Assembly (NCBI GenBank): GCA_016187945.1
Contig: JACPIT010000005.1
Location: 1,364,001-1,428,000 of the forward strand
Source: Opitutia bacterium
GTDB taxonomy: Bacteria; Verrucomicrobiota; Verrucomicrobiia; Opitutales; Opitutaceae
Length of the DNA: 64,000 bases
Reading direction: 5' to 3'
Positions within the stretch are counted from its first letter, which is position 1. Each line of letters begins with the position of its first letter. The position numbers and the translations under genes are program-made. Under the pieces are notes generated by a model that was given only the letters and a program-made list of their open reading frames with translations, made no database searches and was not told where the DNA came from. Below are positions 1-64,000 of this stretch, in pieces.

Positions 1-616
1 TGACGATGTTGGCGGTGACGGCGCCCGCGGTGCCGCCATTGCCGATCTGCAGCGCGCCGGACGCGATGGTGATTGCGCCGCTGAGATTCATGGGAGCGCC
101 GGTCCAGGCACCGAGGGTGACGTTGCCGGTCAGGATCGTGGTGCCGGTGCCTTGCTGACGAATCTCGCCGGTGCCGTCGATGTTGGAGCTGAAGATGAAA
201 TCGTTGGAGTGGTTGAAGCGCAGAAACGCCCGGTCCATATACACCAGATACGAGGCGAGGGAACCGGTGGTGCCACCGTCGCCGATCTGAAGGATGGTGT
301 AGGCGTAGAGGCTTGTGCTGCCGGTATAGGTGTTGGCGCCGGAGAAGGTGACGGTGCGGAGTTCCGATTGGACGCTGACATTGCCATCGCCGCTGATGAC
401 CCCGGCCTGATTGGCGTTGGAGTAGCCGGTCGGCAGAACGATGCGAAGGGTCTGCCCGGAGGAGACGGAATAAGTCGCCATGTTATAGATGTCGTGACCC
501 CAGAAGGTGACCGAGGGCGCGACGGAGTCGTAGACGACTTGGGAGAAAAGCAGCGACGGCGCGGCGAGAATCGCGAAAACGAACGGGCGGAGGCGAAGGG
601 AGTGTGGCAGACGCAT
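1..616 (-). CDS. Secreted autotransporter-type beta-strand repeat protein, N-terminal part
   Basis: Only the first 205 codons lie in the window; the gene runs off the left edge. The ATG at 614-616 is followed by a good signal peptide (basic start, hydrophobic core FVFAILAAPSLLF, likely cut near residue 25). The mature part shows passenger-type repeats: TFSGANTYTGST, LQIGDGG, ILTGNVTLG, LQIGNGG. These match the autotransporter-associated beta-strand repeat (PATR) found in large extracellular beta-helix proteins. In Verrucomicrobia many such proteins end in a PEP-CTERM anchor, but the C-terminus is not visible here. Function is probably surface or matrix structure; no enzyme motif is seen. It is divergent from the kinase gene at 735. 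Confidence 0.8.
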   Translation of the reverse strand, partial: MRLPHSLRLRPFVFAILAAPSLLFSQVVYDSVAPSVTFWGHDIYNMATYSVSSGQTLRIVLPTGYSNANQAGVISGDGNVSVQSELRTVTFSGANTYTGSTSLYAYTILQIGDGGTTGSLASYLVYMDRAFLRFNHSNDFIFSSNIDGTGEIRQQGTGTTILTGNVTLGAWTGAPMNLSGAITIASGALQIGNGGTAGAVTANIV

Positions 617-734
617 CGTGCGCGAGTGCGTGGCAGCGAACGGGCCGGGGCAAACGGGCAAACCTAGTAAAACTACCGGGTTTGCCGGACACCCCGGGCT
701 TGCAGCGCGCGCGACGGCGTTTGTCAGTGGAGGC

Positions 735-2750
735 ATGACACCCCGGCGCTTTCCCTCCCGACTGATTCTCGCGGCGGGACTGGCGTTGGTGATCGCCGGG
801 CTGGGCTGGCTGGTCTTTGTCGTCGCCGGCAGCCGCACCGGCATGCAATTGCTGCCGGGCGCCAACGGGACCGTGGGATCGTTCATCGAAGAAAGTCCGC
901 GACTCGGGATCGACGACGTGAGTCGGCTTTCTCGCGATCGCTGGCAGCCGTGGGACGGGCGGGACTATCTCAAGAGCCCGCATGGCGGCGTGCTGTGGAT
1001 GCGGGTAACCTTGCGCAATCCCTCCTCCGAAACGCAGACCGGCGTGTTGGCGGATTCGGAATATTTTACCGACTGGGTGGAGGCCTGGCTGCCGGGCGAT
1101 GCGGGCGGCGCGAACTGGAGTCATCGCTTCGCCGGCGAAGCGCGGCCCGGTGCGCAGAAAGCGATCTGGAGCCGCACGGCGGCCTTCCTGGTGTCGGTGC
1201 CGGCAGGAGCGGAGCGCGTGATCTATTTGCGCGCCACCGACCACTACTACGCTTACCTGCGGTTGCACTGGTGGCCGCGCGCGGAGGACTTTTTCGCCGC
1301 CCAAACGCGGGAGTTGCTCGCGGAAGTGATGTGTCTCGGCGGCCTGCTGGCCCTCGTGCTCTACAACCTCGCATTGTGGGCGCGGCTGCGTTTCCCCGAC
1401 ACGGGTTACTATGTCGGCTATGCGGCGTCGGCCGGCGGTTTCAATTTCGTATCGAACGGCGGCCTCGCTTGGCTCGGTTTGCCGGCCGGATCGCCGGCCA
1501 AGGAAATGCTCGTGGTCGCGACGCTGGCGACCAGCGGCGTGTTCCTCGTGCAATTCACCCGGACCTTTCTGGATTCACCCGCGTCCGCCGCGCGGGCGGA
1601 CCGGCTGCTGGTCTGGCTGCGTCGCGGATTGGTCGCGCTGCTGTGCGGTGTGCCGTTGATGCCGTGGATGACCGGCCTCGGCTGGCTGGCGGCGACGATC
1701 CTGACGCTGACGGTGACCCACGTGGCGCTCTTGACGGTAGCTCTGCTGGCCTGGCGTCGGGGCATGGGGCAGGCGCGGTTTTTCATCGCGGCGTTCGGTC
1801 TGCTTTTTCTCGGGGCGCTGCCGGCGGTCGTGACCTGGCTGCTGGGCGACATCCTCGCCGGCGCGGCGCGCGGGCTGCTTGCGGGGTCGTTGCTGGAAAT
1901 GCTGCTGCTCTCGTTCGCCGTGGCCGATCGCTTTGCCCGGCTTCAGCGCGAGCGCGCCGAAGCGCAGCAACGCCTGGTCGAGGAGGCCGAGCAGCGTCGC
2001 GCGATGCAGGAAGCCTATGCGGACGAGCTCCGGCTCGAGGTGGACGAACGCACGCGCGAATTGCAGACGGCCAACGCGGACAAGGACCGGATGCTCACGC
2101 TGCTCGGTCACGACCTGCGCAGTCCGCTCACGGCGATGACACAGACCGCCGAGCAGTTGCGCCGCCCGGGCGAATCGAGTTCGCCCGCGCAATTGTTTGC
2201 CGGGGAAGTCGCGGACGCCGGGCGGCAGATGTTGCTGCTGATCGAGGACGTGGTGCTCTGGTCGCGCCTGCGCGTCGGCGACACGCCGACGCGCGGCTGG
2301 CATGACGCCGGACTCGTGGTCAACCAGGCCGTGCGACTGCATCGCGCGCAGGCGGACCGGCGGCACGTCGAGATTGCGCTGACGCTGACGCCGGGCCACG
2401 CGGTGCAAACCGATCTCGTGCTCGCGCAGGCGCTGCTGCGCAACCTCGTCGGCAACGCCGTGAAGTTCGCCCGCACGCGCGTGACCGTGAGAGTCGAGCG
2501 CGCGGGCGACGCGATGCGCTACACGGTGTGCGACGATGGTCCGGGCCTGCCGCCGGCCGTGCTGGAGCGATTGCGCACGGGGGGAGCGACGGGCGAGGAG
2601 CGCGGCTTCGGGCTGCGGCTGTGCCGGGAAATCGCTGCGTCGCTCGGCGTGATGATCGCGGTCGGGTCGCTACCGGGCGGCGGCACTGAGTTGGGCATTG
2701 CGCTGCCGGCCCGTGTGGCGTCCAAACCACCGATGGAGGTGCAGCCATGA
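735..2750 (+). CDS. 7TM-DISM sensor histidine kinase
   Basis: Membrane histidine kinase of 671 aa. An N-terminal TM segment is followed by an extracytoplasmic region resembling the 7TMR-DISM extracellular domain, a block of about seven hydrophobic helices (roughly residues 195-395), and a coiled coil (about 400-445). The HisKA H-box is LLGHDLRSPL with His459. The ATPase domain has N-box LRNLVGNAVKFA, G1 DDGPGLP and G2 GFGLRL. ATG 735 was chosen because GGAGG lies just upstream (729-733) and a TM helix follows; an upstream in-frame ATG at 618 would add about 39 residues of low-quality sequence. The stop overlaps the next gene by 4 bases (ATGA), so kinase and regulator are an operon and very likely a cognate pair. 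The ligand is unknown; DISM domains often resemble carbohydrate-binding folds. Confidence 0.9.
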   Translation: MTPRRFPSRLILAAGLALVIAGLGWLVFVVAGSRTGMQLLPGANGTVGSFIEESPRLGIDDVSRLSRDRWQPWDGRDYLKSPHGGVLWMRVTLRNPSSETQTGVLADSEYFTDWVEAWLPGDAGGANWSHRFAGEARPGAQKAIWSRTAAFLVSVPAGAERVIYLRATDHYYAYLRLHWWPRAEDFFAAQTRELLAEVMCLGGLLALVLYNLALWARLRFPDTGYYVGYAASAGGFNFVSNGGLAWLGLPAGSPAKEMLVVATLATSGVFLVQFTRTFLDSPASAARADRLLVWLRRGLVALLCGVPLMPWMTGLGWLAATILTLTVTHVALLTVALLAWRRGMGQARFFIAAFGLLFLGALPAVVTWLLGDILAGAARGLLAGSLLEMLLLSFAVADRFARLQRERAEAQQRLVEEAEQRRAMQEAYADELRLEVDERTRELQTANADKDRMLTLLGHDLRSPLTAMTQTAEQLRRPGESSSPAQLFAGEVADAGRQMLLLIEDVVLWSRLRVGDTPTRGWHDAGLVVNQAVRLHRAQADRRHVEIALTLTPGHAVQTDLVLAQALLRNLVGNAVKFARTRVTVRVERAGDAMRYTVCDDGPGLPPAVLERLRTGGATGEERGFGLRLCREIAASLGVMIAVGSLPGGGTELGIALPARVASKPPMEVQP

Positions 2751-3394
2751 GTCCCGCGGCGACCAAGGCGCGCGTGCGCACGCTGGTGGTGGAGGATCAG
2801 GGAATGTTTCGCGCGTTTCTCTTGCGCTGGCTGGACGAGCAGCCGGCGTTCGTGGTCGTGGGCGCGACCGCCTCGGCCGAGGAAGGACTGCAACTCGCCG
2901 AGGAATGCCGGCCGGAGTTGCTGCTGGTCGACCTGCATCTGCCCGGGATGGATGGCTTGGATTTCGTGCGCGCCGTGCGGCAGGGCCGGCCCGAGGTGCG
3001 TTCGTTGATTCTGACTTCGCTGACCGATCCGCTCGCCGTGACGCGCATTCGCGAAAGCGGCGTCGAGGGCTATTTGGAAAAGGACGCGTCGCCGGAAGAG
3101 CTCGCCGAGGCGGTGCATGAGGTGGCGGCGGGCCGCTCGTTTTTTTCGCGCCGATTCCGCGAAACGCTCGCGCGCGAAGGCGCCAAGGCGCTGGCCGTCG
3201 GGAAAATCTTGTCCCGACGCGAGCAACAGGTGCTGACCCATGTGCTCAGTGGAAAAACCAACCGCGAGATTGCCGACATAATCGGCATCAGCGCGCGCAC
3301 GGTGGATTTTCATCGGGCCAACGTCATGGCGAAGCTCGGCGCGACGAACGTCACCGAGCTCTTCACCAACGCCCACCGGCACGGGTTGGTCTGA
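2747..3394 (+). CDS. NarL/FixJ-type response regulator
   Basis: Two-domain response regulator of 215 aa. The receiver has an acidic pocket (E16, D17), the phosphoacceptor Asp62 in LLVDLHLPGMDG, and a Lys in YLEKDAS. The C-terminal LuxR-type helix-turn-helix (about 153-213) contains LSRREQQVL, GKTNREIADIIGIS and ARTVDFHR. Start and stop overlap with the kinase (ATGA) indicates translational coupling. It should act as a transcription factor driven by the upstream 7TM-DISM kinase. Target genes cannot be read from the sequence. Confidence 0.93.
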   Translation: MSPAATKARVRTLVVEDQGMFRAFLLRWLDEQPAFVVVGATASAEEGLQLAEECRPELLLVDLHLPGMDGLDFVRAVRQGRPEVRSLILTSLTDPLAVTRIRESGVEGYLEKDASPEELAEAVHEVAAGRSFFSRRFRETLAREGAKALAVGKILSRREQQVLTHVLSGKTNREIADIIGISARTVDFHRANVMAKLGATNVTELFTNAHRHGLV

Positions 3395-3423
3395 AGCACC
3401 TGTTCGGATATTGCGTGCCGATC

Positions 3424-3500
3424 GGTAGGGCGAGTCCTCCGGACGAGCCGAAAGGGCGCAGCGTCGATCAACGGCTCACCGGGGACGGTTCGCCCTACCC
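3424..3500. repeat. REP-like inverted pair, GTAGGGCGA class
   Basis: The element begins GTAGGGCGAGTCCTCCGGAC and ends in the inverse complement of its head (TTCGCCCTAC). It lies between the convergent response regulator and CobW-type genes, where it may also form a transcript-end hairpin. It belongs to the group of GTAG-headed palindromes seen across this window. Confidence 0.7.
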
Positions 3501-3538
3501 AAGGCGCATGGCCACACATCCTGTTTTCGGATGGGTTC

Positions 3539-5083
3539 TCAGGCCAGACAGGCTTTGAAGCCTTCGGTCAGGGCGGCGCGGTCGAGGTTCTTGCCGATGA
3601 AGACGAGCGTGTTCGTGCGGTTCTCGTCGGTCTTCCACTCGCGGTCGAATTTCGCGTCGAAGAGCATGTGCACGCCTTGGAACACGAGGCGCTTGTTCGT
3701 GCCTTTCACGCAGAGCACGCCCTTCATGCGGTAGATGTCGCCGCCTTTGGTTTTGAGCAGCTCGCTGATCCAGTCGTTGAGCTTCTTGCCGTCGAGGTCG
3801 CCGGGGACGCTGATGCCGACGGAGGAGACTTCCTCGTCGTGCGAGTGCTCGTGGCGGAAGGTGCGGTCCCAGGAGTATTTCGTGAACTCCATCTCGGAAG
3901 CGCCCGCAAGCGGGCTGCCCACAGGGCGGTAGAAATGGGTGGGGACGTCGTGGCCGGTGAAGATCAGGTAACGGCCGGCGGTGGCGATCGGCACTTTGAA
4001 CTTGCCGTATTCGTTCGCGAGCTTGAGGCGATTGAGTTTCGCACCGACGGTGAGCGCTTCACCGGGGAGGACGATGTTTTCCCAGTCGGAATACGTCTGC
4101 ACCGTGGCGTTGATGGCGGCGGTGAGCTCGGCTTCTGAGGCGAACTGTGGGTCAGCGGGCTTGCCCGCGCTCGAACTCGCGGAAGTGGACCCGACGTTGC
4201 GATCGGACGAGGCGCGCGCGAGCGCGCTGCCTACAGGCAGCACGACGACGTCGAGTTCGTTGTGGTTGTGGCCGCAGTCGGGGCCGCACTCGTGGTCGTG
4301 TTCGCCGTGCGAGTGATCGTGGTGCGCGTGCGCGTGGCCGTGATGAGCGTCGGCTTCGGCGTGGTCGTGGCCGATTTCGATTTCGTGGACGCCGGGTTGG
4401 AGTTCGTAGCCGCCGGCCCACTCGAACGGGTATTCCATTTCGAGGAACTGCGGGTCGACTTCGACGGCGCGCTCGAGCCTGAAGCCGCCGAGGCCGAGCA
4501 CGCGGTCGATCGGGAGTTCGGCGTTTTGCGTGCGATAGACTTTCGCGACGGCGTTGATGCGGCGGAGGCGTTGCTCGAGCGCGGCGAGCTCGGCGGCGGA
4601 GATGAGGTCGGTTTTGTTGAGGAGGATGACGTCGGCGAAGGCGACCTGCTTGAGCGCCTCGGGCGAATCGTCGAGGTGGAGCAGGATGTGTTTCGCGTCG
4701 ACGACGGTGACGATGCCGTCGAGGGAGAATTGCTCGCGCATTTCCGGGTCGGTAAAGAAGGTCTGGGCAACGGGCGCGGGGTTGGCGAGGCCGGTGGTCT
4801 CGATGAGGATGGCGTCGAGGCGATCCTTGCGCTTCATGAGGCGCGCGAGGATGCGGAGGAGATCGCCGCGGACGGTGCAGCAGATGCACCCGTTGTTCAT
4901 CTCGAAAATTTCCTCGTCGCTCTGGATGACGAGTTGGTTGTCCACGCCGACCTCGCCGAATTCGTTTTCGATGACGGCGATCTTTTTGCCGTGCTGCTCG
5001 GTGAGGATGCGGTTGAGCAGGGTGGTTTTGCCGGCGCCGAGGAAGCCGGTGAGGACGGTGACGGGAATGGGAGCGTTGGCCAT
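3539..5083 (-). CDS. CobW/ZNG-type GTP-dependent metal chaperone, His-rich
   Basis: P-loop GTPase of 514 aa in the CobW/COG0523 family, whose members deliver zinc or cobalt to metalloproteins. The Walker A motif is GFLGAGKTT (13-21), the metal-binding motif CxCC is C66-I-C68-C69, and NKTD is the guanine-specificity motif. A His/Asp/Cys-rich stretch (roughly residues 245-285, with [17 protein letters not shown]) is typical of zinc-handling members. A CobW C-terminal domain follows, ending near FIGKNLD. At 514 aa it is longer than the usual 320-420. Part of the excess is two Ser/Ala/Gly-rich inserts whose DNA is REP-like (about 3896-3926 and 4147-4240). No Zur-type operator was recognised. No clear Shine-Dalgarno precedes the ATG. 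Confidence 0.92.
3896..3926 (-). repeat. REP-like palindrome inside the CobW-type gene (copy 1)
   Basis: On the coding strand it reads CTGTGGGCAGCCCGCTTGCG followed by GGCGC, a hairpin of CCCGC and GCGGG, and encodes [10 protein letters not shown]. It resembles the second intragenic copy, whose product contains [10 protein letters not shown]. This suggests one mobile palindrome class tolerated in frame. Confidence 0.6.
4147..4240 (-). repeat. REP-like inverted pair inside the CobW-type gene (copy 2)
   Basis: On the coding strand it starts CTGTAGGCAGCGCGCTCGCG and closes with GCGGGCAAGCCCGCTGACCC and ACAG, so two inward-facing heads flank a short spacer. It encodes a low-complexity Ala/Ser/Gly insert just after the His-rich loop. 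The reading frame is kept. Confidence 0.6.
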
Positions 5084-5163
5084 GTCGGAGGACTGAGAAC
5101 AGAAGACAGAGGACAGAAAGTCCGCCGTGGCAAGCGGGGCTTGCGTCGCGACCGCGCGGCGCT

Positions 5164-7848
5164 TCAAGCGCGCGCAGCGCCGCGGCGGACGCTGAGTGCC
5201 CGCACCCAGGCGGCGAGCGCCAGCACGAGCGCCGTGAACACGCCGACTGCGATCGCCAGCGCCGCCGCGCCGCGCAGGTCGACGTGCGGTGCGTGACGGA
5301 CCAGGCGCCACGTGCCGCAAGCCACTGCGCCGAGCGTGCCGAGCACGAGCGAAATGAAACCGACGAACTTCGCGACCGTCGCGGCGAGCGCGGCGATGAC
5401 GACGAGGCGGGCGGGGTCGCGTTTCGCCGCATGTTGCCGGAGATAGAACAGATGGATCGCATCTTCGATCCAGTCGGCGCCGGCGGCGAGCGCGAGCAGG
5501 AGCACGACGCCGCGGGGCGGCGAAAATCCCGCGACGGTGAACGCCGCTTCGCGCATCCAATCGAGCGGCGGCGGCGCCCACGGCGTCCAGCGGAGGAACA
5601 GCCAGAAACCGAATCCGAGCACGGCGCCGTAAACCGGGACGAACCCCACGATGTCGCGCCACAGCGCTTCGCGGATGGCGCTGTGAAGGCGGCGCAGCGC
5701 GGCAGCGGACGAGGTCGCGTCGTCGCGCCACGAGAGCAGCAGGCGCGAGTGCCAGTCGTCGAGCAGCGCGCGCGGGCGCCAGGCGAATTGCAGGGCGACG
5801 ATCGACGGGAGTCGGATGCTGCCCATCGGTTCGCCCACCCACGCGAACGAGCGCACGAGGTAGCCCAGCGCGAGCCAGAGCAGCAGCAGCGGACCGGCGA
5901 TCGCCGAGTGCGAGGCCGGCAGGGCGTTCGGCTGCGGCGCGATCCCGAGGAGCGCGAGCAGGGCGCGACCCGCGAGCGGAACGATGAGCGCCGCCGCGAG
6001 CCCGAGCGGCACGGCGCTGAGTGCGAACCATGCGTTCGCGTCGCGCCGACGATCGAGCAGCGCGCTGGCGACGACCGCGGCGGCACCCGCGAGCGCGGCC
6101 ATCGACCAGCGTGCGAAGGGACACTCGTCCGGTCGCAACCAATCGCAGCCGCCGCCGGGGTTGCGCGTCGCGAGCCAGAGTTTGGCGACCATGACGCCGA
6201 TGCCGACGACCGCGAAGACGACGCCGAGCGCGCGCGTCCAGTAAACGGCATCGCGCGTGGCTTGCGCGGCCGGTTCGCGTCCGGGGGTGACGGTGCCGGC
6301 GGCGAGCGCGTGGTTCAACCGGCTCTCGAGCCAATCGACGAACACGAAGCCAAACGCGGCCGCGAGGCCGAGCCAGAGCGGAAACGCGAGCGGATGCGGC
6401 GCAAAAAACTGCGCGCAAGCACCGAGGCCGGTCGCGGCGAATGCACCCCAGCACGCGGTCCACAGCGCTCCGCCGCCTTTGCCGGGCGGCCAGGCGTGCG
6501 GCTCGAGCGGGCACGAGAGGAGCGGGCGCGTGACTTCGCTCGGCGCGGCGCGTTGCACGTGGGCGTAGAGGTTGGGCGGCAGCGGGCGATCCGGATATTT
6601 TTCGTAATACTCGGCGACGGACGGGTGCACGGCTTCGTAGATCGTCTCGAGTGCAAACGCCTCGCGCGGTTTCTCGCCGGCGAGCAACGCTTCGCTCGGG
6701 ACGATGGCGCGGTAACGGCGTTTGAGGCGGAGCAGGTGCATCGCGAACGGCGCGGCGAAACGCGCGTAGGAATCCGTCGGGTGCGGCGACGGGCACGCCG
6801 GCGTGGCGACGGGCCGGTCGGATTTCAGCACGAGGCCGGCGTCGCACGCACCTTCGAGGAGCCAGCGAAACGGCGCCTGCGCGAGCGTGTTGCAGTCGTA
6901 GCCGCCGCCGATGTTCGAGTGCGCGCCGACGAACCAGCGCTGGTCGATCTTGCGGCGCCACATCGCGCGGGCCTGCTTCCATTTCGTCTCGGCGGCGCGG
7001 CGCTCGTCCTCATCGAGGCCGCGGACGAGTTCGTCTTCGCTGGCGGAGGAGCCATAGTAGGCGACGAAGGGCGTGTGTTGAAAACTAGCGCGGTTTTCGT
7101 GGATCGCGAGCGCGTGCCGGCAGTTTTGAATCAGCGTCGTCGGACGCATATTGTGGTGCAGCGCGACGTGGCTGCGCACGCCGGGGATCGCGAGCGCATC
7201 GAGGCCCATCGCGCCAACGGTGTCGTAGACGCCGAGGTAAGTGATGCGCACGCGGCGCGACCACGCGACGAGCAGCTCCTCGGTGGGGCTGAGGATGCCG
7301 GGCAACCGCGGTTGCATCGCCCACGGATCGGAGGCCAATTCGCTGAGTTGGCGGAAGGGCGGGCGCTCGGTGGCGACGTGGTCCCACGCGCTGCGGCGCT
7401 GTTCGCGCTCGCGGCCGAGCAGGCAATAGGCCTGCCAGAGTTGTTTGACGGAGATCGGCGAGCCGCGGCGCAACAGGCCGCAACGACCGATGAAACCGAC
7501 GAGCGAGCGCGCGGTGTAGGCGCCGCGCGAAAAACCGAAAACGAAGATATCGTCGGCGACGTAGGATTTCCCCTCGCCCGAGTCGTTGAAGTGTTCGACG
7601 AGCCAGTTGTAGGCCTCGCGGACGTTCTCCTCGAGGCCGATGCCGAAACCGCCGCCGGTCACGCCGTCGAGCAGGCCGTTGCCGACGCCTTCGTCGTAGT
7701 AGAGCAACTGGCAGACTTCGCCCGCGGCGCCGGGCGCGAGGTCGTCGTTGATCGCGAGATCGTAGTGATGCGAGACGTTGGTGCTGTCGTCGCGGTTGTT
7801 CCAAGTGCCGTCGAGGCACACGACGAGTCGCTGGCGTGGCGTGTTCAT
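5164..7848 (-). CDS. DUF2235 alpha/beta hydrolase with C-terminal membrane domain
   Basis: Protein of 894 aa. The N-terminal half is a DUF2235 domain, the fold shared with T6SS phospholipase effectors of the Tle1 type. It has the opening [11 protein letters not shown], the nucleophile elbow GFSRG with Ser107, and the later block [10 protein letters not shown]. The C-terminal half (from about residue 470) carries several hydrophobic segments, so the protein is probably membrane-anchored. No T6SS genes, immunity gene or VgrG/PAAR partner are nearby, so an effector role is not supported here; a housekeeping or self-acting lipase is equally possible. Start is ATG 7848; no strong Shine-Dalgarno is seen. 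A very long antisense frame overlaps it but is a GC-rich shadow. Confidence 0.85.
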
Positions 7849-7959
7849 GGCGTGGTGCGAAGTTGCGCGGCCCGTGCGGCCGGACGCTAGCGCGGCACGT
7901 TGAGGAGGGAAGCCCGGAATCGCATTGCCGCAGGCGCGGTGGCGCGACGAACTGGAGCG

Positions 7960-8199
7960 ATGTCATCCGCTTTGCCGCCGCTGCCGCACGAACCCAAGCC
8001 GGGCCTGTATCGCCACTACAAGGGCAACGAGTATCGCGTGCTCGGACTGGCGCGGCACTCGGAGACGCGGGAGACGTTCGTCGTCTATCAAGCGCTCTAC
8101 GGCGAGCGCGGCACGTGGGTGCGGCCGGCGGCGATGTTTGTCGAGACGGTTGATGTCGCGGGGAAACGCGTGGCGCGGTTCGCGCGGGTGGGCGATTGA
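7960..8199 (+). CDS. DUF1653 domain protein
   Basis: Small protein of 79 aa that is almost entirely a DUF1653 domain: GLYRHYKGNEYRVLG, HSETRETFVVYQALYG, GTWVRPAAMF, VARFARV. The family is widespread and of unknown function, usually a stand-alone small cytoplasmic protein. ATG 7960 was chosen because GGAG lies 2-6 bases before it; the frame is open upstream but without similarity. It is divergent from the DUF2235 gene and convergent with the PEP-CTERM gene. Confidence 0.88.
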   Translation: MSSALPPLPHEPKPGLYRHYKGNEYRVLGLARHSETRETFVVYQALYGERGTWVRPAAMFVETVDVAGKRVARFARVGD

Positions 8200-8226
8200 G
8201 ACACGCGCGCGCCGTGCGCGGGCAAG

Positions 8227-8253
8227 AAAAAGCCCGCACGTTGCCGTGCGGGC
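8227..8253 (-). terminator. Rho-independent terminator of the PEP-CTERM gene
   Basis: A perfect 9-bp stem (8232-8240 with 8245-8253) and 4-base loop is followed on the minus strand by a run of five T. It lies 25-50 bases past the stop of the PEP-CTERM gene at 8278-9027. Confidence 0.85.
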
Positions 8254-8277
8254 GGTGCATGAAAGCGGAAGCGGGAC

Positions 8278-9027
8278 TCAGGCTTTAACCGGAACGAGCG
8301 CGAGCGCGGATTGTTCCTGGCGGCGGCGATACTGGCGCAGGATCACGAGGCCGAGGATCAGCACGGCGCCGATGCCGGCGGCGGCGGTGGCGGGCTCGGG
8401 AACGGGAGCGAGATCGACGACGATTTGGGAGAAGCCCCAGTCCGTGCCGGCCGGAGCATAGGCGGAGCTGGAGGTGGCTTGGAGATTAGCAAAGGAGGAG
8501 ATGCCGCTCGCGGTGTAGGCGGCACCCCACTGGAAATTGTCAGCTCCGTCGATCAACTGGAGCTTCACGTTCGAGCTGCTGTTCAGGAGGACCAACGCAT
8601 AGGTCTTGGTGGCATTCAGCTCGGTGGCGTTAAGCGTGAGCTGGTAGTCGTAACCGAGGTAGTCGATGGGGCCATCGATCGGATCCGTGTATTGGTAGGT
8701 AGTAAAGCTGGAGACACCGGGCACGGCGAGGACGTTGCTATCGAGGAGAGTCGTCGCGCGATTGTTTGCGGTGTCCCATTCGGCGAAATACCAAGTGACG
8801 TTAGTGGCCGATGCGCCCGCGGTGCGGACGAAACGATACGTCATCGATTGCACGCCGAGCACATGCGTGAACGTCTGCGTATACGCTTTGCCGCTGCCAC
8901 CGCTGATGTCAGAGCCGGTGTAGTCGGAGATCGTTTCGAAAGTCGTGAGCTGGGCAAAGGCGGCGACGGAGGCGCCGGCGAACGCCGCGAGCGCGGCGAG
9001 GAGGCGGAGATGATGCGGGGCTTTCAT
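8278..9027 (-). CDS. PEP-CTERM sorted secreted protein
   Basis: Secreted protein of 249 aa. The signal peptide (1-25, ending ASVAAFAQ) leads a Thr/Ser-rich beta-type domain without recognised catalytic residues. The C-terminus has the tripartite sorting signal: VPEPATA, a hydrophobic helix (about 215-232) and a basic tail (RQYRRRQ). Such proteins are cut and anchored by exosortase, and an exosortase gene lies immediately upstream on the same strand, 47 bases away. Shared transcription with it is possible. A terminator follows. The role is probably in cell surface or exopolysaccharide matrix. Confidence 0.9.
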   Translation of the reverse strand: MKAPHHLRLLAALAAFAGASVAAFAQLTTFETISDYTGSDISGGSGKAYTQTFTHVLGVQSMTYRFVRTAGASATNVTWYFAEWDTANNRATTLLDSNVLAVPGVSSFTTYQYTDPIDGPIDYLGYDYQLTLNATELNATKTYALVLLNSSSNVKLQLIDGADNFQWGAAYTASGISSFANLQATSSSAYAPAGTDWGFSQIVVDLAPVPEPATAAAGIGAVLILGLVILRQYRRRQEQSALALVPVKA

Positions 9028-9074
9028 GCGGTAAACACCCTACGTCTGTCTGGGAGTTTGACGCAATGCCAAAC

Positions 9075-10625
9075 TTAGAAATTTTCGCGCGGGATCACCA
9101 TGGCGTGGAGTAAATTTTCCAAGTTGCTGCTAGCTGAGGCATTGAGCGGCAGCGCGACCGTGAGCATCTGGGCTGGCTGGTGCTGGCGCTGGTGGGCGAC
9201 GTCGCTCCAAAGCCGGGCGATCCACTCGCGCCACGTCGCCGTGGCGAGCGCCGGCTCGAGCGGCGCGCGTGCGAGCGGATCCCACACGGCGAAGGCGACG
9301 AGGAATTCCTGTTCCGCGCGGCGAAAGCGATAGACGTGAAACGGAATCGTGCTGCCGCGGAAGGACAGTGCGAGCGTCGGCAACTGTTCCTCCACTTCGC
9401 AGCCGGCCATCGGCAGGCAGACGGTCGGGTTGTGCAGGAATGGAATGAAGCGCGCCACCTGGCCGTGTCGCCATTCGATGTAGTAAGCCGCGGCCCACTC
9501 GTCGCGCGCGGTGCGCCAGCGGCCGGCGGCGAAGAAATCCGGGCGCAACATTTCGCGTGCGACGTCCGCGAGCGGCTCCTTGCGGAAAGTCGGATTGGCG
9601 ATCGGGAATTGTGCGGTCCAGCCATCGCGCGCGCTGTCGGCAGCGCGATGGAACCAGACGAAATTCGCGAGTTCGCCGGCGAGCAGCGCGAGCGCGAAGG
9701 CGCAGGCCACGGCGGCTCCGGCGTCGGCGTGGCGGGGCGCTGCCGAGTCTTGCGCGCCGGGTTTGCCCGTGCCCGGCAGGCGATAGCCGGCCCAATGGCT
9801 CGCGAGCCAGACGGTGCCGGCAGCGCTCAAAGCGAGGGCGGTCCAGCCGGCGAGATCGTGCGTCTGCTGGATCGAATCGGGCGAGCCGCGCAGGGCGAGA
9901 AACAGCACGCGCGTGAAATTGCCGAGCACCGCCCAACCGGCCGCGGCGAGCGCGAGTGCCACGCGACGACCGGGCGAAAAGCGGAACCATTCGCCGAGAA
10001 ACAAGGCGATGAGCACGCACCCTTGCAGCGAACGAATGCCGCCGCACGCCTCGTCGACGCCCACCCAGCCGCTGCCGAGCCGGATGCTGGTGCCGGCGGC
10101 GAGCGCCGGTTTGTCGAGCCAGTTGCAAATTTCCGCGGCGAGGTCGGCCATGTTCTGACGCAGCGGCAGGATCACCTGCGTCTCGATCGCCGTCGGCCAC
10201 GGCAGAGCGGCGACGAGCACGATCAGCGGCGCACCGAGCCAGCGCACGCCGTCGCGTCCGGCGACGAGGAACGCGGCGACGAGCGCGCCGCCGACGAGCG
10301 CGAGCGCATACGTCGCGAGCCCGAGCGGCCAGAGCGGATAGGGCGTGAGCAGCAGCCGCAGCGGCAGCAACAACGCCGCCAACAGCACCGCGAGCGCGAC
10401 GCCGAGTGCGAGGGGGAAAGGGCGTGCCTGCGACGCGGGGCGCTCCGTCCAGCGTTCCCACCAGAGATAGCCGGCGAGAAAGGGCGCGAGCCAGCCGTGG
10501 CCGAGATTCGTGCCGAGCTGCCAGGCGTGCGCGAGCGGCACGAGCAGCGCCGCGCCGATTCCCGCGGCGGCAATCCACAGAGTGAGCGGCGCGCGCGACG
10601 CGCCCGCGGCGGCCGCCGGCGTCAT
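9075..10625 (-). CDS. Exosortase with C-terminal EpsI-like domain
   Basis: Polytopic membrane protein of 516 aa. The first 300 residues are an exosortase: eight or so TM helices carrying the catalytic triad positions Cys194 (DEACGGIRSL), Arg239 (LGNFTRVLF) and His256 (QQTHDLAGW). The last 180 residues, after one more TM, resemble the EpsI/DUF3485 domain often fused to or next to exosortases. It should cleave PEP-CTERM proteins at the membrane, with the PEP-CTERM genes at 8278, 18482 and 26854 as candidate substrates. The start overlaps the stop of the TPR gene (ATGA at 10622-10625), so the two are translationally coupled. The class within the Xrt family was not assigned. Confidence 0.92.
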   Translation of the reverse strand: MTPAAAAGASRAPLTLWIAAAGIGAALLVPLAHAWQLGTNLGHGWLAPFLAGYLWWERWTERPASQARPFPLALGVALAVLLAALLLPLRLLLTPYPLWPLGLATYALALVGGALVAAFLVAGRDGVRWLGAPLIVLVAALPWPTAIETQVILPLRQNMADLAAEICNWLDKPALAAGTSIRLGSGWVGVDEACGGIRSLQGCVLIALFLGEWFRFSPGRRVALALAAAGWAVLGNFTRVLFLALRGSPDSIQQTHDLAGWTALALSAAGTVWLASHWAGYRLPGTGKPGAQDSAAPRHADAGAAVACAFALALLAGELANFVWFHRAADSARDGWTAQFPIANPTFRKEPLADVAREMLRPDFFAAGRWRTARDEWAAAYYIEWRHGQVARFIPFLHNPTVCLPMAGCEVEEQLPTLALSFRGSTIPFHVYRFRRAEQEFLVAFAVWDPLARAPLEPALATATWREWIARLWSDVAHQRQHQPAQMLTVALPLNASASSNLENLLHAMVIPRENF

Positions 10626-12403
10626 GTCTTCGGCGCGGTGGCGGTGGGCTTCGGCTTCGCGGCGGGCTTGCGCGTCACGATTTCCTGCGCGCGACGGATC
10701 AGCGCGTTTTCCTCCGGCAAGTAATCGCCGTTGACGGCCAGCCCCGCGGCCTTCGCCAACTCATCCGGACGACGCGCGGCGCCGTAGATGTAGGCCAGAT
10801 ACGGCTGACGCGGGAGATATTCGAGTTCCACGGCCGGGAGCTGGCGAACGAGCGCGAGGGCTTCTTCGCCGCGATCGGTGAGCGCGAGCGCGAAGGCGTA
10901 ATCCGTGACGAAGGTCGGGTTCGCCGAGTCGGCCTGATAAAGTTTTTGCAGCGTCTCTTTCGGGGAGTTCCACGCGGACGAGAAATCCTCGAGCAGCGAC
11001 AGGAGGGCCCAGTCGTGCTGGTAGCGCGTGACGGTCGGGTCGGCGGTGCGAAGGGCGGTCATGACGTTGCGCAGGCCGGTGGTGTTCTTGCGCGCGCGGT
11101 AGACATTGAAGAGCGCCTGATGCGCCCAAGTCTGGTCGGGATACGCGCGCGCGAGGGTCCAGAGCGTGCTCTCGGCTTCGTCTTCCCAATTCCAGATGGC
11201 GGCGAGGCGCTGGAGGACGCGCAGCGCGACGAGGCGGTTCTGCGCGTTTTCGAGCGCGAGATTCCAAGTCTCGTGGCGCAGGGCGGGGCGTTGCTGGACG
11301 TCGATGGTTTTGGCGGCGGCGGCGAGCTTGAGGCACTGCGGGGGCACGTCGCCCCAGGCGCCGGCTTCGAGCAGGCGGAGCAACTCGTCCCAGTTGCCGC
11401 GGGCGGCGGCGATATCCGCGCGCGTGCTTTGCATGCCGCGCTCCTTCATCATCGCGGCGGGGAGCGCGTTGAACCAGCGGTCGGCTTCGGCGGAGCGGCG
11501 CTGCACGAGCAGCCATTGCACAAATTGCTGTGCGCTGTCGGCGTCTTTCGCCGCGATCGGTGCGAGCTGGGCGAAGAGCGGCTCGAACGGCTTCTGCTCG
11601 ATCAGCAGGTCGAGGTTGGCGAGTTGGAGGTGCTCGTTGATGCCGGCTTTCGGTGCGGCCCCGGCGAGTTGAAAGAAATGGCGCGCTTCGTCGTAGGCGC
11701 GGGTTTGCAGCGCGTTCGAGGCGAGTTCGCGGTAGGCGCGCAGGGCGAATTTCGGCTGTTTTTGCGCGAGCTGCTCGAGGTCGGCGCGGGCGGCGTTGCG
11801 CTGTTCGTCCTTCGGGTGCTTCAGGCGCAGCGTTGCGTGCGAGAGTTTCAACTCGTCGTCGTCGGGCAGAGCTTTTTTGAGGCGGTCGAAAATGGCGTCG
11901 GAGATCGGGCGGTTGTCCGTTGCGAGCGCGAAGGCCAGGGCGGCGCGCAAGGCGGCGGGGCGCTCGGCGACCTCGGGTGACATCGCGCTGAGTGCGTCGC
12001 GAGCGGCGTTGTAGTCGCGGAAGCGCAGACAGGAATAAACGAGCGCCGCGGCGTCGTCGGCGGAGTCGGGCTGCAGCCGCGAGACGTCGCGGCGGAGGCG
12101 CATGGCTTGGGGCGCGCCGACTTGTTCGAGCATTTCGGCGGCGAGGCGGAGCGCTTCGGCGTTGCCGGGCACGGAGCGGAGCGCGACTTCGAGGGCGAGC
12201 TGCGCGTTTTGCGGGTCGCGGGCTTCGACGAATTTTTTCGCCTGCGCGAGGGCGCGTTGCTGTTTCCAGCGTTTGTAGGCCGGAAGCCCGGCCTGCCAGC
12301 CCTGCCAAGCGCCATAGCCGAGCGCGACGATCACGAGCATCCAGACGATGCGTCGCCATTTCTGCCCACGGGAGACGCGACGTGATTGGAGTAGGATGCT
12401 CAA
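10622..12403 (-). CDS. Membrane-anchored TPR-type protein upstream of exosortase
   Basis: About 593 aa. One N-terminal TM helix (WMLVIVALGYGAWQGW) is followed by a long helical repeat region of degenerate TPR type (Ala/Leu-rich helix pairs such as ALEVALRSVPGNAEALRLAAEML). A Pro/Lys-rich tail ends the protein. It overlaps the exosortase start by four bases, which argues for a partner role in sorting or export, perhaps as a periplasmic scaffold. Start is uncertain: TTG 12403 gives a full cytoplasmic basic leader, while ATG 12340 falls just at the TM helix. The frame is open further upstream, into the acid phosphatase gene, but that extension is a shadow. Confidence 0.8.
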   Translation of the reverse strand: MSILLQSRRVSRGQKWRRIVWMLVIVALGYGAWQGWQAGLPAYKRWKQQRALAQAKKFVEARDPQNAQLALEVALRSVPGNAEALRLAAEMLEQVGAPQAMRLRRDVSRLQPDSADDAAALVYSCLRFRDYNAARDALSAMSPEVAERPAALRAALAFALATDNRPISDAIFDRLKKALPDDDELKLSHATLRLKHPKDEQRNAARADLEQLAQKQPKFALRAYRELASNALQTRAYDEARHFFQLAGAAPKAGINEHLQLANLDLLIEQKPFEPLFAQLAPIAAKDADSAQQFVQWLLVQRRSAEADRWFNALPAAMMKERGMQSTRADIAAARGNWDELLRLLEAGAWGDVPPQCLKLAAAAKTIDVQQRPALRHETWNLALENAQNRLVALRVLQRLAAIWNWEDEAESTLWTLARAYPDQTWAHQALFNVYRARKNTTGLRNVMTALRTADPTVTRYQHDWALLSLLEDFSSAWNSPKETLQKLYQADSANPTFVTDYAFALALTDRGEEALALVRQLPAVELEYLPRQPYLAYIYGAARRPDELAKAAGLAVNGDYLPEENALIRRAQEIVTRKPAAKPKPTATAPKT

Positions 12404-12480
12404 GAGTGGGTGGATTTTGTAGGGTGGACTACCTAGCGAAGCGAGTCGAAAATCCCAAACGCGCGTCGGGGCGTGCGTCG

Positions 12481-13179
12481 TCAGGCGGCCTTGCGATGGG
12501 CGGCGATCGCGGCGGCGAGTTCGGCGCGAATCTCCGCGAGCGCGGCTTGGGTTTGCGGGGACTTGAGCATCGCGCGCGCGATCGCGTCGCCGAGGCGCTG
12601 GCCGGCGACGATGTCGCTCGGGTAGTGCGCGCCGCCGTAGAGGCGGCTGAGGCTCGCGAGCTCGGCTTCGTGGGCGAAATCCGCGGCGTGCTCGGGCAAC
12701 GCGGCGGCGAGGAGCGCGGCGTGCAGCGCGGCGGCGGTGGCATGGCCGCTCGGATAGGACGGGCTGTCGGGCTTCGCGATCGGGAGGACGAGCGCGGGAT
12801 TGTCGACGTGAGGTCGCGGACGCGCGTAGCCGTTCTTGGTGCGATCGGTGAATGGGCGCGTCTCGACGGTCGAGTTCTGGATGAACGCTGCGAGTTTGGG
12901 CAGCGTGTGCGCGTCGGCCCAATCCCCGAGGACCGGACGCACGAGCTTGAACGGGTCGTATTTTTCCCAGTGTTGCGCGAGCGCGGCTTGCTGCGGCGTG
13001 CGATTCCGCTCGAGCAACACCAGCACGAGCCGCTCGCTTTCGGCCATGATCGAGCCGGGTGCGGGCGGCGGCGCGACGATTTCCAGGGGATCGAACGCGT
13101 CGGGCGCGATGAATGCGGCGCGAGCGAGCGAAACGAAAACGCAAAACAGGACGGCGAGGGTCCGAGGGGCGCGGAGCAT
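12481..13179 (-). CDS. Class A acid phosphatase (PAP2 superfamily)
   Basis: Secreted phosphatase of 232 aa with a signal peptide (TLAVLFCVFVSLARA). The three phosphatase signature blocks are visible in order: KNGYARPRP (Lys and Arg of the first motif), PSYPSGHA, and SRLYGGAHYPSDIVAG with the catalytic His and Asp. It is a nonspecific acid phosphatase of the PhoN/PhoC type acting in the periplasm on phosphomonoesters. ATG 13179 was preferred; a TTG at 13191 would add four residues and overlap the pyruvate kinase stop. It may be co-transcribed with pyk. Confidence 0.9.
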   Translation of the reverse strand: MLRAPRTLAVLFCVFVSLARAAFIAPDAFDPLEIVAPPPAPGSIMAESERLVLVLLERNRTPQQAALAQHWEKYDPFKLVRPVLGDWADAHTLPKLAAFIQNSTVETRPFTDRTKNGYARPRPHVDNPALVLPIAKPDSPSYPSGHATAAALHAALLAAALPEHAADFAHEAELASLSRLYGGAHYPSDIVAGQRLGDAIARAMLKSPQTQAALAEIRAELAAAIAAHRKAA

Positions 13180-13183
13180 GCCG

Positions 13184-14617
13184 TTATTCAACAGTGCGGA
13201 GCTGGATGCTGTCGATACGAACGTTCGCGTTCGTCATCACGTCGGAGACGATGACGATCTTGTCGCCGGCCTTGAGACGGCCGCTGTGGCGCAGCATCTC
13301 GACGGCGCGCTCGAGCGTGCGCTCCGGATCGCCGAAGGGTTGGAGCAAATACGGCTCGACCGAGCGCACCATCTTGAGGTGACGGAGCGTGTCGACCGAG
13401 TCGGTGACGGCGAGAATCGGTGCGCAAGCCGGGCGGTGCGCCGCGAGGCCGGCGGCGGTGATGCCGCGGCGGGTAAAGCAGACGAGCACGGAGTTCGGCA
13501 GCTCGTTGGCCATCAGGACGGCGGAGCGCAGGAGTTTCATGCGCTCGGCGAGGAAGACGGCGGGCTCGTCGATGTCGGTCGCCATCTCGCGCTCGATGCG
13601 GCGCGCGATGCTGTCGAGGACGGCGACGCACTCGAGCGGGTATTTGCCGACGGTGGTTTCGCCGGAAAGCATCACGCAGTCGGCGCGCTCGTAGACGGCG
13701 TTGGCGACGTCGGTGATCTCGGCGCGTGTCGGCATCGGCTGGCCGATCATCGACTCGAGCATGTGCGTGGCGATGATGACCGGGCGGCCGATCGCGAGGC
13801 AGGTGCTGACCGCGCGGCGTTGGACGACGGGCAATTCCTGGAGCGGGATTTCGATGCCGAGGTCGCCGCGCGCGACCATCAGCACGTCGGTGGCGCGGAT
13901 GATCTCGTCGAGGTGGTCGATGGCGGATTGGTCTTCGATCTTGGCGACGATGCGGGCGTTCGAGCCGTGTTCCTTGAGGAAAGTCCGGAGGTCGTGGACG
14001 TCGCTGCCTTCGCGGACGAACGACAGCGCGACGAAGTCGATGCCTTCCTCGATGCCGACGAGCGTGTCGCCGCGATCCTTTTCGGTGAACGACGGCAGGT
14101 TCACGCGCACGCCGGGGAGATTGATGTGGCGGCGCGATTTCAACTCGCCCGGCGTGAGCACGCGGCAGCGGATGCGCGCGTCGTTTTTTTCGAGGACTTC
14201 GAGGCGGATGAGGCCGTTGTCGACGAGCACGGTGTCGCCGACGCGGATGTCGTTGACGAGATTGCGGTAGTTGACGTCGACGGAGCGCACCTCCTCGGCG
14301 CGCTCGCCTTCGACCTGCGGCTTGACGGAGAAATCGAAGACCTCGCCGGCCCGCAGCTCGATCGGCGAGACGACGTCGCCGGTGCGGATTTCGGGGCCCT
14401 TGATGTCCATCATGATCGCGACTTCGCGGTCGCACTTCTTCGACGCGGCGCGGATGCGGCGGATGACGTCGCGCGTCCACTGGTGCGAGGCGTGCGCCAT
14501 GTTGAGACGGACGACGTCGACGCCGGCCTCCATGAGTTTCACGAGCATCTCCTCGCTTTCGGTCGCGGGACCGAGGGTGGCGATGATCTTGGTGCGGCGG
14601 AACGGCGCGGAGTTCAT
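13184..14617 (-). CDS. pyk: Pyruvate kinase
   Basis: Enzyme of 477 aa converting phosphoenolpyruvate and ADP to pyruvate and ATP. Visible blocks are RTKIIATLGPAT, MMDIKGPEIRTG, ARGDLGIEIP, the Lys/acidic metal site around VAKIEDQSAI, and MLSGETTVGKYP. The C-terminal allosteric domain is present. The early block reads RLNMAHAS rather than the usual R-NFSHG, a substitution known in some bacterial branches. ATG 14617 begins just before RRTKIIATLG; an upstream start at 14656 would add 13 Arg-rich residues and is less likely. Confidence 0.95.
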   Translation of the reverse strand: MNSAPFRRTKIIATLGPATESEEMLVKLMEAGVDVVRLNMAHASHQWTRDVIRRIRAASKKCDREVAIMMDIKGPEIRTGDVVSPIELRAGEVFDFSVKPQVEGERAEEVRSVDVNYRNLVNDIRVGDTVLVDNGLIRLEVLEKNDARIRCRVLTPGELKSRRHINLPGVRVNLPSFTEKDRGDTLVGIEEGIDFVALSFVREGSDVHDLRTFLKEHGSNARIVAKIEDQSAIDHLDEIIRATDVLMVARGDLGIEIPLQELPVVQRRAVSTCLAIGRPVIIATHMLESMIGQPMPTRAEITDVANAVYERADCVMLSGETTVGKYPLECVAVLDSIARRIEREMATDIDEPAVFLAERMKLLRSAVLMANELPNSVLVCFTRRGITAAGLAAHRPACAPILAVTDSVDTLRHLKMVRSVEPYLLQPFGDPERTLERAVEMLRHSGRLKAGDKIVIVSDVMTNANVRIDSIQLRTVE

Positions 14618-14736
14618 TCGGGGCGGGAGTGAACGCCGCGCTCTCCGCTCGCGCAAAGCAAAAGCCGGTCAGCGCGTGTCAAAACGTCGGGCAACCGCGA
14701 CGCGAAAACGCGCAAACGATGCGTCGCGCGGCGTTT

Positions 14737-14814
14737 GTAGGTCCGGCTCCAGCCGGACCATCGGGACGCTCACGCGCATTCGATCCGCCTTGGTCCGGCT
14801 GAAGCCGGACCTAC
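14737..14814. repeat. REP-like inverted pair, GTAGGTCCGGCT class
   Basis: GTAGGTCCGGCTCCAGCCGG opens the element, and its inverse complement GGTCCGGCTGAAGCCGGACC plus TAC closes it. Each half folds on GTCCGGCT/AGCCGGAC. It sits between pyk and the hydrolase gene. Confidence 0.75.
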
Positions 14815-14836
14815 TCCACGCGCGGACCGTAGCCGC

Positions 14837-15634
14837 TCAGAACTCGAACGCCGCACTGCCTTCGCCGGGCGCGACGACCGAGAAATTGCACCGCAGCGCG
14901 GCGAGTGCGGGGCCGCAGGCGGCTTCGACGGCGGCAGGCGAGTTGCAGTCGCGGCTGAGGTGCGCGAAGAACACGTGACGCCAGCGCGGGCTCGCGACGG
15001 ACTGCAGCAGTTCGCGCGCGGCGTCGTTGGAGAGGTGGCCGTGGCGGCCGTTGATGCGCTGCTTCACCGACCACGGGCGCTTCGTGTCGGCTTCGAGGAG
15101 GCGTGGGCAATAGTTCGCCTCGATCACGAGCACGTCGGCGTCGCGCACGCGCTCGCGCACGTGTTGCGGCGCGTGACCGAGGTCGGTCAGCCAGGCGAGC
15201 GTGCGGCGCGGCGCGAAGAGATCGCCCTCGTGCCCGTGCGAGATGAAGAAACCCACCGGATCCTGCGCGTCGTGCGGCACGGAGAACGCGCTGACCTCGA
15301 GGTCGCGGAAGCGGAACGTCGCGCCCGTCTCGAACACCTGCCAGTTCGCGCGGTGCTTGAGCGAGCGTTGCACGGCTTGCGCGGTGCCGTTGTTCGCGAA
15401 GACGCGGATGTGCGGGTGCTTCGCGAGGCCGCTGAGGCCGGAGGCGTGATCGCCGTGCTCGTGCGTGAGGAAGATCGCGTCGATGCGCGCGAGCGACTCG
15501 CCGGCGGCCGCGAGCATTTCACCGAGCCGGCGCGCGGAAAAGCCCGCGTCGACCAGCACGCGCGAGTCGTCGGTGGTGAGGAGCGCGGCGTTGCCGTTGC
15601 TGCCGCTGCCGAGAATGCGAAAGCGCACGGGCAT
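14837..15634 (-). CDS. MBL-fold metallohydrolase, YycJ/WalJ-like
   Basis: Metallo-beta-lactamase-fold protein of 265 aa. It opens with FRILGSGSNGNAALL and has the metal motif THEHGDH (His58, His60, Asp62, His63), then SVPHDAQDPVGF, a TDLGH block and VFFAHLSRDCNS. This order matches the YycJ/WalJ group, proposed to be DNA exonucleases or processing enzymes; the substrate here is not known. ATG 15634 directly precedes the conserved start. It is divergent from the pterin cassette. Confidence 0.88.
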   Translation of the reverse strand: MPVRFRILGSGSNGNAALLTTDDSRVLVDAGFSARRLGEMLAAAGESLARIDAIFLTHEHGDHASGLSGLAKHPHIRVFANNGTAQAVQRSLKHRANWQVFETGATFRFRDLEVSAFSVPHDAQDPVGFFISHGHEGDLFAPRRTLAWLTDLGHAPQHVRERVRDADVLVIEANYCPRLLEADTKRPWSVKQRINGRHGHLSNDAARELLQSVASPRWRHVFFAHLSRDCNSPAAVEAACGPALAALRCNFSVVAPGEGSAAFEF

Positions 15635-15764
15635 CGCGGCGATTGAGCGGCGCGCGCGCGGTGCGGAGCAAGGGAATTCTGAATCGAAAGAACCATGCGT
15701 TTCGCCGCCGCGTGAACGGCGGCGCAGTTGACGCGGCCTTGAAACTGGATTGGCTCGTTCCTCC

Positions 15765-16274
15765 ATGCCCACGAAGCGCAACGCCCGTTCCCGCCGTCCT
15801 GCTTCCGCTGCCGCCGCCGCGCCCGCGAGCGTGCGCGCGTTGCAGGGCGTGGTGACGATCACGCGGCAGGTGCATTTCAATTCCGCGCACCGGCTCTACA
15901 ACCCGACGAAGAGCCTCGAGTGGAACCAAAAGCAGTATGGCTTGTGCACGAACCCGCACTGGCATGGCCACAACTACGTGCTCGAGGTCTCGCTGCGCGG
16001 GCGGCCCGATCCGGTCACCGGCTACATCGTCGATCTCGCCGAGCTGAAGCGCATCCTGCACGCCGCCGTCGTCGACCAGTGCGACCACCGCAACCTGAAC
16101 GACGAAGTCGATTTTTTGCGCGGCATCATTCCGTCGACCGAGAATCTCGTCATCGCGTTCTGGAACGAAATCGAGCCGCACCTGCGCCACCTGAAGCACG
16201 CGCGGCTGCACTGCGTGCGCCTCTACGAGACGCCGCGCAATTTCGCCGAGTATTTCGGCCCCGCGGCGACTTGA
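15765..16274 (+). CDS. 6-pyruvoyltetrahydropterin synthase-type enzyme
   Basis: 169 aa with a 25-residue basic/Ala-rich leader, then a T-fold PTPS domain. The zinc ligands are His42 (NSAHRL), His67 and His69 (HGHNY). The candidate catalytic Cys61 sits in [11 protein letters not shown], six residues before the first His of HGH. That spacing resembles animal PTPS (CNNPNGHGHNY) and differs from E. coli QueD, where Cys is four residues before it. So 6-pyruvoyltetrahydropterin formation is at least as likely as the queuosine step. It is followed at 56 bases by FolE2, which would supply its substrate, and by an SDR. A TTG at 15750 is an alternative start. Confidence 0.87.
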
Positions 16275-16330
16275 AATCTTTCAGGGCGGTTACGTCCCCC
16301 GCCTTTCAACAACCAAAAACGTCCTCCGTC

Positions 16331-17302
16331 ATGAAACAGATGTATCTCCACCGCTCGGAATGCGGCAAAGAGCCACCGATCAAGCGCCGCTACGACCGCG
16401 CCTTCAAACCCGACGCCGCGTATAAGGCGACGCTGCCCGACATGATGGAAGTCGCGCACGAGACGATCCAGGGCGCGCACGTGCCGATCCAGCAGGTCGG
16501 CATCCACAACTTCAAACTCCCGCTCAAGTATCGCACGAAGAGCGGCGAGATCCTCACGCTCGAGACGAGCGTCACCGGCACCGTGTCGCTCGAGGCCGAG
16601 TTGAAGGGCATCAACATGAGCCGCATCATGCGCACGTTCTACGACCACAAGGACGAGGTCACGACCGGCGAGTGGATGGGCAAGGTGCTGAAAAACTACC
16701 TGCGCAACATCGACAGCAAGGACGCGCGCCTGAAGATCGCGTTTTCCTACCCGATGCTGCGCCCGAGCCTGCGCACCGGACTCGAAGGCTACCAGTTCTA
16801 CAATGTCGCCTTCGAGGGCGTCATGACCCGCGACGGACGCTACCGGCGTTTCATCCATTTCGATTTCGTCTACTCGTCGGCCTGCCCGTGCTCCGCGGAA
16901 CTCACCGAGCACGCGCGCGACAAGCGCGGCGCCTACGGCGTGCCGCACTCGCAACGCTCGAAGGCGCGCATCACGGTCGAGGAGGTCGAGGGAAAGAAAA
17001 TCTGGATCGAGGACGTGCACGCACTCTGCCTCGACGCGCTCCAAACCGAAACGCAGGTGATGGTGAAGCGCGAAGACGAGCAGGCCTTCGCCGAGCTCAA
17101 CGGCGCCTACCTGAAGTTCGTCGAGGACGCCGCGCGCCAACTCTACCTCGCGTTCGACGCCGACAAGCGCGTCGCGGATTTCCGCATCGCGTGCACGCAC
17201 CTCGAGTCGCTGCACTCGCACGACGCCGTGAGCGTGATCTGCAAAGGCGTGCCCGGCGGCTTCACGGCCGACTTCATGGACTTCGGCCAACTGCTGTGCT
17301 GA
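16331..17302 (+). CDS. folE2: GTP cyclohydrolase I, FolE2 type
   Basis: Protein of 323 aa of the FolE2/MptA family, which makes dihydroneopterin triphosphate from GTP without the zinc dependence of FolE1. Key parts visible are the central [10 protein letters not shown] strand, [11 protein letters not shown], and the active-site stretch [10 protein letters not shown], followed by an HSQRSKA block and [11 protein letters not shown]. The position directly after the PTPS-type gene and before an SDR suggests it feeds pteridine synthesis rather than only folate. The start codon ATG 16331 follows the intergenic stretch without a strong Shine-Dalgarno. Confidence 0.95.
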
Positions 17303-17312
17303 ACGCGCGCTT

Positions 17313-17433
17313 CGCGCGAAGCTCCAAGCGCCAACATCCAACCACCAATGAATAATCAAACTCTGGCCGCCGAATGGTGTTTGGTCGTTTGGAGTTTCTC
17401 TGGAGCTTGGGGATTGGAGCTTGGAGCTTCGCC
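17313..17433. repeat. GGAGCTT-type hairpin repeat
   Basis: The left arm GCGAAGCTCCAAGCGCCAAC and the right arm GGAGCTTGGGGATTGGAGCT plus TGGAGCTTCGC face each other around a central spacer. Each arm is made of near-direct GGAGCTTG units. The right arm stays open in frame with the SDR gene and could mislead start prediction. Confidence 0.7.
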
Positions 17434-17437
17434 GCGC

Positions 17438-17442
17438 GGAGG
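17438..17442 (+). promoter_or_regulatory. Shine-Dalgarno deciding a GTG start
   Basis: GGAGG six bases before GTG 17449 fixes the start of the SDR gene and excludes the upstream ATG 17374, which lies in a repeat. Confidence 0.8.
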
Positions 17443-17448
17443 ACAGGC

Positions 17449-18171
17449 GTGAACTCGATCAAGCAACGCCCCGTCATCCTCATCACCGGCGCGTCGCAGG
17501 GCATCGGCGCGGCGATCGCTCGCGTGTTTGCGGCCGAGATCAAAGGCGTGCGGCTCGCGCTCGCGGCTCGCAACGCGCGCAACCTGCGCGCCGTCGCGGC
17601 CGGGTGCACGAAGCTCGGCGCCGAGGCGGCGACGTTCGGGTGCGACGCGAGCGACGAGGCCGCGGTCGCGAAGATGGCGCGCGCGGTCGCGAAGCGCTTC
17701 GGCGCGGTCGACGTGCTGATCAACAACGCCGGCGCCTTCGCACAGGCGAAGTTCGTCGACACGAGCGTGACGGAGTTCGACCGGATGATCGCGGTGAACT
17801 TGCGCAGCGCGTTCCTCGTCACGCGCGCGTTCGTGCCCGCGATGATCGAGCGGAAGAGCGGCGATGTATTCTTCATGAGTTCGATCGCGGGACTCGGCGC
17901 GTATCCGAATGCGGCCGCGTATTGCGCCGCGAAATTCGGTGTCACCGGTCTTGCACAGGTGTTGCGCGCCGAGACGAAGGACGCCGGCGTGCGCGTGTGC
18001 TGCGTGCATCCGGGGGCGACGTGGTCGCCGTCGTGGAGCGGCAGCGGCGTGGCGCCCGAGCGCATCATGCCGGCGGAGGATGTGGCGCGCGCGTTTCTCG
18101 ACGTGTATCGGCTCGGCCGACGCACAGTCGTCGAGGAGATCGTGCTGCGCCCGCAGCTCGGCGATCTATGA
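17449..18171 (+). CDS. Short-chain dehydrogenase/reductase, candidate pterin reductase
   Basis: Classical SDR of 240 aa. The NAD(P) motif is TGASQGIG (13-20), the NNAG motif is INNAGAF, and the catalytic set is Ser in MSSIAG plus YCAAK. An Arg after the glycine motif and in the AARNARN region suggests NADPH. The third place behind PTPS and FolE2 suggests a sepiapterin-reductase-like step, but general 3-oxoacyl reductases look the same at this level, so the substrate is inference. GTG 17449 with GGAGG fixes the start; the frame upstream of it is repeat DNA. Confidence 0.88.
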   Translation: MNSIKQRPVILITGASQGIGAAIARVFAAEIKGVRLALAARNARNLRAVAAGCTKLGAEAATFGCDASDEAAVAKMARAVAKRFGAVDVLINNAGAFAQAKFVDTSVTEFDRMIAVNLRSAFLVTRAFVPAMIERKSGDVFFMSSIAGLGAYPNAAAYCAAKFGVTGLAQVLRAETKDAGVRVCCVHPGATWSPSWSGSGVAPERIMPAEDVARAFLDVYRLGRRTVVEEIVLRPQLGDL

Positions 18172-18481
18172 GCGAGCGCGATGGCGGCGAGGTGAAGCGC
18201 GATGGCACCGACGCGCTTTCTGCGGGCGAGGATCGAGCAGCGCGTTGATGCGCCAGCGACGCGTAGGACTCGCCCGCCGCAGGCGAGCCAGCGCGTTCGA
18301 CCTGTCGCGCATGCTCGCGGGCGTTCATCAAAGGCCGCTCCCGATTATTGGTAGAGCCGTCCGGGGAATTCCGGTGCGCGGTTTTCCGCGCTTAGCCGAA
18401 AGGCGGCCGGGAATTTTCCCTAGCTGCGGGTAAATAACCTCGCGTGACTGCAACACGGTTGCAGCGTGGCGCGCGACCGGC
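18172..18481. other. Intergenic region upstream of the lectin-like PEP-CTERM gene
   Basis: No gene is seen in these 310 bases. The first half is coding-like in composition but has stops in all sensible frames. The second half holds a palindrome CCGGGGAATTCCGG (18361-18374), the similar GCGCGGTTTTCCGCGC nearby and the 17-base palindrome at 18448. It may contain the promoter and leader of the downstream gene. Confidence 0.4.
18448..18464 (+). promoter_or_regulatory. Candidate operator palindrome
   Basis: CTGCAACACGGTTGCAG is a perfect 7-bp inverted repeat around three bases, 17 bases before the ATG of the lectin-like gene. It resembles operators of LacI-family repressors, although the odd spacing is unusual. 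It could also be a short hairpin in the leader. Confidence 0.4.
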
Positions 18482-19318
18482 ATGAGCTTTCCACGACTCA
18501 GCTTGCTGCTACTTTTTCTTTTCGCGAGCCTCGCGGGGGCGGCGCGCGCACAGACACTGCTGTTTCCAGATTTCGCTGCGACCCCGGGCCTGAGCCTGAA
18601 CGCCGCGCAGGTCGTCAACGGCGCGGTGTTGCTCGCGCAAAATCAGCAGGACCGCAGCGGCTCGGTTTTCACGACCAGCCAATACGCGATCGGCGGGTTC
18701 AGCGCGGCGTTCGAGTTTCGCATCTCGAGTCCGGGCGGCACGAACGACGGCACGGCGGCGGGTGCGGATGGTCTGGCCTTCGTGATCCAGCGCGCGGGCG
18801 CCACGGCGCTCGGCGGCAGCGGCGAGGGCATGGGCTACGGCGCGCGCGGCGGCACCCCCGGCATCGCGAACAGCATCGCGGTGGAGTTCGACACATTTCA
18901 AAATTCCTGGGATCCGAACTCGAATCACCTCGGCATCGATGCGAACGGCAGTCTGACCTCGCTCGCGACGGCGAACATCGCGACCGCCTTCGATAGCGGT
19001 GCGAAGTGGTCCGTGTGGGTCGACTACAACGGCAGCGTGCTCGAAATCCGCGCGAGCACCGACGGCGTGCGACCGACACTCGCGACGCTGTCGCGCACGA
19101 TGGACATTGCATCGACGATCGGCGGCACGAGTGCATATCTCGGTTTCACGGCCGGCACGGGCTCGGCGTTCGGCACGCACGAAGTGCTGAGCTTCGCGTT
19201 TTCCGACACTTATCTGTCCGGCGGCATCGCGGCCGTGCCGGAGCCGTCGACGTATGCGTTGTTGGCGCTCGGACTCGGCTTGGTGAGCGTGAGGCTTTGG
19301 CGCCGGCGGAGAAGTTGA
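18482..19318 (+). CDS. PEP-CTERM protein with L-type lectin-like domain
   Basis: Secreted protein of 278 aa. The signal peptide is LSLLLLFLFASLAGAARA. The body resembles a legume-type (concanavalin-like) lectin domain: FEFRIS, GADGLAFVIQR, SIAVEFDTFQN, WVDYNGSVLEI and AYLGFTAGTG lie in the expected order. The C-terminus carries VPEPSTYALLALGLGLVSV followed by RLWRRRRS, the PEP-CTERM signal. It probably binds glycans at the cell surface after exosortase anchoring. A 17-base palindrome before the ATG may regulate it. Confidence 0.9.
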   Translation: MSFPRLSLLLLFLFASLAGAARAQTLLFPDFAATPGLSLNAAQVVNGAVLLAQNQQDRSGSVFTTSQYAIGGFSAAFEFRISSPGGTNDGTAAGADGLAFVIQRAGATALGGSGEGMGYGARGGTPGIANSIAVEFDTFQNSWDPNSNHLGIDANGSLTSLATANIATAFDSGAKWSVWVDYNGSVLEIRASTDGVRPTLATLSRTMDIASTIGGTSAYLGFTAGTGSAFGTHEVLSFAFSDTYLSGGIAAVPEPSTYALLALGLGLVSVRLWRRRRS

Positions 19319-19357
19319 AGTGCTCGCCGATACGGCGCCGCAGGCGCAGGCGGATTT

Positions 19358-19433
19358 TGTAGGAGCGGCTTTACGCCGCGATCCGAACGTCACGACGGCG
19401 TCGAACCGGTCGCGGCGTAAAGCCGCTCCTACA
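19358..19433. repeat. REP-like inverted pair, GTAGGAGCGGCTTTACGCCG class
   Basis: TGTAGGAGCGGCTTTACGCC starts the element and its exact inverse complement ends it, with an unrelated spacer between. The same class occurs at 34400-34479. Confidence 0.85.
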
Positions 19434-19445
19434 GCGCGCGCGGCG

Positions 19446-19478
19446 AGATTTTCGGTGCGGGCTGAAGCACCGCGCTAC
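19446..19478 (-). repeat. REP-like single unit, GTAGCGCGGTGCTTCAGCCC class
   Basis: On the minus strand this reads GTAGCGCGGTGCTTCAGCCC then GCACCGAAAATC. Related units lie at 59244-59270 and 63691-63735. It is just past the stop of the binding-protein gene. Confidence 0.65.
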
Positions 19479-19487
19479 TTTCGCGCG

Positions 19488-20603
19488 CTACGGCTGGACC
19501 GACTCGAGGAACTTCGCCTTGCCGTCTTTCACGACGACGATCGTGGCGGGCTTCGAGGCGTTGCGCTTTTCGTCGATTGTGATGCCGCCGGTGGCACCGG
19601 GGAAATTTTTCGTCGCGGCGATGGCGTCGCGGAGAGGTTTGTTGTCGGTCGTGCCGGCGCGCTTCATCGCGTCGAAGAGCAGGATGGCGGCCTCGTAGCC
19701 GAGCGTGGTGGTGGCGTTCGGCACTTCGCCCCAGCGTTTCTGGTAACGCGACACGAACGCTCGCATCGCGGGATGCTCGGACTCGGCGGAGGCGTGGGTG
19801 GAGTAGTAGGTGCCTTCGACCGCCGCGCCGCCGATGGCGACGAACTCGGGGCCTTCCCACGCGTCGCCGCCGAAGATCGGGCCGGTGAAGCCGAGCGCGC
19901 GCGCCTGTTTGCAGATGAGCGCGCCCTCGGTGTAGTTGCCCGAGTGAAGAATGCCCTCGGCGCCGGCGGCCTTGATCGCGGTGAGTTGGGCGCGGAAATC
20001 CTTGTCGCCTTCGTTGTGGCGCTGCTCGGCGACGACGGTGCCGCCGAGCTTGGTGATCTGTTCGCGGAAATTTTTCGAGAGGCCGACGCTGTAGGCGTTG
20101 TTGACGGAGGTGAGGATCGCGACACGTTTCAGGTGAAGCGTGTCGCTCGCGAATTTGGCGAGCGCGGTGCCTTGGAAAGGATCGATGAAGCACACGCGGA
20201 AGATGTAGTCGCCGATCTCGGTCACGCGCGGCGCGGTCGATGTGATCGCGATCATCGGGACTTTCGCGGTCTGGAAAACCGGCGCGGCCTCGAGCGAGTG
20301 GTTGGACATGTTGGCGCCGAGGACGGCGACGACCTTGTCGCGCGAGACGAATTTCTTCGCGATGGTGGCGGACTCGCCCTGCTTGGACTGGTTGTCCTCG
20401 ACGACGAGTTCGATCGGGCGGCCGAGGACGCCGCCGGCGGCGTTGGCTTCCTCGACGGCGAGGAGCACGCCTTTGCGCGCGGCGAGGCCGAAGTCGGCAT
20501 CCTTGCCGGTGAACGCGCCGTATTGGCCGATCTTGATCGGCTCGGCGGCGAACGCGGCGGTGGCGAGGCTGGCGAGCGCGGCGAGACGGAGGAGATTTCG
20601 CAT
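19488..20603 (-). CDS. LIV-type ABC transporter substrate-binding protein
   Basis: Periplasmic binding protein of 371 aa of the LivJ/LivK (branched-chain amino acid) type. The signal peptide (RLAALASLATAAFA) precedes IKIGQYGAFTGKDADFG, the usual first strand and loop. Further family blocks are VVEDNQSKQGES, VLGANMSNHS and TLGYEAAILLFDAM. No permease or ATPase genes are adjacent, so it is an orphan or works with a distant transporter. The ligand is not predictable. ATG 20603 starts the signal peptide; an upstream ATG at 20654 gives a poor leader. Confidence 0.93.
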   Translation of the reverse strand: MRNLLRLAALASLATAAFAAEPIKIGQYGAFTGKDADFGLAARKGVLLAVEEANAAGGVLGRPIELVVEDNQSKQGESATIAKKFVSRDKVVAVLGANMSNHSLEAAPVFQTAKVPMIAITSTAPRVTEIGDYIFRVCFIDPFQGTALAKFASDTLHLKRVAILTSVNNAYSVGLSKNFREQITKLGGTVVAEQRHNEGDKDFRAQLTAIKAAGAEGILHSGNYTEGALICKQARALGFTGPIFGGDAWEGPEFVAIGGAAVEGTYYSTHASAESEHPAMRAFVSRYQKRWGEVPNATTTLGYEAAILLFDAMKRAGTTDNKPLRDAIAATKNFPGATGGITIDEKRNASKPATIVVVKDGKAKFLESVQP

Positions 20604-20697
20604 GCGGCGAGGGAAGCGCGCGCGCCGCGCGGAGCAAGACTGCGCGCATGACATATTGGCTTGGACACCGACGGCGCCGCCGCTTGTCTCACCGCGC

Positions 20698-21810
20698 GTG
20701 ACGCTCCTCGACCGCTACCTGCTGCGTGAATGGCTGAAAATCCTCGGCCTGATCCTTTGCGCCACGATCGGCCTGCTGCTGATGCAGGCGCTCTACGACG
20801 AGTTCCGCGACCTGCTCGAGATCAACGTCGGGTTCGGCGAGATCATGACTTACTACGCCGTGCTGATGCCGAGCTATTTCGCCATCGTGCTGCCGCTGGC
20901 GATGCTGCTGTCGCTGCTGTTCGTGCTCGGAAAATTGCATCGCAACAACGAGATCACGGCGATCCGCGCGGCAGGGTTGAACATCTTCAGCACGACGCGC
21001 GCGCTGTGGCTGGCGGGGGTGGTGGCGTGCGGGATCACGCTGTTGCTGAACGCGCGCGTGGTGCCGTGGTCGGTGGAGCGCGCGCGCAGCTTGAAGGAGT
21101 CGTATCGCATCCAGGCGCAGTTGAAGATGCCGATGAAAAGCGCAGTCGGCATGGTGCAGAGCGTGGCGTTCGACAACAACCGCGCGAACCGCATGTGGTA
21201 TATCAACCGCTACAGCCGCATCGAGCAGAAGGCCTACGGCGTCACCGTGTCGGAGCTGGATGCGCGCCGCCGCGAGAAGACGCGCCTCATGGCGCGCGAG
21301 GCGAGTTACGATGCGGCGAAGCAGCAATGGGCCTTCCACGACGGACGCGAGGTGTGGTTCGACGTGGAGGCGGCCGAGGTGATGCGCTCGGTGGCGTTCA
21401 AGGAGAAGATCGTGCCGCATCTGAACGAGGATCCGAAGCTGATGCTGATGCTCTCGCTGAAACCGAGCGAACTGTCGTTCTTCGAGCTGGAGCGGATCGT
21501 CGACCATTTCACCACGGAGGATAACCCGAAGGTCACGCGCTACGCGGTGCGTTACTACGGCCTGCTGGCGGACACGCTCGGGCCGCTGATCATTTTGGCG
21601 ATCGCGGTGCCGTTCGCGGTGTCGGGCGTGCGCGTGAGTCCGGTGGTCGGCGTGTCGAAATCGATCGGCCTGTTCTTCGCCTACTATCTGCTGACGACGC
21701 TCGCCTCGCTGCTCGGCAACAAAGGCTACGTCGATCCGCTCTGGGCCGCGTGTTTGCCGAACCTCGCGATGATCGGCATCGGCGCGTATCTGTTCGGCCG
21801 GATGCGGTGA
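20698..21810 (+). CDS. LptF/LptG (YjgP/YjgQ) family permease
   Basis: Inner-membrane protein of 370 aa. It has TM helices near residues 15-35, 52-75 and 98-120, a large periplasmic domain (about 125-285), and three more helices at the C-terminus. The opening LLDRYLLREWLKILG and the NNEITAIRAAG stretch are hallmarks of the family, which forms the LptB2FG transporter that extracts lipopolysaccharide. Only one of the two permeases is here and no lptB. GTG 20698 fits the usual N-terminus of the family. It is divergent from the binding-protein gene. Confidence 0.9.
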   Translation: MTLLDRYLLREWLKILGLILCATIGLLLMQALYDEFRDLLEINVGFGEIMTYYAVLMPSYFAIVLPLAMLLSLLFVLGKLHRNNEITAIRAAGLNIFSTTRALWLAGVVACGITLLLNARVVPWSVERARSLKESYRIQAQLKMPMKSAVGMVQSVAFDNNRANRMWYINRYSRIEQKAYGVTVSELDARRREKTRLMAREASYDAAKQQWAFHDGREVWFDVEAAEVMRSVAFKEKIVPHLNEDPKLMLMLSLKPSELSFFELERIVDHFTTEDNPKVTRYAVRYYGLLADTLGPLIILAIAVPFAVSGVRVSPVVGVSKSIGLFFAYYLLTTLASLLGNKGYVDPLWAACLPNLAMIGIGAYLFGRMR

Positions 21811-21850
21811 CGCGGGCGCTACACCGGGCGCTAGACTGCGGTGCCGCACG

Positions 21851-22291
21851 CTACGGGAGAAAGTGCGGTGGCCATTTCAGGAATTCGAGCGAGGCGATGC
21901 GGTTCCAGTTGGCGAGGAGAATGACGGTCCAGACGACGAAGCAGTTGATGTAGGCGAGAAACACGGCGGCGCTGCCCATGTCCTTCGCGCGTTTGGCAAA
22001 GGGGCGTTTGGCGAGCGAGATGTCGTCGATCGTCCACTCGATCGCGGAGTTCACCAGCTCCATGATGACGATCAGGAAAAGGGAAAAAATCATCACGCCC
22101 GTCGAGACGGCGTTGACGGGCAGGATGATCGCGAGCGGGGTCAGGAACGCGACGAAGAGCAGGTCTTCGCGGAAGGACGGCTCGTGTTTCAGCGCGGCCC
22201 AGAAGCCTTCGACGGCGTAGCGGACGGAGTGGAAGAAGTTCTGAAAGCTCCGGGTCTTGTTTTCGGGCTGGATGGGTGCGTCGTCGGCCAC
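21851..22291 (-). CDS. dgkA: Diacylglycerol kinase, DgkA type
   Basis: Small membrane kinase of 146 aa that recycles diacylglycerol or undecaprenol to the phosphate. It has the cytoplasmic amphipathic start (FFHSVRYAVEGFWAALKHEPSFRED), three TM helices, the active-site signature ELVNSAIEWTIDD, and the KDMGSAAVFLA block. Length is slightly above the 120 aa typical of E. coli DgkA because of a short N-terminal extension. It is convergent with the permease gene. Confidence 0.93.
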   Translation of the reverse strand: MADDAPIQPENKTRSFQNFFHSVRYAVEGFWAALKHEPSFREDLLFVAFLTPLAIILPVNAVSTGVMIFSLFLIVIMELVNSAIEWTIDDISLAKRPFAKRAKDMGSAAVFLAYINCFVVWTVILLANWNRIASLEFLKWPPHFLP

Positions 22292-22436
22292 GGGCGCAGT
22301 CCAGCCGGGCGCGGTGCGGGGGACAAATCGAAAGTGAGACGCGAAGTCGAGCCAGTCTGTGGGCAGCCGAAAGAAACGATGGGCGGAGGCGCGCCGTGCC
22401 GCGACGCGCCTTTTGTCCAGATGCGATCCTTTCTGA

Positions 22437-22458
22437 CGCCGGTCAGAGACCGGCGCTA
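22437..22458 (-). repeat. REP-like single unit, GTAG plus CGCCGGTCTC class
   Basis: On the minus strand the unit is GTAGCGCCGGTCTCTGACCG plus GC, a GTAG head and a GCCGGTC/GACCGGC hairpin. It lies just past the SeqA-like gene stop and is related to the pair at 26625. Confidence 0.7.
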
Positions 22459-22462
22459 CTGC

Positions 22463-22966
22463 TCACCCGGCCAGCAGGCGGAAGCCGTGGCTCGCGGCGT
22501 GTTCGAGACCGATGGCTTTGATCGCTTGCACGATCGTCTCGTCGTGGCAGCCGATGAATTCCAGCAGGCGGCGCACGAAGCGCGCCTTGGTCGCGTCGTC
22601 GATCGTCATCACGGCCCAGAATTGCGTGCCGTCGATCTGGCGAGCGTGGTTGTGCGCGCGGACATCGTTCACCTCGTCGCGGTTGAGCATCAGGTAGCGG
22701 CGGGCGCTCTCCTGGTGCGAAATGAAATCGGCGAAGTCGCACGCGTAGTTTTTCGCCGCCCAGGCGAGCAGCGCGAGGTAGCGCTCGGTGAGATTCGGCA
22801 GCGCGGTGAACTCGGCGCTCACCACGTAAAACAGCAGGTGGTCGCCGGCGAGGGGCTTGCCCGCGCCGAGGAGCGACGCGAGCACCTCGGACGGCGGCAG
22901 GTTCTTGGCGGCGGCGAGCCGCTCGAGGGCGGCAAACGCCTCATCGCTGAGCTCGACGTGTTTCAT
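22463..22966 (-). CDS. SeqA-like DNA-binding protein
   Basis: Protein of 167 aa resembling E. coli SeqA along its whole length by recalled sequence. The start MKHVELSDEAFAALERLA with SEVLASLL parallels the SeqA oligomerisation domain (MKTIEVDDELY, SDILRRML). The C-terminal part has RYLALLAW, then ARRYL, and IDGTQFWAVMT followed by a helix pair ending AIKAIG, parallel to RTRVY, VPGTPYWVIT and the SeqA end. SeqA binds hemimethylated GATC; the Asn residues that contact it in E. coli (N150, N152) fall in TIDDATK here, so DNA specificity may differ. No dam methylase is in the window. Confidence is moderate because alignment was by eye. Confidence 0.65.
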   Translation of the reverse strand: MKHVELSDEAFAALERLAAAKNLPPSEVLASLLGAGKPLAGDHLLFYVVSAEFTALPNLTERYLALLAWAAKNYACDFADFISHQESARRYLMLNRDEVNDVRAHNHARQIDGTQFWAVMTIDDATKARFVRRLLEFIGCHDETIVQAIKAIGLEHAASHGFRLLAG

Positions 22967-23064
22967 GCCGCTAATGTGACCGCGAATCGCTCAACCGCAA
23001 CCGCGCTGCGACGAACGGCGGTGCAGGGTAGACGAACTCGTAGGCCGAGACGGTGGACGACATT

Positions 23065-23157
23065 CCGAGGTGGAGCGACTTGACCTCAAGGCGCTCGAAA
23101 ATGCGCGATGATGGCGGACGTCCTTGAACGCGTTGAGGTCAACGCGTTCCACCTCGG
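23065..23157. repeat. REP-like inverted pair with 22-base palindrome
   Basis: The outer arms CCGAGGTGGA and TCCACCTCGG face each other. The right unit contains the perfect palindrome AACGCGTTGA-GG-TCAACGCGTT (23127-23148); the left one is a decayed copy (GACTTGACCTCAAGGCGCTC). It lies past the stop of the ATP-grasp gene and may end its transcript. Confidence 0.75.
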
Positions 23158-23182
23158 CGCGACGGCTGAACGGATCGTGGCC

Positions 23183-24382
23183 TCACTCCGTCGCCTTGGC
23201 CGGCGGCGGCGCGCTGGCTTGGAAATCGCGCTGCACCCGCGCGAGGTAGTCGGCCTGGAGCTGCTCGACGCGACTGTAGCTCGGCGCGCGCCAGACGAGG
23301 CCGACGTGGTGGCGCTTTTTGTGGCGAATGACGACTTCTGGATCGGCAAAGACCGAGAGATCGGGCCACTCCTGGCGCGCGAGCGACATGATGAGGCCCG
23401 CGTAGTCGCGCCGCCACAGCGGCACGCGGTAGGCGGATTCCTGCGTCTCGACCTTCGCCCATTCGCGCCAGAGGTTGAGGCCGGTGGCGGTCTCGATGAG
23501 GTCCATGATATTCGCGCCGCCGACGCGCGCGGACGTCTCGAGGAAATGAAACGTGCCGTCGTCCGCGCGGATGAACTCCGTGTGCGAAGCGCCGCGGACG
23601 TGCCCCATGGCTTTCAGCACTTTTTCGTTCGCGGCGATGAGCGCGCTCTCCTCGGCCGAGCCGTGTTCGCAGACGATCGTGGAGAAAATGCCGCCGCCGT
23701 GCATGACCGCGAGCGGCGGCGTGCCGTAGCGGCTCGCGATCGCGAACACGACTTCGCGGTCGTTGATGAGGCTGTCGACGTGGTAGACGCGGCCAGGGAC
23801 GAATTGCTCGAGGAGATGGAACGACTGCTCGTCGCCGAGCGCGTCGAGTTTCGGCCAGAGATCGTCCGGTTTCTCGATCTTGTGGATGCCGAGGGCGGAG
23901 GCGGAGAGGCGCGGCTTCAACAACCACGGGCCGGGCACGCGGGCCATGAACGCGCGGATGTCGTCGTAGTTGGCGACGTTCGTGAACTCCGGCACGGGGA
24001 TGCCGGCTTCGCGGGCCTTGAGGCGCATCGCGAGTTTGTCGCGGAAGTAGCGCGCGGTGGTCTCGCCCATGCCGGGGATGCGCAAGTGTTCGCGCAGCGC
24101 GGCGGCGGTCTCGACGTCGAAGTCGTCGAGACCGGCGAGGCGGTCGATCTCGCGGCGGCGCGCGAGGTAGCTGACGCCTTTGATCACGTCGTCGCGGTTC
24201 CAGACCTTGTCGACGTCGGGCATGTAGAAGATCTCGTCGATCGCCTCGCGCGGCCATTCCTCGTGCTCGAGCGATTTCGAGGTGAGCAGCAGGACGATCC
24301 AACCCTGCGCCTTCGCCTCGCGCAGGAACTCGAAACCCTTGTGGAAACTCGCGAGGCAAAGAATCGTGCGCGGCTGATCCAT
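23183..24382 (-). CDS. ATP-grasp domain protein
   Basis: Protein of 399 aa with an ATP-grasp fold: an N-terminal Rossmann-like part (TILCLASFHKGFEFLREAK), a lid region WLLKPRLSASALGIHKI with the ATP-binding Lys, EQFVPGRVYHVDSL, and the metal-binding end FHFLETSARVGGANIMDLIE. This matches carboxylate-amine/thiol ligases of the BL00235/CarB-like group, which ligate amino acids or modify small molecules; the substrate is unknown. There is no partner ligase or peptide gene next to it. It is divergent from the radical SAM gene. Confidence 0.85.
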   Translation of the reverse strand: MDQPRTILCLASFHKGFEFLREAKAQGWIVLLLTSKSLEHEEWPREAIDEIFYMPDVDKVWNRDDVIKGVSYLARRREIDRLAGLDDFDVETAAALREHLRIPGMGETTARYFRDKLAMRLKAREAGIPVPEFTNVANYDDIRAFMARVPGPWLLKPRLSASALGIHKIEKPDDLWPKLDALGDEQSFHLLEQFVPGRVYHVDSLINDREVVFAIASRYGTPPLAVMHGGGIFSTIVCEHGSAEESALIAANEKVLKAMGHVRGASHTEFIRADDGTFHFLETSARVGGANIMDLIETATGLNLWREWAKVETQESAYRVPLWRRDYAGLIMSLARQEWPDLSVFADPEVVIRHKKRHHVGLVWRAPSYSRVEQLQADYLARVQRDFQASAPPPAKATE

Positions 24383-24498
24383 GGCGTGGGCGGGGTTGCA
24401 CGGACGATGCCGACGACGCGCGCCCGGTCAAACGAGCAAAATGCGTCCAAACCCGCGGCTTGCTTCCGGAGAAATGCTCGCCGAAGGTCCGCCGACAG

Positions 24499-26628
24499 AT
24501 GTCCACGACCCACGAGAAGGACTCCACCTGGGATGCTGCCCGCTGGCTCCCGACGACGCGCGACGAGATGGAAGCGCGCGGCTGGGATTACGTGGACGTG
24601 ATTCTCGTTTCGGGCGACGCCTACGTGGACCATCCGGCGTTCGGCACGGCGGTCGTCGGGCGGCTGATCGAGCGCGAGGGGTTTCGCATTGCGATTCTCG
24701 CGCAACCGAACTGGCGCGACGACTTGCGCGATTTCAAGAAGCTCGGCGCGCCGCGTTACTTTTTCGGCGTCACGGCGGGCTGCATGGACTCGATGGTCAA
24801 CCGCTACACCGCGGCCAAGAAGCCGCGTAGCGAGGACGCCTACACGCCGGGCGGCGCGCACGGTTTCCGGCCGGACTACGCGTCGACCGTCTACTCGAAA
24901 ATCCTCAAGCAGCTCTTCCCCGAGACGCCGGTGTTGCTCGGCGGCATCGAGGCGAGCCTGCGGCGCGTGACGCACTACGATTACTGGTCGGACAAGCTCA
25001 TGCCCGGCATCCTCGCCGACAGCGGCGCCGACATGCTCGTCTACGGCATGGGCGAACTGCCGTTGATGGAAGTGCTGCGGCTGCTGAAACGCGGCGTGCC
25101 GTTCGCCTCGCTGACGACGATCGCGCAGACGGCCGTGTTGCTCCCACCGAGCGAGACGGCGCCGAAGAACAAGAACTGGGACGACTTCGAGCTGCACTCG
25201 CACGAGGAGTGCGTCGCCGACCGCGCGCTCTACGCGGCGAATTTCAAGAACATCGAGACCGAGTCGAACCGTGTTCGCGCGCGCCGGCTGCTCCAGCGCG
25301 TCGGCGAGCGCACGCTGGTCGTCAACCCGCCTTACCCGACGATGAGCGAGGCGCAGATCGATTCGTCATTCGACCTGCCTTACACGCGCCTGCCGCACCC
25401 GAAGTATCGCAAGCGCGGGCCGATCCCCGCCTACGAAATGATCAAGCACTCGATCAATATGCATCGCGGGTGCTTCGGCGGTTGCAGCTTCTGCACGATC
25501 TCGGCGCACCAGGGGAAATTCGTCGCGTCGCGCTCGAAGGCGTCGATCCTGCGCGAGGTCGAGGCGGTGAAGCAGATGCCGGATTTCCGCGGCACGATCA
25601 GCGATCTCGGCGGTCCGAGCGCGAACATGTATAAGATGAAGGGCAAGCAGCAGTGGATCTGCGACGAGTGCGTGCGCCCCTCGTGCATCTGGCCCGACGT
25701 CTGCCGCAACCTCGACACCGACCACACCGCGCTGCTCGATATCTACGAATCCGTGCGCAACACCGAGGGCGTCAAGCACGCCTACGTCGCCAGCGGCATC
25801 CGCTACGACCTGTTCCTCCACGACAAGGACGCGCGCCCCGAGGTGAAGGCGAGCCACGAGCGCTACGTCGAGGAACTCGCCGCGCACCACGTGCCCGGCC
25901 GCATCAAGGTCGCGCCCGAGCACACGAGTGACCACGTGCTGCGCATCATGCGCAAGCCGACCTTCAATCTCTTCTACAAGTTCAAGGAGAAGTTCAGCGC
26001 CGCCGCCGCGAAGGCCGGGAAGCCCGACATGCCGGTGACGCCGTATTTCATCAGCTCGCATCCCGGCTCGCGTCCCGAGGACATGGCCGACCTCGCGCTG
26101 AAGACCAAGGACCTCGGCTACCGGCTCGAAGCCGTGCAGGACTTCACGCCCACGCCGATGACGGTTGCCACCGAAATCTATGCGACCGGCGTGCATCCCT
26201 ACGACGCGAAGCCGGTCGAAGTCGCCCGCTCGCCCGACGAGAAGCAGACGCAGCGCAGTTTCTTCTTCTGGTATAAACCCGAGATGAAGGCCGCGCTGCG
26301 CGCCTCGATGCAGCGCCTCGGCCTCGACGACATCGCGCGCCGCCTGCTCGACGAGAAAAAGAAGACGCGCGACGTCACGCCGTCACCGCACATCGCGCCC
26401 TGCGGCATGAGCGTGCCCGGCGCGCGGCTCGCGGCGGCGACGAAGGGGGCGAAGAAACCGATTCAGACCGCTTCGCCGTGTTCATCGGCGCCCGCGAGCG
26501 GCCACGTGCATTCACCCGCGCACCCGACGCCGGTCGCGCACACTATTCCGGTCGCGAAGCCGAAGAAGCCGACCGCGCTCGATGATTTGCTGCGCGAGTC
26601 CGGCGTGAAGTTGCCGGAGAAGAAGTAG
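24499..26628 (+). CDS. YgiQ family radical SAM protein
   Basis: Protein of 709 aa. The radical SAM cluster is C325-x3-C329-x2-C332 (HRGCFGGCSFC). The N-terminal YgiQ domain has DVILVSGDAYVDHPAFG, and a C-terminal DUF3362-like part contains PYFISSHPGS and EAVQDFTPTPMT. It also has an extra Cys-rich loop (ICDECVRPSCIWPDVC) usual for the family. The reaction is not known. Near the end a Pro/Ala/Lys-rich tail is present. ATG 24499 was taken over an upstream TTG at 24460. The TAG stop is formed by the GTAG head of a REP-like repeat. Confidence 0.93.
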   Translation: MSTTHEKDSTWDAARWLPTTRDEMEARGWDYVDVILVSGDAYVDHPAFGTAVVGRLIEREGFRIAILAQPNWRDDLRDFKKLGAPRYFFGVTAGCMDSMVNRYTAAKKPRSEDAYTPGGAHGFRPDYASTVYSKILKQLFPETPVLLGGIEASLRRVTHYDYWSDKLMPGILADSGADMLVYGMGELPLMEVLRLLKRGVPFASLTTIAQTAVLLPPSETAPKNKNWDDFELHSHEECVADRALYAANFKNIETESNRVRARRLLQRVGERTLVVNPPYPTMSEAQIDSSFDLPYTRLPHPKYRKRGPIPAYEMIKHSINMHRGCFGGCSFCTISAHQGKFVASRSKASILREVEAVKQMPDFRGTISDLGGPSANMYKMKGKQQWICDECVRPSCIWPDVCRNLDTDHTALLDIYESVRNTEGVKHAYVASGIRYDLFLHDKDARPEVKASHERYVEELAAHHVPGRIKVAPEHTSDHVLRIMRKPTFNLFYKFKEKFSAAAAKAGKPDMPVTPYFISSHPGSRPEDMADLALKTKDLGYRLEAVQDFTPTPMTVATEIYATGVHPYDAKPVEVARSPDEKQTQRSFFFWYKPEMKAALRASMQRLGLDDIARRLLDEKKKTRDVTPSPHIAPCGMSVPGARLAAATKGAKKPIQTASPCSSAPASGHVHSPAHPTPVAHTIPVAKPKKPTALDDLLRESGVKLPEKK

Positions 26629-26726
26629 GGCCGGTCTCCGACCGGCCTCGGCATGGCGTTGGTCGCGGTCGAGAGCGCGAGCATGCAGGCGCTAGTTTTT
26701 TTTGGCCGGTCGGAGACCGGCCCTAC
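26625..26726. repeat. REP-like inverted pair, GTAGGGCCGGTCTCCGACCG class
   Basis: GTAGGGCCGGTCTCCGACCG opens, and CGGTCGGAGACCGGCCCTAC closes, around a spacer with a T-run. Bases 26626-26628 of the head are the stop codon of the YgiQ gene. The T-run (26696-26703) next to the second hairpin might also allow termination. Confidence 0.85.
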
Positions 26727-26740
26727 CTTTCCGCACCGTT

Positions 26741-26766
26741 GGCGGCGAAGGGACTCGCCGCCCTAC
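26741..26766 (-). repeat. REP-like single unit, GTAGGGCGGCGAGTCCC class
   Basis: On the minus strand it reads GTAGGGCGGCGAGTCCCTTC then GCCGCC, with a GGCGGCGA/TCGCCGCC-type stem. It follows directly on the pair at 26625-26726. Confidence 0.7.
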
Positions 26767-26853
26767 CGCGCGCAGCCAGGCGAACGCTGCGTCAGAAAAC
26801 GGAACGCGACGCCGCAGGGGTAGGCGAGGGGAGTGCGGCCCCGCGTTCCGTTC

Positions 26854-27669
26854 TCAGGTTTTTCGCGGACGCCACCGGGACCGCCGGGCTGCGATCCTGC
26901 CGACGCCGAGCGCGAGTAGCGCCAACACACTCGGCTCCGGCACTGCGAGCAGGCCGACCGCGGATCCGGGATTCGCGTGGAGAAACGCGACGTCGGAGGC
27001 GTTCAACGCCTGATCGTAGACTTGGAAGTCGTCGATGACGCCCGCGAAATAGCTGCTCTGCCCTGGATTCGCGCCGAGCGTGAGGATGTCGTGCACGGCG
27101 TCGGCGATCGACGAGCCTTGCGATTGGTTGTCGAGCGCGCCGTTCACGAACACCGATCGCGCGCCGGTCGAGGCGTCCTGCGTGACGACGACGTGGACGA
27201 AGTTGCCCGTGTTCACCGCGGCCTGCGAGTGCAGCGTCGTCTCGTCGCTCGCCGCCGCGAAGCCGATCACGCCGCCGTTGAGGCCGAGTGCAGCGGTCGT
27301 CGAACTGGCGGTGTGGTCGAGCGCGGCGACGATGCCGGCGCCGTTGAGCGCGGAGTCGCCGTTGTTGCCCGTCGACGTCGTCGTGGCCACCCACAGCGAG
27401 ATCGTGAAGTTCGCGCTGAGCGCCGAGGCGACGTTGTGGTCGAGTCCGATGAAACCGGCGCCGTCGAACTGCGCCGCGCCGCCCGCGACGCCGTTGCTAG
27501 TGGCGATCACAGTGCCGTTGGCCGAGCCATTATGGCTGCGCCCCGATGCGTCCTTGGCGAGGTCGGTGGCGCTGTCGAAGGTCAGGTGCACGACCGGTTG
27601 CGCGCGCGAGAGGGAAACCGCGCTGACGCAGCACGCGAGAATCGCCCAAGCGGCGCGGGGTAAAAGCAT
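26854..27669 (-). CDS. PEP-CTERM protein with LamG-like domain
   Basis: Secreted protein of 271 aa. A signal peptide (AAWAILACCVSAVSLSRA) is followed by a LamG/concanavalin-like jelly roll: VVHLTFDSATDLAKDASG, AAQFDGAGFIGLD, FTISLWVATT, FVHVVVTQDASTG and FAGVIDDFQVYDQAL. The end has VPEPSVLALLALGVGRIAA and a basic tail (RRSRWRPRKT), a PEP-CTERM signal. It is probably a surface carbohydrate-binding protein anchored by exosortase. It is the third such substrate in the window. Confidence 0.9.
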   Translation of the reverse strand: MLLPRAAWAILACCVSAVSLSRAQPVVHLTFDSATDLAKDASGRSHNGSANGTVIATSNGVAGGAAQFDGAGFIGLDHNVASALSANFTISLWVATTTSTGNNGDSALNGAGIVAALDHTASSTTAALGLNGGVIGFAAASDETTLHSQAAVNTGNFVHVVVTQDASTGARSVFVNGALDNQSQGSSIADAVHDILTLGANPGQSSYFAGVIDDFQVYDQALNASDVAFLHANPGSAVGLLAVPEPSVLALLALGVGRIAARRSRWRPRKT

Positions 27670-27743
27670 CCGCCGAGTCTAGCGCGGCGCGGCGCCCCCG
27701 GGCATGGGGCGGACAACTGAGCGTTGCGACGGGCGAATCCCCG

Positions 27744-27959
27744 TCAGCGCCCGCGGAGCAGCGCGGTCAACTGCAGCACCCACGGCGCCGCGACGGGCAC
27801 TTTGGCGAGGCTGGTCATCGCGATGTCGGCAGAGGCAGCCGCGCCATTCTCGGAGCGCGCGGCGAACTCGAGGCTTTCCAAGCCGGCCCAAGCGGCCGCG
27901 GCCAGCGCGGCGCAGAGGGCGACGCGAGCGAGCAACTGGGGGAGGAATTTCGTTTTCAC
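27744..27959 (-). CDS. Small protein with signal-like N-terminus
   Basis: Frame of 71 codons starting at GTG 27959. The N-terminus (KFLPQLLARVALCAALAAAAWAG) looks like a signal peptide or membrane anchor. The remainder is short and without recognised motif (FAARSENGAAASADIAMTSL). It lies between the TPM operon and the LamG-type gene on the same strand. Codon pattern fits its neighbours, so it may be real, but no homologue is recognised. Confidence 0.45.
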   Translation of the reverse strand: MKTKFLPQLLARVALCAALAAAAWAGLESLEFAARSENGAAASADIAMTSLAKVPVAAPWVLQLTALLRGR

Positions 27960-28033
27960 GGTGGGGAAGAGAAGCAGGTCGACGGTCCGGGCACAAGCGG
28001 GCGCTGCTTACACGTGCGACGCTTGTTTCGAGA

Positions 28034-28483
28034 TCAGATCACGGGCGGCGGAGGCGGCTCGGTGACGACGGTGTTGGGCAACTCGTCGCGATCGTCGGAT
28101 CGCCGCGGGAATTCGCGCGCCAGCAACTCGCCGGCGCGGGCGACGCCTTCGACGATGGCGTCGGTATGGCGACCCGCGCGAAAGTGGCCTTCCATCGCGG
28201 CGGCGACATCGCGCCAGAAACCGTCGCCGCATTTCGCGTGCACGCCGCTGTCGCCGAAGATCGCGAACTGCCGCGCGTCGGGCGCGACGAGGATGAGCAC
28301 GGCGTTGCGTTCGCGGGTAGCGGTCATGCCGAGCCGCGCGAACTCCGAGCGGGCGAGTGCGGTCGCGTCGGCGACTTTGTCGGGGCGAAAAACGACGCGG
28401 AGCTCGCCGGACGTGAGCTTCTCGGCGTCGCCGATGGCGCGTTCGATGCGCGCAGTGTCGAGTTGAGCGAGGAAAGTTTTCAT
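28034..28483 (-). CDS. TPM-domain protein
   Basis: Protein of 149 aa with a TPM (TLP18.3/Psb32/MOLO-1) domain: AIGDAEKLTSGELRVVF, TRERNAVLILVAPDARQFAIFGDSG, GDGFWRDV. It is the soluble partner of the membrane-anchored TPM protein encoded just upstream. The ATG overlaps the stop of that gene by one base (TGATG); an alternative ATG two codons earlier is possible, and GGGAGGAAA serves both. The function of TPM proteins is not settled; they are often linked to envelope maintenance. It closes the operon LemA-TPM-TPM. Confidence 0.88.
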   Translation of the reverse strand: MKTFLAQLDTARIERAIGDAEKLTSGELRVVFRPDKVADATALARSEFARLGMTATRERNAVLILVAPDARQFAIFGDSGVHAKCGDGFWRDVAAAMEGHFRAGRHTDAIVEGVARAGELLAREFPRRSDDRDELPNTVVTEPPPPPVI

Positions 28484-29277
28484 CACCATTTTCCTCCCGC
28501 GCCGCCGCCGCCGAAGCTGCCGCCGCCGCCGGAAAATCCGCCGCCGTCGCCGCCGCCGGACCAACCACCGCCACCCCAGCTTCCGCCGGAGCCGGAATTG
28601 TCCCACCCAATGTTCGAACCGCGTCGGCGCGGACCACCGAGGATGACGACACCGCGGCGAAACACTCTGAGCACGGTCACGAGTGCGAGGAACATCATAA
28701 CCAAGAAAATCACCCCCGGCCCCGCCGGGCTGCGACTGCGCGCGTCATGAGCCGTGCGGCCCGTGCCTTTGAACTCTCCGCGCGTCGCCGCGATCATCGC
28801 GTCGACGGCCGCGGTGACGCCGCCGTCGAAATCGTCGGCGCGAAAGCGCGGCTTGAGGATGTTTTCGACGATCTGGTGCGAGATCGCGTCGGTGAGCGTC
28901 GGCTCGAGGCCGTAGCCCACTTGAATGTAGATCTGGCGGTTCTGCTTGAAGACGAAGAGCACGGCGCCGTTGTTCTTCCCCTTCTGGCCGACGCGCCACG
29001 ACTCGGCGACGCGCACCGTGTAGTCCTCGACGGACGAGTCCGTCTCCATCCGCGCGAACATCGCCACGAGAATCTGGTTCGACGACTCGCGCTCGTATTG
29101 CGCGAGGCGGGCGTTGAGCTGCGCGACGGTGCTGCCGGACAGCGTGTGCGTCTCGTCGGTGACGAAGCCTTTCGGCGCGGGCGGAATGCGCTCCGCGGCC
29201 CCGAGCGCGGCGACGAACACGCCCGCGACCAGCGCGAGCGCGGCGCAGCGACGGAGAAACAGCGCGAGCGCGCTCAC
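28483..29277 (-). CDS. TPM-domain membrane protein, YgcG-like
   Basis: Protein of 264 aa. A signal peptide (FLRRCAALALVAGVFVAALGAAE) is followed by a TPM domain (FVTDETHTLS, LAQYERESSNQILVAMF, NNGAVLFVFKQNRQIYIQVGYGLE), a TM helix (VIFLVMMFLALVTVLRVF), and a Gly/Ser/Trp tail ending FGGGGAGGKW. This is the usual YgcG/TPM architecture next to LemA. GTG 29277 overlaps the LemA stop (GTGA), indicating coupled translation. Confidence 0.9.
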   Translation of the reverse strand: MSALALFLRRCAALALVAGVFVAALGAAERIPPAPKGFVTDETHTLSGSTVAQLNARLAQYERESSNQILVAMFARMETDSSVEDYTVRVAESWRVGQKGKNNGAVLFVFKQNRQIYIQVGYGLEPTLTDAISHQIVENILKPRFRADDFDGGVTAAVDAMIAATRGEFKGTGRTAHDARSRSPAGPGVIFLVMMFLALVTVLRVFRRGVVILGGPRRRGSNIGWDNSGSGGSWGGGGWSGGGDGGGFSGGGGSFGGGGAGGKW

Positions 29278-29891
29278 GGCTTCTTGCTGCCGAAGTCGAA
29301 CTTCACTTCGGGCGGCGTATCGGCGCCGGGCTTGGCGGCGAAGTAGGCCTTTGGTTGGAAGCCGAACATGCCGGCGAAGATCACGGCCGGGAAGCGCTTG
29401 ATCGCGGAGTTGTAGTCGCGCGCGAGGTCGTTGAAGCGGCCGCGCTCGACGGCGATGCGGTTCTCGGATCCTTCGAGTTGCGACTGGAGCGTGGCGAAAT
29501 TTCCGGTGGCTGTCAGCTCGGGATAACGCTCGGCGACGACGAGCAGGCGCGAGAGCGCGGTGGAGAGCTGGCCTTGCGCGCGCTCGAACTCGGCGAGTTG
29601 CGCGGCGTCGGTCGGGGCCTTGCTCGGGTCGAGTTTCACCTGGCCGACGGAGGCGCGCGCGCTGGTGACTTCGGTGAGCGTGGACTTCTCGAAGTTCGCG
29701 GCGCCCGAGACGGTGGCCACGAGGTTCGGGATCAGATCCGCGCGGCGCTGGTAGACGTTCTGCACCTGCGCCCATTGCGCATCGACCGCTTGCGAGCGAT
29801 TGACGAGACCGTTGTAGCTGCCGATGGCGGCGATCGCGACGATGCCGACGAGTGCCGCCAGCAGGCCGAGCACGATGAGGAGAGTTTTCAT
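29274..29891 (-). CDS. LemA family protein
   Basis: Protein of 205 aa. An N-terminal TM anchor (TLLIVLGLLAALVGIVAIAAI) is followed by an extracytoplasmic helical LemA domain: YNGLVNRSQAVDAQWAQVQNVYQRR, DLIPNLVATVSG, AERYPELTATGNF, ENRIAVERGRFNDLARDYN and the end FGFQPKAYF. LemA proteins are envelope proteins of unknown biochemical role, commonly in an operon with TPM proteins, as here. ATG 29891 starts the anchor. Confidence 0.95.
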   Translation of the reverse strand: MKTLLIVLGLLAALVGIVAIAAIGSYNGLVNRSQAVDAQWAQVQNVYQRRADLIPNLVATVSGAANFEKSTLTEVTSARASVGQVKLDPSKAPTDAAQLAEFERAQGQLSTALSRLLVVAERYPELTATGNFATLQSQLEGSENRIAVERGRFNDLARDYNSAIKRFPAVIFAGMFGFQPKAYFAAKPGADTPPEVKFDFGSKKP

Positions 29892-30009
29892 GTCGCGCGA
29901 AAAATGCACGCGCGCGCGCCGCGGTGCAAGCGGCGGGACGTTACACGCGTGGCGTTTCTTTCGTTCGATCGAAAGCGAACGTGGAGGGCTGGCGGCGAAA
30001 TCGCTGCGC

Positions 30010-32430
<2,421 letters not shown>

Positions 32431-32792
32431 CGGAGGCGGAAGACAATGGCGTCGCCCCGCCGGGCGTGGGCGCGGCGAGGTGAAGAGCGTCGGGTTGCCG
32501 AGAATACCCGCGACGAGCGCGGGTGGTTGCAAAAGATTTTTCCGCTGCGCGCGGGTGTGGTGGGGCTTTGCGCTCCGCCGAAGGAGCGGGTGCCTGAAAC
32601 TTCGCATCATGAAGCCCACCATTCCCGATGCAGTCCCGACGGAGGGCGCGCGTCCTCGCGCGCCGGAAAAGGCATCCGCAGCCATCTGCGCGCCGCGCCC
32701 TCGGCACGCGAGGACGCGTGCCCTCCATTCCCGCGCTGACGACGCGCGCCTTGAGTTTTCGCGCGCTTCTCCGCAGCGTGGGCGAAAACCTC
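32431..32792. other. Divergent intergenic region with a GGAG-headed repeat pair
   Basis: This 362-base spacer lies between the ADOP permease (minus) and the peptide transporter (plus), so it should hold promoters for both. The only clear structure is the repeat pair at 32641-32726. No gene is seen. Confidence 0.5.
32641..32726. repeat. REP-like inverted pair, GGAGGGC class
   Basis: GGAGGGCGCGCGTCCTCGCG starts and CGAGGACGCGTGCCCTCC ends the pair, each half a hairpin on a CGCG core. It shares the head GGAG with the pair at 54304-54387. Confidence 0.75.
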
Positions 32793-34358
32793 ATGAGTTC
32801 TCCGATTGCGGCCGCGCGCGCGGCAAACGACGGAAAGGCCCACGTGCCGATCCCGCGCCAGATTCCCTACATCATCGGCAACGAGGGCTGCGAGCGCTTC
32901 AGCTTCTACGGCATGCGGAACATCCTGACGGTGTTCCTCGTGACCTCGCTGCTCTCGTATTTGCCCGAGGGCGACCGTGCGGGCGCGGCGAAGGAGGTTT
33001 TCCACACGTTCGTGATCGGCGTGTATTTCTTCCCGCTGCTCGGCGGCTGGATCGCGGACCGGCTGTGGGGCAAATACCACACGATCTTCTGGCTCAGCCT
33101 CGTCTATTGCGCGGGCCAGGCGTGCCTCGCGCTGTTCGTGCACAATCGCACCGGGTTCTACGCGGGGCTGTTCCTGATCGCGCTCGGCTCGGGCGGCATC
33201 AAGCCGTGCGTGTCGGCATTCGTGGGCGATCAGTTCGACCAGACCAACAAGCACCGCGCGAAGGTCGTGTTCGACGCGTTCTACTGGATCATCAATTTCG
33301 GCTCGTTCTTCGCGTCGCTGCTGATGCCGATTTTCCTGAAGCAACTCGGGCCGGCGATCGCATTCGGTGTGCCGGGCGCGCTGATGTTCGTCTCGACGGT
33401 GATCCTCTGGTCCGGCCGGAAAAAATACGTGATGGTGCCGCCGACCCCGCCGGATCCGCACTCGTTCCTGCGCGTGTGCTGGACGGCGCTGCGCTCGGGC
33501 TCGGCGGGTCTGGCGCTCGCCTGCGCCGGCCTCGCGCTGGCGATCGCGGCGTTCGTGGTGCTGCCGGGTTTCGAGAATTTCGTGAAAGCCGTCTGCCTCG
33601 CGCTCGTGGCGATCGTCGCGTTCGGCGGCGTCGGCGTGCGGCTGCAACTCGAGGCGGCGCGTGGTGCGCATCCCGACGAGGCGGTCGAGGGCGTGCGCGG
33701 CGTGTTGCGCGTGCTCGTGCTGTTCGCGCTGGTGACGCCGTTCTGGTCCCTCTTCGATCAGAAGGCGTCGACGTGGGTCTTGCAGGCCGACGCGATGACG
33801 AAGCCGTCGTGGTTCCAGTCGTCGCAGATGCAGGCGCTCAATCCCGCGCTCGTGATGCTGCTCATCCCGTTCAACAACCTCGTGCTCTTCCCGGCGCTGC
33901 GGCGGCTCGGCTACGAGATGACGGCGCTGCGGCGCATGACGCTCGGCATCGCCCTCGCCGGCGTGGCATGGATCATAGTCGGCTGGATGCAGCTCGTGCT
34001 CGACGGCGGCACGGCGTTCCCGATCACCTGGCAGGTGCTGCCGTATGTTTTCCTGACGATGGGCGAAGTGCTCGTGTCCGCGACCGGCCTCGAGTTCGCC
34101 TACAGCCAGGCGCCGCAATCGATGAAGGGCGCGCTGATGAGCTTCTGGCTGTTGTCGGTCACGATCGGCAATCTCTGGGTGCTCGTCGTGAACGCCGGCG
34201 TGAAGAACAACACCGTCACGAACCTGATCGCGTCGACCGGCTTCGGGGTGACCGCGTTCCAGATGTTTTTCTTCGCCGGGTTCGCGTTCGTGGCGGCGGC
34301 GATTTTCGGGCTGGTTGCGCGCGGCTACGCGGTGCGCGACCACTACCGGAAGGCGTGA
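32793..34358 (+). CDS. POT/PTR family peptide transporter
   Basis: Membrane transporter of 521 aa, with about 12-14 TM helices. The proton/peptide transporter signature ExxERFxYYG is present as EGCERFSFYG near the N-terminus, followed by FPLLGGWIADRLWGKYHTI and GSGGIKPCVSAFVGDQF, and later FSLFDQ-type and LEFAYSQAP blocks. It should import di- or tripeptides with protons. The frame is open upstream to 32628, but that part is repeat DNA, so ATG 32793 was taken. Confidence 0.93.
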   Translation: MSSPIAAARAANDGKAHVPIPRQIPYIIGNEGCERFSFYGMRNILTVFLVTSLLSYLPEGDRAGAAKEVFHTFVIGVYFFPLLGGWIADRLWGKYHTIFWLSLVYCAGQACLALFVHNRTGFYAGLFLIALGSGGIKPCVSAFVGDQFDQTNKHRAKVVFDAFYWIINFGSFFASLLMPIFLKQLGPAIAFGVPGALMFVSTVILWSGRKKYVMVPPTPPDPHSFLRVCWTALRSGSAGLALACAGLALAIAAFVVLPGFENFVKAVCLALVAIVAFGGVGVRLQLEAARGAHPDEAVEGVRGVLRVLVLFALVTPFWSLFDQKASTWVLQADAMTKPSWFQSSQMQALNPALVMLLIPFNNLVLFPALRRLGYEMTALRRMTLGIALAGVAWIIVGWMQLVLDGGTAFPITWQVLPYVFLTMGEVLVSATGLEFAYSQAPQSMKGALMSFWLLSVTIGNLWVLVVNAGVKNNTVTNLIASTGFGVTAFQMFFFAGFAFVAAAIFGLVARGYAVRDHYRKA

Positions 34359-34399
34359 AGCGCCATGCTGTGCCGGCGCCCACGCTCGTTCGCGAGAAT

Positions 34400-34479
34400 T
34401 GTAGGAGCGGCTTTACGCCGCGATTGCTGCGATGCGGCTGCCGCGCGCGAACGAGTCGCGGCGTAAAGCCGCTCCTACA
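34400..34479. repeat. REP-like inverted pair, GTAGGAGCGGCTTTACGCCG class (second copy)
   Basis: It opens TGTAGGAGCGGCTTTACGCC and closes with the inverse complement. Both arms are identical to the pair at 19358-19433, while the spacer differs, so the arms are conserved and the middle is not. Confidence 0.85.
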
Positions 34480-34537
34480 ACTTGCGCGTAACGCGGTGCT
34501 GCAATCGGCGTCGGCCGCCGCACGGGTTTTGCCCGTT

Positions 34538-34978
34538 TCAGTCGGTCTTCGCCACCGCCTCGCACGAGCGCCGGCGGTGTTCTTCCAACTGCTTCGCCGC
34601 GCACTCGGGGCAGATGCCGTGGCTCGTGCCGGTGGCGAACTTCGAGTCGAAGTAGTCCTCCATCGTGAGCCACTGGTCGTTGTGGCCGACCTTGCGGCAC
34701 CACGCGCAAATGAGGAGAAATTCCTCGAGCTCGTGCAGGCGCTGGAGCAGGCGGCGCGTCGAGAAATGCACGATCGCCCAGACGAGGCACACGGTGAGCG
34801 TGCGGGCGATCGCGCGCGTCCAGAGGAACTCCGCCGACTCTCCGAACAGGTAATGCGGGATCCGAAACGCTTCCACGATCCACATGATCGCCACGAGGAT
34901 CGAAAAGCCGATCGCCTGCCAACGCAGGATGCTGCGCCCGCTGACGTGCGTGGGACCAGGAGGTGACACGCCTTCCAT
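34538..34978 (-). CDS. Small membrane protein with C-terminal CxxC/HGICPEC domain
   Basis: Protein of 146 aa. Two TM helices (about 20-42 and 57-75) precede a short helix and a Cys-rich domain: LLICAWCRKVG, WLTMEDYF, and SHGICPECAAKQLEEH. This last domain is usually seen at the end of PAS/GAF sensor kinases and response regulators, where four Cys and a His could bind metal. Here it is attached to only two TM helices and no kinase. The function is unknown; it may be a tiny redox or metal sensor. It is followed by a REP pair. Confidence 0.8.
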   Translation of the reverse strand: MEGVSPPGPTHVSGRSILRWQAIGFSILVAIMWIVEAFRIPHYLFGESAEFLWTRAIARTLTVCLVWAIVHFSTRRLLQRLHELEEFLLICAWCRKVGHNDQWLTMEDYFDSKFATGTSHGICPECAAKQLEEHRRRSCEAVAKTD

Positions 34979-35005
34979 GCAGCGCGACGCGGTGCGCGCG
35001 GCAAG

Positions 35006-35491
35006 TCATTTCCTGGTATCGGCCGGAGCGAACGCCCTTTCGTAACAACAGCTCAACGGATCCTCGCGATACGGCGGAAACGGCGCGATCCGATGAAACC
35101 CGACGCGTTCGTAGAGCCGAATGGCGTTTTGCTGATGGATGCCCGTCTCGAGTCGCAGCAAGCCGACGCCGTGCTCCTGCGCGTGCGCCGCGAGCCGCTC
35201 GATCAACCGCTCGCCAAATCCGCGCCCGCGAAACGTCGGGCGCACATACATGCGTTTCAATTCGCCGAACGGCGGCGCGGCGTTCGCGAAGAGCTTGATG
35301 CCGCCGCAGCCGGCGGGTGCGCCATCGACACGCAGCACGAAGAACGCGACCTGCTGCTCGATCAATTTCTGGACGCTGAAACCATGGCGGCTCTCGGGCG
35401 GGTAAAACGACTCGAGGTGCGTTTGCAGCTCGCCGATCAACGTGATCGCATCGGGGGTGTCCGGGCGTTCCGGAACGAGGGTGATGGGCAT
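35006..35491 (-). CDS. GNAT family N-acetyltransferase
   Basis: Protein of 161 aa with a GNAT fold. The acetyl-CoA loop is RGRGFGERLIERLA, preceded by the strand GELKRMYVRPTF and followed by LLRLETGIHQQNAIRLYERVGF. The substrate is unknown. It starts at ATG 35491 and lies 27 bases upstream of the small membrane protein on the same strand, so they may share a transcript. Confidence 0.9.
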   Translation of the reverse strand: MPITLVPERPDTPDAITLIGELQTHLESFYPPESRHGFSVQKLIEQQVAFFVLRVDGAPAGCGGIKLFANAAPPFGELKRMYVRPTFRGRGFGERLIERLAAHAQEHGVGLLRLETGIHQQNAIRLYERVGFHRIAPFPPYREDPLSCCYERAFAPADTRK

Positions 35492-35704
35492 GCGGCGGTT
35501 GAAGCAGCCGGCGGACCATTCCGGCGGCTCGATCGCGCGCCGTGTCGTTGCGCTTTTCCGCAGGCGAAACTACGGGCCGGCCCGGATGCGCGCGGGGCAT
35601 GCGTCAGCTACACTGACGCGTCCTTTCGAGTTTCGACGCGAACGCCGCCCTCCGGGCAGCGAGATGTCCGAGACCCGACGCACTCGCGCCGGGGTTTGGG
35701 CCGT

Positions 35705-35941
35705 GTGGCGGCGTTCGTGTTCTGCTCGCTCGGACGCCTTTTGATTTTCTTTGCCGCGCCTTCCGCCGACGATTCGGATCCGCCTTCCGCGGAGGCGGAG
35801 TCGTCGGCCGAGCTCGCCAGCCCGGGCGACGCCGAAAAATGCCTGACGCTCGCGCGCGAGGCGATGCGGCTCGACGTCGCCGCGGCACTGGGCGCGCAAG
35901 CCACCGTGGACAACTACGCCGCCCTCGCGCTGCTCCGCTGA
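35705..35941 (+). CDS. Small possibly secreted protein
   Basis: Frame of 78 codons from GTG 35705. It starts with a hydrophobic stretch (AAFVFCSLGRLLIFFAAPSA) that could be a signal peptide, then an acidic, Ser/Ala-rich linker and a helical end (CLTLAREAMRLDVAAALGAQATV). Third codon positions are strongly G/C, as in real genes here, and GGGG lies a few bases before the start. The frame is open upstream to 35093, across the GNAT gene, which is a shadow. No family is recognised. Confidence 0.4.
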   Translation: MAAFVFCSLGRLLIFFAAPSADDSDPPSAEAESSAELASPGDAEKCLTLAREAMRLDVAAALGAQATVDNYAALALLR

Positions 35942-35959
35942 GTCGCGGCGGCGTCCTCG

Positions 35960-36472
35960 TCAGCGCGACGGCAGGAGCTTGACGTTGCCGAACACGAGCC
36001 GCGCCAGCACCTCGTCGTCGCGGCTGATCCGCCGCGACAACAGCATCGAGCACGATGCGATGTGCTTGTCGCCCACCGCCACGAGGATGACCTCGGCGTC
36101 GATCTCCACGCCGTTGGCCGCGCGGACGCGCGCGGTGTATTTGTAGCCCCGGTGCCCGGAAATCTCGGCCGGCTCCCGCGCTTTCCACGGCGGCGCGATG
36201 GCGTCGGCGAGGATGGTTTTCGCCAGCCCGTCGAGCGCTTCGTGCGGATCGGCGCTGTGCACGATCCCGAGCGAGAACGTCGCCGTGCGCGCGTCGCTGG
36301 CGAGTTGGAGATTGCCCAGCCGGTCGATCTCGCTCGTCCAATCCGCCGGGATCGTGCAGCGGAACGCCGGCAGATCGGATTTCGGATGCAGCAGTTCGCG
36401 CAACAACTCGCGACCATCCGCCGCCGGTGCGAGCAGCGCGAGGACGCCGCAGAATAACAAGGGGCAACGCAT
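35960..36472 (-). CDS. Secreted hypothetical protein
   Basis: Protein of 170 aa with a signal peptide (CPLLFCGVLALLAPAADG). The mature part has a mixed alpha/beta pattern (FRCTIPADWTSEIDRLGNLQLA, SADPHEALDGLAKTIL, HRGYKYTARVRAANGVEIDAEVILVAVGDKHIASCSMLL) and resembles small periplasmic proteins of unknown function. ATG 36472 begins the signal peptide; an upstream ATG at 36541 would place it internally. It is convergent with the small gene at 35705. Confidence 0.75.
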   Translation of the reverse strand: MRCPLLFCGVLALLAPAADGRELLRELLHPKSDLPAFRCTIPADWTSEIDRLGNLQLASDARTATFSLGIVHSADPHEALDGLAKTILADAIAPPWKAREPAEISGHRGYKYTARVRAANGVEIDAEVILVAVGDKHIASCSMLLSRRISRDDEVLARLVFGNVKLLPSR

Positions 36473-37035
36473 GACAAACAGGGGTTCACCCCCGAGCATA
36501 GCGCCGCGGCGGTCGCGGTTCACGCCCGGCGAAGGCGGCAAAGCTTAGAACCGCCGGAAAAATCCTGCGCCACGGGAAGAGGTGCCTTCGCCAGGCTGGG
36601 CCGACGCGACGAAGGCACCGTTCCCGGGCACACCCGTGAAATTGTGCTGCCCGCCGGCACGAACGCGCGAACCGGCAGGCGTCTCCGAAGACCGACAAGC
36701 CCGCGCACCGAAACCGCTATCGGTTCGGGAAAAATTCTGCCCATCGAACGCGGCGGGAAATCGGCAGTTAGCGGAACGATGCCGGCAGGCAAAACGGATC
36801 CGGGGCACCGCACGCGCGGCACGCGACACGCGGGGCACGCGCCGGACGTCACGAGGCTGCGATCCGCGGCCGGACAGTGCGGGCGGCGTTGTTCGCCCGT
36901 CGAAGCGACAAACTCGCGGTAGCGTTTTGCGGCTCACTCGGGGTGCGGAAAGTGATTAGGTGCCGGCGCGAGGTTTCATGATGCTTGCGCTGGATGCGCG
37001 CTCCGCGTCAGAGTGCGGTTTTTCCCCTGCCTCGC
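36473..37035. other. 563-base region without a confident gene
   Basis: Frames on both strands are open here but their products look like GC-rich shadows. There is a 10-bp perfect hairpin GGTGCCTTCG/CGAAGGCACC (36581-36619, 19-base loop), a short AACCGATAGCGGTT-type palindrome near 36708-36724, and a run of CACGCG-type direct repeats (36819-36845). No tRNA, SRP, RNase P or tmRNA signature was recognised. Confidence 0.4.
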
Positions 37036-37911
37036 ATGCCCCCGGAAATTCGCACCGTGCAAGATTTGCTTGGCCATCTCGGCCGCCATCCGGCCGATCC
37101 CGCGGCCCATTGCCTGTTGGGCGATGTTTATGCGCAGAGCGGCAAATGGGTCGCCGCCGCCGCGCAATATCGCACGGCGCTGGCTCTCGGCGCCTCGACG
37201 CCGGGGTTGCCGGATCGGTTGGCGACTGCGGCGAAGGCGATCGCGGCGCAGCCGGTCGAAGCCATCGGCCACAACGTCCATTTTCGCATTCAGTGGCTCG
37301 CGCGGCACGTGCGGGAGCTCTTCCCGACGGGGGGATTTTCGCTGCTCGATGCGGGCGGCGGCGATGGCCGCCTGGCGACGCTGCTGCCTGACGCCGAATA
37401 CGTCCTCGCTGAGCCGGACACCAACGGCGTTTTCGTGACGCCGGAACTTTCATTCGGGCGAAAGTTCGATGGGGTCGTGTGCTGCCACGTGCTGGAGCAT
37501 ATCCCAATCGATTTACGCGACGGCTTTCTCGACGTGCTCTGCGGCATGGCGAACGACTACGTGCTGCTGCTGAATCCGGTCGTGGATTCGCACACGGACC
37601 TGAAGGCGTGGCAGCAGTTGATCTTCGATGTCACCGGCGCGAAGTGGGCGAAAGAGCATATCGATTGTGTGTTTCCGAAGCTCGAGGAAATCACCTCCTT
37701 TGCCGAGCGCCGGGGCTATCGCTATCGTGTGCGGCCAAACGGCTCGAAGGCGCTTTCGCTCGCGATCGTGTTCATGGATCATTTCTCGCGCGCGGGAAAG
37801 CCTGGCGAGGCGGCGAAGATCAACCGCATGTTCAACAGTCTGCCGCTCGACAGCCTCGACAACGCCGAGTGGCCGAACGCCTATCTGATCGAGATCGCGG
37901 TGAAAAAGTAG
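37036..37911 (+). CDS. Class I SAM-dependent methyltransferase with TPR-like N-terminus
   Basis: Protein of 291 aa. The first 70 residues resemble one TPR pair (HCLLGDVYAQSGKWVAAAAQYRTALALGAS). The methyltransferase part has the SAM motif SLLDAGGGDGRLATLL, the acidic residue in YVLAEPDTNG, and FDGVVCCHVLEHIP. The substrate is unknown; such enzymes often act on sugars or lipids. ATG 37036 was chosen over an in-frame start 51 bases upstream because the N-terminal repeat starts here. Confidence 0.88.
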   Translation: MPPEIRTVQDLLGHLGRHPADPAAHCLLGDVYAQSGKWVAAAAQYRTALALGASTPGLPDRLATAAKAIAAQPVEAIGHNVHFRIQWLARHVRELFPTGGFSLLDAGGGDGRLATLLPDAEYVLAEPDTNGVFVTPELSFGRKFDGVVCCHVLEHIPIDLRDGFLDVLCGMANDYVLLLNPVVDSHTDLKAWQQLIFDVTGAKWAKEHIDCVFPKLEEITSFAERRGYRYRVRPNGSKALSLAIVFMDHFSRAGKPGEAAKINRMFNSLPLDSLDNAEWPNAYLIEIAVKK

Positions 37912-37976
37912 CGAGCGACACGACGCACACGCCGGTGCGCGGTGCCGCGCCGTCGAACTCGCCGGATGGCGAAAGA

Positions 37977-38330
37977 TCAGTCGCCCAAACCGAGCGCGGC
38001 GCGCGTTTTCTTCGGCAGGCCGGCGGCGACGAGGGCGTGGCTGCGGCGGAGGCGATCGCGGAGTTGCGCTTCGGGGAGCGCGGCGAGGTCGGAGACGTGC
38101 ACCCACAGGCGCTTCGCGAAATACGGCGCCTGGCCGATGCCGTCGATGGTGGCGAGTTCGTCGAATTCGTCGGGTGCGACCTTGAACGTCACGCCTTCGA
38201 GCACGCTGCCGTCGAGCGAGAGCACGAGGAAGACCTTGCCCGCGACCTTGTAGACCAGCCCGCCCCACTGCGCGACGACGGTCGTATGCGGGAGCGAGAG
38301 GGCGAAGGCTTGGAGGCGGTCGAGGAGCAT
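37977..38330 (-). CDS. MmcQ/YjbR family protein
   Basis: Protein of 117 aa of the MmcQ/YjbR family, a small CyaY-like DNA-binding fold of unsettled function. Blocks are ALSLPHTTVVAQWGGLVYKVAGKVFLVL, VTFKVAPDEFDEL, GQAPYFAKRLWVHV, LRDRLRRSHALVAAGLPKK. ATG 38330 starts the conserved part. The long open frame upstream is shadow. Confidence 0.9.
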   Translation of the reverse strand: MLLDRLQAFALSLPHTTVVAQWGGLVYKVAGKVFLVLSLDGSVLEGVTFKVAPDEFDELATIDGIGQAPYFAKRLWVHVSDLAALPEAQLRDRLRRSHALVAAGLPKKTRAALGLGD

Positions 38331-38440
38331 GGCGGCATTCCAGCGAAGCGACGCGCGCTGCGCACGGCGGAAATTCGGACGACGGCCCTCGAAGCCCGTG
38401 AACGACACGAGCGGCGGGTGGCCGGACCGGAAAAGGCGGT

Positions 38441-38476
38441 TGAACACGGAGGTCGCGGAGAGCGCAGAGAAAAGCC
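38441..38476 (+). repeat. CACAGAGG-type repeat, single arm
   Basis: GTTGAACACGGAGGTCGCGG followed by AGAGCGCAGAGAAAAG is one arm of the CACAGAGG-type hairpins found at 39297, 47239, 47598, 51393 and 54150. The opposite arm is missing here. Confidence 0.65.
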
Positions 38477-38584
38477 GCCCCGAGAGAGGCGGTGGCGCGT
38501 TCGCGTCGACCGAGGCTCGGTCCGGCCCCCGGCTTTGCGTTTCTTGCGCCTCGTTGCGGCCGAGCGTCGTCGGCGAGCGGCGCG

Positions 38585-39133
38585 TCAGGTGGCTCGGACC
38601 TGCTGCTGCGCCGCCGAGCGGAACAGCAGCGCGGTGGCCGCGAAGAGGACGGCGAAGAAGGCGTTCGCGCCGAAGACGCGGGCGACGGGGATGACGGGCT
38701 CGACGTTCCAGGCGAAGAGCGCGATCGCCGGCACGAGCAGTTGCGCGGCGGCCATGGCGAAGAAGGTGCGGGCCAGGCCGCGCGGCCGGAAGTTCGCGGC
38801 GAGCGGGCCGAGGATGCCGATCGCGAGCACGCCGAGATAGAGCGCGTTGGCGGGATGGTTTTCGCGGCCTACGAGGCCGACGGCCATGTTCACCCAGGTC
38901 ATGAAAAGCGTGGAGCCCACGGCGGCCGTCGCGGCGGCGCGGGTCGTCCAATCGGCCGCGCGGCGGAAGAGAAACCGAAACGCCAGGCCCGCGCTCGCGA
39001 GCACGACGTAGGCGACGACAAAGTCGGACCCGGTCCATTTCACTTCGGCCGTGAAACGCATCGCCACGAGCGGCACGAGCAAGAGCAGCGCGGGAATCAG
39101 GAGCGCGGCGAGAAGGAGGCGGTCTTTGAGCAT
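38585..39133 (-). CDS. Polytopic membrane protein of unknown function
   Basis: Protein of 182 aa with about six TM helices (for example LLLAALLIPALLLLVPLVAM, FVVAYVVLASAGLAFRFLF, ALYLGVLAIGILGPLAANF, FFAVLFAATALLF). No catalytic motif is visible. Similar small membrane proteins are common in Verrucomicrobia. ATG 39133 starts at the first helix; a longer version from 39199 would add a His-rich lead and is unlikely. Confidence 0.8.
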   Translation of the reverse strand: MLKDRLLLAALLIPALLLLVPLVAMRFTAEVKWTGSDFVVAYVVLASAGLAFRFLFRRAADWTTRAAATAAVGSTLFMTWVNMAVGLVGRENHPANALYLGVLAIGILGPLAANFRPRGLARTFFAMAAAQLLVPAIALFAWNVEPVIPVARVFGANAFFAVLFAATALLFRSAAQQQVRAT

Positions 39134-39296
39134 GCGCGCAGTGTGCCGGAGGTCTGTGAAAGGGTGATGAAGGTGACGTGAAATCGCGAGGAAATGCACG
39201 GCTGGGGTCCGCGAAATGCACGGTCACACGAAAAGTGGGACGGTGACTCCGCTCGCCGCCGGGCCGCACAGCCGCACGGACGCTTCAGCCTAAATT

Positions 39297-39635
39297 CCGC
39301 AGTTGAAACGCGGAGAGCGCGGAGGACGCGGAGGAGAACGCTGAAAAATCCGGCCCGCGAAGGACTCACCTGCCGGGTGAAGGGCCGCGGAGCGGAATGA
39401 TCCTAAATTCCGCAGAAAAATTCACCACGGATTACCCAGATTGCACGGATGGAATTATCTCCGGAAAACTTCCTCTCCCTCTTCGTTCACCTGCTGGGTG
39501 AAGCGGAGCCGCTGCCGAAGTCTTGAACTATCCGTGCCATCCGTGAAATCCGTGGTTTCAACTGCTGATTTTAGGATGATCGGAGTTTCTCCTTTGTGCT
39601 CTCCGCGTCCTCCGCGTTTCCACTGCGTTTCTTAG
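39297..39635. repeat. CACAGAGG-type hairpin with a nested CACGGATT-type element
   Basis: This fills most of the 632-base gap between 39134 and 39765. The left arm at 39297-39340 (AACGCGGAGAGCGCGGAGGA) pairs in concept with the right arm at 39585-39635 (CTCTCCGCGTCCTCCGCGTT). Between them are a GGACTCACCTGCCGGGTGAA segment and a full CACGGATT-type hairpin (39421-39560). It is a repeat within a repeat, and no gene is seen. Confidence 0.75.
39421..39560. repeat. CACGGATT-type hairpin element (copy 1)
   Basis: The left arm TTCACCACGGATTACCCAGA plus TTGCACGGAT mirrors the right arm ATCCGTGCCATCCGTGAAAT plus CCGTGGTTTC. The arms consist of 8-10 base near-direct repeats of the CACGGAT kind. The central spacer is unrelated to other copies. 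Confidence 0.8.
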
Positions 39636-39765
39636 GTTCAGCCGGCGCGACCGACTCCGGTCAGCGAGCCGAGTTTCTTCGCGCGACCGATCCCAGCGGT
39701 TCTCCTCCGCGAACGTCGCGGGCTCCGCGTTTCAATCCGGTTTTCGGAAGGAACGCCCGTGCGGC

Positions 39766-40341
39766 TCACACCCGCAGCAATCCGCGGAAGCCGCGGCCGC
39801 TGTAGTAGGAGTCGGCGCCGTTGTGGCCGATGAAGACGCGGTTGTAGCGACGATCGCCGTAGATCGCGCCACCGAGCGCGCGGATCTCGGGCGGCGTCTT
39901 CAACCAGCTCGATGTCTTGGTGTCGAATTCGCCGCGCTGTTGCAGCGCGAAATACTGCTCCTCGTCGAGCAGTTCGACGCCGATCTCGGCGGCGAGTTCG
40001 GTGACGCAGCCCTTCGGCGGGAATTTCTTCCGGCCGTCGAGTGCAGCGCGGTCGTAGCACAAACTCTGGCGCGCGGCCGGGCTCTGCGGCGCGCAATCGA
40101 CGAAGAGAAACTCGCCCGACTTCGCATCCTGACCGATGACGTCCGGTTCGCCGCCGGTCGCCTCCATCTGCTGGAGCGCGGCGAGTTTTTCGGCTTTGGC
40201 GCCGAGTCGTTTCTGCACGGCGGACCAATCGAGCTTGGCGTGGCGCGCGGGATTTTTCTCGAAGCGAGCCTGCAGCGTGGCGAGCAAGGCAGCGCTATCT
40301 TTCGCCGACAACGATGCCGGCTTGGCCTTCGTGGATTTCAT
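39766..40341 (-). CDS. DUF4256 family protein
   Basis: Protein of 191 aa matching DUF4256: LLATLQARFEKNPARHAKLDW, ALQQMEATGGEPDVIGQD, FLFVDCAPQSPAARQSLCYDR, ELLDEEQYFALQQRGEFDTKTSSWLKTP, and YNRVFIGHNGADSYYSGRGFRG. The function is unknown. ATG 40341 starts a Lys/Ala-rich lead; an upstream start at 40494 would add an unsupported leader. Confidence 0.88.
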   Translation of the reverse strand: MKSTKAKPASLSAKDSAALLATLQARFEKNPARHAKLDWSAVQKRLGAKAEKLAALQQMEATGGEPDVIGQDAKSGEFLFVDCAPQSPAARQSLCYDRAALDGRKKFPPKGCVTELAAEIGVELLDEEQYFALQQRGEFDTKTSSWLKTPPEIRALGGAIYGDRRYNRVFIGHNGADSYYSGRGFRGLLRV

Positions 40342-40615
40342 GGCGTGGAGAAGTGCGCTAGGAAACGCGATCCGCACGCGGTGGCAAACGGGAAAGACCG
40401 TGGCAGCGCCAAAGGCTTCACGCGGACGCCCAGTTCGCAGATGGGGCCGATTCACTATTCCGAACATTTGAGTGGCTGTTTTCTTATGATGCACTGTCGT
40501 CGACGCAATTCGGCGGGAGTCTTCCCGCTCTCATGTCTGGGCCAACAGAGATCGTCGGAGACTTGCGCCTTTTTCAGCTCTGAAAAACGCAAACATCGAA
40601 AAAACAGCTCAAAAC

Positions 40616-41020
40616 ATGAAGAAACTACTCCTAGCCGCATTTCTCGTGCTGGCTTGTCAGGTCGCGGTCCGCGCCCAAATTCAACCCAACGGTTACGTGT
40701 CCGCTTCGACTATTACCGTTGGCGGATACACCACCTTCTACCGCGAAGGCGAAACTCCCGCTGGGTTTGGCTGGACAGAGGCGACGCTATGGAACCCCGA
40801 TGGCTCCTACCTAGTGCTGGGGCATCAATATACGCCGTCATACTTCCAATCTATCGGACCGACTGAGCCTGGCACTTATTGGATCCAGTATCGATTGGTC
40901 GACGTGAACCAAGATTATGCCGATCAATGGATCTCCTTTACTGTGCTTCCGAACGATACCGGCGGTGGCGGTGGTGGCGGTGGCGGCGGCGGTGGCGGTG
41001 GCGGTGAGAACCAAAATTAA
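40616..41020 (+). CDS. Small secreted protein with poly-Gly C-terminus
   Basis: Protein of 134 aa. A signal peptide (KKLLLAAFLVLACQVAVRA) leads a beta-rich domain with many aromatic residues (TTFYREGETPAGFGWTEATLW, YTPSYFQSIGPTEPGTYWIQY) resembling an Ig-like fold. It ends in a run of 15 Gly and ENQN. Base composition is less GC-rich than its neighbours, as is the 274-base spacer before it, which suggests recent acquisition. The poly-Gly tail resembles the linker before GlyGly-type anchors, but no TM helix follows. No family was recognised. Confidence 0.75.
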   Translation: MKKLLLAAFLVLACQVAVRAQIQPNGYVSASTITVGGYTTFYREGETPAGFGWTEATLWNPDGSYLVLGHQYTPSYFQSIGPTEPGTYWIQYRLVDVNQDYADQWISFTVLPNDTGGGGGGGGGGGGGGGENQN

Positions 41021-41107
41021 ACTGACTGCGAGCATGGGGATCGAGTTCGCTTGATCCCCTCTTTGCAAAAAGGGAAATAGATCGCCAGCCGGTGCCTCGT
41101 ATGATCG

Positions 41108-41611
41108 ATGTCGTTGCCTTCTTGGACTCTCCGGCCGCTGACGATGGCGGACCAAGACGCCGTGCTCCGCCTCAACGCGGATAACCGGCCGGTCGTGGCT
41201 ACAGTGGAAGCGAGCGACTTCCCGTGGCTCCTTGCAGGCGAGGGGCACCACTTCGTCGCCGTCGATACGACAGGGCGCGTCCTCGGCTACCTGTTCGCGG
41301 TTCCTCGCACGTCGAACTACGACGACAAGGAGATCGCCGAGCTCCGTCGACTGATTGCCGAGCCGTTCTATTACATCTGCCAAGTCGCGTTGGCGCGCGA
41401 ACACCGCGGTCGCGGGATCAGGCGGACGTTCTACGCGACGTTGGCGGAGGCGGCGCGCCGGCATGGAGCGCGGCTGCTTTGTTGCGACGTGAACGTCGAG
41501 CCACCCAACCCCGAATCACTCGCCTTTCACCGGCGGCTGGGATTCCGACAGATCGGTGCCGGTGTCGCTTCGAACGGATTCGCCGTCGCCTACCTCGTCT
41601 GCGATGTGTGA
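41108..41611 (+). CDS. GNAT family N-acetyltransferase
   Basis: Protein of 167 aa with GNAT features: an N-terminal strand WTLRPLTMADQDAVLRLN, QVALAREHRGRGIRRTFYATLA as the acetyl-CoA loop, and CCDVNVEPPNPESLAFHRRLGF. The substrate is unknown. ATG 41108 lies about 87 bases after the poly-Gly gene; a shared transcript is possible but not evident. Confidence 0.9.
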   Translation: MSLPSWTLRPLTMADQDAVLRLNADNRPVVATVEASDFPWLLAGEGHHFVAVDTTGRVLGYLFAVPRTSNYDDKEIAELRRLIAEPFYYICQVALAREHRGRGIRRTFYATLAEAARRHGARLLCCDVNVEPPNPESLAFHRRLGFRQIGAGVASNGFAVAYLVCDV

Positions 41612-41708
41612 GCCGCACGCGACTCGAAGCGCCATGCCGGTCACGCCCTTTGCGCGGGCGATCGGTATCCAATTCCGCCGTGCTACGGCACCGCATGCTG
41701 TTCTGCGA

Positions 41709-42299
41709 TCAAGGTCGCTTCGCGGCGGAGTAGTAGAGGTTGCCGCCTTCGTCCTGTAGTTCGCCGACGAATGTCAGGCCTTCGGCGCGCAGGAGGTCGC
41801 GGTAGGCGTCGGCGCCGAGTGAAATCGATTGGCGTCCGGTGAGCACGTCGCGCCAGCGGCAGGCCTGGCGCGGCGCGGTGAACAGAAACTGGCCGCCGGG
41901 GTTCAGGGCGCGAGCGACTTTTCGAACGAGCAGCGTTTGCGCTTCCGGCGGGAGCAGGAACATCAACCCGCAGGCGACGATGCCGTCGAAGGTGCGGCTG
42001 AAAAAATCGGACTCTTCGACCGCGCGACGCTCGGTCACGACGTTCGGGAAACGGCGCCGGAGTTCGGCGAGCAACGTGGCCGACGCGTCGATCCCGTGCA
42101 CCGCGAATCCCTCTTCGACTAACGTCTGGGTGATCGGCACGCCGTGGCCGCAGCCGAGGTCCAGCACGGCACCGCCGCGCGGCAGGCTCCGCGCCCACGC
42201 GCGCACTTCCGCGGCGCCGAGCAGCGACCGAGCGGAGACGAAAGCGCCGCTGGCGGCTTCGTAGCCGTTGGAGCGATCTTCGGGTGCAGTGAAGCTCAT
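41709..42299 (-). CDS. Class I SAM-dependent methyltransferase
   Basis: Protein of 196 aa. The SAM-binding motif is GAVLDLGCGHGVPIT, with the acidic VHGIDAS strand, FDGIVACGLMFLLPP and a final RALNPGGQFLFTAP block. The substrate is unknown. It begins the run of small minus-strand enzyme genes up to 44.9 kb and lies 7 bases from the RibD-C gene, so they probably share a transcript. Confidence 0.9.
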   Translation of the reverse strand: MSFTAPEDRSNGYEAASGAFVSARSLLGAAEVRAWARSLPRGGAVLDLGCGHGVPITQTLVEEGFAVHGIDASATLLAELRRRFPNVVTERRAVEESDFFSRTFDGIVACGLMFLLPPEAQTLLVRKVARALNPGGQFLFTAPRQACRWRDVLTGRQSISLGADAYRDLLRAEGLTFVGELQDEGGNLYYSAAKRP

Positions 42300-42306
42300 G
42301 TTTTGG

Positions 42307-42855
42307 CTAGCGGCTGGGCTCATACCGCAGCGCGACCGCACCCGAGGCGAACTCGTGCCGGCTGACGAGCCGCAAGTCGACATAGCGTGAGAGTCCCGCG
42401 AACAGCGTCGGGCCGTGACCCGCGATGCGGGGGTGGACGATGAACTCGTAGTCGTCGATCAAGTCCAGCTCCGCCAAGGCGAGCGGGAGCTGCACGCCGC
42501 CCGTGTAGATGCCGCGGCCCGGCTGCGCCTTGAGCTGGCGCACGGCGGTCGCGAGATCGCCGCGGAGGAGTTCGGCGTTCCAGTCGACTCGCTCGAGCGT
42601 GCGCGACACGACGAATTTCTTCGCCGCATCGATGGTCTCGGCGAACGGCTCGGTCCACGCCGGCATCACGCCGGCCGGTCGTGGGGAGCGCCACGCCGAT
42701 TCCATCATCTGATAGATCACGCGGCCGAAAAGCAGCACGTCGGCCTGCGCGATCGTCTCCGTGGCGTGACGGTGCAGCGCCTCGTCCGGGATACCCGCGC
42801 GATGATCGCAGCAGCCGTCGAGCGTGACGTTGATGGAGTAGCGGAGCGGGCGCAT
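42307..42855 (-). CDS. RibD C-terminal (dihydrofolate reductase-like) family protein
   Basis: Protein of 182 aa of the DHFR-like RibD-C family: YSINVTLDGCCDH, ADVLLFGRVIYQMMESAW, KKFVVSRTLERVDWNAELLRGD, GRGIYTGGVQLPLALAELDLIDDYEFIVHP. These are putative NADPH reductases of unknown substrate. It is one of three paralogous families here (with 43552 and 44337), separated by a VOC gene. Confidence 0.9.
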   Translation of the reverse strand: MRPLRYSINVTLDGCCDHRAGIPDEALHRHATETIAQADVLLFGRVIYQMMESAWRSPRPAGVMPAWTEPFAETIDAAKKFVVSRTLERVDWNAELLRGDLATAVRQLKAQPGRGIYTGGVQLPLALAELDLIDDYEFIVHPRIAGHGPTLFAGLSRYVDLRLVSRHEFASGAVALRYEPSR

Positions 42856-42903
42856 GGCCGAGAAGATCGATGCGGCGAATGATTGGCGCGAGCGACGTTT
42901 TTT

Positions 42904-42980
42904 TAACCACGGATTTCTCGGATTCCACGGATCAGCGGTCCGGCTCACCGTCCGTGCCATCCGCGTATTCCGTGGTTAAC
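42904..42980. repeat. CACGGATT-type hairpin element (copy 2)
   Basis: AACCACGGATTTCTCGGATT plus CCACGGATCA faces CCGTCCGTGCCATCCGCGTA plus TTCCGTGGTTAA across a short spacer. It is compact and almost a simple long hairpin. Confidence 0.8.
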
Positions 42981-43021
42981 TCTCGGGGGGGGCCGTGATC
43001 CGATGCTCGCGCGCTGCGCGC

Positions 43022-43498
43022 TTACCCGCGGCGGGCGGCGTCGATTTTGGCGACGTCGATTTTTTGCATCGTCATCATCGCGTCGAAGGCGCGTTTCGCC
43101 TCGGCGCCGCCGGCGGCCATCGCCTCGGCCAAGGTGCGCGGCGTGATTTGCCAGGAGAGGCCCCAGCGGTCCTTGCACCAGCCGCACTGGCTGGCCTCGC
43201 CGCCGTTGCCGATGATCGCGTTCCAATAACGGTCGGTCTCGGCCTGATCGTCCGTCGCGACTTGGAACGAGAAGGCCTCGCTGTGCTTGAACATCGGGCC
43301 GCCGTTCAGACCGAGGCACGGGATGCCCAGGACGGTGAACTCGACCGTGAGAATGTCGCCGGCTTTGCCCATCGGGTAATCACTCGGTGCGCGGTGCACG
43401 CCGGTCACGCGGCTGTCGGGAAAGGTGGCGGCGTAGAAGCGAGCGGCGGCTTCGGCGTCTTTGTCGAACCAGAGGCAGATGGTGTTTTTCGGAATCAT
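43022..43498 (-). CDS. VOC/PhnB-like protein
   Basis: Protein of 158 aa of the PhnB/3-demethylubiquinone-type VOC superfamily: ICLWFDKDAEAAARFYAATFPDSRV, VEFTVLGIPCLGLNGGPMFKHSEAFSFQV, DRWGLSWQITP. The metal and substrate are unknown. It sits between RibD-C genes on the same strand; such VOC/RibD-C/regulator clusters are common accessory cassettes in soil bacteria. Confidence 0.9.
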   Translation of the reverse strand: MIPKNTICLWFDKDAEAAARFYAATFPDSRVTGVHRAPSDYPMGKAGDILTVEFTVLGIPCLGLNGGPMFKHSEAFSFQVATDDQAETDRYWNAIIGNGGEASQCGWCKDRWGLSWQITPRTLAEAMAAGGAEAKRAFDAMMTMQKIDVAKIDAARRG

Positions 43499-43551
43499 CG
43501 TGGAGGTGTTTTTTTTGTGGGTGGAGTTTTTCGGTGACGCTCGGTGGAGAT

Positions 43552-44199
43552 TCAGGTGCGGGTGAGGACGACGTGGGTGGCGCGCGGCGACGCGACGTGT
43601 TGCGTGCAGGCGTAGCCGAGTTCGGGCAAATTGATGCCGTCGAACAGCCGCTCGCCCGCGCCGAGCAGGACGGGTGAGAGGGCGAGGTGCAGTTCGTCGA
43701 TCAGGCGCGCGCGCAGGTATTGCCGGATCGTCGCCGCGCCGCCGCCGATGCGGACGTCCTTGCCGTGGGCAGCCTCGCGTGCGCGCGCGAGGGCGGCGTG
43801 AATTCCCTCGGTGACGAAGTGAAACGTGGTGCCCCCTTCCATGACGAGCGGAGCGCGCGGATGATGCGTGAGCACGAACACCGGCACGTGATACACCGGG
43901 TTGTCGCCCCACCAGCCCTTCCAGTTTTCGTCGAGCCACGGGCCGCGAATGGGGCCGAACATGTTTCGGCCGAGGATCCAGGCGCCGACATTGCGAAAAC
44001 CGCGCGCGGCGAAGTCTTCGTCGATCCCGGTCTCGCCGTCCGGTGCGCCGAACAGCTTCGTCTGGAACGTGCGCGTCGGGAGCGCCCAGCCGTGGAGCGC
44101 GGTGCCGCCGACGCCGAGGGGATTTTCGAGGCTCTGGTTTGGTCCGGCGGCGAAGCCGTCGAGCGAGAGGGTGAAACTTTCTACGCGAAGCTTGCTCAT
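43552..44199 (-). CDS. RibD C-terminal (dihydrofolate reductase-like) family protein
   Basis: Protein of 215 aa, DHFR-like: SFTLSLDGFAAGPNQSLENPLG, GAWILGRNMFGPIRGPW, PVFVLTHHPRAPLVMEGGTTFHFV, DVRIGGGAATIRQYLRARLIDELHLALSPVLLG. NADPH-binding glycine residues are present. The substrate is unknown. It is 53 bases upstream of the VOC gene and ends the same strand run; the three reductases differ enough to be old paralogues. Confidence 0.92.
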   Translation of the reverse strand: MSKLRVESFTLSLDGFAAGPNQSLENPLGVGGTALHGWALPTRTFQTKLFGAPDGETGIDEDFAARGFRNVGAWILGRNMFGPIRGPWLDENWKGWWGDNPVYHVPVFVLTHHPRAPLVMEGGTTFHFVTEGIHAALARAREAAHGKDVRIGGGAATIRQYLRARLIDELHLALSPVLLGAGERLFDGINLPELGYACTQHVASPRATHVVLTRT

Positions 44200-44336
44200 G
44201 AGGAGAGGCGGCGGAAAAGGGGTTTTCGGGGTTGGAGGCTCGATCGCGTCGCGCCAAGGTGAGCGAGACGCGAACCGAGGGTGAACTGTGAAAACACCGG
44301 GCGCGTGCCGGGAGGCGACGCCGGGTTTCGGCCCGA

Positions 44337-44921
44337 TCAGGTGGCGGTCGGCAACGAGCCGGCGACTCGATAGGTGTTGAACAGAATGCCGGAGGGGAAC
44401 GCTTGCGTGCGGACGAGTTCCAGCGCGCGCCCCGGCGTGCCGTCGGCGAAGAAGCGTTTTCCCGTGCCGACGAGGACCGGATACACGCACAGCGCGACTT
44501 CGTCCGCGAGTCCATGCGCGAGCAGCGTGGAGGTCAGCGTGGAACTGCCCCACAGGATCAGGTCCGGGCCGCCTGAAGATTTGAGGGCGCGAACGCTGGC
44601 GACGAGGTCCGGCCCGAGAGCCTTGGCCGGGCCCCAGGCGAGATCGGTCGGCCGGTGGGTGACGACGAATTTGGTGGCCGCATTGAAAGGGTCCGCGATC
44701 GGACCGCTCGGGGCGTGCGGCCAGTAGCCCGACCAGAGATCGTAGGTGCGGCGGCCGAGGAGCAAATCGAAGCGCGCGCCCTGCGCTGCGATGACGGCGT
44801 CGCGACCGCCGGGTGTCCGGAACGGCACGGTCCAATCCGCGTAAGGGAAACCGTCGCCGTCGGCGGTGTGCTGGATCACGCCGTCGAGCGAGATGTGTTC
44901 GAGGATTTTGAGCTGACGCAT
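44337..44921 (-). CDS. RibD C-terminal (dihydrofolate reductase-like) family protein
   Basis: Protein of 194 aa, third of the trio: EHISLDGVIQHTADGDGF, FDLLLGRRTYDLWSGYWPHAP, KFVVTHRPTDLAWGPAKAL, LILWGSSTLTSTLLAHGLADEVALCVYPVLVGTGKRFF. It is longer at the N-terminal loop than the 182-aa member. The substrate is unknown. Upstream lies a repeat-filled spacer. Confidence 0.92.
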   Translation of the reverse strand: MRQLKILEHISLDGVIQHTADGDGFPYADWTVPFRTPGGRDAVIAAQGARFDLLLGRRTYDLWSGYWPHAPSGPIADPFNAATKFVVTHRPTDLAWGPAKALGPDLVASVRALKSSGGPDLILWGSSTLTSTLLAHGLADEVALCVYPVLVGTGKRFFADGTPGRALELVRTQAFPSGILFNTYRVAGSLPTAT

Positions 44922-45336
44922 GGTCGGGGTGGGGTGCGGTTCGCCGCGGTGGGTTTGGGGGAGGTGCGATCGATCAGTCCGTCAACGGTTGTCGGCGTCT
45001 TCTAGCCGACGAATGAGTCGCACGAATTCGGACACCCTGCCGCGAGGAATTGAATTAAGCGCGAGCGCAGATGCCGCGGGCGGGCGATGTTTTTGCCCAC
45101 GGATTGGACGGATGACGACGGATGAAACGGATCCGGCTAATCCGTATTTATCCGTGAAATCCGTGGTGACGAAAACGGCATCGAGCGCGGCGCGGGCCGC
45201 TTGATCGGGTTCTTTGCCCTGGGGGATTTTCGGCGGGCGAGTTGCATAACTATTTTCGTTTGGTGCATGGATGCGCGTTGCCGGAGCCGGAGCGGAGGGT
45301 TTACGCAAATGATCCTGTGGCGTTTGCGCCGCCCCC
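44922..45336. other. Repeat-bearing spacer between RibD-C and GH16 genes
   Basis: The 415 bases hold a CACGGATT-type hairpin (45091-45175) and, just before the GH16 start, an inverted repeat CGCAAA/TTTGCG (45304-45328) with a 13-base spacer that could be an operator. No gene was found. Confidence 0.5.
45091..45175. repeat. CACGGATT-type hairpin element (copy 3)
   Basis: TTTTTGCCCACGGATTGGAC plus GGATGACGACGGATGAAACG faces TCCGTATTTATCCGTGAAAT plus CCGTGG. It is flanked by GCCGCGGGCGGGCGATG and GAGCGCGGCGCGGGCCGC, which also flank copy 4 at 47752. So the mobile unit is larger than the hairpin. Confidence 0.75.
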
Positions 45337-46578
45337 ATGAACTCGCTGCTGTCTGTCGTCCCTCGCGCTTGGTTGTCGGGCGCATTCGTCTTCTTGTGCG
45401 GCGCGCCGCTCGCGGCGCAGGTCACCGCGGATAATTGGTCGCCGGGCGCGGGTTGGAATCTGGTGTGGGCGGACGAGTTCACCGGCAACGCCGTGAACAC
45501 CACGAACTGGACCTACGACCTCGGCGCCGGCGGCTGGGGCAATAACGAACTCGAAACCTACACGACCGCCAACGCCACCGTGCAGGACGGCGAGCTGCGC
45601 ATCACGGCGCAGAAAAACGCCGACGGCAGCTATACCTCCGCGCGCCTCAAGACGCAGGATCGGTTGTCGTGGACTTACGGGAAATTCGCCGCGCGCATGC
45701 GCCTGCCGCTGGGGCAGGGGATGTGGCCGGCGTTCTGGATGCTCGGCACCAACATCACCACCGTGGGCTGGCCGAAATGCGGCGAGATCGACGTCATGGA
45801 AATGATCGGAGGCGGCGAGGATCGCGACGATTCCGTCTATGGCACGATTCATTGGGACTCCGGAGGCCACGCCGCGACCGGCAGCAGCCGCATCGAACTG
45901 GTGGACCCCGAAATTTTCCACGACGACTACCACGTCTTCGAAGTCGAGTGGACGCCCGCGGTCATCATCTGGCGCATCGACGGCGTGGAGACCGCGCGCA
46001 CCAGCATCGATCGCACGGCGCAGCCGGACCGCGAGGAGTTTCACCGGCCGTTTTTCCTCGTGCTCAATCTCGCCGTCGGCGGCAACTGGCCCGGCGCGCC
46101 GGACGCGAGCACGGTGTTCCCGCAGGTGTTGGCGGTGGATTGGGTGCGCGCGTATGCGAGCGAGGCGACGGCCAGCGCGCCGGCGTTCATCGCGCAGCCG
46201 AAGGCGGCCACGGCGACGGCGGGCGACTCGGTGTCCTTCAGCGTGACGGTCTCCGGGCAGCCGGAGCCGACGCTGCAATGGCAACGCGACGGCGTGAGCA
46301 TCGCCGGCGCCACCAGCGCCACGCTCTCGCTCAGCAACGTGATCGCCGTCGACGCGGGCAACTACCGCGTGATCGCCACCAACAGCGCCGGCACGACGAC
46401 AAGCGACGCGGCGGCGTTGACGGTCACCACGCCGACACCGCCGCCGAGTCCAGCCCCGACCAGCTCAGGCGGCGGCGGAGGTGGCGGCGCGCCGAGTGCG
46501 TATTTCGCGATCGCCATCGCTGTGCTCGCTTGGCTGCGCGGTCGTTGCGACCAGCGGCGCACCGCACGCGAGTCATGA
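45337..46578 (+). CDS. GH16 beta-glucanase with Ig-like domain and Gly-rich C-terminal anchor
   Basis: Secreted enzyme of 413 aa. The signal peptide is LSGAFVFLCGAPLAAQ. The GH16 domain (30-275) has NNELETYT, GMWPAFWMLG and the catalytic motif GEIDVMEM with Glu150, Asp152 and Glu155, which predicts endo-hydrolysis of beta-1,3(4)-glucans such as laminarin or lichenan. An Ig-like domain follows (280-365: ATAGDSVSFSVTVSGQPEPTLQWQRDG). The end has a Pro/Ser linker, eight Gly, a hydrophobic helix (AYFAIAIAVLAWL) and Arg residues, like a GlyGly-CTERM anchor, not PEP-CTERM. Upstream CGCAAA/TTTGCG may be an operator. Confidence 0.93.
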   Translation: MNSLLSVVPRAWLSGAFVFLCGAPLAAQVTADNWSPGAGWNLVWADEFTGNAVNTTNWTYDLGAGGWGNNELETYTTANATVQDGELRITAQKNADGSYTSARLKTQDRLSWTYGKFAARMRLPLGQGMWPAFWMLGTNITTVGWPKCGEIDVMEMIGGGEDRDDSVYGTIHWDSGGHAATGSSRIELVDPEIFHDDYHVFEVEWTPAVIIWRIDGVETARTSIDRTAQPDREEFHRPFFLVLNLAVGGNWPGAPDASTVFPQVLAVDWVRAYASEATASAPAFIAQPKAATATAGDSVSFSVTVSGQPEPTLQWQRDGVSIAGATSATLSLSNVIAVDAGNYRVIATNSAGTTTSDAAALTVTTPTPPPSPAPTSSGGGGGGGAPSAYFAIAIAVLAWLRGRCDQRRTARES

Positions 46579-46875
46579 GCGGGGTAGGCGATGTCGCCAA
46601 TAGCCGGGTGCGCGGTGCAGGTGCATGACGGCGAGAATCCAGATGCGGTCGGGTTGATCGACGTAGATCAGCCCGAAAGGGAAGTCTCTCGAGAGATGGC
46701 GGCGTGCCGGTGGACGAATGAAGCGGAACACTTGCGGCATCGTGCAGGCGTCCGCGATGAGGCGGTGAACCTCGTCGTAGAAGCGGTCGCCCAAATCAGG
46801 CGTGATGCTGGCGTAATGCTCCAGCGAAGCGATGAACTCTGCGTCGGCCTCGGGGTGGAAGGCGAACGGCTTCAC
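46573..46875 (-). CDS. RelE/ParE-type toxin
   Basis: Toxin of 100 aa of the RelE/ParE superfamily: FHPEADAEFIASLEHYASITPDLGDRFYDEV with the helical start and FGLIYVDQPDRIWILAVMHLHRAPGYWRHR as the beta-rich end. It overlaps the antitoxin gene by four bases (ATGA), the typical antitoxin-first order. Its 3' end overlaps the GH16 gene end by six bases in convergent orientation. Confidence 0.9.
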   Translation of the reverse strand: MKPFAFHPEADAEFIASLEHYASITPDLGDRFYDEVHRLIADACTMPQVFRFIRPPARRHLSRDFPFGLIYVDQPDRIWILAVMHLHRAPGYWRHRLPRS

Positions 46876-47111
46876 TTCCGACCGATGATCTTGCGCGCGC
46901 GCGCCATCACTTCCTCACCGGGGATGAGCTTCACTTTGCCTTCTTCGATTTCCTTGAGACGGCGCATGGCTTCATCGCCCCAAGCTTTTTCGACGGCGGG
47001 GTCGATGTCTTGCGCGGAGGCGGCGATGAGCTGCTCGATGAGTTCGGCGCGCTCGCCGTAGGGCAGCTGCTTGACTTCCTCGACGAGTTGCTGGACCTTG
47101 CGGCTCTTCAT
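46872..47111 (-). CDS. Putative addiction module antitoxin
   Basis: Protein of 79 aa in the short helical antitoxin family (Unstab_antitox/TIGR02574 type): VQQLVEEVKQLPYGERAELIEQLIAAS, VEKAWGDEAMRRLKEIEEGKVKLIPGEEVMARARKII. It should neutralise the ParE-type toxin encoded next. No DNA-binding domain is visible, so autoregulation by another factor is possible. ATG 47111 was chosen; a GTG at 47120 would add three residues. Confidence 0.9.
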   Translation of the reverse strand: MKSRKVQQLVEEVKQLPYGERAELIEQLIAASAQDIDPAVEKAWGDEAMRRLKEIEEGKVKLIPGEEVMARARKIIGRK

Positions 47112-47199
47112 GAGGCGCACGATGCGCGGCAGCGCGAGTGCGTCAAATCTCCAAGTGGAAGCGGAGCGCGTGCCGCGGGCGGACGGAGTTTTGGGCCAC

Positions 47200-47225
47200 G
47201 AATTACGCGGATGGCACGGATGGTG
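47200..47225 (+). repeat. CACGGATT-type repeat, single arm
   Basis: CCACGAATTACGCGGATGGC plus ACGGAT is one arm of the family; preceding bases GTGCCGCGGGCGGACGG resemble the flanks of copies 3 and 4. The mirror arm is missing because a CACAGAGG-type element begins a few bases further. Confidence 0.6.
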
Positions 47226-47238
47226 GTGATCAGATCCG

Positions 47239-47331
47239 ATTAAACACAGAGGTCGCGGAGGACGCGGAGAAAGATGGCGCGGAGGGGATCGAACCCTCTG
47301 TGCTCTCTGTGTCCTCTGTGTTGAAAACAGG
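47239..47331. repeat. CACAGAGG-type hairpin element (complete)
   Basis: ATTAAACACAGAGGTCGCGG plus AGGACGCGGAGAAAG faces CTCTGTGCTCTCTGTGTCCT plus CTGTGTTGAAAAC. The arms are near-direct repeats of about 10 bases. The loop (about 47274-47300) resembles a tRNA T-arm on the minus strand (GGTTCGATCC). Confidence 0.8.
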
Positions 47332-47345
47332 AACGCGCGTTCGGG

Positions 47346-47543
47346 CTACTGGATGCGGGCTTCGCCTTTGGGGGTGAGAGCGTAGAGCTTTTCGGGACGG
47401 CGGTGCTCGATGAGGCCTTCCTTGATCCAGGCGGTGAGCTGCTTCTGGCCCACGGTCCGCGCATGGCTCTCGGGAATCGTGCCGAGCGAGCCCATGAACA
47501 GCGTTCGCAGTTTGAAGGCTTGCGGGGATTTCGAGAGGGGCAT
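47346..47543 (-). CDS. Small winged-helix-like protein
   Basis: Frame of 65 codons with ATG 47543. The product KLRTLFMGSLGTIPESHARTVGQKQLTAWIKEGLIEHRRPEKLYALTP splits into a helix-turn-helix followed by a short beta-wing (LYALTPKGEARIQ), as in small DNA-binding regulators. It is too short for certainty. It lies downstream of a repeat-rich zone and may belong to an accessory module. Confidence 0.55.
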   Translation of the reverse strand: MPLSKSPQAFKLRTLFMGSLGTIPESHARTVGQKQLTAWIKEGLIEHRRPEKLYALTPKGEARIQ

Positions 47544-47597
47544 GGAGCGCGGTGGTGAGCGAAGGAATGGGCGGGATAAAATCGGATGACAAGAGCT

Positions 47598-47708
47598 GGG
47601 TCACAGAGGACACGGAGGAAGCACAGAGCGAAGGGAGGCCGGCAGCGGCGGTGGGCGCGGCGGCGTGCTCCGTGTGCTCCGGTTTGCCTCGGTGCTCTCT
47701 GTGACGAA
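47598..47708. repeat. CACAGAGG-type hairpin element
   Basis: GGGTCACAGAGGACACGGAG plus GAAGCACAGAG faces TGCTCCGGTTTGCCTCGGTG plus CTCTCTGTGACG. The inner part is a separate sequence rich in GGCGG. Confidence 0.75.
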
Positions 47709-47751
47709 ATCCGACTCCGCTCGGAAAACGTGCCGCGAGCGGGCGGTGTTT

Positions 47752-47828
47752 TTGACCACGGATTGGACGGATGAAAACGGATGAAACGGATCTGGCTAAT
47801 CCGAGTCCGTCCGTGAAATCAGTGGCCG
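47752..47828. repeat. CACGGATT-type hairpin element (copy 4)
   Basis: TTTGACCACGGATTGGACGG plus ATGAAAACGGATGAAACGGA faces TCCGAGTCCGTCCGTGAAAT plus CAGTGGC. It is closely similar to copy 3, including the outer flanks. Confidence 0.8.
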
Positions 47829-47891
47829 AGAAACGGCGTCGGGCGCGGCACGTGCCGATAACGAACAACGGCCTGACCGCGTTGGATCGAC

Positions 47892-48071
47892 CTACCTCCG
47901 GGTCGGCGGAGACGTTGCCGTTGTAGCCGTAGCAGCGTGCGACTTCCTGCCGCACAAAACTGAAGTCGACGGTGCGTCGGACGGCGCGCAGCGGGTGATC
48001 GGCCCGCACCCGCCGATCGAGATCGACCTGATAACTGAACAACTCCTTCTGCGCCGAATGCACGCCCATCA
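47892..48071 (-). pseudogene. IS1182-like transposase N-terminal remnant
   Basis: The minus-strand frame reads MMGVHSAQKELFSYQVDLD, then RVRADHPLRAVRRTVDFSFV, then YGYNGNVSADPE, which resembles the start of IS1182/IS5-type transposases (where V-DP is followed by a hydrophobic helix). The similarity stops after about 60 residues and unrelated repeat DNA follows. No inverted ends or DDE residues are seen. It is a truncated remnant; the frame is open to 48111. Confidence 0.6.
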
Positions 48072-48236
48072 TATTGGCGGAGTCAGACGCCTCGCGTGGC
48101 GTCCCGTTCAATCAGCGGCGCGATTTGGACAACAGGCCCTCAAGCCAGGACCCCGTCCGCTCATCCGCTCGCTCCGACTCGGCCTCGACCCCTTCGGCTC
48201 GGCCCCAATCGAACCCACCTCTTCGGGCCGACTCCG

Positions 48237-49082
48237 TCACTCCTGCGAGATTGAACCGGCGACAAAATAACCCCACTTGCGAAGTAGTGATCGGCCTTTC
48301 GGCGTCAGCATTCCGCCATCGCCCAAAATCCCATGCTGTTTCAACGCTAGCACTGTTGGATCCGAAAGTTTCGGCAGCCGTTCCTGAATGTGTCGCGAAA
48401 GCCAACCTAGAGGTGCTCTCAAGAAATGGGTCCGCTCAACAGTCAAGCTGAGTTCGCGAAGCGCAGCACGAAGGTCATCGGAAATTGCCAGCATATCTGA
48501 AGGGGCCTGCTCCAACTCCTCGAGACGCCGCCGATAATCGAACAGCTGTCGTTTCGCGTAATCTAGCTCTTTCTCCTTTTCGGCGAGTTTCTGTTGGATC
48601 GCATTCTTTTCCTCTACACCGAGATTGGCGCGTTCCATTAATTGGGCGATCAGACCGTCACGTTCCGCAACAGCTGCTTTCACGTCCTTTTCTTCTTCTT
48701 TGACCTTTTCGACTGCCTTGCTGCGCTCGACCTTCACTCCGTCCAGTCTATCACGAACGTCGGAGTAATTTTCGTCCAAGTGACGAAGCCGCTCTCCGAA
48801 GCCAGCTTCAATGCGGCCGAGCACCTGACTGATGTCCTTCGTGAACGTGTAGCTGTGATTGTAGAACTGCGCGCTCTCCTCTGAGCCTTTGAAGTAAAAC
48901 ATTACGGAAAGAGCTACCGAGAAAAGTGCCAATAAGATCGACAGCACATCGGTCGTGCTGAGGTTGCTCGCGTTAAAACCAATATTTGAAGTTCCTACCT
49001 TGTAGAGGAACACGGCGATGACGGAGCCGCTTAAGGCTACCGTCGCGCAAACTTTGATGTAGCGAATAATGATATCATGCAT
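48237..49082 (-). CDS. Two-TM coiled-coil protein of accessory type
   Basis: Protein of 281 aa. Two TM helices (about 10-30 and 47-67) are followed by a conserved-looking segment (FYFKGSEESAQFYNHSYTFTKDISQVLGRIEAGFGERLRHLDENYSDV), a long coiled coil (about 105-195, with KVERSKAVEKVKEEEKDV), and a C-terminal winged-helix-like part (LKQHGILGDGGMLTPKGRSLLRKWGYF). Base composition is visibly lower in GC than all neighbours, indicating transfer. The gene family is not named; similar proteins occur in genomic islands. ATG 49082 is taken; an in-frame ATG at 49145 would add 21 residues. Confidence 0.8.
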   Translation of the reverse strand: MHDIIIRYIKVCATVALSGSVIAVFLYKVGTSNIGFNASNLSTTDVLSILLALFSVALSVMFYFKGSEESAQFYNHSYTFTKDISQVLGRIEAGFGERLRHLDENYSDVRDRLDGVKVERSKAVEKVKEEEKDVKAAVAERDGLIAQLMERANLGVEEKNAIQQKLAEKEKELDYAKRQLFDYRRRLEELEQAPSDMLAISDDLRAALRELSLTVERTHFLRAPLGWLSRHIQERLPKLSDPTVLALKQHGILGDGGMLTPKGRSLLRKWGYFVAGSISQE

Positions 49083-49225
49083 GATGGGACAAGTTCGAGT
49101 AGGTATCTGAAACCGCAGTGAAGCGAACTTGAAATCGACTGCCATATGCGAGCGCCATCGATGCGGGACCGTAGTTGCTCAGCTTGCCTCGGTTGTGCGG
49201 CCCGTCAGGGGGGGACTCACCTTCC

Positions 49226-49270
49226 TTACCAACCCCAGCTCCGTTTAATGCGGAGCTCGTCGTATTCGCC
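49226..49270 (-). pseudogene. Duplicated 3' end of the UvrD-type helicase gene
   Basis: The minus strand encodes GEYDELRIKRSWGW and a TAA stop, repeating the C-terminus LYDELRIKRSWGW of the helicase encoded at 49308. The protein tail is kept but third positions differ, so it is not a recent tandem copy. The copy lies 82 bases downstream of the real stop, next to the low-GC coiled-coil gene. Confidence 0.7.
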
Positions 49271-49307
49271 TACGCTAAGCCTCAGGCGGACGTGGAGGTC
49301 GCCTTGG

Positions 49308-51278
49308 TTACCAACCCCACGAGCGCTTGATGCGCAGTTCGTCGTAGAGGTCGTTCGGCAGTTCGAGGAGGAAGCGTGACGGCTGGAGCATCATTCCTCC
49401 CGGGCCGGCGCGGGTCGCGACTCTCGGGTAGCTGATGTAGAGTTCGTTCTTGGCGCGGGTCACGGCGACGTAGAAGAGGCGGCGCTCTTCTTCGACGTCG
49501 CCGGCTTCGATCGAGCGGCGGGTCGGGAATTGGTTGTCGGCGGCGCCGATCACGAAGACGACGTCGTATTCGAGGCCTTTGGCCTGGTGCACCGTCGTCA
49601 GGCGGATGGCGTCGTCGGTGGGCTCGACTTCCTTCTCGGCGGTCTCGCCGTTGAGGAGCGCCACTTGCGTGAGCATCTCCTGCATCTCGGTGAACTGACT
49701 CGCGAAGCCGACGAGGCCTTTCAATTCCTCGAGGCGGTCCATGTAGTCGGCGTAGGCGCCTTTCATGTAGTCGCCATACCAGCCGTCGATCGCGACTTTC
49801 ACGGCGTCGGCGGGGCGGCCGGCGTCCATGGCTTCGCCGACTTGTTTGAGCGAGGCGCAGAAGTTGGCCCAGTCGTCCTTGGCGTCCTTCGGGACTTTGG
49901 TCTTCACGTCGTCCTCGGCGAGGGCGTCGATGAAGTTTTTCTGGAGGAGCTTCGCGTGGTCGAGGGCGGCGGCGTAGATTTTCTGCGCGCCTTTTTCGCC
50001 GACTTTCGGGAGGAGAATGGCGAAGCGCTGCCAGGCGAGCGTGTTCTTCGGTTGATAGACGAACTGGACGAGGGCGATGAGGTCGCGGACGTGCTGGCGC
50101 TCGAAGAATTTCACGCCGCTGGTGATGACGTAGGGGATGCCGGCGCGGGAGAGCGCGAGTTGCACTTCGAGGGCGAGGAAGTGCGAGCGGTAGAGGATGG
50201 CGATTTCCTTGGGCGAGACGCCGTCGTCCGAAACGAGCGACTCGATGCGTTTCACGATGAAGGCGGCTTGCTCGCGGTCGTCCATCGCCTGGATGACGGA
50301 GGGCTTCTGGCCGTGCTTGCGGGCGGCGCGGAGTTCTTTTTCGAAGTGGCGGCCCTTGGGCGCGGAGTTGAGGACGCCGTTGGCGAAGTTGAGAATCTCG
50401 GGCGTCGAGCGGTAGTTGATCTCGATGCGGTGGATGACGGTGCCCGGGTGACGGTCGGGGAACGTCATGATGTTTTCGAAATCGGCGCCGCGCCACGAGT
50501 AGATGCATTGCGCGTCGTCGCCCACGGCCATGACGCGGTGGTGCGCGGCGAGTTTGTCGACGATCTGGGCCTGAATGGTGTTGGTGTCCTGGTATTCGTC
50601 GACGAGGACGTGGCGGAAGCGCTGGTTGAAATACGCGGCGACGTCGGGCGCGTCGGTGAGGAGGCGGAGCCAGAGTTCGAGGAGGTCGTCGTAGTCGACG
50701 ACGGATTGCTCGCGGCGCGCTTTCTCGTAGGCGGTGGCGAAGGCCGGGAGGCGGTGCGCGATCTCGCCGTATTGCGGGAAGTGGCGCGCGACGGTGTCGG
50801 CGAGCGAGAGCTGGGTGTTGCGCGCCATGGAGAGCACGCTGAAGAGCGGGCCGGGGCGCGGGTTGGTCTTGTCCTTGAAGAAGAGTTTGTCGACGGACTC
50901 GACGCACTGCTTGAGGAGCGATTCGGACTCGTCGGCGTCGAGGATGGAGAAATTTTTCGGGAGCTGGATGGCGTCGCCGAACATGCGCAGGGCGCGGTTG
51001 CCGATGGAGTGGAAGGTGCCGCCCCAGAAGCGCGCGGGCTCGACGCCGGTGAGCTCGTGGACGCGGTGGAGCATCTCCTTCGCGGCCTTGTTGGTGAAGG
51101 TGAGGAGGAGAATCTCGCCGGGCTTCACGCCTTGGGAGAGCAGGTAGGCGACGCGGTAGGTGAGCGTGCGGGTCTTGCCGGAGCCGGCGCCGGCGAGGAC
51201 GAGCAGCGGGCCGGGCTCGGCGGTGACGGCGGCGAACTGCTCGTCGTTGAGGGACGCGCGGAAATCGATCGCGGGCAT
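49308..51278 (-). CDS. UvrD/PcrA/Rep-type DNA helicase
   Basis: SF1A helicase of 656 aa. Walker A is LAGAGSGKTRT (motif I), with FTNKAAKEM (Ia), HSIGNRALR, DEYQDTN (II), VGDDAQCIYSWRGA (III), and later motifs RIEINYRSTP, VHQAKGLEYDVVFVIG and VAVTRAKNELYISYPR. It unwinds 3' to 5' DNA in repair or replication restart. UvrD versus PcrA versus Rep cannot be settled by eye. ATG 51278 precedes the conserved start; the frame runs to 51326 upstream. Its last 12 codons recur 82 bases past its stop. Confidence 0.95.
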   Translation of the reverse strand: MPAIDFRASLNDEQFAAVTAEPGPLLVLAGAGSGKTRTLTYRVAYLLSQGVKPGEILLLTFTNKAAKEMLHRVHELTGVEPARFWGGTFHSIGNRALRMFGDAIQLPKNFSILDADESESLLKQCVESVDKLFFKDKTNPRPGPLFSVLSMARNTQLSLADTVARHFPQYGEIAHRLPAFATAYEKARREQSVVDYDDLLELWLRLLTDAPDVAAYFNQRFRHVLVDEYQDTNTIQAQIVDKLAAHHRVMAVGDDAQCIYSWRGADFENIMTFPDRHPGTVIHRIEINYRSTPEILNFANGVLNSAPKGRHFEKELRAARKHGQKPSVIQAMDDREQAAFIVKRIESLVSDDGVSPKEIAILYRSHFLALEVQLALSRAGIPYVITSGVKFFERQHVRDLIALVQFVYQPKNTLAWQRFAILLPKVGEKGAQKIYAAALDHAKLLQKNFIDALAEDDVKTKVPKDAKDDWANFCASLKQVGEAMDAGRPADAVKVAIDGWYGDYMKGAYADYMDRLEELKGLVGFASQFTEMQEMLTQVALLNGETAEKEVEPTDDAIRLTTVHQAKGLEYDVVFVIGAADNQFPTRRSIEAGDVEEERRLFYVAVTRAKNELYISYPRVATRAGPGGMMLQPSRFLLELPNDLYDELRIKRSWGW

Positions 51279-51342
51279 GTGCGAGCCGGGCGTCGGATGC
51301 GGGGAGTCTAGGTCGAATTCGCGCAAGGAGAGGGAAAAGGAG

Positions 51343-51375
51343 CCAGAAGTCAGGAGTCAGGAGACAGGAGAGGGA
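51343..51375 (+). repeat. GGAGTCAGGAG-type direct repeats
   Basis: CCAGAAGTCAGGAGTCAGGA plus GACAGGAGAGG is a run of short near-direct repeats. A related stretch (GAACAGAAGACAGAGGACAG) lies at 5096-5117 after the CobW-type start. Function unknown. Confidence 0.5.
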
Positions 51376-51392
51376 AGGAAAAAGGAGGCGGG

Positions 51393-51476
51393 TGAACCAC
51401 AGAGACACGGAGGGCACGGAGAACAAGCCGCTCGGTGGGGGATTTCCTCTGTGTTCTCTGTGCCTCTGTGGTTCAG
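51393..51476. repeat. CACAGAGG-type hairpin element (complete)
   Basis: GTGAACCACAGAGACACGGA plus GGGCACGGAGAAC faces TCTGTGTTCTCTGTGCCTCT plus GTGGTTCAG, a short-spacer near-perfect hairpin. It lies between the helicase start and the GH3 gene, so it may affect the transcript of neither coding part directly. Confidence 0.8.
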
Positions 51477-51574
51477 ATTTTGTCCATCGAAGAGCCGTGC
51501 AACAATGTGCGCGCTTGCGGGCTGGCGCGGGGCGGCGGGTGGGCTAGCTTCGCGGGCAACTACCCCGCTCTCGC

Positions 51575-54145
51575 ATGAAAACCCCGCGTGTTGGTTTGGT
51601 TGTCGTTGCCCTGGCTGTTGCCTTCATCGCCCGTGCTGCTGAGCCGGCGCCAGCGCGTTATCGCGATCCGGCGGCGCCGCTCGAGGCGCGCGTGCAGGAT
51701 CTGGTGTCGCGGCTGACGCTGGAGGAGAAGGCCTCGCTGATGCAGAACACGACGGCGGGCGTGCCACGGCTCGGCATTCCGAAATACGATTGGTGGAACG
51801 AGTCGTTGCACGGCGTCGCGCGCGCGGGCGAGGCGACGGTGTTTCCGCAGGCGATCGGCATGGCCGCGATGTGGGACCCGGCGCTGATGCACGACATCGC
51901 GCGTGCGATCGGCGTGGAGGCGCGGGCGAAGTTCAACGGCGCGGTCGGCACGAAAAACGAGGGCGCGCGCTACTACGGGCTCACGTTCTGGACGCCGAAC
52001 ATTAACATCTTTCGCGATCCGCGCTGGGGACGCGGGCAGGAGACCTACGGCGAAGATCCGTGGCTGACGGCGCGCACGGGCGTGGCGTTCGTGCGCGGTT
52101 TGCAGGGCGACGATCCGCGCCACCTGCTCGCGGCGGCGTGCGCGAAACACTTCGCGGTGCACAGCGGACCGGAGCCGCTGCGGCACAACTTCGACGTCGC
52201 ACCGTCGCCGGAGGATTTTCACGACGTCTATCTGCCGGCGTTCGAGGCGCTCGTGCGCGAGGGGCGTGTCGAGGCGGTGATGACCGCCTACAACGCCGTC
52301 TACGGCAACCCCGCGGCGACTTCGCCGATCCTTTACGCGCTGCTGGCGAAGTGGGGCTTCGACGGTCACGTGACGTCCGATTGCGGCGCGATCGCCGATC
52401 TCAGCCGCAGCTACAAAGTCGCGCCGGACGATGCCGGCGCCGAGGCGCTCGCGTTGAAGGCCGGGTTGAATGTGCGGTGTGGCGACGAGCCGACGCAGCT
52501 CGTCGCGGCGGTGAAGCGCGGCGACATTGCGGAGGCGGAGATCGATTACCGGCTCGGTGCGCTGCTGCGCACGCAGTTCCGGCTCGGCTTCTACGATCCG
52601 GCGGCGAGCGTGCCGTTCAGCCAGATCGCGCCGACGGAGAACATGGCGCCGGCGCACACGGAGCTGGCGCTGCGCGCGGCGCGGGAGTCGATGGTGCTCT
52701 TGAAAAACGACGGCACGCTGCCGCTCGACGCGAGTAAGCTGAAGCGCGTCGCCGTGATCGGGCCGAGCGCGGACTCCGTGACCGTGCTGCTCGGCAACTA
52801 CAACGGCGCGCCGCACGCGCCGGTGACGATTCTCGCGGGACTGCGCGCAGCGTTGCCCGGCATGCAGGTCGATTACGCGCAGGGATGCGACTACGCGACA
52901 ATGCCGGGCGGTGCGCGGCCGATCCCGCGCACGGGTCTGCGCTTCGGCGAATACACGGGGCTGATGGGCGACTACTTCGCCAACGCGAAGCTCGAGGGCG
53001 CGCCCGTCGTGCAGCGTCGCGACCGGCCGGTGAGTTTCGATTTCGCGAAGGACAAGGCGCCGCGCGGCGTGCCGACGGAGAACTTCTCGGCGCGCTGGCA
53101 GGGCAATCTGATCACGACGGTCGCGGGCGAGTATCGGCTGTCGGTGAAGGCGCGCGGCGGCGTTCGGCTCGAACTCGACGGGAAACGCCTGATCGACGCA
53201 TGGACGCCGGGCGAGAAGACGCAGACGGCGACCGTGAAGCTGCCCGGTGACGGTGTGTTGCCGATCAAGCTGGAGTATTTCGCTGACGGCGTGGGCGCGG
53301 TGTCGCTCGAATGGGAATTGCCCGACGCGGCGTCAGGCTACGCGGAGGCGCTCGCGCTCGCCGCGAAGGCCGATGCGATCGTCTACGTCGGCGGCATTTC
53401 CGCGCAGCTCGAGGGCGAGGAGATGAAGGTCGACTACGAGGGCTTCCGCGGCGGCGACCGCACGGCGATCGAGTTGCCGGCGGTGCAGCAGAAGCTGCTC
53501 GAGCAGTTGCGCGCGATCGGCAAGCCACTCGTGTTCGTGAATCTCTCCGGCAGCGCGGTGGCGTTTCCATGGGCGGATGCGAACGTGAACGCGATTTTGC
53601 AGGCGTGGTATCCAGGCCAGGCGGCGGGCACGGCGGTGGCCGACGTGATTTTGGGAAAATACAATCCCGCGGGGCGGCTGCCGGTGACGTTCTATCGCGC
53701 GACGGCGGACTTGCCGGCGTTCGAGGACTACACGATGGCGGCGGGCCACACGTATCGGTTCTTCAAGGGCAAGCCGCTCTACGCGTTCGGTCACGGGTTG
53801 AGCTACACGAGTTTCAACTATGCGAATCTGCGCGTGGAGTCGGACAAGCTCGGCGCGCTCTGCGTCTCCGTAGAAGTGACAAACGCCGGATCGCGCGACG
53901 GCGAGGAGGTCGTGCAGCTCTACGCCGTGCCGCCGGCCGCGCGCGAGAATCAGGCGCTGTGCGGCTTCGCGCGCCTGGCGCTCAAGGCGGGCGAGAAGAA
54001 GACGGTGACGATCGCGGTGCCGGCGACGGCGTTGCGGCGCTGGAGCGCGGCGAAGGACGATTACGCGATTCCGAGCGGCGAGTGGACGATTCGCGCGGGA
54101 GCGTCGTCGGCGGATGTGCGGGCTACGGCGAAGGTGACTTTCTAA
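51575..54145 (+). CDS. GH3 family glycosidase with PA14 domain
   Basis: Secreted enzyme of 856 aa. A signal peptide (VVVALAVAFIARAAE) is followed by the GH3 barrel with GVPRLGIPKYDWWNESLHGVA, YYGLTFWTPNINIFRDPRWGRGQETYGEDP, ACAKHFAVHSGPE and the nucleophile Asp269 in HVTSDCGAI. The second domain is interrupted by a PA14 domain (about 465-590: GLMGDYFANAKLEG, FSARWQGNLITTVAGEYRLSV). An FnIII-like end follows (LYAFGHGLSYTSFNYANLRV, TNAGSRDGEEVVQLYAVPP). The layout fits plant-type beta-xylosidases or beta-glucosidases acting on oligosaccharides. No polysaccharide-utilisation neighbours are seen except the distant GH16. Confidence 0.95.
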   Translation: MKTPRVGLVVVALAVAFIARAAEPAPARYRDPAAPLEARVQDLVSRLTLEEKASLMQNTTAGVPRLGIPKYDWWNESLHGVARAGEATVFPQAIGMAAMWDPALMHDIARAIGVEARAKFNGAVGTKNEGARYYGLTFWTPNINIFRDPRWGRGQETYGEDPWLTARTGVAFVRGLQGDDPRHLLAAACAKHFAVHSGPEPLRHNFDVAPSPEDFHDVYLPAFEALVREGRVEAVMTAYNAVYGNPAATSPILYALLAKWGFDGHVTSDCGAIADLSRSYKVAPDDAGAEALALKAGLNVRCGDEPTQLVAAVKRGDIAEAEIDYRLGALLRTQFRLGFYDPAASVPFSQIAPTENMAPAHTELALRAARESMVLLKNDGTLPLDASKLKRVAVIGPSADSVTVLLGNYNGAPHAPVTILAGLRAALPGMQVDYAQGCDYATMPGGARPIPRTGLRFGEYTGLMGDYFANAKLEGAPVVQRRDRPVSFDFAKDKAPRGVPTENFSARWQGNLITTVAGEYRLSVKARGGVRLELDGKRLIDAWTPGEKTQTATVKLPGDGVLPIKLEYFADGVGAVSLEWELPDAASGYAEALALAAKADAIVYVGGISAQLEGEEMKVDYEGFRGGDRTAIELPAVQQKLLEQLRAIGKPLVFVNLSGSAVAFPWADANVNAILQAWYPGQAAGTAVADVILGKYNPAGRLPVTFYRATADLPAFEDYTMAAGHTYRFFKGKPLYAFGHGLSYTSFNYANLRVESDKLGALCVSVEVTNAGSRDGEEVVQLYAVPPAARENQALCGFARLALKAGEKKTVTIAVPATALRRWSAAKDDYAIPSGEWTIRAGASSADVRATAKVTF

Positions 54146-54149
54146 GAAT

Positions 54150-54297
54150 TAAACACAGAGGGCGCGGAGAGCACAGAGATCGGTGGTCTACACAAAGGAC
54201 GCGAAAACAGCGAAGGCCGGGGCTCGGAGCTTTGCTACCTTTGCTTCCTTCGTGTGACGGGATCGATGTTTTCTCTACGTCCTCTTTTTTGAAAAAA
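54150..54297. repeat. CACAGAGG-type decayed pair
   Basis: AATTAAACACAGAGGGCGCG plus GAGAGCACAGAG opens. A second, divergent set (ACACAAAGGACGCGAAAACA) and matching CTACCTTTGCTTCCTTCGTG lie inside, followed by CTCTACGTCCTCTTTTTT. At least two generations of the repeat seem stacked. Confidence 0.65.
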
Positions 54298-54303
54298 CGC
54301 TTG

Positions 54304-54387
54304 GAGGGCGCGCCGTGCCCGTGCGCCGTGCCCGCGGCATTCGCGGAGCGCGCGCGGATCGACGGCCCGCGGGGACGCGGGCCCTCC
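54304..54387. repeat. REP-like inverted pair, GGAGGGC class (second copy)
   Basis: GGAGGGCGCGCCGTGCCCGT opens and CGGGGACGCGGGCCCTCC closes, GGAG head as at 32641-32726. The right half is a clean hairpin GGCCCGCG/CGCGGGCC. Confidence 0.7.
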
Positions 54388-54390
54388 CGG

Positions 54391-54421
54391 AAAACAAAAA
54401 GCCCGCGCGGGTGGCGCGGGC
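54391..54421 (-). terminator. Rho-independent terminator of the pyrH-frr operon
   Basis: An 8-bp GC stem (54401-54408 with 54414-54421) followed on the minus strand by TTTTTGTTTT. It lies about 70 bases past the frr stop. Confidence 0.85.
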
Positions 54422-54491
54422 TGAAGGGGGCGTCTAGGAAAGCTGACGGCTGATCGCTGCCAGCCGACTGCGGGGCGCGTCGCGCGCCCGC

Positions 54492-55049
54492 TCACACCGT
54501 CATCAGCTCCTTCTCCTTGTTTGCGAGGTGCGTGTCGATGTCCTTGATCGCTTTGTCGGTGGAGACTTGGACGTCTTTCTCGAGGCGCTTCTCGTCATCT
54601 TCGGAAATCTTGCCGTCCTTCTTGAGCTTCTTGGCCGCTTCCATGGCGTCGCGGCGGACGTGACGGACAGCGACTCGGCCTTCTTCGGCGAGGCGGTGCG
54701 CGGTCTTCACGAATTCCTGGCGGCGCTCCTTCGAGAGTTCGGGGAAGGGGAGGCGGATGACCTGGCCGTCGACGACGGGGTTGACGCCGATGTTGGCCAT
54801 CTGGAGCGCCTTCTCGATGGCGCGCGTGAGGCCTTTGTCCCACGGCTGGATTTGAATCATGCGCGGGTCGGGCGTGGTGATGGCGGCGCAGCCTTTGAGC
54901 GGCATCGTCGAGCCGTAGGCTTCGACCATCACGGACTCGACCATCGCCGGCGAGGCCTTGCCGGTGTGGATGGTGGAGAACTCATGCAGCGTGTGGTCGA
55001 CCGCTTTTTTCATGCGGGCTTGGGCTTCGGCGAGGGTTTGGGAAGACAT
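54492..55049 (-). CDS. frr: Ribosome recycling factor
   Basis: Protein of 185 aa that splits post-termination ribosomes with EF-G. The sequence is canonical: QARMKKAVDHTLHEFSTIHTGKASPAMVESVMVEAYGS, TTPDPRMIQIQPWDKGLTRAIEKALQMANIGVNP, RLPFPELSKERRQEFVKTAHRLAEEGRVAVRHVRRDA. ATG 55049 gives the usual length. It follows pyrH on the same strand, the normal order, and a strong terminator ends the unit. Confidence 0.97.
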   Translation of the reverse strand: MSSQTLAEAQARMKKAVDHTLHEFSTIHTGKASPAMVESVMVEAYGSTMPLKGCAAITTPDPRMIQIQPWDKGLTRAIEKALQMANIGVNPVVDGQVIRLPFPELSKERRQEFVKTAHRLAEEGRVAVRHVRRDAMEAAKKLKKDGKISEDDEKRLEKDVQVSTDKAIKDIDTHLANKEKELMTV

Positions 55050-55054
55050 GGAAT

Positions 55055-55170
55055 GAAAGGTTGAAGTTTGAAGTTTAAGTTGAAGCGGAAAACCGCACGG
55101 ACGCCAAGGTTGGTTTTCCCGCGGGGTGCCGCGAATGTTGGACCTAAACTTCAACTTTCCACTTCAACTG
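55055..55170. repeat. GTTGAAG-type hairpin repeat
   Basis: AGGTTGAAGTTTGAAGTTTA plus AGTTGAAG on one side mirrors CCTAAACTTCAACTTTCCAC plus TTCAACTG on the other, between pyrH and frr. It makes a long AT-rich hairpin in the spacer of an essential operon, with possible effect on frr expression. Confidence 0.7.
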
Positions 55171-55190
55171 CGCGGCGCGCAGCCGCGCGC

Positions 55191-55928
55191 TCAGTTGGTC
55201 ACCAGCGTGCCGACTTTCTCGCCGCGGACGGCTTTGCGGATGGCGTGCTCGTCGTTCAGGTCGAACACCAGGATCGGCACGTTGTTGTCCATGCAGAGCG
55301 AGAACGCCGTCGAATCCATCACCGAGAGGCGCTGCTTGAGCGCGTCGATGTAGGTGAGGCGGTCGTATTTCACGGCGTCGGTGTGCTTCTTCGGATCCTT
55401 GTCGTAGATGCCGTCGACCTTCGTGGCCTTCATAATGATGTCGGCGTGCATCTCGGAGGCGCGGAGGGCGGCGGTGGTGTCGGTCGAGAAATACGGGTTG
55501 CCCGTGCCGGCGACGAAGATGACGACGCGGCCTTTTTCGAGGTGGCGGATGGCGCGGCGGAGGATGAACGGCTCGGCGATCTGGTTCATCGGGATCGCCG
55601 ACTGCACGCGCGTGCTGACGCCCATTTTTTCGAGGCGGTCCATGAGGGCGAGGCCGTTGATGACGGTGGCGAGCATGCCCATGTAGTCGCCGGTGGTGCG
55701 GTCGATGCCGCGCTTGGCGCCGTGGAGGCCGCGGAAAATGTTGCCGCCGCCGATGACGATGCAGATTTGCGCGCCGAGATTGTGGATTTCCTTCACTTGG
55801 GCGCACATCGCCTCGAGCGTCGGATCGTCGATCGGCTCGGTGCCGCGACCGCGGAGGACTTCGCCGCTCAGCTTGAGGACGATGCGCTTGAACTTCAGTT
55901 CGGTGTGGCCGGTGGTCTTCGCTCCCAT
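55191..55928 (-). CDS. pyrH: Uridylate (UMP) kinase
   Basis: Protein of 245 aa, amino acid kinase fold, phosphorylating UMP to UDP. Blocks are [68 protein letters not shown], and [17 protein letters not shown]. Start at ATG 55928 gives a short N-terminal extension before [10 protein letters not shown]; the frame is open to 56126 without support. It forms the usual pyrH-frr pair, separated by a hairpin repeat. Confidence 0.97.
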
Positions 55929-56106
55929 TTGATCGGCGAGCAAACTGGCCGCGAAAAGAGCCGTCAACCACCGAGATTTTTTCCGCTTGCGCCTCGCGCA
56001 ACCCGGCGCGTCGCGATCCGTGTCATCGGGGAAAATCCGTGAGGCAAACTCCTGCGATTTTTCCGATGACGGCGCGGCGTGCTTGGGTTGCAGTGCGGGG
56101 CCGCCC

Positions 56107-57015
56107 ATGCTGAACCTCGCGCACATCTACTTCCAAGGCACGGAAGCGGAGTCGAGCAACGCCAGCACGGCCATCGAGGCGGCGGGCGGGCTGCGGGTGC
56201 GTTTCCAGCCGGCGCCGTGCAGTCTGGTGCCGCCGTTCGGCGGCGGCGATTCCCACGATCCGCTGCTGACCTGGGTGCTCCGGCAGGCCGGCCTCAACGC
56301 CCGCGCTTACCGGCCGCGCGCGCTCGAGCGGCGCCTGGCGGCGTGCCTGCGGCAGCTCGGCGCCCCCACGCGCACCGCGGCGCGCGAGAAGCTCGCGAGC
56401 CGGCCGGAGCTGGTGGAGTCGGTGCTGAACACCGTGCTGATCGGCGTGACCGATTTCTTCCGCGATCGCGCGGTGTGGGACCAGCTCGCGCAGCAGACGC
56501 TGCCGGAGCTGCTGCGCACGCACCGCGCGCTGCGCGTCTACGCGGCCGGCACGTCCAGCGGCCATGAACTCTACTCGATGGCCATGCTGCTGGCCGAGGC
56601 CGGCGCGCTCGCCCACAGCGACCTGTGCGGCCTCGACTGCCGGCCGGATGCGATCGCCGTGGCGCGCGCGGGTGTGTTTGCCGAGGCGGCGCTGGCGCGC
56701 GTGCCGGCCGAGTGGCGCGAGCGGTATTTCGCGCCGACCTGGGGCGGCTATCAGGCGCGGCCGGCGCTGCGGAGTGGACTGCGCTGGCGCGTGGGCGACC
56801 TGTTCGCGTTCGAGGAACTCGCGGCGTGGGACGTAATCCTGTTTCGCAACGTCGCGATCTATCTCGAGGAAAACCATGCCGCGCGCGCGTGGGAATACCT
56901 CTGCGATCAGCTCTCGCCCGGCGGCGTGCTGGTGACGGGCAAGGCCGAGAAGCCGCCGCCGCACCTGCCGCTGCGCCGCATCGGGCCCTCGCTTTACCAA
57001 CGCCTCGCCGAATGA
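56107..57015 (+). CDS. CheR-type methyltransferase
   Basis: Protein of 302 aa with a CheR fold: helical N-domain ([20 protein letters not shown]), [24 protein letters not shown], the SAM region [25 protein letters not shown], the [17 protein letters not shown] acidic loop, and [10 protein letters not shown]. The motif is GTSSGHE where CheR has GCSTGEE, so the SAM site is atypical. No CheB or MCP is near; it is followed by a kinase (overlap ATGA) and a response regulator, so it may be part of an orphan two-component-like system. ATG 56107 is used. Confidence 0.88.
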
Positions 57016-58808
57016 CCCGCCCCGCCGACTACGCCGCGCTCACGCCCGCGCCGCACCCGCTCAACCGCGGGGTATCGCTCGCCATCTTCGTCGGGAGCGT
57101 CGCGGTGCTTTATCTCGTGCGGCTGGTGTGGTTCCGCGACACGACGATCTCGTTGTCGTGGGGGCTGCCGCTGCTGCTCTGCCTCTGGCATCGCGACCGC
57201 GTGCTGTTGTGGGCGATGGCCGCGACGTTCGTGTTCCTGGCGGCTTACAAGGCCCTCTACGTCCTGCCGCACTCCCGCACGGTCGCCGTGGATGTTCCGA
57301 CGCAGTTGCTCATGCAGGTGATCAACACGCTCGTGATCGCGGTCGCGGTGCACCTGATGCTCGGCCTTTACGCCCGGCTCGAACGCAAGCGCCTCGTGAT
57401 CGAGCAGGCGAACCACGAACTCGCCGACCGGCAGGAGGAAATCGCGCGCCAAAACGAGGAACTTCAGGCGCAGACCGAGGAACTCGCGCAGCAGAACCGC
57501 CAGATCCAACAGCAGGCCGAGGAGGTGCAGCACCAATCCGAGGAACTCACCGCGCAGGCCGAGGAAATCCAGCAAACCAACCAAACCCTCTCGCGCCGCG
57601 AAGCGCTGCTCCAGACCATGATGGAATCGCTGCATCTCGCGGAGAACGACAACGAGCTCCCGGTGCGCATCTGCGAACCGGTGTTGCGGCTGTTTCACGA
57701 AGCCGCGTCGGCCGTCGCCATCGTCGAGCGGGTGGGCGACGACCTCGTCGTGCTGGCGCAGAGCGGCGTGGGGCCGCTCGACCGCGTGCGCTGGCCGTTC
57801 GCGCGATCCTTTGCCGCCGTGGTCATGGCGCACGATCGCACCGCGTTCGTCGACGATCTTGAGGCGCGGCCGGACCTGGTTGCGCCCGGCACGGCGGGGC
57901 GGAAATTCCGCTCCGTGCTCGCGACGCCGTTGCGCATCCACGGCCAGATCGCTGGCGCGGTGAAAATTTACTCCGAGCAGCCGCGCTCGTGGACGACGGA
58001 GCAGTTTCGCATGATCGAGTGGGTGGCCGCGCAATGCGCGCTCCTCCTCGAATGCCACCGGCTCCGCAACGACCTCCAGCGCGCGAACGCCGAACTCGAC
58101 GGCGCCGTGGCGAAGCGGACCGAGGAGCTGCGCGACCTGGTGCAGGATCTCGAGCACTTCTCCTACACGATCACGCACGACCTGCGCGCGCCGCTGCGCG
58201 CGATGCACGGCTTCGCCGCCATGCTCGCCGAGGAATGCCGCGATCAAAACCTCTCGGCGCAAGGCCACGACTACCTCCGCCGCATCGGCATGGCCGCGGC
58301 GCGCATGGACCGCCTCATCACCGACGCGCTCAGCTTCAGCAGCACGGTGCGGCAGGAGTTCAAGCTCGAGCCCGTCGACATCGAGCAACTGCTCCGCGGC
58401 ATCGTCGACTCGTATCCGAACCTCCAGAAGCCGCTCGCGTCGGTGACGCTCGAAGGCGCGTTCCCGCGGGTGCTCGGCAACGAGGCCGCGCTCACGCAAT
58501 GCTTCGCGAACCTCCTCGGCAACGCGGTGAAATTCGTCGCGCCCGGCCGCACGCCCCACGTCCGCGTCTACGCGGAGCGGCACGACGAGTGGGTGCGCGT
58601 CTGGTTCGAGGACGACGGCATCGGCATCCCCGAAGCGATGCTCGCGCGCGTCTTCGGCATGTTCCAGCGCCTGAGCAAAAACTACGAAGGCACCGGCATC
58701 GGCCTCGCGCTCGTGAAGAAAGTCGCCGAGCGCCTCGGCGGCTCCGTCGGCGTGGAGTCGCAACTCGGCCGCGGCAGCCGCTTCTGGCTCGAATTGAAAG
58801 CCGCCTAA
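57012..58808 (+). CDS. GAF-domain histidine kinase with coiled-coil linker
   Basis: Protein of 598 aa. Three or four TM helices lie at 20-110. A Gln/Glu-rich coiled coil (about 120-200, heptads of EELAQQNRQIQQQAEEV kind) leads a GAF-like domain (about 215-345, MESLHLAENDNELPVRI, FRSVLATPLRIHGQIAGAVKIYSEQP) and a HisKA with His389 in ITHDLRAPLRAM. The ATPase motifs are NLLGNAVKF, DDGIGIPE and GTGIGLALVKK. The H-region is of the phytochrome/bacteriophytochrome-like type often paired with small single-domain regulators, and such a regulator is encoded two bases downstream. Confidence 0.93.
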   Translation: MTRPADYAALTPAPHPLNRGVSLAIFVGSVAVLYLVRLVWFRDTTISLSWGLPLLLCLWHRDRVLLWAMAATFVFLAAYKALYVLPHSRTVAVDVPTQLLMQVINTLVIAVAVHLMLGLYARLERKRLVIEQANHELADRQEEIARQNEELQAQTEELAQQNRQIQQQAEEVQHQSEELTAQAEEIQQTNQTLSRREALLQTMMESLHLAENDNELPVRICEPVLRLFHEAASAVAIVERVGDDLVVLAQSGVGPLDRVRWPFARSFAAVVMAHDRTAFVDDLEARPDLVAPGTAGRKFRSVLATPLRIHGQIAGAVKIYSEQPRSWTTEQFRMIEWVAAQCALLLECHRLRNDLQRANAELDGAVAKRTEELRDLVQDLEHFSYTITHDLRAPLRAMHGFAAMLAEECRDQNLSAQGHDYLRRIGMAAARMDRLITDALSFSSTVRQEFKLEPVDIEQLLRGIVDSYPNLQKPLASVTLEGAFPRVLGNEAALTQCFANLLGNAVKFVAPGRTPHVRVYAERHDEWVRVWFEDDGIGIPEAMLARVFGMFQRLSKNYEGTGIGLALVKKVAERLGGSVGVESQLGRGSRFWLELKAA

Positions 58809-58810
58809 CC

Positions 58811-59236
58811 ATGCCCCGCCCCTCCGTGCTCTACGTCGAAGACGAGCCCGACGACGTGCTCTTCATGCACGTCGCCTTCCGTCGCGCGGGCGTGACGGCG
58901 CCGCTGCACTGCGTGTCGGATGGACAACAGGCGGTGAACTACCTGCGCGGCGCCCCGCCCTACGACGATCGCGTGCGGCATCCGCTGCCGAGCGTCGTGC
59001 TGCTCGATCTGAACCTGCCGCTCCTGTCCGGCTTCGACGTGCTGCACTGGATTCGACACCAATCGCCCTGCCGCGACATTCCGGTCGTCGTCTTCTCGTC
59101 GTCCGGCCGCGCGGAGGACCGCCGTCGCGCCGAGGATCTGCGCGCGAGCGATTACTGGTTGAAGCCGTCGAGCGGCACGGAATTCGAGGCCACCGCGCGC
59201 GAGCTGCACGAGCGCTGGCTGAAAAGCGGCGCGTGA
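58811..59236 (+). CDS. Single-domain response regulator (Rcp1-like)
   Basis: Receiver-only protein of 141 aa. The acidic pocket is EDEPDD (E10, D11, E12), the phosphoacceptor Asp66 is in VVLLDLNLPLLSG, and Lys is in YWLKPSS. The long loop between helix 2 and strand 3 (GAPPYDDRVRHPLPS) is typical of regulators paired with phytochrome-like kinases. It begins two bases after the kinase stop, forming a CheR-kinase-regulator operon. It probably passes the phosphoryl group to a partner rather than to DNA. Confidence 0.93.
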   Translation: MPRPSVLYVEDEPDDVLFMHVAFRRAGVTAPLHCVSDGQQAVNYLRGAPPYDDRVRHPLPSVVLLDLNLPLLSGFDVLHWIRHQSPCRDIPVVVFSSSGRAEDRRRAEDLRASDYWLKPSSGTEFEATARELHERWLKSGA

Positions 59237-59243
59237 GCGGAAA

Positions 59244-59270
59244 GTAGCGCGGCACTTCAGCCCGCACCGG
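59244..59270 (+). repeat. REP-like single unit, GTAGCGCGGCACTTCAGCCC class
   Basis: The unit GTAGCGCGGCACTTCAGCCC plus GCACCGG lies 7 bases past the regulator stop, with the GTAG head next to it. It is related to those at 19446 and 63691. Confidence 0.65.
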
Positions 59271-59300
59271 GAGACGGCGGCGCGGGCAGAAGCGACGCCG

Positions 59301-59975
59301 CTACCACGAGCCGCGTCCCGCCGCCGTCGCCTCCGCGTGCTCGAGCAACTCTCGCACCTCGTGCTCCGGCAACTCCGGGAAATGCACATACCAAAGCCCG
59401 ACCGCGTGAAACGGCTCCGGCCGCACCGGACACACGACTTCGTCCGCCACCGCGCCGAGCAACGCACAGGCGGTGCTCGAGCCGACCGGCGCGGCGACGA
59501 CGAGGCGCTTCGGGTATTGCAGCCGCGCGGCCGCCGCGGCTGCTCGCAGCGTCGCGCCGGTGGACGCACCATCGTCGACGAGGATCGCGATCCGTCCCGT
59601 GACCGGCACGAGCGGACGCGCCGGCCGGAAGAGCGCTTCCTGGCGTTCGAGGTCGGCGCGCTCGTGCGCGAGGATGTCGGCGGCTTCGTCGTCGCTGAGC
59701 CGGAGCTGAGCCATCGCTTCGCGGTCCAGCACGCGCACGCCGCCCGAAGCGAGGGCGCCGAACGCGAATTCCGGGAACGCCGGCGTGGCGAGTTTGCGCA
59801 CGACGCAGAAATCCAACGGCGCGCGGAGCGCGCGAGCGACTTCGACGCCGATCGCGACCCCGCCGTTCGGCAGAGCGACGACCACCGTGTCGGTCCGGCC
59901 GGCGTAGGCGAGCAACTCGGAGGCGAGGGCCTGCCCGGCGTGTTCGCGATCCCAGAAGTGATTCACCGCCTGCAT
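59301..59975 (-). CDS. Phosphoribosyltransferase-fold protein
   Basis: Protein of 224 aa. The type I PRT signature is IAILVDDGASTGATLRAA with the PRPP loop; the upstream VVVALPNGGVAIGVEVARAL and LDFCVVRKLATP fit the family. No purine or pyrimidine target is obvious. The start overlaps the stop of the hydrolase gene by one base (TGATG), so the two are one transcript. In some bacteria the two domains are a single fused protein, which suggests they act together. Confidence 0.9.
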   Translation of the reverse strand: MQAVNHFWDREHAGQALASELLAYAGRTDTVVVALPNGGVAIGVEVARALRAPLDFCVVRKLATPAFPEFAFGALASGGVRVLDREAMAQLRLSDDEAADILAHERADLERQEALFRPARPLVPVTGRIAILVDDGASTGATLRAAAAAARLQYPKRLVVAAPVGSSTACALLGAVADEVVCPVRPEPFHAVGLWYVHFPELPEHEVRELLEHAEATAAGRGSW

Positions 59976-60649
59976 CACGCCGCGTCGCCGCCGGTGAAAT
60001 GCGTGAGGAACCAACTGGCGGCGCTGTCGGCGACGATCTCGAGCGCACCCGGTTCGTAGAAATAGTGGGTCGCGCCCATCACGATCTCGAGCGACTTGCG
60101 CGCGTTGAGCCGGCTGAACGCCGCCTGGTTGGCCGAGAGCACGGGCTCGTCCTCGCTGCCCGCGACGAGCAGCACGGGCGCCTCGATGAACGGCAGCGCG
60201 TCGGCGGCGAGATCGGGCCGGCCGCTCCGGCAGACGATCGCGCTCGCGGTCTCCGTGTCTTCGGCGGCGGCGAGCAGCGCCGCCGCCGCGCCGGTGCTGG
60301 CGCCGAAATAGCCGAGCGGCAGCTCTTCGGCCTCGCGCTGCGCGCGCGTCCACCGCGCCGCCGCGCGGAGGCGCGAGGCCAGCAGCTCGATGTTGAACCG
60401 CAGTTCCTCCGTCGCGGCGTCGTGCTGGTCTTCCTCTTCGGTGAGCAAGTCGAAGAGCAGCGTGCCGAGTCCCGCGGCACGCAGCGTGGCGGCGATGCGC
60501 TCGTTGCGCGGGCTGAAGCGCGAGCTGCCGCTGCCGTGGGCGAAGAGCACGATGCCGGCCGGATCGTCGGGCAGTTGGAGCGTGCCGGGCAGGGAAAGTT
60601 CACCCCAGGGAATCTGCGCGGGAATGGGCGAGGGGCTCAGGCGTGGCAT
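59975..60649 (-). CDS. Alpha/beta hydrolase (dienelactone-hydrolase-like)
   Basis: Protein of 224 aa. The nucleophile elbow is GYFGASTGAAAAL, with oxyanion region IVLFAHGSGSSRFSPRN and the end VMGATHYFYEPGALE providing the catalytic His. The acid residue is likely in LVAGSEDEPV. The substrate is unknown. The long frame starts at 60685, but ATG 60649 is preferred. It is first in an operon with the phosphoribosyltransferase-type gene. Confidence 0.9.
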   Translation of the reverse strand: MPRLSPSPIPAQIPWGELSLPGTLQLPDDPAGIVLFAHGSGSSRFSPRNERIAATLRAAGLGTLLFDLLTEEEDQHDAATEELRFNIELLASRLRAAARWTRAQREAEELPLGYFGASTGAAAALLAAAEDTETASAIVCRSGRPDLAADALPFIEAPVLLVAGSEDEPVLSANQAAFSRLNARKSLEIVMGATHYFYEPGALEIVADSAASWFLTHFTGGDAA

Positions 60650-60832
60650 GCCCGCACCGTAGCCGAACCCGCGCGGCGCGACCATCGGAGCGCGCGCGGC
60701 GGCGCGTAGCGGTGAGCGGGCAGCAGGACAGGGTGGGGCGGCCGCAGCGGCGCCGCATGGCGGATTTTGCGGGGGAGCGGCAGCGGCGCCGAGCTCCGCC
60801 GTCGGACGAAGGATCCCACCCCGCGCCGCCGC

Positions 60833-62191
60833 TCAGGCGCGCGGCAGCGTCACGACGGCGCGGAGGCCGGAGCGGTCGGTGCGGTTTTCCGCGCGGATCG
60901 TGCCGCCGTGGAGGTCGGCGATGGCGCGGCAGATCGCCAGACCGAGGCCATGGCCGCGCGTCGACTCGGCGGTGGCATCGGCGGCGGGAAACCGCGTGAA
61001 CCGCTCGAACGCGCGCGCGAGGTGCTCCGGCGGCATGCCCGGGCCCTCGTCGACGACCGTGAACGTCCACGCGCCGTTCTCCTCGCGCGAGTCGAGTTGC
61101 ACGAGTCCGCCGGGCGGCGAGGCGGTCACGGCGTTGGTGACGAGATTGAGCAGCATCTGGCGAACAAGGTCGGCATCGACGTGCAGCTCGCCGGTCGCGT
61201 TCTGGCCGAGGGCGAAGCGCGCGCCGCGATCCTCGGCGAGCGCCTGCGCGTCCTCCGCGAGCGCTTCGAGCCACGGCGCGACTGCCAGCGCGCGCCGCGA
61301 GATCGCGAGGGCGCCGCTCTCGGATTTGGCGATGAAGAGCAGGCGCTCGATCACGCCGTGCATTCGCGCGACTTCCTCGAGCAAATCGTCGAGCGCCGCG
61401 GCGCCGTCGGGATCGTGGGCGAAACGCGGACGCAGCCGCTCGGCGTTGAGGCGCACGAGCGCGAGCGGCGTCTTCAGCTCATGCGACGCGTCGGCGCTGA
61501 ACTGTCGCACCTGCTCGAAGGAAATCTGCAGGCGGTCGAAGGTTTCGTTGAGGAGCTGGGCGAGCGCGGCGAGTTCGTCGTGGCCGCTGACGGGGATGCG
61601 TTCGCCGAGATTGTCGGCGCGGATGCGGCGCGCGGTGGCGTCGATCGCGCGCAGCGGCGCGAGCGTGGCGCGGCTGAACGCGTAGCCGACGCCGACGCTG
61701 AGCAGGCCGACGCCGAGGACGAGCCCGAGGCTGATTTTCGCGTAGTCGTAGAGCAGCCGCTCGGACGGCGCGAGCGCGCTGCCGAGGACGATTTGCCACG
61801 GACCGCGTTGGTAAGTGGAGAGGCGGACCCGGCCGAGAAACGGCAGGCGCGCCGTCCAATGCCGCCCCGCCGGATGCCCGGTCGGCAGCAGCGTGTCGCC
61901 GAGATTGTCGGAGCGAAACGCGATGTGATCGCCGCGCGAGACCTGGATGAAGAACAGCGCGGCGTCGCTGTCGGCGTCGTGCGAGATGCGGCGTTCCATC
62001 TCGTCGGCGGAGAGCGACGTGTCCTCGCCCAGCAGTTGGCCGATTTCCTGCGCCTCGACTTCGTGCAGCAACTCGAGGCCGTGCTCGATCTGGTGGTTGA
62101 GCAGCAGGCCGCCCGCGAGCAGCACGGCGATCGTGATCGACGTGACGAGCAGCGCGAGGCGACGGGTGACCTGGACGCGGAAGGAACTCAT
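60833..62191 (-). CDS. Sensor histidine kinase (HAMP type)
   Basis: Protein of 452 aa. Two TM helices (about 12-32 and 150-172) bracket a periplasmic domain of about 115 residues. A HAMP domain follows (ATLAPLRAIDATARRIRADNLGERIPV), then HisKA with His237 in ADASHELKTPLALVRL, and the ATPase domain with NLVTNAVTAS, DEGPGMP and GHGLGLAICRAIA. It pairs with the OmpR-type regulator whose gene overlaps it by four bases (ATGA). The signal is unknown. The layout is that of heavy-metal-type or QseC-like kinases. Confidence 0.95.
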   Translation of the reverse strand: MSSFRVQVTRRLALLVTSITIAVLLAGGLLLNHQIEHGLELLHEVEAQEIGQLLGEDTSLSADEMERRISHDADSDAALFFIQVSRGDHIAFRSDNLGDTLLPTGHPAGRHWTARLPFLGRVRLSTYQRGPWQIVLGSALAPSERLLYDYAKISLGLVLGVGLLSVGVGYAFSRATLAPLRAIDATARRIRADNLGERIPVSGHDELAALAQLLNETFDRLQISFEQVRQFSADASHELKTPLALVRLNAERLRPRFAHDPDGAAALDDLLEEVARMHGVIERLLFIAKSESGALAISRRALAVAPWLEALAEDAQALAEDRGARFALGQNATGELHVDADLVRQMLLNLVTNAVTASPPGGLVQLDSREENGAWTFTVVDEGPGMPPEHLARAFERFTRFPAADATAESTRGHGLGLAICRAIADLHGGTIRAENRTDRSGLRAVVTLPRA

Positions 62192-62856
62192 GCGAGCTGA
62201 TAGCCGGTGCCGCGGATCGTCTTGATGAACGGCGGGCCGTCCGGGCGCTCGAATTTTTGCCGCAGGCGGCGGACGTAGACGTCGATCAGGTTCGTTTCGA
62301 GATCGTAGGAGGCGTCCCAGATTTTCTCGGCGATGAGCGTGCGCGTGAGCACGCGGCGCGGGTTTTGCAGGAACAGCTCGAGCAGGGCGAATTCGCGCGC
62401 GGTCAGCTCGACGGGGCGGCCGGCGACTTCGGCGGTGCGCGAGAGGAGGTCGAGCTTCACGCCGCCGTGCTCGAGCACCGTGGCGCGCGGGCCGGTCGCC
62501 TGGCGCCGCAGCAGCGAGCGCACGCGCGCGACGAGTTCGTCGACGCTGAAAGGTTTCGGCAGGTAGTCGTCCGCGCCGAGATTGAGCCCGCGGATGCGGT
62601 CCGCGACGGCATCGCGCGCGCTGAGGATCAGCACGGGCTCGTTGAAACCGGCGCCGCGCCACTCCTGCAGCAGCGTGAGGCCGTCGGCGTCGGGCAGGCC
62701 GAGGTCGAGGACGATGGCGTCGTAGGGTTCGTCGGCGAGCGCATCGCGCGCGGCGGCGGCGGTGCCGACGAGCTTCACCGTGTAAGCTTGCTCGGAGAGA
62801 GCGCGCTCCACGAACTGGCCGACTTTGCGTTCGTCTTCGACGATGAGGATTTTCAT
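62188..62856 (-). CDS. OmpR/PhoB-type response regulator
   Basis: Protein of 222 aa. The receiver has E7 and D8, the phosphoacceptor Asp51 in IVLDLGLPDADGL, and Lys in DYLPKPFS. The winged-helix DNA-binding domain (about 125-220) has LTAREFALLELFLQNPRRVLTRTLIAEKIW and VYVRRLRQKF. Upstream of it lies the cytochrome gene on the same strand, 12 bases away, so the two-component genes may be transcribed with the cytochrome. Confidence 0.95.
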   Translation of the reverse strand: MKILIVEDERKVGQFVERALSEQAYTVKLVGTAAAARDALADEPYDAIVLDLGLPDADGLTLLQEWRGAGFNEPVLILSARDAVADRIRGLNLGADDYLPKPFSVDELVARVRSLLRRQATGPRATVLEHGGVKLDLLSRTAEVAGRPVELTAREFALLELFLQNPRRVLTRTLIAEKIWDASYDLETNLIDVYVRRLRQKFERPDGPPFIKTIRGTGYQLA

Positions 62857-62868
62857 GCGGTTGCCTCG

Positions 62869-63657
62869 TCAGTGCTTTTGCCAGGAGCGGACAAGGCGGG
62901 CGAGCCCAAGCACGTCGGTGTCGGGCAGCGTCTCGTGGCCGGCCATCGGCGAACCGGGCAGGCCGAACTTGACGATGCGCGCGAGTGCGAGTTCGACGTC
63001 GGCATCGGGCGGAACGCGGCGCCAGCCCTGCGCGGGCCAGTCCGGCGGACGCACGCTCAGGCGCGCGGCGAGCGGGCCGTCGCCGTGGCCGGCGGGGCCG
63101 TGACAGGGCGTGCAGAGCTGCGCGAAAATCCGCCGCGCGTGCGCGGCGTCGGTCGGCGGCGCCGAGCGGTCGGGGCGCCACGCGCTGGTTTGTGCGAGCC
63201 GTTGCGGAATCGTGTCGGCGCCGAGCGAGGCGAGGTAGGCGACGAGCGCTTCGCCGTCGGACTCGTCGCCGCCGCGGCGGAAAAGATGCGCATACGACGG
63301 CATGCGCGAGCCCGGCGAGACGGCGCGCGGCTTTTGCAGATGCAGCCGGTTCCACTCGGCGGAGCGGCGATTGGCGACATTCGCGAGATCGGGGCCGTTG
63401 CGGCGGTTGCCCGGCAACGGCGGTTGGTCGGCGGCGAGTTTCGCCCAATCGCTCGCCGGGCCCCAGCGTTCGACGTCGGCGGGCACGCGCGGGCGGACAT
63501 ACTGCGAGTGGCAGTGGATGCAGCCTTCGTGGATGTAGACTTCGTGGCCGTGCGCGACGAGCGGATCGGTCGCGAGCGCGGCGGCGCGCGCGACTGAGGC
63601 ACAGGTCGCCAGCGCGAGAACAGCGGCGACGGCGTGAAAACCGATCGGCGCGAGCAC
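62869..63657 (-). CDS. Diheme cytochrome c, CcoO-like first domain
   Basis: About 262 aa from GTG 63657. A signal-type helix (GFHAVAAVLALATCASVARA) precedes two heme sites. The first, EGCIHCHSQYVRP followed by EVERWGPASDW-like VERWGPASDW and GPDLANVANRRS, closely resembles the CcoO/FixO subunit of cbb3 oxidase. The second, LCTPCHGPAGHGDGP, is a CcoP-like cytochrome. Probably a fused electron-transfer subunit for an oxidase encoded beyond the right edge. A longer start at ATG 63753 overlaps the upstream stop by four bases (ATGA), but the added residues come from a REP-like repeat. Confidence 0.85.
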   Translation of the reverse strand: MLAPIGFHAVAAVLALATCASVARAAALATDPLVAHGHEVYIHEGCIHCHSQYVRPRVPADVERWGPASDWAKLAADQPPLPGNRRNGPDLANVANRRSAEWNRLHLQKPRAVSPGSRMPSYAHLFRRGGDESDGEALVAYLASLGADTIPQRLAQTSAWRPDRSAPPTDAAHARRIFAQLCTPCHGPAGHGDGPLAARLSVRPPDWPAQGWRRVPPDADVELALARIVKFGLPGSPMAGHETLPDTDVLGLARLVRSWQKH

Positions 63658-63690
63658 GCGGCCGGTCGGGATGGCGCGACGCGCCAGCCG

Positions 63691-63735
63691 GCGCGGGAGA
63701 ATTTTCAGCGCGGGCTGAAGCACCGGGCTATCCAT
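63691..63735 (-). repeat. REP-like unit overlapping the cytochrome start region
   Basis: On the minus strand it reads TAGCCCGGTGCTTCAGCCCG plus CGCTGAAAATTCTCCC, the class of 19446-19478 and 59244-59270. Translated in the cytochrome frame it gives SPVLQPALKIL, nearly the same as the peptide from the 19446 copy. Confidence 0.65.
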
Positions 63736-63749
63736 TGCGGTGGCGCGTC

Positions 63750-63998
63750 TCATGTCTGGCGGAAGTCGAGCAGCCAGCGGATCGATGCGGCCGTCATCGC
63801 GATGCCGGCGGCGAGGCGCAGCGCGAGCAGCGCCTGCGTCCAGTTTTCGCTGCGAAACAGCTCGGCCTCGTGCTCGCTTTCGACGGCCCCCAGCGCGAGC
63901 AGCGCCGCGACGAACACGGCAAAGCCGATTTGCCACGTGGCGAAGACACCGCGCGGCGCAGGACGGCGGACGAGCGTGGTGAGCATCATCGCATTCAC
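63750..63998 (-). CDS. Small two-TM membrane protein at the right edge
   Basis: 82 codons from GTG 63998 (ATG at 63989 or 63986 also possible); it may also start outside the window, as the frame is open to the edge. Two TM helices (IGFAVFVAALLALGAV and LAAGIAMTAASIRWLL) are joined by a short loop. Its stop region lies next to the cytochrome gene, so it may be part of the same respiratory operon, similar to small accessory oxidase subunits. No family is assigned. Confidence 0.6.
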   Translation of the reverse strand: MNAMMLTTLVRRPAPRGVFATWQIGFAVFVAALLALGAVESEHEAELFRSENWTQALLALRLAAGIAMTAASIRWLLDFRQT

Positions 63999-64000
63999 GC

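Follow-up and report, generated by a model that had tools for sequence, protein, structure and literature searches.

A conserved PTPS-FolE2-SDR gene cassette of Opitutaceae as a probable tetrahydrobiopterin-type pathway from GTP

Three neighboring genes of an Opitutaceae genome (Verrucomicrobiota) probably form a compact tetrahydrobiopterin-type pathway that starts from GTP and is fed by FolE2, a reading to which we assign a probability of roughly 0.8. The genes lie in tandem on the + strand of a 64-kb stretch of DNA (the window), itself part of a 5.47 Mb genome that is 95.7% complete (the source genome), in the order PTPS (15765-16274), FolE2 (16331-17302), and SDR (17449-18171). An earlier note on this DNA had described the three as neighbors; their coordinates and strand proved correct, and all have Pfam matches above the cut-offs (PTPS, 115.9 bits, cut-off 22.4; GCHY-1 for FolE2, 237.1 bits, cut-off 25; adh_short for the SDR, 176.4 bits, cut-off 26.6). 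We favor the pathway reading because the PTPS is animal-like, the SDR resembles sepiapterin reductase, the trio is conserved, and the source genome contains both a phenylalanine hydroxylase (PAH) and a pterin-4a-carbinolamine dehydratase (PCD). Counting against this reading, PCD also occurs in 8 cassette-free genomes, and PAH was not found in 17 of the 26 genomes that contain the cassette. At the level of sequence, the gene identities, the PTPS motif, its conservation, and the co-occurrence of the genes are clear.

From the known families we infer the individual catalytic steps, the product they yield, and the enzyme that uses it. FolE2 would convert GTP to 7,8-dihydroneopterin triphosphate, from which the PTPS-II-type enzyme would remove the triphosphate and rearrange the side chain to give 6-pyruvoyl-tetrahydropterin, using zinc held by three histidines and a Cys61/Asp107/His108 triad. 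The SDR, like the Chlorobium sepiapterin reductase, would use NADPH to reduce the side-chain ketones, yielding L-threo- or L-erythro-tetrahydrobiopterin. In the source genome the product would most likely serve phenylalanine 4-monooxygenase, with the PF01329 carbinolamine dehydratase acting in regeneration, and FolE2, as the only GTP cyclohydrolase I found there, would also feed folate and queuosine synthesis.

The first gene of the cassette encodes a predicted 6-pyruvoyltetrahydropterin synthase of the PTPS-II type, 169 amino acids in length, whose start at ATG 15765 is backed by a methionine (M1) that is invariant in 26 aligned sequences. Its signature, C61-T-N-P-H-W-H67-G-H69 (CTNPHWHGH, 15945-15971, + strand), places the cysteine six residues ahead of the first histidine. 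The earlier note had considered this spacing, along with an Asn-Pro pair, to be that of animal PTPS, which is borne out by alignment to the rat and human enzymes, N63-P64 matching the NP of both. The C-x5-HGH signature is not a chance occurrence, since it is carried by all 26 FolE2-adjacent PTPS (that of the source genome and those of 25 relatives) and by 80 of 80 named loci, these being the best 80 of 131 found. Three histidines, the cysteine, an Asp-His, and a C-terminal glutamate are invariant in all 26 aligned cassette PTPS, and we take their catalytic roles to be those of the animal enzyme. The QueD signature CxxxHGH, in which the cysteine would precede the first histidine by four residues instead of six, is absent from the window PTPS, as is the PTPS-III signature ExxHGH, Pro64 being found at that position. 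Cyanobacterial single-domain PTPS likewise carry Cx5HGH. PMC5041015 assigns CxxxxxHGH to PTPS-II (biopterin) and CxxxHGH to QueD. It also warns that one cyanobacterial PTPS, although more similar to that of rat, was not the enzyme responsible for BH4 synthesis, a point that counts against the reading favored here.

We also compared the window PTPS with characterized PTPS and QueD subgroups, and here too it sided with the animal enzymes, both by bit score and in a phylogenetic tree, consistent with its PTPS-II signature. Its best match in the PDB was rat PTPS (1b66, E 4.8e-29); among solved structures the scores were 104.7 bits for rat, 101.9 for human, and 93.7 for C. elegans PTPS, as against only 46 and 37 bits for the QueD-type structures 2oba and 4ntm. 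The window PTPS did not pass the NCBIfam QueD model TIGR03367 (62.9 bits, cut-off 89.25) or the broader model TIGR00039 (84 bits, cut-off 125.5). In the tree (FastTree, midpoint-rooted, 56 short sequences) the 26 cassette PTPS clustered together (support 0.60) and shared a wider clade with the PTPS of rat, human, and C. elegans (support 0.87); the two solved QueDs fell apart from these, as did two further types of PTPS found in the genomes searched (types B and C, see below). A structure model of the PTPS was of modest quality (pLDDT 80). When ranked by fold, the human, rat, and C. elegans PTPS scored Z 16.2-16.7 (rmsd 3.4-4.6 over 124-132 residues) and the QueD 4ntm scored Z 15.2 (rmsd 2.4 over 113 residues), a comparison that parts PTPS from QueD only weakly (Z 16.7 to 14.5) and is not evidence by itself.

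The FolE2 (GTP cyclohydrolase IB, 323 amino acids, 16331-17302, + strand) passed the curated model NF010200 (277.4 bits, cut-off 215), and its best PDB match was the FolE2 NGO0387 (E 5.8e-24). A genome-wide search of the source genome yielded a single PF02649 match and no match to PF01227 (FolE), leaving FolE2 as the only GTP cyclohydrolase I found. Among the 26 cassette genomes, FolE was present besides FolE2 in only two (G015 and G019).

The likely start codon of the SDR is GTG 17449, giving a protein of 240 amino acids (17449-18171, + strand); the upstream alternative, ATG 17374, is less likely because the orthologues align from about the GTG. The closest solved structure was the sepiapterin reductase of Chlorobium tepidum (2bd0, E 1.3e-41), followed by 3rkr (1.3e-33); 84 of 233 aligned residues are identical to 2bd0, and the likeness extends up to the C-terminal RTVVEEI-LRP--GD stretch. 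Residues R41, S145, Y158, and K162 are invariant in 27 aligned sequences, and presumably represent the catalytic Ser-Tyr-Lys (S145, Y158, K162) and an arginine after the second strand for NADPH (R41), a pattern common to many SDRs. An AlphaFold model (pLDDT 91.3) ranked 2bd0 first by fold (Z 34.2, rmsd 2.0 over 233 residues), a ranking that hardly separates sepiapterin reductase from other SDRs, with ties within 1 Z and a range of Z 34.2-32.0 over 50 rows. The assignment therefore draws on sequence and context. The NCBIfam matches of the SDR were all sub-threshold, the best by E-value being PRK07454 (176 bits, cut-off 234). SDRs are hard to assign, and we infer a sepiapterin reductase function for this one.

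To place the cassette in context, we use counts from 57 genomes, that of the window included; 26 have the cassette PTPS, and the 31 without it comprise 11 of the same family and 20 of other families of the order. FolE2 lies directly downstream of the cassette PTPS in 26 of 26 genomes (the source genome and 25 relatives), and adjoins it in 77 of the 77 named loci with room (from the best 80 of 131). An orthologue of the SDR (E 1e-50 or better, at 61% identity or more in the cassette genomes) was present in 24 of the 26 cassette genomes compared with 1 of the 31 others, co-occurrence counts such as these ignoring shared ancestry. At E 1e-50 no SDR orthologue was found in the cassette genomes G013 and G019, and the sole match among the cassette-free genomes, in G055, has 50% identity. 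Of the 67 named loci with room, again from the best 80 of 131, an SDR follows downstream in 61 (58 under the strict rule, and 3 more in which the SDR abuts the FolE2 match or shares bases with it, the overlap being 0-27 bases) and none does so in 6. The SDR gene is found about 3 kb downstream of FolE2 in G003 and G012, and on a separate contig, adjacent to a fragment of FolE2, in G034. The nearest of the best 80 of 131 named loci are from Opitutaceae and Opitutia MAGs.

Several features of the surroundings were also recorded. Upstream of the PTPS, on the opposite strand, are a gene of the metallo-beta-lactamase fold and a pyruvate kinase gene, both frequently retained at this position in relatives. 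The SDR is followed directly (18482-19318) by a predicted protein with, by eye, a PEP-CTERM-like tail, a homologue of which occupies the same place in four relatives of the same genus. A search for RNA regulators gave no Rfam match at gathering score within the 64-kb window. In G055, which belongs to another family, a PCD gene lies directly upstream of FolE2 (L193:4088-5474), and the SDR that is 50% identical to the window SDR lies about 4 kb from this pair, next to a gene that is NUDIX-like by eye. In each of two MAGs, CAMCHO01 (L139, L181) and CAMBVX01 (L131, L186), the cassette PTPS-FolE2 pair occurs at two loci that differ from one another, the second of which has no SDR downstream; duplication or mixed bins may account for this.

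The source genome encodes a phenylalanine hydroxylase, for which the earlier note had suggested looking: of two phenylalanine 4-monooxygenase models, its one PF00351 protein clears the cut-off of the first (283.8 bits, cut-off 247) and narrowly misses that of the second (254.6 bits, cut-off 264.75). On the same contig, an HPPD gene (389 bits, cut-off 277) lies about 6.5 kb and an HmgA-like gene about 8 kb from the PAH gene, the latter scoring 67.9 bits on its NCBIfam model (cut-off 510.75) and above the Pfam cut-offs. The source genome also encodes one PCD (PF01329). PAH is found in 9 of the 26 cassette genomes and in none of the 31 others; PCD is found in 22 of the 26, in 0 of the 11 cassette-free genomes of the family, and in 8 of the 20 from other families of the order. 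PAH thus fits a tetrahydrobiopterin-type pathway and cannot be its sole use, because 17 of the 26 cassette genomes lack a detectable PAH.

The folate genes of the source genome are separate from the cassette, with FolP, FolB, and FolK together on another contig. Neither FolB nor HPPK was found in 17 of the 26 cassette genomes (G001-G004, G006-G009, G012, G013, G019, G025, G027, G030, G032, G034, and G035), 11 of which are at least 95% complete; many Opitutaceae have possibly lost de novo folate synthesis. All 17 retain FolE2 and the cassette PTPS, and FolE2 therefore seems to be retained for a purpose other than folate, most likely feeding a pathway distinct from de novo folate synthesis. The missing FolB could also be taken to mean that the cassette PTPS substitutes for FolB in a folate bypass, the role of PTPS-III; however, HPPK (FolK), the next step, likewise went undetected in these 17 genomes, the source genome has FolP, FolB, and FolK side by side, and the motif is not ExxHGH, so that we consider such a role very unlikely.

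The earlier note had proposed pterin cofactor synthesis instead of queuosine, and we accordingly looked for queC, queE, and queF elsewhere in the source genome. All have a candidate: QueC (169 bits, cut-off 150.3) adjoins a QueE-like gene that scores 117 bits on the best QueE model (cut-off 300) and lies below every curated cut-off, and QueF sits on another contig than QueC. In addition, the source genome encodes a second PTPS, type B, with a CxxxHGH motif (CRFPHGH; L002:1489-1938, on another contig than queC). Type B reaches 80.1 bits on the QueD model (cut-off 89.25), is nearest among solved chains to Acinetobacter QueD2, weakly (40.9 bits), and forms its own clade in the tree; it was found in 18 of the 57 genomes. 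A type C PTPS is linked to queC in cassette-free genomes such as G017 and G020. Overall, 17 of the 26 cassette genomes contain a further CxxxHGH PTPS, this being type B in the source genome and 14 others, with G025 and G036 making up the remainder. Provided that type B is a QueD, the cassette PTPS would not be needed as QueD in the source genome.

Nine of the 25 relatives that carry the cassette differ from the source genome in that no PTPS besides that of the cassette was found. Seven of these, from seven genera, are at least 96% complete (G005, G013, G019, G027, G029, G030, and G032); the other two, G002 and G034, are less complete. QueC and QueF are present in all seven near-complete genomes and a QueE orthologue in six, so that in six relatives of at least 96% completeness the cassette PTPS is the sole COG0720 protein alongside QueE and QueC; QueE was not found in the single-contig genome G032. 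At a completeness of 90% or more, every genome with any PTPS also has QueC (36 of 36), and none of the 9 genomes lacking a PTPS has it. Note that this count took only the 41 strong PF06508 matches; 47 of the 57 genomes match at E 0.001, the rest of these matches being partial or weak and mostly in long frames, and partial sub-1e-4 matches in long frames of G014, G039, G045, and G053 were not counted as QueC. A 27-residue QueE fragment at a contig edge of G034, a sub-cut-off QueF of G011, and the 50% SDR match of G055 were likewise not counted. Below 90% completeness there are exceptions, with QueC and no PTPS found in G049, and PTPS and no QueC found in G012 and G034.

The simplest inference from a sole PTPS accompanied by QueC and QueF in seven relatives is that the QueD reaction, too, is carried out there by the cassette PTPS. 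The enzyme would then have two roles, making 6-pyruvoyl-tetrahydropterin for the SDR branch and 6-carboxy-tetrahydropterin for queuosine, an addition to the pathway reading to which we give somewhat less than even odds. The correlation of QueC with PTPS is in keeping with such a dual role, as is the case of G013 and G019, in which no SDR orthologue was found and queuosine would be the only evident use of the enzyme. Set against it are the motif, which is that of PTPS-II and not the CxxxHGH of QueD; the extra CxxxHGH PTPS of the 17 cassette genomes, which would be superfluous; the missing QueE of G032; the gaps in the less complete genomes; and the possibility of a non-homologous QueD. Furthermore, no alignment column fully discriminates the seven near-complete single-PTPS genomes from the other 19, a set to which G002 and G034 belong, and therefore the dual activity, if real, may be general. 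The same QueC correlation would be expected if the cassette PTPS served this family as nothing more than its QueD and the SDR had an unrelated function. We consider this improbable: the source genome holds another PTPS with the QueD motif, the SDR is sepiapterin-reductase-like and tracks the cassette PTPS, and the cassette PTPS falls below the cut-off of the QueD model, although type B does so as well. The pterin part of the earlier proposal thus stands on the animal-like PTPS, the sepiapterin-reductase-like SDR, the conserved trio, and the presence of PAH and PCD, and "instead of queuosine" is too strong; it is not warranted as a general statement about this enzyme, because seven relatives with QueC and QueF have no other PTPS. 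Queuosine genes with no other QueD, which the earlier note would have weighed against its proposal, are largely what these seven relatives contain; in the source genome the type B protein is present as another QueD, provided that it is one.

These data bear on how PTPS homologues are interpreted. Bacterial tetrahydrobiopterin synthesis is considered rare, with about 50 predicted cases according to PMC5041015, and the misannotation of COG0720 proteins is notorious. Conserved across a large part of one Verrucomicrobiota family, including genomes in which FolB and FolK were not found, the cassette would mark the pathway cleanly by gene context, and suggests that FolE2 can feed biopterin besides folate and queuosine. 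The single-PTPS relatives are natural genomes in which one PTPS apparently must serve two pathways. Tentatively, these lineages may possess a branch-point enzyme with the PTPS-II signature that provides both a biopterin-type cofactor and the queuosine precursor, in which case the published motif would not separate the two functions; the close homologues make PTPS specificity directly testable. PTPS-I/III hybrids are named in PMC5041015, the passages concerned containing no PTPS-I/II hybrid, and a literature search of titles and abstract starts found no PTPS-II/QueD dual enzyme. Our literature searches likewise found no paper joining Opitutaceae with tetrahydrobiopterin, or Verrucomicrobia with pterin and phenylalanine hydroxylase.

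Compared with known systems, the predicted pathway shares with that of animals its three-step logic and the motif and clade of its PTPS, which is closest to the rat, human, and C. elegans enzymes. It differs in its first step, here FolE2 (PF02649) but in animals a GTP cyclohydrolase I of PF01227, and in its SDR, which is nearest to a bacterial enzyme. That enzyme, sepiapterin reductase 2bd0, links the cassette to the biopterin pathway of Chlorobium tepidum through the likeness of the SDRs; the FolE2-PTPS-SDR gene order is that seen in Opitutaceae. QueD (PTPS-I) and PTPS share a substrate, and the fold of QueD is related to that of the window PTPS, which nevertheless lacks CxxxHGH and occupies a separate branch of the tree. 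With the PTPS-II subfamily of COG0720, as described in the relevant parts of PMC5041015 and PMC5445326, the cassette shares the CxxxxxHGH signature and the co-occurrence with sepiapterin reductase, predicted in the case of the window. The parts of PMC5445326 dealing with gene neighborhoods place FolE (PF01227) near PTPS-II and FolE2 near PTPS-IV, whereas the neighbor here is FolE2 in all 26 genomes and in all 77 named loci with room. The cassette thus looks like a known kind of system, the PTPS-II pathways, in an apparently new arrangement with FolE2 as the neighbor.
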